A stretch of DNA of 15,888 bases from Myxococcales bacterium (GTDB taxonomy: Bacteria; Myxococcota; Polyangia; Fen-1088). Numbering within the stretch: the first letter of the stretch is position 1; each line of letters starts with the position of its first letter. Shown here in pieces: positions 1 through 15,888 of the stretch. The translations under genes and the position numbers were made by a program. The stretch covers positions 1-15,888 of the forward strand of contig PMCR01000296.1 in the NCBI GenBank assembly GCA_003155465.1. The letters run 5' to 3'. The notes beneath the pieces were generated by a model. The model was not told the origin of the DNA and made no database searches. It saw nothing but the letters and a program-made list of their open reading frames with translations.

Positions 1-25
1 GGGCAACTGCCCCGGGCTACCCGAT

Positions 26-115
26 CTCACGCCCTCGCCCACGCGACCCGCTAGCCGCGAACCGCGGGCCAGCCCTGCGGGCGGCCCGCAATTTCCCGAC
101 AAGCCGTAACTAGTT
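26..115 (+). repeat. Left copy of imperfect inverted repeat bracketing the response regulator
   Basis: Positions 26-60 match the reverse complement of 1747-1781 at 34 of 35 bases; the only mismatch is at position 46. With small gaps the similarity continues through roughly 61-115, where shared landmarks include AATTTCCCG versus AATTACCCG and GCCGTAACTA versus GCCGTAGCTA. The copy reaches the stop codon of the regulator at 110-112. I found it by aligning the sequence by eye. Whether it is a genome-wide dispersed repeat cannot be told from this window. Confidence 0.75.
64..89 (-). terminator. GC-rich hairpin downstream of the response regulator, possible terminator
   Basis: GCGGGCC at 64-70 pairs with GGCCCGC at 83-89. 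Inside it GCCC at 72-75 pairs with GGGC at 79-82 around the loop TGC, with a single bulged A at 71. The structure begins about 20 nt past the stop codon of the minus-strand regulator. There is no T-tract on the minus strand after the stem, so it is a weak intrinsic terminator at best. It also lies inside the left inverted-repeat copy. Confidence 0.4.
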
Positions 116-1483
116 TCCCGATTCTCCGCTCGCCCGCTTCAGCTTGTCCAGCAGGGTGGTACGGCTAAGCCCCAGCAGTTCGGCGGCGCGGGTCTTGTTT
201 CCGCCCGAGGTGCGCATGGCACGGTCGATGAGCGCGGCTTCGATGCGTGCCAAGGTGGCCACCAGGTCGATGGCCTCAGTGGAGGTGCTGTTGGCGGTGG
301 CCGCGGCGAAGTCCGCCGATGGGCTGCGCACCCCCGGGGGCAGGTCGTCGAATCCGATAACGCCGGTGCGATTCAGGATGACCATCCGCTCGATCAGGTT
401 CTCCAGCTCGCGCACGTTGCCCGGCCAACCGTAGAGCTGCAAAGCGAGGAGGGCGGGCTCGGAGAGGGTGATGTTCTTGTGGCTGCGCCGATTGGCCGAT
501 GCCAGAAAGTGGTGAGCCAGCGGCGCCACGTCCTCTGCGCGCTCACGCAGAGCCGGCAAGAGAATGGGCACGACGTTGAGGCGGAAGAAGAGATCGCTGC
601 GGAACTTCCCCTCCTTGACCAGCGTTTCCAGATCCTGGTTCGAGGCGGCCACCACGCGGGTGTTCACCGATCGCGTCTTGGATTCGCCCACCGGGGTGAC
701 CGTCTTGTCCTGCAAGACGCGCAGGAGCTTGACCTGGAGGGATAGGGGCAGCTCGCTGATCTCGTCGAGAAACAGGGTGCCGCCATCGGCCTCCACGAAC
801 TTGCCGGCGCGGGCGTCGGTGGCGCCGGTGAACGCCCCGCGGGCATGCCCGAAGAGCTCGCTTTCCACCAGGCCCTCGGGGATGGCGCCGCAGTTGATGG
901 CCACGAAGGGATTGCCCATACGGGGGGAAAAAGCGTGGATGAGTCGGGACACAACCTCTTTGCCGGTGCCGCTTTCTCCCAGAAGGAGGACGGTTGCGTC
1001 GGTGGGGGCCACCTGACCGACGATCTCGATCACGCCGCGCAGGGCAGCCGAGTCGCCCACCAAGACCGCCTGGGGTTCAGCCAGATCGTTGCTGCGCGTG
1101 GCCGAGGCGCGCGGACTGGGCTTTCCTTGGGCGAGGGCGGCTTCCACCACCACCTTCAAATCCTCCCCGTTGCAGGGCTTGACCAGGAAGTTGAACGCGC
1201 CGAAACGCATGGCCTCGACGCACTCCGAGATGAGCGTGCTGGCGGTAAGGATGATCACCGGCGTGCGCAGCGCGGGTTCCTGAGCTTTGCGCAAGACCGC
1301 GAAGCCGTCAGCACGCGGCATGCGCAAGTCGCTGACCACCAGGTCGAAGCCGCTCCCGTCCAGCGTCTTGATGGCCTCCTGGCCATCGGCCGCCTCGGTC
1401 ACCCTGTGCCCGAGGCGTTCGAGCGCACGTCTGACGACTTGACGAATTTCAGGCTCGTCGTCGACAACTAAGACCCGTGACAC
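110..1483 (-). CDS. Sigma-54-dependent response regulator (NtrC family)
   Basis: Two-component transcription activator of about 457 aa that, when phosphorylated, drives sigma-54 RNA polymerase open-complex formation by ATP hydrolysis. Order: receiver domain (VSRVLVVDDEPE start, phospho-acceptor Asp about 52 in VVSDLRMP, Thr about 80 in ILTAS, Lys about 102 in LVKPC), AAA+ domain with Walker A GESGTGKE about 169-176, the sigma-54 contact loop GAFTGA about 216-221 and Walker B GGTLFLDE about 234-241, then a C-terminal Fis-type helix-turn-helix (NKTRAAELLGLSRTTLLDKL). All key residues are intact. I chose GTG at 1483 because it gives the usual family N-terminus and sits 7 nt after the promoter-like TGATACACT. 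A rival GTG at 1516 has a good Shine-Dalgarno (GGGAGG, 8 nt spacing) and adds 11 residues. No partner kinase is in the window, so its signal is unknown. The gene lies between two inverted-repeat copies. Confidence 0.95.
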   Translation of the reverse strand: MSRVLVVDDEPEIRQVVRRALERLGHRVTEAADGQEAIKTLDGSGFDLVVSDLRMPRADGFAVLRKAQEPALRTPVIILTASTLISECVEAMRFGAFNFLVKPCNGEDLKVVVEAALAQGKPSPRASATRSNDLAEPQAVLVGDSAALRGVIEIVGQVAPTDATVLLLGESGTGKEVVSRLIHAFSPRMGNPFVAINCGAIPEGLVESELFGHARGAFTGATDARAGKFVEADGGTLFLDEISELPLSLQVKLLRVLQDKTVTPVGESKTRSVNTRVVAASNQDLETLVKEGKFRSDLFFRLNVVPILLPALRERAEDVAPLAHHFLASANRRSHKNITLSEPALLALQLYGWPGNVRELENLIERMVILNRTGVIGFDDLPPGVRSPSADFAAATANSTSTEAIDLVATLARIEAALIDRAMRTSGGNKTRAAELLGLSRTTLLDKLKRASGESGN

Positions 1484-1490
1484 AGGGACG

Positions 1491-1499
1491 AGTGTATCA
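1491..1499 (-). promoter_or_regulatory. Extended -10-like box TGATACACT before the response regulator
   Basis: On the minus strand TGATACACT (TG-N-TACACT) ends 7 nt before the GTG at 1483. Transcription starting the usual 6-8 nt downstream would give a leaderless or nearly leaderless message. No convincing -35 box is present. The same TGATAC[A/G]CT string precedes mutL. If this promoter is real it excludes the upstream GTG at 1516 as the start codon. Confidence 0.4.
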
Positions 1500-1665
1500 C
1501 AGACACCGATATGCACTCGCTCGCCCTCCCTCGCTGGAAGACGATGCAAGCCCAGGACCAACGAGTCCGCGAACCAAGACGGTGGGGACGTGGCGCCGAC
1601 GCCGGGAGACCGACGGCGTGTCGGCCTCCAACGCGTCGAGTGGCCGGCGGGTCGGCCAGAAGATC

Positions 1666-1671
1666 TATACT
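1666..1671 (+). promoter_or_regulatory. Isolated -10-like TATACT
   Basis: TATACT is a near-consensus -10 hexamer in otherwise very GC-rich DNA. I see no matching -35 box 16-18 nt upstream and no credible gene directly downstream. It may belong to an unrecognised small RNA, serve mutL about 400 nt away, or be chance. Confidence 0.2.
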
Positions 1672-1696
1672 TTCAACCAGCATCTCGCGGACCGTG

Positions 1697-1781
1697 GATC
1701 AAAGTTAGCTACGGCCGGGTAATTTGGGGCCACTGGGCAGGCCGGCTCGCGGCTAGCGGGGCGCGTGGGCGAGGGCGTGAG
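1697..1781 (-). repeat. Right copy of the imperfect inverted repeat
   Basis: This is the inverted partner of the copy at 26-115. The 35-base core at 1747-1781 differs from 26-60 at one base. The outer part down to about 1697 aligns with gaps. A much shorter direct-orientation echo, CACGCCGTCGCCCACGC at 1921-1937, differs from the core at one base over 17 and could be a third, degenerate fragment. Confidence 0.75.
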
Positions 1782-2064
1782 CGTGTTCGTGTGGGGTACG
1801 CGGGAATCGGACAGCGTGGGGCGAGAGCGTCCGGCTGCCGCGGGGCGCTCACCCTGAAGGGCTTCGGGACAGACAACCCACCCCACCCACCCCTCGCGCT
1901 TCGCGCTCGCCCGTCGCGCACACGCCGTCGCCCACGCAAGCCGCAGCACGCTGGTCGCTACCGCCACCGCCCACGCTCATGCTGGCCGAGCTGCGCTGGC
2001 CGGGAAGAAAATCCGTATGTCGTTTTCTGGCGCGCGACTCCCTGATACGCTGGCTGCAAGAAGC
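1782..2064. other. Gene-poor gap upstream of mutL
   Basis: No protein with recognisable domains is seen on either strand. Together with 1517-1781 it makes about 550 bp without a credible gene. Open frames crossing it are long only because stop codons are rare at this GC content; their translations are Arg/Pro/Gly-rich. It contains the short repeat echo at 1921-1937 and, at its end, the mutL promoter-like sequence. Confidence 0.6.
2023..2051 (+). promoter_or_regulatory. Putative mutL promoter, extended -10 TGATACGCT
   Basis: TTTTCT at 2023-2028 is 17 nt from TACGCT at 2046-2051, which is preceded by TGA to give an extended -10. The start codon at 2065 is only 13 nt beyond the -10, so the leader would be very short. 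It matches the TGATACACT box before the response regulator at 8 of 9 positions. The -35 match is poor. Confidence 0.4.
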
Positions 2065-3882
2065 ATGGAGCCGCACGCGCCCGCGCCCCGCATTCACGTC
2101 CTGCCACCCGAACTGGCGAACCAGATTGCCGCCGGCGAGGTGGTCGAGCGGCCTGCTTCCGTGGTCAAGGAGCTGTGCGAGAACGCGGTCGATGCTGGCG
2201 CCCGCCGCGTCGATGTGGAGATCGAAGCCGGGGGCCGGCGGTTGATTCGGGTGGTGGATGACGGCTCCGGCATGACCGCTGCCGAGGCGCGGCTGGCTCT
2301 GCAGCGCCACGCCACCTCGAAGATCGCGTCTGCCGACGATCTGTGGGGGCTTGCGAGCTTCGGCTTTCGCGGCGAAGCGCTACCCTCTATCGCCGCGGTC
2401 TCGCGCCTCACCTTGCGCACGAAGACGACCGGTGACTTGGCCGGCTTCCGCCTGCTGGTCGAAGCCGGGGTCGAGACGGACGCGGGAGAGATCGGCATGG
2501 CCGAGGGAACCCAGGCGGAGGTGCGCGACCTCTTCTTCAACACGCCCGCGCGCCTCAAGTTCCTGAAGTCCGAGGCCACCGAGGCGGCGAATGTTTCGGA
2601 AGCAGTTCTGCGTCTGGCGCTGGCCCATCCCGAGGTGCACTTCCGTCTGCGCGGCAACGGCCGCGTGGCCCTCGATCTGCCGCCCCACCGAGACATGGCC
2701 GAGCGGGTGCGCGCGGCACTCGCTCGGCGCGGAGCCAAGGTCCTGCACGAGGCCGAGGGAGAAGAGGGTGGGATAAAGGTGCGCGCGTTTCTGGCTTCGC
2801 CCGAGGAGGCCGCGCCGGCGGGGCGCTCGACTTTTCTTTTCGTCGGCCGTCGCTTTGTCCGCGATCGGGCCCTGCTGCATGCGCTGGCGCAGGGCTACGG
2901 CGAGCTACTGGAGAAGGGGCGCTACCCGCTGGCCGCGCTGTTTGTCGACGTTCCTGGCCAGGAACTGGACATCAACGTTCACCCGCAGAAACTTGAGGTG
3001 CGCTTTTCCCGACCGCAGGAGGTCTACGCGGCGGTCCGGCATGTGGTCGGCCGGGCTGTGGCGCGTGCACCGTGGCTGGCGGTGTCGCCCATTCGCGCCT
3101 ACACGCTGCCGCCCGAGCGCGTTGCGCAGGGGGAGAGAGACTCTACGCTTCCGCCTGGGCCGGCACGGGACCGGCAGGAACCCCTTTCGGCCGCGCGCTC
3201 GCCTGGGTTCGGCGGCAAGCAAATCTCGCCGCCCTATCCGACCCTGCTGCGCGACGAGGCGTTGCATGCGGCCGCCAAGCCAGCGTCCGGGGGCTTCTTC
3301 GGCGGACTCGACTACATAGGCCAGCTTCGGCGGACCTATCTCGTGTGCGAGGGTCCGTCGGAGCTGGTGCTGGTGGACCAACACGCGGCGCATGAGCGGA
3401 TCATGTTCGAACGACTGCGGGTGGCGCATCGACAGCGAGCCGTGGTTCGCCAGCGCCTGTTGTTCCCCATCCCCATCGAGTTGGATGAGGTTGCGGCTGC
3501 GGCGGCACGCGAGGGGGCGACGGCAGAAGCGCTGGCAGGACTTGGCTTCGAGGTCGAAGCGTTCGGGCCGAGCACCATGCTCGTGCGCGCGGTGCCCGAT
3601 TTGCTGAAAGATGCGGACCCCAAGCCCTTGCTGCGCGACGTGCTGCACCGGGTGGCCGAGGGGGATTCTCTGCTCCGTGCCGAGGAGAATTTCGAGCAGG
3701 TGTTCGCGACCATGGCGTGCCACGGCGCTCTGCGTGCGGGCGACGTGGTGGCGCGCGAAGCGGCCCTGAGGCTGCTGGTTGAGCTCGATGCGGTGGATCT
3801 ACATTCGCACTGCCCGCACGGTCGCCCCGTGCTCCTTCGCATGTCCATCGCCGAGATCGAACAGCGCCTGGGACGCACGTAG
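2065..3882 (+). CDS. mutL: DNA mismatch repair protein MutL (endonuclease type)
   Basis: MutL couples mismatch recognition by MutS to strand removal. The 605-aa protein has the GHKL ATPase N-terminus (LPPELANQIAAGEVVERPAS, catalytic Glu/Asn in ELCENAVDAGA, DDGSGM, GFRGEAL, LFFNTPARLKFLK) and a C-terminal dimerisation/nuclease domain. The C-terminal motif DQHAAHERIMFE starts near residue 438 and fits DQHA-x2-E-x4-E, the metal-binding signature of nicking MutL proteins. ACHGALRAGD near 551 and CPHGRP near 583 are further nuclease-type motifs. By family knowledge this implies repair without MutH and without methylation-directed strand choice. ATG 2065 is chosen because homologues begin just before the LPPELANQIAAGE block. 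ATG 2017, with GGGAAG 9 nt upstream, would add 16 unlike residues and would lie ahead of the predicted transcript start. First gene of the run mutL-miaA-accA-thyX. Confidence 0.97.
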   Translation: MEPHAPAPRIHVLPPELANQIAAGEVVERPASVVKELCENAVDAGARRVDVEIEAGGRRLIRVVDDGSGMTAAEARLALQRHATSKIASADDLWGLASFGFRGEALPSIAAVSRLTLRTKTTGDLAGFRLLVEAGVETDAGEIGMAEGTQAEVRDLFFNTPARLKFLKSEATEAANVSEAVLRLALAHPEVHFRLRGNGRVALDLPPHRDMAERVRAALARRGAKVLHEAEGEEGGIKVRAFLASPEEAAPAGRSTFLFVGRRFVRDRALLHALAQGYGELLEKGRYPLAALFVDVPGQELDINVHPQKLEVRFSRPQEVYAAVRHVVGRAVARAPWLAVSPIRAYTLPPERVAQGERDSTLPPGPARDRQEPLSAARSPGFGGKQISPPYPTLLRDEALHAAAKPASGGFFGGLDYIGQLRRTYLVCEGPSELVLVDQHAAHERIMFERLRVAHRQRAVVRQRLLFPIPIELDEVAAAAAREGATAEALAGLGFEVEAFGPSTMLVRAVPDLLKDADPKPLLRDVLHRVAEGDSLLRAEENFEQVFATMACHGALRAGDVVAREAALRLLVELDAVDLHSHCPHGRPVLLRMSIAEIEQRLGRT

Positions 3883-3883
3883 A

Positions 3884-4786
3884 ATGGTCATCGCGATCCT
3901 GGGACCAACGGCCTCGGGGAAAAGCGAACTCGGGCTGGGGTTGGCCGAACGCCTCTCTGGCGAGATCGTGTCTTGCGATTCCGTGCAGGTCTATCGCGGT
4001 ATGGACATTGGCACGGGCAAGCCCACGCAGGATGAGCAAACGCGCTGCCGGCACCACCTTCTCGACCTGGTGGATCCAGGCGAGCCTTTCCACGCGGCCG
4101 CCTGGACCGCGCAGGCCCGCGTGGCCATCGATGACATTCACCAGCGTGGCCGCACGCCCATCATTGTGGGCGGCACGGGACTATATTTTCGCGCCTTGCG
4201 GGGAGGGCTTTTCGATGCGCCACCGCCGGATCCTACGATCAGAGCGCGCCATAAGGCCGAGGCGGCCGCGCTGGGCGTCCCGGCCTTGCACCGGCGGCTG
4301 CAGGAGATCGATCCTGAAGCTGCGGCGCCGATCAGGCCCGGCGATCTGGTTCGCACCAGCCGGGCGCTTGAGGTGTACGAGCAGACCGGGATTCCGATTA
4401 GTGAGCTGCGCCGGCGCGCGGCTCGTCCGTCGCTGCCCTGGCGCCTTTCTGTCGTCATCCTCGACTACCCGCTCGACAAGTTGCGCCCGTTCATCCAGAC
4501 ACGGGTCGAGCGCATGATGGAGGCTGGCTTTCTCGCCGAGGTCGAGGCCTTGCGCCTCGCTGGTTTTGGCCACACCCGCGCCCTGGCGGCCCTGGGCTAC
4601 AAGCAACTCGGCCAGCATCTTGACGGCCTGCTGACCTTGGAAGAGGCGGTGGCTCAAACCAAGACCGCCACCTCAGCCTACGCTCGCCGCCAGCGAACCT
4701 GGTTCCGACGCGAGGAAGCCGATCTCCGGCCCTCTGCGCCCCCGGACCCCGACGCCCTCGCCCGCGACCTGTCGCACAGCCTTTGA
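3884..4786 (+). CDS. miaA: tRNA dimethylallyltransferase MiaA
   Basis: Transfers a dimethylallyl group to N6 of A37 in tRNAs reading UNN codons, improving codon pairing. The 300-aa length is typical. P-loop GPTASGKS is at residues 7-14, followed by the substrate motif DSVQVYRGMDIGTGKP at 32-47, HHLLD near 57, GGTGLYFRAL near 96, RALEVYEQTG in the tRNA-binding insert and YARRQRTWFR near the C-terminus. ATG 3884 begins one base after the mutL stop codon, with GGGACG about 9 nt upstream as a plausible ribosome site. The two genes are therefore probably co-transcribed and translationally coupled; mutL-miaA adjacency is a widespread bacterial arrangement. Confidence 0.97.
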   Translation: MVIAILGPTASGKSELGLGLAERLSGEIVSCDSVQVYRGMDIGTGKPTQDEQTRCRHHLLDLVDPGEPFHAAAWTAQARVAIDDIHQRGRTPIIVGGTGLYFRALRGGLFDAPPPDPTIRARHKAEAAALGVPALHRRLQEIDPEAAAPIRPGDLVRTSRALEVYEQTGIPISELRRRAARPSLPWRLSVVILDYPLDKLRPFIQTRVERMMEAGFLAEVEALRLAGFGHTRALAALGYKQLGQHLDGLLTLEEAVAQTKTATSAYARRQRTWFRREEADLRPSAPPDPDALARDLSHSL

Positions 4787-4788
4787 CG

Positions 4789-4821
4789 CTCCCCTCTGTG
4801 GCCTCTCCTCTCCCCTCTGTG
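4789..4821. repeat. Tandem CTCCCCTCTGTG motif downstream of miaA
   Basis: CTCCCCTCTGTG occurs at 4789-4800 and again at 4810-4821, separated by GCCTCTCCT, in the 127-bp gap between miaA and accA. The pyrimidine-rich strand stands out from the flanking coding sequence. No function is evident. Confidence 0.6.
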
Positions 4822-4839
4822 TTCTCAGCCGTGGCGACT

Positions 4840-4869
4840 TTGGCGAACCAGCTTCTCTCTTTTCATAGA
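4840..4869 (+). promoter_or_regulatory. Weak candidate promoter for accA
   Basis: TTGGCG at 4840-4845 is separated by 18 nt from CATAGA at 4864-4869. The match is poor at the -10. It is listed because the 127-bp gap before accA is the only large break inside the mutL-thyX run, so an internal promoter here is reasonable. Confidence 0.25.
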
Positions 4870-4913
4870 TGTCTTGCCAGCGTCCAGAATCCGAAAGAGG
4901 ATGGAATACGCAC

Positions 4914-5909
4914 ATGCCGCACAGAAAAGAAAAGACCAGGGAGGCTCCGGTACTCGACTTCGAGCGACCGGTTGTCGAGCTGGAACGCAGACTCGAAGAA
5001 CTCAAGCAGCGCACTCGCCTGTCGGGAGAGATACGGCGCGAGATCGAGAACCTGGAGACGCGAGCGCGTGAGTTGCAGCAGCAGATCTTCTCCAACCTGA
5101 CGCCCTGGCAGAAGGTGCTGCTCGCGCGGCACCCGGCCCGGCCCTACACGCTCGACTATGTCAGCCGGCTTTTCACCGATTTCACTGAGCTGCACGGAGA
5201 TCGCCGCTTTGCTGACGACGCCGCCATGATCGGTGGCATCGGCTTCTTTGAAGGCGTGCCCATCTTGTGCCTGGGCCAGCAGAAGGGGCGCACGATCAAG
5301 GAGAAGCTGGCACGCAACGTGGGCATGGCCAAGCCCGAGGGATATCGCAAGGCCATGCGCCTGATGGACCTGGCCGCGCGGTTTGGCAAGCCCATCATTT
5401 GTCTGCTCGACACGCCCGGCGCGTTTCCTGGCATCGACGCTGAGGAGCGCGGGCAGGCCGAGGCGGTGGCCAAGAACCTGGAAATCATGGCTGGGCTGCC
5501 GGTGCCCATCATCGCCGTGGTCATTGGCGAAGGCGGCTCGGGCGGGGCGCTGGCCATCGGGGTGGCAGACCGCATCCTGATGCTGGAATACTCTGTCTAC
5601 TCGGTGATAACGCCGGAGGGTTGTGCCTCGATTCTTTTCCGCAGCGACGCACGCAAAGCCGAGGCCGCCGAGGCCATGAAGATGACTGCTCCCGATTTGG
5701 CTCGCCTGGGCATTATTGACGAGATCGTGCCGGAGGCGCCAGGGGGCGCTCACCGCAATTTCGACCTCACCGCGCGCAACCTGGCTGCGGCCTTGCGCCG
5801 CCATCTGGCCGATCTGCTGCCGCTTCCGCCCAGCCTGCTCAAGGATCTCCGCTATCAGAAATACCGACGCATGGGAGCCTTCGTCGAGGCGGGCGGTCTG
5901 GCCTCGTGA
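4914..5909 (+). CDS. accA: Acetyl-CoA carboxylase carboxyltransferase subunit alpha
   Basis: Alpha subunit of the carboxyltransferase that, with AccD, moves CO2 from carboxybiotin to acetyl-CoA to make malonyl-CoA, the first step of fatty-acid synthesis. The 331-aa protein starts with a charged predicted helix/coiled coil (about residues 15-60), typical of AccA, followed by the crotonase-like core: FTELHGDRRFADDAAMIGG, QQKGRTIKEK, NVGMAKPEGYRKAMRLM, DTPGAFPGI, the Gly-rich acyl-CoA/biotin loop GEGGSGGALAIG from about 205, and YSVITPEGCASILFR. ATG 4914 is chosen over the in-frame ATG at 4869 because it has GGA 8 nt upstream and gives the usual AccA N-terminus. Its stop overlaps or nearly abuts thyX, so the two are likely co-transcribed. 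No accD is in the window. Confidence 0.97.
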   Translation: MPHRKEKTREAPVLDFERPVVELERRLEELKQRTRLSGEIRREIENLETRARELQQQIFSNLTPWQKVLLARHPARPYTLDYVSRLFTDFTELHGDRRFADDAAMIGGIGFFEGVPILCLGQQKGRTIKEKLARNVGMAKPEGYRKAMRLMDLAARFGKPIICLLDTPGAFPGIDAEERGQAEAVAKNLEIMAGLPVPIIAVVIGEGGSGGALAIGVADRILMLEYSVYSVITPEGCASILFRSDARKAEAAEAMKMTAPDLARLGIIDEIVPEAPGGAHRNFDLTARNLAAALRRHLADLLPLPPSLLKDLRYQKYRRMGAFVEAGGLAS

Positions 5910-5920
5910 CCATCGTCGGC

Positions 5921-5927
5921 AAGGAGG
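5921..5927 (+). promoter_or_regulatory. Ribosome binding site deciding the thyX start
   Basis: AAGGAGG at 5921-5927 is the best Shine-Dalgarno in the window. It lies 8 nt before GTG 5936, is too close to ATG 5930 (2 nt), and lies downstream of GTG 5906. It therefore argues that translation starts at 5936. Confidence 0.65.
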
Positions 5928-5935
5928 GAATGGTT

Positions 5936-6949
5936 GTGGCGGACTCGCCCCTACAGAACCAGACCAAGCGAACGGTCAGCCCGGGCGCTGAGGAGATCCT
6001 GGGCCTCTACTTCCCGGTGCTCGACCATGGTTTTGTCGCTTTGGTCGACTACATGGGCACCGACGAGGATATCGAGCGGGCCGCGCGGGTCAGCTACGGC
6101 TTCGGCACGCGCAAGCGCAGCCAGACGCGCGGGCTGCTTCGCTATCTGCGCCGACACGGGCACACGACGCCCAGTGAGATGGTGGAGCTGAAGTTCCACT
6201 GCTGCATGCCCATCTTCGTGGCTCGCCAGTGGATTCGACATCGCACCGCCAACGTCAACGAGATGTCGGGGCGCTACAGCCTCATGCCCATGCTGTTCTA
6301 CACGCCGCCTGACGAGCAACTGCAGGTGCAGAGCGCGCAGAACCACCAGGGGCGGGCGGGCCAGACGCTTCCGGCCGGGCTGCGCAACGAAGTCAAGCAA
6401 CGATGGCAGGAGGGCCGGGCCGGCGCCATGGGGACCTACGAGTGGCTGACCAGTCACGAAGTGGCGCGCGAGTTGGCGCGCATCGACCTGCCGCTCTCGA
6501 CCTACACCCAGTGGTACTGGAAGATCGATCTGCACAACTTGCTGCACTTTCTGACCCTGCGGGTGGACCCGCACGCGCAGTGGGAAATCCAACGGTACGG
6601 CCACGTGATGGCGGGCATGCTCAAGCGCGTGGCGCCGCTGTCCTATGAAGCGTGGATCGACTACGACGTCTGTGGGGCCCGGCTTTCGCGCATGGAGCTG
6701 GATGGCCTGCGGGAACTTCTGCGCGTCAGCGAGGACGGCATCGAAGGGCAGGGGAGACGCCTTGGGCGCGAGGCGCTGGGTTCGCTCGGCCTGAGCAGCC
6801 GCGAGGTGGACGAGTTTCTCTCGACCCTGGGCCAAAGCGAGGTTCCTGATTTCGAACTCGACCCCGGAAGCGCGCGCCCAGCCAGCGACTTTGCCGATCG
6901 CTTCGCCGCGGCGGCGCCGCGCGGTGAGCGCGAGCCCGGCCAGGAGTAG
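5936..6949 (+). CDS. thyX: Flavin-dependent thymidylate synthase ThyX
   Basis: Makes dTMP from dUMP using FAD, NADPH and methylene-tetrahydrofolate, replacing classical ThyA. The ThyX signature RHRTANVNEMSGRY is at about residues 101-114 and fits RHRxxSxNExSxRY except Ala for the first Ser, a variant I recall from other ThyX proteins. Other family blocks are VSYGFGTRKRS, LLRYLRRHGHTTPSEMVEL, LPLSTYTQWYWKIDLHNLLHFL and HAQWEIQRYG. The predicted protein is about 337 aa, longer than the common 220-300. The core ends near residue 243 and is followed by about 95 residues of Arg/Glu/Ala-rich tail of unknown role. GTG 5936 is chosen on the ribosome site; GTG 5906 would overlap the accA stop in a GTGA arrangement and ATG 5930 is also in frame. 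Last gene of the plus-strand run. Confidence 0.96.
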   Translation: MADSPLQNQTKRTVSPGAEEILGLYFPVLDHGFVALVDYMGTDEDIERAARVSYGFGTRKRSQTRGLLRYLRRHGHTTPSEMVELKFHCCMPIFVARQWIRHRTANVNEMSGRYSLMPMLFYTPPDEQLQVQSAQNHQGRAGQTLPAGLRNEVKQRWQEGRAGAMGTYEWLTSHEVARELARIDLPLSTYTQWYWKIDLHNLLHFLTLRVDPHAQWEIQRYGHVMAGMLKRVAPLSYEAWIDYDVCGARLSRMELDGLRELLRVSEDGIEGQGRRLGREALGSLGLSSREVDEFLSTLGQSEVPDFELDPGSARPASDFADRFAAAAPRGEREPGQE

Positions 6950-6964
6950 CCCGCACAGATCAAG

Positions 6965-7001
6965 AAAGCCGCTCTTCCCTTTCAGCAGGAAGAGCGGCTT
7001 T
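6965..7001. terminator. Strong bidirectional-type hairpin between thyX and the vWA lipoprotein gene
   Basis: AAAGCCGCTCTTCC at 6965-6978 and GGAAGAGCGGCTTT at 6988-7001 form a perfect 14-bp stem with a 9-nt loop. It lies between two convergent genes that end at 6949 and 7036. The A and T runs at the stem ends give short T-rich tails in both directions, so it probably terminates both transcripts. Confidence 0.88.
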
Positions 7002-7035
7002 CGTAGAGACGGCTATGTGTCGCAGCAGCCTGTCG

Positions 7036-8901
7036 TCACTTGTTGCAAGTGTCGGTCGTAATACAAGTCAAGCACTGCATCGCTAGCACCGTGCCTGGAG
7101 GCGCCGGTACGTCCCCCTTGCGCAAGGCAGAGATCCGCTGGCCCGCGTACCCTATGTCCTTGCAGCCCTTGACTGGATCGTTGTCGTACCAGAAATACCA
7201 GCAAGGCCGATTGTCATCCGTCACGGACTTGATTTGTGGATTCGCGGGGTCGAGAGGGCTTCCATTTAGCATACACTCCTTGAGGGGCTTCTCCTGGTAG
7301 CCGGTCGCAAGGCAGTCACCCTGTCCCGCTGGGGCGCACGAGAGCTTGTCGAGAACCTGGCATTCCGGCTCGACGACGGCCGTGCTGGGGTTGGTGTCGA
7401 TCAACGGGTACAGGACGCAGCCGGGCTGCAAAGCCTTGACGATTGCATTTGCAATTTGAGTCATAGCATCGCTGAAGTCCTCTTTGCAGATACTGAAGAC
7501 GTTCCGGTCCTTGCCTTTCTTGAAGCCGTCGACGAACTGCTTCAGGCGAAGTCCAGCATAGGCCTTGTAGATATTCCCATCCCCGGCCGTGCTACTCGGA
7601 ATCTTGCAGATCGGCATGTAGTCCCACAGGTTCTCCTGCCCCTTGATCGAGGTGGCATCCTTGCCAATCTGGTACTGATTGCTGGTCTGAACAGTGTTCG
7701 GCAGGGTATCGTTCGGATCGTTCGGGTCCGTTGGCCAGCCGAAGATGCCTGACACGAGGATCTGCTCGGGCCTCTTGGTGACTGCCACGTCCTGGCCGTT
7801 CTTGTCTTTGACCATCACGGTGACGCCAGCGACGCTATTGATCATGTCCTGAACTCTGATGAGCGGAAGCCATGCGGGGTCCGGCTTCGTGATGTCAACC
7901 TGGTCCTTGGGTGCGCAGTCGGAGAGGTTGGTCGAGAAGCCTGAGCCCGTGTAGCCCACCGCCGGGTCAGTGTAGTCAGGAATTGGCTGGCCCTTACAGA
8001 CGTGGCCGCGCGCCGCACATCTCATGCTGGCGGTTTCGGTAGTAACCCCGTTCGCATCCCGGGGCTTCTCCAAGAACATTCCATTGTTCTTTCCGTCGTC
8101 GGGATCAGCGGAGCAGTCGTCTTCATCGGTAATCAGAACGATGGCCAGGTAGGCCTTGGGCCGGATGAAGCCGAGGTTCCCCATGTTCACGTCCGTACAG
8201 TTATTTCCGCTGCTGTCGCACCCAATCTTCTGGGGGTTAAGCGCCAAGCGAACCGCTTGCAGCTGGTGTTCGTAGCCACAGCCCACAACGCCAACTGCTT
8301 TGGCCAGGCAGGAGAAGACATCTGCAATGGGCCGGCCGGAGTAGTTCGTGTCCCGCCCGACTTGCCCGTTGGGTTTCTGGACATCTGAGATCCAACGGGC
8401 GCCATCCGCGAGGCCGCAGCCGTCGGTTATCGGGGGGTTCGCGGCTGCTGCCCATTGACTACCAGGCGCGACCGTCGCCCTCGCCCCGGGGGTCTTATCG
8501 TTTCCCCACAGGAGGCCCCTGTCGCCGAGCGGGACGTTGCAGTTGCCGCCGATGCCCTCCTGACCGGCTCCCATGTCGCTGCTGACTACGCCGATGTGGA
8601 CGTCAGGCAAACCGCCTTCCAGGGTGTTCAATACATCGATCATCCTTGGGAAGTTCTTGGCCAGTGCCGTCTGCTTGGGGTCCATCGACGGGGAGTTGTC
8701 GACCAGGAACAAGATGTCGACCTCGCGCTCCGGGCTGACCAGAATCGAGAAGTCGGTTTGTTGCTGCGGGTCCGGCAGGGGCTCCTGCAGCGGATGTGAG
8801 TTGCAGGCCCACAGGGCCAGGGGGAGGGCGGGAATCACCAGCCCAAAGCGGAGGTACTGCCAACGGACAAGCGGCGAGAGCCTTGAAAGATGACGGGCCA
8901 T
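7036..8901 (-). CDS. Cys-rich von Willebrand factor A domain lipoprotein
   Basis: A predicted exported lipoprotein of about 621 aa. The signal peptide ends in LALWAC with lipidated Cys33. A vWA domain follows, with a complete MIDAS motif DNSPS at Asp68, Ser70 and Ser72 (DILFLVDNSPSM), preceded by a Gln/Pro-rich linker. LITDEDDCSADPDDG lies in the domain's later half. The mature protein has about 22 further cysteines, concentrated in the last 150 residues, suggesting many disulfides and an extracytoplasmic location. Large vWA lipoproteins like this are common in Myxococcota, usually without assigned function; metal-dependent protein binding at the surface is an inference. ATG 8901 is chosen because AGGAGG lies 6 nt upstream; ATG 8916 contains that site and is rejected. 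It is alone in its transcription unit unless read through from the upstream peptidase gene. Confidence 0.9.
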   Translation of the reverse strand: MARHLSRLSPLVRWQYLRFGLVIPALPLALWACNSHPLQEPLPDPQQQTDFSILVSPEREVDILFLVDNSPSMDPKQTALAKNFPRMIDVLNTLEGGLPDVHIGVVSSDMGAGQEGIGGNCNVPLGDRGLLWGNDKTPGARATVAPGSQWAAAANPPITDGCGLADGARWISDVQKPNGQVGRDTNYSGRPIADVFSCLAKAVGVVGCGYEHQLQAVRLALNPQKIGCDSSGNNCTDVNMGNLGFIRPKAYLAIVLITDEDDCSADPDDGKNNGMFLEKPRDANGVTTETASMRCAARGHVCKGQPIPDYTDPAVGYTGSGFSTNLSDCAPKDQVDITKPDPAWLPLIRVQDMINSVAGVTVMVKDKNGQDVAVTKRPEQILVSGIFGWPTDPNDPNDTLPNTVQTSNQYQIGKDATSIKGQENLWDYMPICKIPSSTAGDGNIYKAYAGLRLKQFVDGFKKGKDRNVFSICKEDFSDAMTQIANAIVKALQPGCVLYPLIDTNPSTAVVEPECQVLDKLSCAPAGQGDCLATGYQEKPLKECMLNGSPLDPANPQIKSVTDDNRPCWYFWYDNDPVKGCKDIGYAGQRISALRKGDVPAPPGTVLAMQCLTCITTDTCNK

Positions 8902-9021
8902 GGAAACCCTCCTCATGGACGAACCGGAGTGATGGTCAGAACTCGTCGCTACCTTACAGCAAGATGCGGGCCGAAGGGAATCTTAGTTTCATGAGGAAGA
9001 CACGAGTCCGTTCGTGACGGT

Positions 9022-9061
9022 ATGCCAACCTGGTTGGCATGGGTGCTCTAGTGGTTGGCAC
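9022..9061. promoter_or_regulatory. Perfect palindrome plus third half-site, operator-like
   Basis: ATGCCAACCTGGTTGGCAT at 9022-9040 is a perfect 9-bp inverted repeat around one base. A third half-site GGTTGGCAC lies at 9053-9061, in phase with the second half-site at 21-bp spacing, about two helical turns. It is in the 181-bp gap upstream of the vWA lipoprotein and 22 bp past the stop codon of the D,D-peptidase. The single-base loop and lack of a T-tract argue against a terminator; a dimeric repressor or activator site for the lipoprotein gene is the better reading. Confidence 0.5.
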
Positions 9062-9082
9062 GATGAACTGACGCGGCGAACC

Positions 9083-10237
9083 TCATCGGTCGGGGCGGGG
9101 TTGCGACTGGGGGATTGCCGAGTCAGCAATGTCTTTCCGCGTCGGCGAGGAGGCGGCGTCTGGGCTGGCAGAGAAGCCATCAGGGAGCGGCGGTCCCGGA
9201 ACCGTCGCCGGCGCGGTCAGCTTGCCCCTGTGTGAGACTATCCAGTCGACCACGCGGGCCACGTCTCCGAAGCGGGTGAGCTTGCCCTCGGTGCCGAGCA
9301 GAGCCATGCCGTAGTTGTGGCCGTCGATGCGGATGGCGATAACCAGGCAATAGCGGGCGGCATCGTTGTAGCCGGTCTTGCCGCCGAGGACCTGCAAGCT
9401 CGGACGGGCCGCGGGCCGGTGCGTGCTGATGTATTTGATGGGCGGGCGACCCACGGGGTGGGCTTCGTATTCCGGCTTGCGCACTATGGGACCTAGCACC
9501 GGGTGAGACATGGCTGTGCGCAAGAGTTGCAGGAGTTCGCGCGGGGTGGAGAGGTTTTCCGGGGAAAGCCCGGTCGGTTCGCGGAAGCGCGTCCCGCGCA
9601 GCTCCAGAGACGCCACCTTCTTGTTCATGGCATTGGTGAACGGGGTGGTACTCAGCCCGACCGCGCGTCCCAGGGCAGATACGGCCCGGTTGTCCGATCC
9701 AAGCAGGGCCGCGTGTAGCAGATCCCGGTTGGACAGGGTCATGCCTTCGAGCAGGCGCGAGGGCGCTCCACCGCGGGCGACCTCGGCGTCGATCTTCCTT
9801 ATTGTGGTCAATCCCTCGAGGTCTAGATTGTGGTCCATCACGACCAGGGTCGCGGCCAACTTGGAGATGGAGGCAATCGCGCGCGGCCGGTCAGGCTTGC
9901 GGGCGAAGATCTCATGCCCGCTGTCCATGTCCACGACCAGCGCGCCGAGCGATTGCACGTTGGGCAGGCTGTCTTTGACGGCCACCACATGCTTTTCCAG
10001 AAAGGCTTTCTTCTTGGCGGGTGGCTTCTTCCCGCGAGTCTTCTTCGCCGCTTTGCCGTTGGGCTTGGCTTTCCCGTTCCTCTTGGCAACAGGCTTGCCC
10101 TTGCCCTTGTTCTTGCCCTTGGCCTTGCCCGGGGATGGCTTGGCTGCAGCCGCCTGCGCGCCAAGGGCGGCGGCCGGCGCCAAGAGCGGCACGCAGCACG
10201 CTGCAATGAGCAGCAGGTTTCTGGGGACGCGGAGCAC
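9083..10237 (-). CDS. Penicillin-binding D,D-peptidase (S11 family, PBP7-like)
   Basis: A predicted periplasmic serine D,D-carboxypeptidase or endopeptidase acting on peptidoglycan cross-links; 384 aa. A hydrophobic signal peptide (about 1-28) is followed by a Lys/Gly/Pro-rich basic segment at about 33-77. The peptidase domain has all three active-site motifs: SISK at 123-126, SDN at 181-183 and KTG at 287-289. FREPTGLSPENLSTPREL and KTGYNDAARYCLV resemble PbpG/PBP7 endopeptidases more than PBP5, by recalled family features. The basic linker may bind polyanions such as teichoic-like polymers, LPS or DNA, or anchor to peptidoglycan; this is speculative. The C-terminal 40 residues are Pro/Ser-rich and no membrane anchor is visible. 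The start is GTG 10237 with no clear Shine-Dalgarno but a promoter-like pair placing transcription start a few bases upstream. Confidence 0.92.
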   Translation of the reverse strand: MLRVPRNLLLIAACCVPLLAPAAALGAQAAAAKPSPGKAKGKNKGKGKPVAKRNGKAKPNGKAAKKTRGKKPPAKKKAFLEKHVVAVKDSLPNVQSLGALVVDMDSGHEIFARKPDRPRAIASISKLAATLVVMDHNLDLEGLTTIRKIDAEVARGGAPSRLLEGMTLSNRDLLHAALLGSDNRAVSALGRAVGLSTTPFTNAMNKKVASLELRGTRFREPTGLSPENLSTPRELLQLLRTAMSHPVLGPIVRKPEYEAHPVGRPPIKYISTHRPAARPSLQVLGGKTGYNDAARYCLVIAIRIDGHNYGMALLGTEGKLTRFGDVARVVDWIVSHRGKLTAPATVPGPPLPDGFSASPDAASSPTRKDIADSAIPQSQPRPDR

Positions 10238-10246
10238 GGGCGGTGC

Positions 10247-10275
10247 AGGTTAGTCAGTACAGAGGCGATGAGCAA
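10247..10275 (-). promoter_or_regulatory. Putative promoter of the D,D-peptidase gene
   Basis: On the minus strand TTGCTC (10275-10270) and TAACCT (10252-10247) are separated by 17 nt. The -10 ends 9 nt before the GTG at 10237, so the transcript would be leaderless or nearly so. This fits the absence of a Shine-Dalgarno. Confidence 0.4.
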
Positions 10276-10331
10276 CTGATCGATTTACGGAGGGGTGTGC
10301 CTCTCCCCCCGTCGGGCGAAGTCCGACAAGG

Positions 10332-10337
10332 TACACT
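10332..10337 (+). promoter_or_regulatory. -10-like TACACT before mqnD
   Basis: TACACT lies 6 nt before the ATG at 10344, the same hexamer and spacing class as at the response regulator. No -35 box is visible at the expected distance. It would give a leaderless mqnD message. Confidence 0.35.
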
Positions 10338-10343
10338 GGGACG

Positions 10344-11192
10344 ATGCCCATCTCGCTGGCCTACTCGGTTGATGCTGACGATGCGTTCATGTTCCACGCC
10401 CTGCGCGTAGCCGGCGTCGACACCCGGGGGCTGGCGTTCACCCATCATCGCTGCGACACGTCCGAATTGAACGCCCTGGCTCTGACGGGCGAAATCGATG
10501 TGGTCGCGATCTCCGTGGGCGCCTACCCCGCTGTGGCGGCCACGTACCTGCTTCTGCCCCACGGAGCCTCGGTGGGGCGCGGCTTCGGGCCCGTGCTGGT
10601 GGCGCGGCAGCCGATGGCCTTGGCCGACTTGGTCGGACGGCGCGTCGGCATTCCGGGCCTGTCCACCACGGCGTGGTTGGTGTTGCGTCAGTTGCAACCA
10701 GGGCTTCTGCCCATCGTCGTGCCGATCGCGCCCTTCGGCCGCATCTTCGAGTGTCTGGATGCGGGCAGCATCGACGCAGCCTTGTTGATCCACGAGGGCC
10801 GCCTCATCTACGAAAGCCGCGGCTATGCGCGCATCGCCGAGCTTGGGGAATGGTGGCAGGCCGAAACCGGGCTGCCCCTGCCGCTCGGGGTGAATGTTAT
10901 TCGGCGCGGGCTTGGGGCCGAACGCATCACTGCAGTGTCCGCGATCCTGCGCGAGGCGATCGCCTACGCGCTCGGCCATCGCGACGAGGTGATCCGGGCG
11001 CTGGCGGCCGAGCAGCGAGGCGAGGCCGCACTGACCCAGACCGCGCTGCTTGATCGCTACCTTGGCATGTACGCCAACGAGGACACGCGCGCAATGGCGC
11101 CCGATGCCCGCCGTGCCATCGAGGTACTGTTTGATCGCGCGGCAAAGGCCGGCTTGCTTCCCGCGGGTTGCCGTATCGACTGGGCACCGTAG
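10344..11192 (+). CDS. mqnD: 1,4-dihydroxy-6-naphthoate synthase MqnD
   Basis: Converts cyclic de-hypoxanthine futalosine to 1,4-dihydroxy-6-naphthoate in the futalosine route to menaquinone; cytoplasmic. The 282-aa protein fits the periplasmic-binding-protein-like fold of the family: ADDAFMFHAL near the start corresponds to the family's N-D-T-F-x-F-H-A segment, then DVVAISVGAYP, the block YLLLPHGASVGRGFGPVLVAR, GRRVGIPGLSTTAWLVLR, and AALLIHEGRLIYESRGYARIAELGEWW. The usual SPCPND opening is altered to YSVDADD, so the first substrate-binding loop differs from the textbook form. The neighbour mqnB, convergent and 4 nt away, acts earlier in the same pathway, which supports the call. mqnA, mqnC and mqnE are not in the window. 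Confidence 0.92.
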   Translation: MPISLAYSVDADDAFMFHALRVAGVDTRGLAFTHHRCDTSELNALALTGEIDVVAISVGAYPAVAATYLLLPHGASVGRGFGPVLVARQPMALADLVGRRVGIPGLSTTAWLVLRQLQPGLLPIVVPIAPFGRIFECLDAGSIDAALLIHEGRLIYESRGYARIAELGEWWQAETGLPLPLGVNVIRRGLGAERITAVSAILREAIAYALGHRDEVIRALAAEQRGEAALTQTALLDRYLGMYANEDTRAMAPDARRAIEVLFDRAAKAGLLPAGCRIDWAP

Positions 11193-11196
11193 GCAG

Positions 11197-11961
11197 CTAC
11201 CGGCGGACGGTTGATCGCTCGATCACTTCGAGGGCTGCGCGGCAGGCAGCGGCTGCGGCGCGGGTCGCGTTGCGCTTCCAGGCCGCGTGCGCGCACGGGC
11301 CCACGGCGTTGCTGATGCCCAGGATGGCCGCAAAGGGCAGCCCACCCGCCACCGCGGCGCGGGCGACGGCAAAGGCCTCGAGGTTCTCGACGTCGCAGGC
11401 CGGGGACTGGCTGCCTCGCCCGACAGGGACCGGGCGCGACGTGATGGCGAGCGGACACGCCACATCGGCCATGAGCAGGCCGGCCGCCGCGGCGATCCGG
11501 CGCAGGGCAACTGTGGTCTCCTGCGTGGCGGGCAGGGCCGGGGGAAAATACGCGTCGCCGGTCGCCACCCCGTCGGACGAGAGAACCAGGCGCCGGGCTG
11601 CTACCACGCCTGCCAGGGCAAGGTCGGGGCGCCGGCCCGGGTAGCTGCCGGCCGTGCCGACCAACATGACGGCGTCGGGTTTCACCTCTGCGATGGCGGC
11701 GGTGGCGCCGATGGCGGCCTCGACAAGGCCGACGCCCGCCACCCGCGCGACCACCTGTTTGCTGGTCGCGCGGGGAGCCGGCCGGCTTTGCCGGCCGCGC
11801 ACCATCGCGGAAGGGTATGGGAACCCTTTGAGGGTTCCCATATCATTGGACCCTTGTTTGAGCAGGCGGAGAAGCTCAGCCAGCTCCGGCGGCCAGGCCG
11901 CCAGCACGAGCCAGCGCGTAGGCGGAGGCGTCTGATCGGGCTTGCCGGTTCGCGAGCGCAA
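11197..11961 (-). CDS. mqnB: Futalosine hydrolase MqnB (nucleoside phosphorylase superfamily)
   Basis: Predicted to cleave futalosine to hypoxanthine and dehypoxanthine futalosine for menaquinone synthesis. The 254-aa protein has the superfamily landmarks: an N-terminal strand RWLVLAAWPPELAEL, GVGLVEAAIGATAAI, VMLVGTAGSYPG, SSDGVATGDAYFPP, CDVENLEAFAVARAA (nucleoside-binding Glu region) and the late block LGISNAVGP. MTA/SAH nucleosidase is the main alternative, but adjacency to mqnD favours MqnB. The start is TTG 11961 with AAGGA 10 nt upstream; a GTG a few codons after the Thr/Pro stretch is possible. Residues about 37-69 are not family-like and are encoded by a hairpin-rich segment (see the repeat at 11756-11860). 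The frame stays open through it, so the enzyme may still work. Confidence 0.85.
   Translation of the reverse strand: MRSRTGKPDQTPPPTRWLVLAAWPPELAELLRLLKQGSNDMGTLKGFPYPSAMVRGRQSRPAPRATSKQVVARVAGVGLVEAAIGATAAIAEVKPDAVMLVGTAGSYPGRRPDLALAGVVAARRLVLSSDGVATGDAYFPPALPATQETTVALRRIAAAAGLLMADVACPLAITSRPVPVGRGSQSPACDVENLEAFAVARAAVAGGLPFAAILGISNAVGPCAHAAWKRNATRAAAAACRAALEVIERSTVRR
11756..11860. repeat. In-frame hairpin element inside mqnB with flanking direct repeats
   Basis: TGTTTG at 11756-11761 and 11855-11860 are 99 bp apart, exactly 33 codons; on the coding strand each reads CAAACA within Lys-Gln codons. Between them are two perfect hairpins: CGGCCGGC/GCCGGCCG (11779-11786, 11790-11797, loop TTT) and TATGGGAACCCT/AGGGTTCCCATA (11816-11827, 11831-11842, loop TTG). 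A third, CGCGCGACCA/TGGTCGCGCG (11744-11753, 11763-11772), straddles the right-hand repeat on the coding strand. It encodes the non-conserved residues about 38-70. Hairpins and repeats are seen directly; insertion is an inference. Confidence 0.65.
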
Positions 11962-12000
11962 CTAGAAATGATCCTTGTTGTGGATGTCCGATGAGGTGGC

Positions 12001-12029
12001 TTGGGCGTTCAACAGGAGCTTGGTATACC
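12001..12029 (+). promoter_or_regulatory. Putative sigma-70-type promoter for mnmA
   Basis: TTGGGC at 12001-12006 and TATACC at 12024-12029 are separated by exactly 17 nt, with TGG before the -10. This is the best -35/-10 pair in the window. It lies in the divergent mqnB-mnmA gap and would leave an mnmA leader of about 85-90 nt. Confidence 0.5.
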
Positions 12030-12123
12030 TCGGCGTCCGCGACTCGGTCCATGGGTCGTGACCCCGCGGCCGCACGGAAGAGTGTACGTTCCTCGTGAAG
12101 CAGTTGAAAAAGCCAGCCCAGTG

Positions 12124-13209
12124 ATGAACCCGCCGATCGCTGCCGAGAAACGCGTGCTCGTCGCCATGAGCGGCGGGGTGGATTCCTCGGTCACGGCCGG
12201 GCTGCTGCGCGACGCGGGCTTCGAGGTCACAGGAGTGTTCATGTGCCTGGGTACGGCAGGCGATCCGGACAGCGACTCGCGCGGATGCTGCTCGGCCCAG
12301 GATGCGGCTGACGCGCGCGCGGTGGCGCACAAGCTGGGTATCGATCTGTACGTGTTGAATCTTGCCGACGCGTTCCAACCGATCATCGAGTATTTCGTCG
12401 ACGAATACCGTCACGGCCGCACACCCAATCCTTGCGTTCCGTGCAACGCCCAGATCAAGTTCGGACGGCTCATTCGTCACGCGGACTCGTTGGGCATTCC
12501 CTGGGTGGCCACCGGCCACTACGCGCGCATGCTACCGGTTGCGGGTCGTCCGGCCATCTGGCGCAAGTCCCCACGGCACAAGGACCAGTCCTACGTACTG
12601 TTCGGAATTGCCGGTGAGCTGTTGGGGCGGATTCTTTTTCCCCTCGGCGAAATGCCCAGCAAGCGCGACGTACGTGAGAAGGCGCGCGCCATGAGCCTGC
12701 CAGTGCACGACAAGCCCGACAGCCAGGAGATCTGTTTCGTTCCGGACAACGACTACGTCGCCTTTCTGGGCCGGCGCTGCCCCGAGGCTTTGCGGCCGGG
12801 GCCCGTCGTTGATTCCAGCGGCCAGGTTCTGGGCCGCCATCGCGGCATCGCCGCCTTCACCATCGGCCAGCGCAAGAGACTGGGCGTGGCGGGCAAGACT
12901 CCTCTCTACGTCACACACCTGGATGCGGCCGCGGCCACGGTTACGGCGGGCCCGCGCAGCGAGATCCTACACCGCCACTTGCAGGCGACGCAGGCCAACT
13001 GGCATTGCGACCTGCCGGAAGAATTCGAGGCAACGATTCAGATTCGCTACAACCACGCCGGCAGTCCCGGTCGCGTGCGTCTGACCGGCCCCTCCGGGTT
13101 CGAAGTGGATTTTGCCGAGCCAGTCATGGCCGTGACGCCGGGCCAGGCCGCGGTTTGCTATGAGGGCGATCGCCTGCTGGGCGGGGGGTGGATCCAGTCG
13201 GCGGGGTAG
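12124..13209 (+). CDS. mnmA: tRNA-specific 2-thiouridylase MnmA
   Basis: Activates U34 of tRNAs for Glu, Gln and Lys with ATP and installs sulfur at position 2. The 361-aa length is normal. The PP-loop SGGVDSS is at 16-22, the catalytic nucleophile Cys104 in TPNPCVPCNAQIKFG, the ATP-region GHYAR near 131, KDQSYVLF near 153, the partner Cys204 in PDSQEICFVPD, and HRGIAAFTIGQRKRLG begins the central and C-terminal beta-barrel domains. All catalytic residues are present. The frame is open back to 12001, but ATG 12124 is chosen because the MnmA fold starts at KRVLVAMSGG nine residues later. No strong Shine-Dalgarno is visible; the in-frame GTG 12121 is an alternative. It is a single-gene unit, divergent from mqnB. 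Confidence 0.97.
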   Translation: MNPPIAAEKRVLVAMSGGVDSSVTAGLLRDAGFEVTGVFMCLGTAGDPDSDSRGCCSAQDAADARAVAHKLGIDLYVLNLADAFQPIIEYFVDEYRHGRTPNPCVPCNAQIKFGRLIRHADSLGIPWVATGHYARMLPVAGRPAIWRKSPRHKDQSYVLFGIAGELLGRILFPLGEMPSKRDVREKARAMSLPVHDKPDSQEICFVPDNDYVAFLGRRCPEALRPGPVVDSSGQVLGRHRGIAAFTIGQRKRLGVAGKTPLYVTHLDAAAATVTAGPRSEILHRHLQATQANWHCDLPEEFEATIQIRYNHAGSPGRVRLTGPSGFEVDFAEPVMAVTPGQAAVCYEGDRLLGGGWIQSAG

Positions 13210-13216
13210 CCAGCCA

Positions 13217-13320
13217 TCAGGGCTTGCCGCCGGCCAGCTTGACGCCCTCGGGGACCAGGGATGCGACGTCGCTGGACAGCTTGATCCAGCCTAGAGCACC
13301 GTGGCGAAAGTCTCCGCGTC
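13217..13320 (-). pseudogene. Scrap of an unidentified minus-strand gene C-terminus
   Basis: Reading the minus strand from about 13320 down to a TGA at 13217-13219 gives about 34 codons that look like real coding sequence. Third positions are almost all G or C (GGC, AAG, CTG, GTC) and the peptide includes GWIKLSSDVASLVPEG. The frame is closed upstream by TAA at about 13322-13324 with no good start codon. It is probably the surviving 3' end of a gene cut by rearrangement. I do not recognise the family. Confidence 0.35.
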
Positions 13321-13363
13321 GCGGTTATGGCAGGTTCTGACCCGTCTGCGGCGTCGCCGCTCG

Positions 13364-13530
13364 CTTGAATGGGTGGATTTCTGGGATCCATCGCGCGTCT
13401 ATATCGGTCCCGGGGAGCGCGATGTCCCGGTTGGGGCGGTTCCACCCGCGCCCGATGCGAAAATGGTCACCGGCCGTGAACCGATCTTCATCCGACGTGG
13501 CGCGCTCATCCCCACGGACGTACGACTCGA
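13364..13530 (+). pseudogene. Fragment resembling glycoside hydrolase family 31 C-terminal region
   Basis: About 55 codons read SLEWVDFWDPSRVYIGPGE, then after a short stretch GREPIFIRRGALIPTDV. This resembles the post-barrel segment of GH31 alpha-glucosidase/xylosidase enzymes, where a W-x-D-F-W block is followed by P-x-F-x-R-x-G-x-I-P. Nothing of the catalytic barrel precedes it, the upstream residues are Arg-rich and unlike the family, and no GH31-like sequence continues in this frame beyond about 13530. The GTG at 13301 opens the frame formally (13301-13645), but I treat it as a remnant, not a functional gene. Family assignment rests on two short motifs. Confidence 0.45.
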
Positions 13531-13725
13531 TTACACGGGGCTGGTCCTGTACACTACCGCGTGTGTTCACGACAGCGCCATCCGGAGACAGAGACCGGGT
13601 GCGCACAGCCGCTTTGTGGACTCGCCATGGCTACCGCGCGGGTGACCCCGGGCCGGCAGGAAGGGATGGTTCGAGGACGATCAAGAGCCCCATTCGATTG
13701 GCTGCACGCGCATGATTAGCCCCAA
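13531..13725. other. Degenerate spacer before the glycosyltransferase
   Basis: No recognisable gene. It may hold further frameshifted debris of the GH31-like scrap. No clear promoter or ribosome site for the downstream gene is visible. Confidence 0.5.
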
Positions 13726-15096
13726 ATGAAAAGCCCTCTGCCGTCGCCGTTGCTGACCATGCTGGCCAGGCGGGCGTGGGTGATTCTTGGGGTTCTGGTC
13801 GTGCTTGCGGCTGTGCTGCGCGTGCTTCTGGTCGCCTATTGCCCGGTGCCTTTCGGATATGTGTTCGACCTCTACTACCGGGGCATCACTCACTTGTTCA
13901 AGACGGGACAAATTCCCGGACCGAAAGACTGCTGGGAATGCGCACACCCGCCAGTTTTCTTTCTGATGGGCTGGCCCTTCTACGAACTCGGCATGAAGAT
14001 CCGGCCGGGCGACGAGGCCTTCGCCCTGCGGATGGCGGGGCTATTGCCGCTTGGCTGCGGAGCCGTCATCAGCATCTACGCGTACCGCCTGCTCGGCGCC
14101 TTTCGCTTCGATCGGGCACATCGCGTGGTTGGGGCTGCGCTGATCCTGACTTTCCCCTGTCTCTTCATCAGCAGCTATGGCCTCGAGGCGGACATCGTCG
14201 TTACCGCCTGGATGACGGTGTTCCTCTACTACCTGGTTCGCTACCACATTTCCCGGGACCCCCCCCCCATGACCATACTCGTGGTGGGTGCCTTGGCAGG
14301 TGTGGCCATGTTGACCAAGTACAGCGGCTTCGTCACCCTCCTCACCGCGTTGGCGGTAGTGGCCATTCGCGTGACCCGGTGCCGGGTGCAGCGGGTCCTG
14401 CGAGACGGAGCGCTCCTGGTTGGCGCATGTCTGGCGGTGTGCGGCTGGAAATTCGTGGCCAACATTGAGGAACATGGCACGCCCTTCGTGGCCAACTGGG
14501 TGGCCACGAACAGCTATACGGTCGGCCGCAAGACGCACCGCTATTGGAACATCTACGACTTCGCGACATTTCGCCTGGGTGATGCCCTTGACCTGTGGCC
14601 GCCGAATGCACCGCCCGGAATACTCACCCACCAGGATGTCTACTACAGCGTTCCCACATGTCTGCACGCACAGGCGTGGACGGACATGAGCTTCTTCTCA
14701 GTTCCTGGCCGTCACGGATTACCCAAGGCGCAACCCTATCCGCTCAAGGAAGTCCCGCTGTGGCTCATCGCCTCGGTCTTGATCCTCGGCGTGGTGCCAT
14801 CGGCGCTTGCGCCGATCGGCTTTGCCGCGACGTTGCGACGCCGTTTCTTCTGGCCGCTCGGGATCTACACCCTCATCGGCATGGCCTCCTACACGTGGTG
14901 GTTCGTGGCGCAGATGACGTGGAGTATTAAGACCAAATACATCCTGTTCCTCCTGCCGGCCTACGTTTGCTACGTGCTGCTCGGGCTCAAGGTTCTTCGT
15001 TCCTGCCGCACCTTCCTAGCCGATGTGGCACTCGTTCTTCTATTCGCGCTCTTCGCGGTCACCCACGTCTATTTGTTCGAGTTCGCGGTTCGATGA
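13726..15096 (+). CDS. GT-C-type integral membrane glycosyltransferase (PMT/ArnT-like)
   Basis: A 456-aa polytopic inner-membrane protein with roughly 9-11 hydrophobic segments, the first at about residues 16-38. It resembles lipid-linked-sugar glycosyltransferases of the PMT/ArnT/GT39-83 group. The first periplasmic loop carries an acidic motif (FDLYYRG) where the catalytic Asp sits in these folds, followed by HPPVFFLMGWPFY, like the family's HPP-x-hydrophobic motif. Later blocks are GLEADIVVTAWMTVFLYYLV and ALAGVAMLTKYSGFVTLL. Such enzymes transfer a sugar from a polyprenyl phosphate to a lipid, protein or polysaccharide; donor and acceptor are unknown here. A run of ten C at 14259-14268 encodes Pro-Pro-Pro in the loop after RYHISRD; a one-base change there would truncate the protein. 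No Shine-Dalgarno is seen before ATG 13726; ATG 13759 is a fallback. Neighbours are pseudogene debris on both sides. Confidence 0.82.
   Translation: MKSPLPSPLLTMLARRAWVILGVLVVLAAVLRVLLVAYCPVPFGYVFDLYYRGITHLFKTGQIPGPKDCWECAHPPVFFLMGWPFYELGMKIRPGDEAFALRMAGLLPLGCGAVISIYAYRLLGAFRFDRAHRVVGAALILTFPCLFISSYGLEADIVVTAWMTVFLYYLVRYHISRDPPPMTILVVGALAGVAMLTKYSGFVTLLTALAVVAIRVTRCRVQRVLRDGALLVGACLAVCGWKFVANIEEHGTPFVANWVATNSYTVGRKTHRYWNIYDFATFRLGDALDLWPPNAPPGILTHQDVYYSVPTCLHAQAWTDMSFFSVPGRHGLPKAQPYPLKEVPLWLIASVLILGVVPSALAPIGFAATLRRRFFWPLGIYTLIGMASYTWWFVAQMTWSIKTKYILFLLPAYVCYVLLGLKVLRSCRTFLADVALVLLFALFAVTHVYLFEFAVR
14259..14268. repeat. C10 homopolymer within the glycosyltransferase gene
   Basis: Ten consecutive C residues lie at codons about 178-181 of the 456-codon gene. 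In the reported length the frame is open. It is the longest homopolymer I saw in the window. Confidence 0.9.
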
Positions 15097-15164
15097 TGGA
15101 AGCTTCGGGCATAGGTGTAAGCCGCAATAATTCCGTGCGGAGTGTGTAGCGCCTGAGATTCTGT

Positions 15165-15663
15165 CAGTGCTCGCAGGAGCGGCAGCTGACGGGGATTCGC
15201 GTGGTCAGCGGCGCCCCAGCGGAAATCCACGCAGCCCGCTTGCAAAGCTGCGGGAGCGACGCGGGCTCGGCCATGTTCATGGCCACGGGGCGTGAACGCG
15301 CGCGCCGGCCGGTATTTGGCCACGGTCCTTGGCGACACGTGATGGCCGAGTTTGGCCAATTCGGCGGCGATGACGTCCTCACCCCACAGCGGGTTTTCGA
15401 TCCACATCCGGCGGATGAGCGCTCGGGTGTCCGCGTCGATGGGCGGTCGCCCGACTGGTCGCCGAGATCGTCGACGCCAGAACAACCTCCACAGGGAGCG
15501 GTGCCAGCGAATCACGGTGTCGGGCGAACAATGGGGACGGCAGCGACGAGCGACGGGAACAGCTTGGTGATGGCGCCGATAAGGAAGCGGTCGCGGGCCT
15601 TGAGGCGAGGGTGGGGCGTGGCCCGATGGAGCAGGATCACTTGTTGGCCAGAAGCTTCGGCGC
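15165..15663 (-). pseudogene. Decayed integrase-type (rve) transposase, IS3/IS481-like
   Basis: Two frames are needed to read the family. From about 15663 to 15520 the minus strand gives QQVILLHRATPHPRLKARDR and FLIGAITKLFPSLVAAVPIV. A one-base shift near 15520 then leads into DTVIRWHRSLWRLFWRRRSR, GRPPIDADTRALIRRMWIEN, and AELAKLGHHVSPRTVAKYRP. This is the N-terminal helix-turn-helix part of an integrase-core transposase. After about 15300 the sequence loses similarity and no DDE catalytic residues can be placed, so most of the catalytic domain is deleted or scrambled. Traces may continue to about 15110. No terminal inverted repeats or target duplication were found. The element is dead. Confidence 0.7.
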
Positions 15664-15800
15664 CTTGTCAGCGACGACGATCGCTCGTCGTAGTCCTGGC
15701 GTCGGTTCAGGAATACCGCTCGCCGTGCCGGCATCCGCATGTCGCCATGCGCGCGACTTTCCTGAGCTGGAATCAAGAGTGAGCCGTTCTGCTCGTCCGC

Positions 15801-15818
15801 CTTCACTATGTAGTGAAG
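15801..15818. promoter_or_regulatory. Perfect palindrome upstream of the Tat-exported protein gene
   Basis: CTTCACTATGTAGTGAAG has 8-bp arms around TG and is much more AT-rich than its surroundings. It ends 26 bp before the ATG at 15845, where a repressor operator overlapping a promoter or early leader would be expected. It could also be an RNA hairpin with a tiny loop, which is less likely. Confidence 0.5.
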
Positions 15819-15844
15819 ACACTTTTCAGGAGAAGGATCTGTCC

Positions 15845-15888
15845 ATGGAGAAACAACGACGGGATTTCCTCAAGATAACGGCCGCGGG
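15845..15888 (+). CDS. Start of a Tat-exported protein (cut by window end)
   Basis: Only 14 codons and a partial fifteenth are present: MEKQRRDFLKITAA. The twin-arginine motif RRDFLK at residues 5-10 matches the S/T-RR-x-F-L-K consensus, so the product is probably a folded cofactor-containing or periplasmic protein exported by Tat. AAGGA at 15833-15837, part of AGGAGAAGGA, lies 7 nt before ATG 15845 and makes the start convincing. The family cannot be told from this piece; oxidoreductases and DUF1501- or DUF1552-type proteins often begin this way. A palindrome precedes it. Confidence 0.8.
   Translation, partial: MEKQRRDFLKITAA

What the first reader, a model, noticed from the sequence alone, without database searches (positions are those of the whole stretch)
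11756..11860. A 33-codon hairpin-rich segment sits in frame inside mqnB, bounded by CAAACA direct repeats
Perfect hairpins of 8 and 12 bp with 3-nt loops lie between two copies of TGTTTG (CAAACA on the coding strand) exactly 99 bp apart. Both copies encode Lys-Gln in the same phase, and the residues between look unlike the nucleoside phosphorylase family. Removing one repeat plus the insert would rejoin LLRLLKQ to VVARVAGVGLV. This is what in-frame insertion of a small palindromic mobile element with a 6-bp target duplication would leave, comparable in principle to the Rickettsia palindromic elements known to sit inside coding genes. A 6-bp repeat alone could be chance; the phase, the hairpins and the non-conserved peptide together make the case.
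Basis: partly seen in the sequence, partly recalled or inferred. Interest (0 to 1): 0.75.

Follow-up and report, generated by a model that had tools for sequence, protein, structure and literature searches.

The report
Palindromic mobile element inside a gene
A small 81-base hairpin-forming DNA element, scattered in many copies through the genomes of related uncultured myxobacteria, has inserted into a vitamin K2 synthesis gene without breaking its reading frame, so the protein carries a 27-residue extra loop that most relatives lack.

Summary
The core of the finding holds. The segment is one copy (11766-11846, + strand) of a dispersed 81-nt double-hairpin element. Its 21-nt hairpin core occurs exactly in 103 stretches from 11 Myxococcota-type MAGs and in no viral contig. 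With only 40 first-look candidates scored per genome, all 11 give 26-59 matches; 1.31 Mb of one genome holds 26 copies. Of 44 aligned MqnB rows that reach this region, 41 are empty, two full, one remnant-like. Empty orthologues lack 25-27 codons.

The proposed 6-bp target duplication fails: both Lys-Gln pairs exist in an empty orthologue. A third hairpin was missed.

About a fifth of sampled copies lie inside predicted ORFs (28 of 137 distinct), nearly all coding on both sides in one frame, among them LigA, a CoA ligase, a secretin and UvrD. HP1 shows compensated changes. Left flanks favour TAG, often a stop codon.

It works like Rickettsia palindromic elements, but fails tested defining features of GTAG REPs, RPEs and MITEs. 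The mobilising enzyme is unidentified. New variant of a known kind.

The parts
11766..11846 (+). The palindromic element, 81 nt, in the orientation of the family model; antisense to mqnB; encodes residues 39-66 of the mqnB product
   Evidence: nhmmer 11766-11845, E 1.2e-21; canonical length 81 nt; best relative 95% identical over 80 nt in G002
11779..11797 (.). HP1, variable hairpin, 8-bp stem, 3-nt loop
   Evidence: 5 of 8 HP1 pairs show changes on both sides in the family
11816..11842 (.). HP2, constant hairpin, 12-bp stem, 3-nt loop, containing the 21-nt core GGGAACCCTTTGAGGGTTCCC
11742..11774 (.). Third hairpin, 12-bp stem, 9-nt loop, formed by mqnB flank and the left end of the element
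   Evidence: similar flank sequence is present in empty orthologues L104, L106, L107
11197..11961 (-). mqnB (futalosine hydrolase family), the host gene, open through the element
   Evidence: PF01048 at residues 19-248; TIGR03664 best NCBIfam match but below its cut-off, 70.1 of 124.7 bits; all 39 invariant columns of the alignment include the window row
11756..11761 (.). First TGTTTG: flanking sequence older than the insertion
   Evidence: CACCTGTTTGC in empty L106 and L107
11855..11860 (.). Second TGTTTG: flank, one base from TGCTTG in L107

Best explanation
It is one copy of a non-autonomous, palindromic, probably selfish DNA element of 81 bp that has multiplied in an order-level group of uncultured Myxococcota. 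Shown: dispersed copies, a defined unit, empty sites, a preference for TAG at the left flank, hairpin pairing kept through compensated changes, and a minority of copies inside genes in frame. Inferred: it moves as hairpin-bearing single-stranded DNA recognised by an enzyme supplied in trans, perhaps of the Y1 (IS200/REP) kind, and joins 3' of a short target without a clear duplication. Its length is 27 codons and its consensus is stop-free in 4 of 6 frames, so some gene hits leave a working frame and survive selection, the protein gaining about 27 residues. In mqnB it lies antisense and adds a low-confidence loop between helix 24-42 and strand 70-74 of the predicted fold.
For: Dispersal: 103 exact core stretches in 11 MAGs; 26-59 matches in each of 11 genomes with 40 candidates scored per genome; 26 copies in 1.31 Mb of G003. 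Empty sites: mqnB +25 to +27 codons against 8 orthologous loci; 41 of 44 informative homologues empty; P0001 (filled) and P0003 (empty) identical in 219 of 228 aligned residues; exactly 27 residues in L084 against G003C3 and 29 in LigA against L054; intergenic L046, L048, L054 against empty stretches. In frame: coding scores positive on both sides in the same frame for nearly all of 29 genic hits, 19 of 20 scanned hosts with Pfam domains. Length: 81 nt in 20 of 28 genic and 69 of 92 intergenic copies. Structure: 48 doubly changed paired cells against 11.6 in shuffles, 0 of 500. Target: left-flank TAG in 24 of 92 against 0.65% background; 11 of 92 start at the stop of a co-oriented gene, 0.27 expected. 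Fold: insert at pLDDT about 48, neighbouring core 86-98.
Against: No movement was observed and no mobilising enzyme is assigned: Y1 genes in these genomes have no adjacent copy of the element. The host genome is not held. The 103 loci were sampled by an exact HP2 core, so HP2 constancy is partly built in. Genes were called with a home-made finder. Translation of the insert is not shown. Two of five AlphaFold models were poor, mean pLDDT 58.4 and 56.6. One covariation measure, further pair types, was not beyond shuffles (74 of 500), and the structure slid by -3 scores 0.083 against 0.095.
Confidence: 0.88

Rival explanations
1. It is a GTAG-type REP (repetitive extragenic palindrome) moved by a RAYT transposase of the same genome.
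For: Hairpins, high copy number, mostly between genes, TAG at the left flank (24 of 92, GTAG 6 of 92). A Y1_Tnp protein of about 307 aa has close copies or pieces in 10 of 11 element-rich genomes and in none of 7 others of the order, apart from one distant 24% match in G013 (Fisher p 0.00025, kinship not removed).
Against: 81 nt with two hairpins rather than 20-40 nt; GTAG tag in 6 of 92 only; two empty sites already hold the TAG; context as background, divergent included (48 tandem, 30 divergent, 15 convergent against 364, 178, 82); no element within the flanks held (mostly 1.5 kb) of 9 and 12 Y1 loci, best hit E 0.013 far downstream in L215; upstream of several of these genes lies a different GTAG-containing repeat.
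Confidence: 0.25
2. The segment is an ordinary lineage-specific loop of MqnB that folds into hairpins by chance.
For: The site is a loop of variable sequence in the family.
Against: The DNA matches dispersed copies at up to 95% over 80 nt and in unrelated genes.
Confidence: 0.01
3. The element is kept for a function, for example as an mRNA or DNA structure, rather than being selfish.
For: Compensated HP1 changes; at nine pairs of filled orthologous sites the element mostly differs at 1-6 of 81 positions while flanks are 80-91% identical; many copies begin at stop codons.
Against: HP2 identity is partly a sampling effect; copies occur in all kinds of gene spacing and inside genes; one pair (L016/L030) differs at 13 of 81; the pairing may be needed only for moving.
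Confidence: 0.15

Closest known systems
Rickettsia palindromic elements (RPE; Ogata and co-workers, seen only as cited in PMC10969869 and PMC3733652)
   Same: Palindromic, dispersed, inserted in frame in unrelated genes whose products probably still work
   Different: About 150 bp in R. conorii by PMC10969869 against 81 nt here; Rickettsia against Myxococcota; RPEs are said to end in CGTC (PMC3733652), these do not
GTAG and CGTC REPs, including intragenic ones (PMC3733652)
   Same: High copy number, palindromic, mostly between genes, some in genes encoding 20-30 residues, repair genes among hosts, TAG supplying stop codons
   Different: Two different hairpins in one 81-nt unit; no strict GTAG or CGTC tag; no bias against divergent spacers; no adjacent RAYT gene
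MITEs such as RUP, NEMIS, ERIC
   Same: Short, non-coding by themselves, dispersed, can fuse to genes
   Different: No terminal inverted repeats and no clear target duplication
IS200/IS605-derived non-autonomous elements (recalled, from no call)
   Same: Hairpins near both ends, short target at the left, no clear duplication
   Different: No autonomous relative with shared ends found

Membership tests
Rickettsia palindromic elements | In-frame insertion into unrelated coding genes | tested here: met
   29 of 142 hits, 28 of 137 distinct, inside predicted ORFs; same-frame coding scores on both sides for nearly all; empty orthologues
Rickettsia palindromic elements | CGTC tetranucleotide at one end (PMC3733652) | tested here: not met
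   Ends are TCGCG and ATGTCA
Rickettsia palindromic elements | Sequence relationship to RPE families | not tested
   No RPE sequence was fetched
GTAG REPs | GTAG tag at one end | tested here: not met
   GTAG in 6 of 92, CTAG 15, any TAG 24 of 92; TAG already present at two empty sites
GTAG REPs | Short single palindrome of 20-40 bp | tested here: not met
   81 nt with two hairpins
GTAG REPs | RAYT gene flanked by the repeat | tested here: not met
   No adjacent element at the Y1 loci examined
MITE | Terminal inverted repeats | tested here: not met
   The two ends of the consensus are not inverted copies of each other
MITE | Target-site duplication | tested here: inconclusive
   Flank identity little above re-paired controls, at most 7% against 1% for 4-mers; one site, L048, could be read as a 5-nt repeat
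IS200/IS605-type non-autonomous element | Subterminal hairpins and a short left target without duplication | tested here: inconclusive
   Hairpins and TAG preference met; target not strict, junctions not exact
IS200/IS605-type non-autonomous element | Moved by a Y1 HUH transposase that recognises its hairpins | not testable with these tools
   Only co-occurrence, 10 of 11 against 0 of 7, confounded by kinship

The most novel reading that the evidence does not exclude
The element is shaped for life inside genes: a fixed 27-codon length, open reading frames on both strands, and internal hairpin modules that enlarge it by whole codons (about +15 residues in L088 against L035, +22 in L070 against L086) make it a coding-tolerant parasite that keeps adding loops to proteins of a free-living bacterial group.
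Probability: 0.25. Interest if true: 0.75.

Novelty: new variant of a known kind. Interest (0 to 1): 0.6.

Why it matters
In-frame palindromic elements are best known from Rickettsia; the 2024 review PMC10969869 only calls a similar process elsewhere conceivable, while PMC3733652 lists intragenic REPs in several other bacteria. A dense family in Myxococcota MAGs with filled and empty orthologues in several genes lets one test how proteins accept a new peptide, which enzyme moves such repeats, and how often selection spares hits in genes.

Tried and rejected
CAAACA target duplication: rejected on empty orthologues. Chance loop: rejected. REP-like location at convergent or 3' spacers: not found. 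An autonomous copy with the two halves far apart: of 122 left-half hits, 96 had a right half within 30 nt, 21 at 30-150 nt, 2 further off (152 and 194 nt), 3 none. Y1 transposase as owner of the element: its flanks do not carry it. Orientation bias of genic copies, about 19 antisense to 5 sense after my hand de-duplication: p 0.06 if 60% antisense is expected, so not claimed.

Limits of the counts. The 103 loci were chosen by an exact HP2 core. The gene finder was written here (coding 85-91%, 87.7%). One search used the 142 hits of score 35 or more out of 184; five were repeats of one site (137 distinct), and orthologous sites remain counted apart. G003 contigs, and some of their cut points, were picked from earlier hits, so 26 per 1.31 Mb may be somewhat high. 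One search aligned 69 of the 71 equal-length copies printed. One search scored 7,998 candidates and listed 120 of 295 proteins; one search aligned 45 of those 120 with the window. In one search only 4 candidates per genome were scored. L014 against L031 gave no clean empty site, 14 residues net with unrelated filler. No fitting Myxococcota paper appeared (Myxococc* terms) or among the 20 listed (889 papers, Sorangium term); only the held open-access library was searched.

Full report
Observation. A third perfect hairpin, 11742-11774, lies beside them. As single-stranded DNA the region 11735-11870 is far more stable than its shuffles (z -8.2, 0 of 200). Neighbours: AccA, a VitK2_biosynth (MqnA/D-type) protein and an MnmA-type protein by Pfam; MutL, MiaA and ThyX are my own reading of the ORFs.

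What it is. An exact scan of the GTDB species genomes with the 21-nt HP2 core gave 103 stretches from 11 MAGs titled Myxococcales (8, isolates fen_...), Proteobacteria (2, Chersky) and Deltaproteobacteria (1, Zod), and 0 in viral contigs. Around the core the copies share a unit that begins TCGCGTGGGGAGCC, runs through HP1, a linker and HP2, and ends ATGTCA. With the window copy as query 11 of 11 genomes matched, 26-59 matches each; 40 of 75-226 first-look candidates were scored per genome. In 1.31 Mb of G003 there are 26 copies of score 35 or more, which would scale to roughly 120 in 6.0 Mb. In the order of G003 16 of 18 genomes match. In a class sample 30 of 192 match, with long matches almost only in that order, G019 and G082; the others are short.

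Empty sites. Of 46 aligned MqnB rows 44 reach the region; 41 have at most 3 residues in the 27 insert columns, the window and P0001 are full, and P0004 keeps 8 residues reading IGTLKGF, like a remnant. P0002 (97% identical over its part) is truncated and starts inside the insert. P0001 and P0003 agree in 219 of 228 aligned residues and differ by a net 22 residues at the insert. Orthologous loci lack 27 codons (L104, L106, L107), 26 (L105, L108) or 25 (the distant L110-L112). L107 has Lys-Gln on both sides of its empty site, which removes the duplication reading. L109 has an NN gap there. No mqnB orthologue was found in G003 (best hit E 2.7e-8 to the element part). Other genes: L084 against G003C3 exactly 27 residues; LigA of G003 against L054 29 residues. 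Between genes: L046, L048 and L054 against empty stretches.

In genes. In 1.55 Mb, 142 hits of score 35 or more: 89 intergenic, 15 abutting, 9 at an edge, 29 inside a predicted ORF; without repeated sites 85, 15, 9 and 28 of 137. For nearly all genic hits the coding score is positive in the same frame on both sides; it is near zero or negative on one side in L068 (two hits), L011 and L023. Nineteen of 20 scanned host proteins have Pfam matches: CoA ligase, MFS transporter, histidine kinase (the same site in three genomes, L006, L036, L100), CcmF, IMS polymerase, Ppx/GppA, SASA esterase, DUF6057, POR_N, PMT, GH116, secretin, M16 peptidase, PepX, UvrD, pyridine nucleotide-disulphide oxidoreductase, radical SAM, pterin-binding; LigA was scanned. 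In the G003 sample 4 of 26 copies lie inside ORFs although 87.7% of the sequence is coding: gene hits are mostly lost, and those that remain are in frame.

Length and frames. The unit is 81 nt in 20 of 28 genic and 69 of 92 intergenic copies; 26 of 28 and 84 of 92 lengths are multiples of 3, so the codon multiple is a property of the element and not only of gene hits. Longer forms with extra internal hairpin sequence stay in frame in L088 (against L035) and L070 (against L086). The consensus is open in two sense and two antisense frames; the third antisense frame has only a terminal TGA.

Structure. On 66 distinct copies the 26 pairs I drew form in 93.4% of cells; 48 cells have changes on both sides against 11.6 in shuffles (0 of 500), 8 pairs against 4.7 (3 of 500), further pair types 15 against 13.3 (74 of 500). 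Five of 8 HP1 pairs vary on both sides; HP2 hardly varies, partly by sampling. At nine pairs of filled orthologous sites flanks are 80-91% identical while the element differs at 1-6 of 81 positions, except L016/L030 with 13, where HP1 is swapped but still paired.

Targets. The left flank ends in TAG in 24 of 92 copies (0.65% in intergenic background), TGA in 9, TTG in 8. Eleven of 92 begin within 3 nt of the end of a co-oriented gene (0.27 expected), 8 of them with TAG; 14 right ends lie at the 3' end of an opposite gene. Tests for a duplication were weak.

Mobiliser. PF01797 passes in 5 of 11 genomes. A search with one such protein (L162) finds close copies or pieces in 10 of the 11 element-rich genomes; among 7 others of the order only a 24% match in G013. 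The genes have no adjacent element. I leave the enzyme open.

Protein. The best AlphaFold2 model (mean pLDDT 82.1, pTM 0.80) keeps the core at high confidence, with residues 41-60 near 48 as a loop after helix 24-42; other low stretches lie near 131-140 and 171-190, and two of five models were poor.

Known kinds. PMC3733652 (section 15 and passages) describes intragenic REPs and RPEs in several bacteria; PMC10969869 (passages) calls in-frame RPE insertion unusually frequent and a like process elsewhere conceivable; PMC12306157 (passages) does not mention Myxococc*. The kind is known; the family, the host group, the fixed 27-codon unit and its in-frame growth are new as far as these searches go.

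Noticed in passing
window 26-88 and 1562-2016: 39-nt inverted arms (26-64 and 1743-1781, 95% complementary) on both sides of an NtrC-type regulator; these and the 1562-2016 spacer match many places in related genomes (31 blastn hits for the spacer), so a second dispersed repeat family.
   Followed up: partly
window 6964-7002: Perfect 15-bp stem with 9-nt loop between two genes, probably a terminator.
   Followed up: no
window 15069-15806: ORF with a weak HTH_32 match below the Pfam cut-off, perhaps a transposase remnant.
   Followed up: no
L210-L215, L221-L224, L163, L166: Multi-copy Y1_Tnp genes of about 307 aa; several have a different GTAG-containing repeat (GGTAGGTGCCAGAGTTTTC) upstream.
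   Followed up: partly
L016/L030, L006/L036/L100: At the same orthologous site the HP1 stem differs on both arms yet stays paired, in L006/L100 inside a coding gene; gene conversion, re-insertion or hairpin-templated repair are possible.
   Followed up: partly
L109: mqnB of G009 has an NN assembly gap at the insertion region, so its state is unknown.
   Followed up: no
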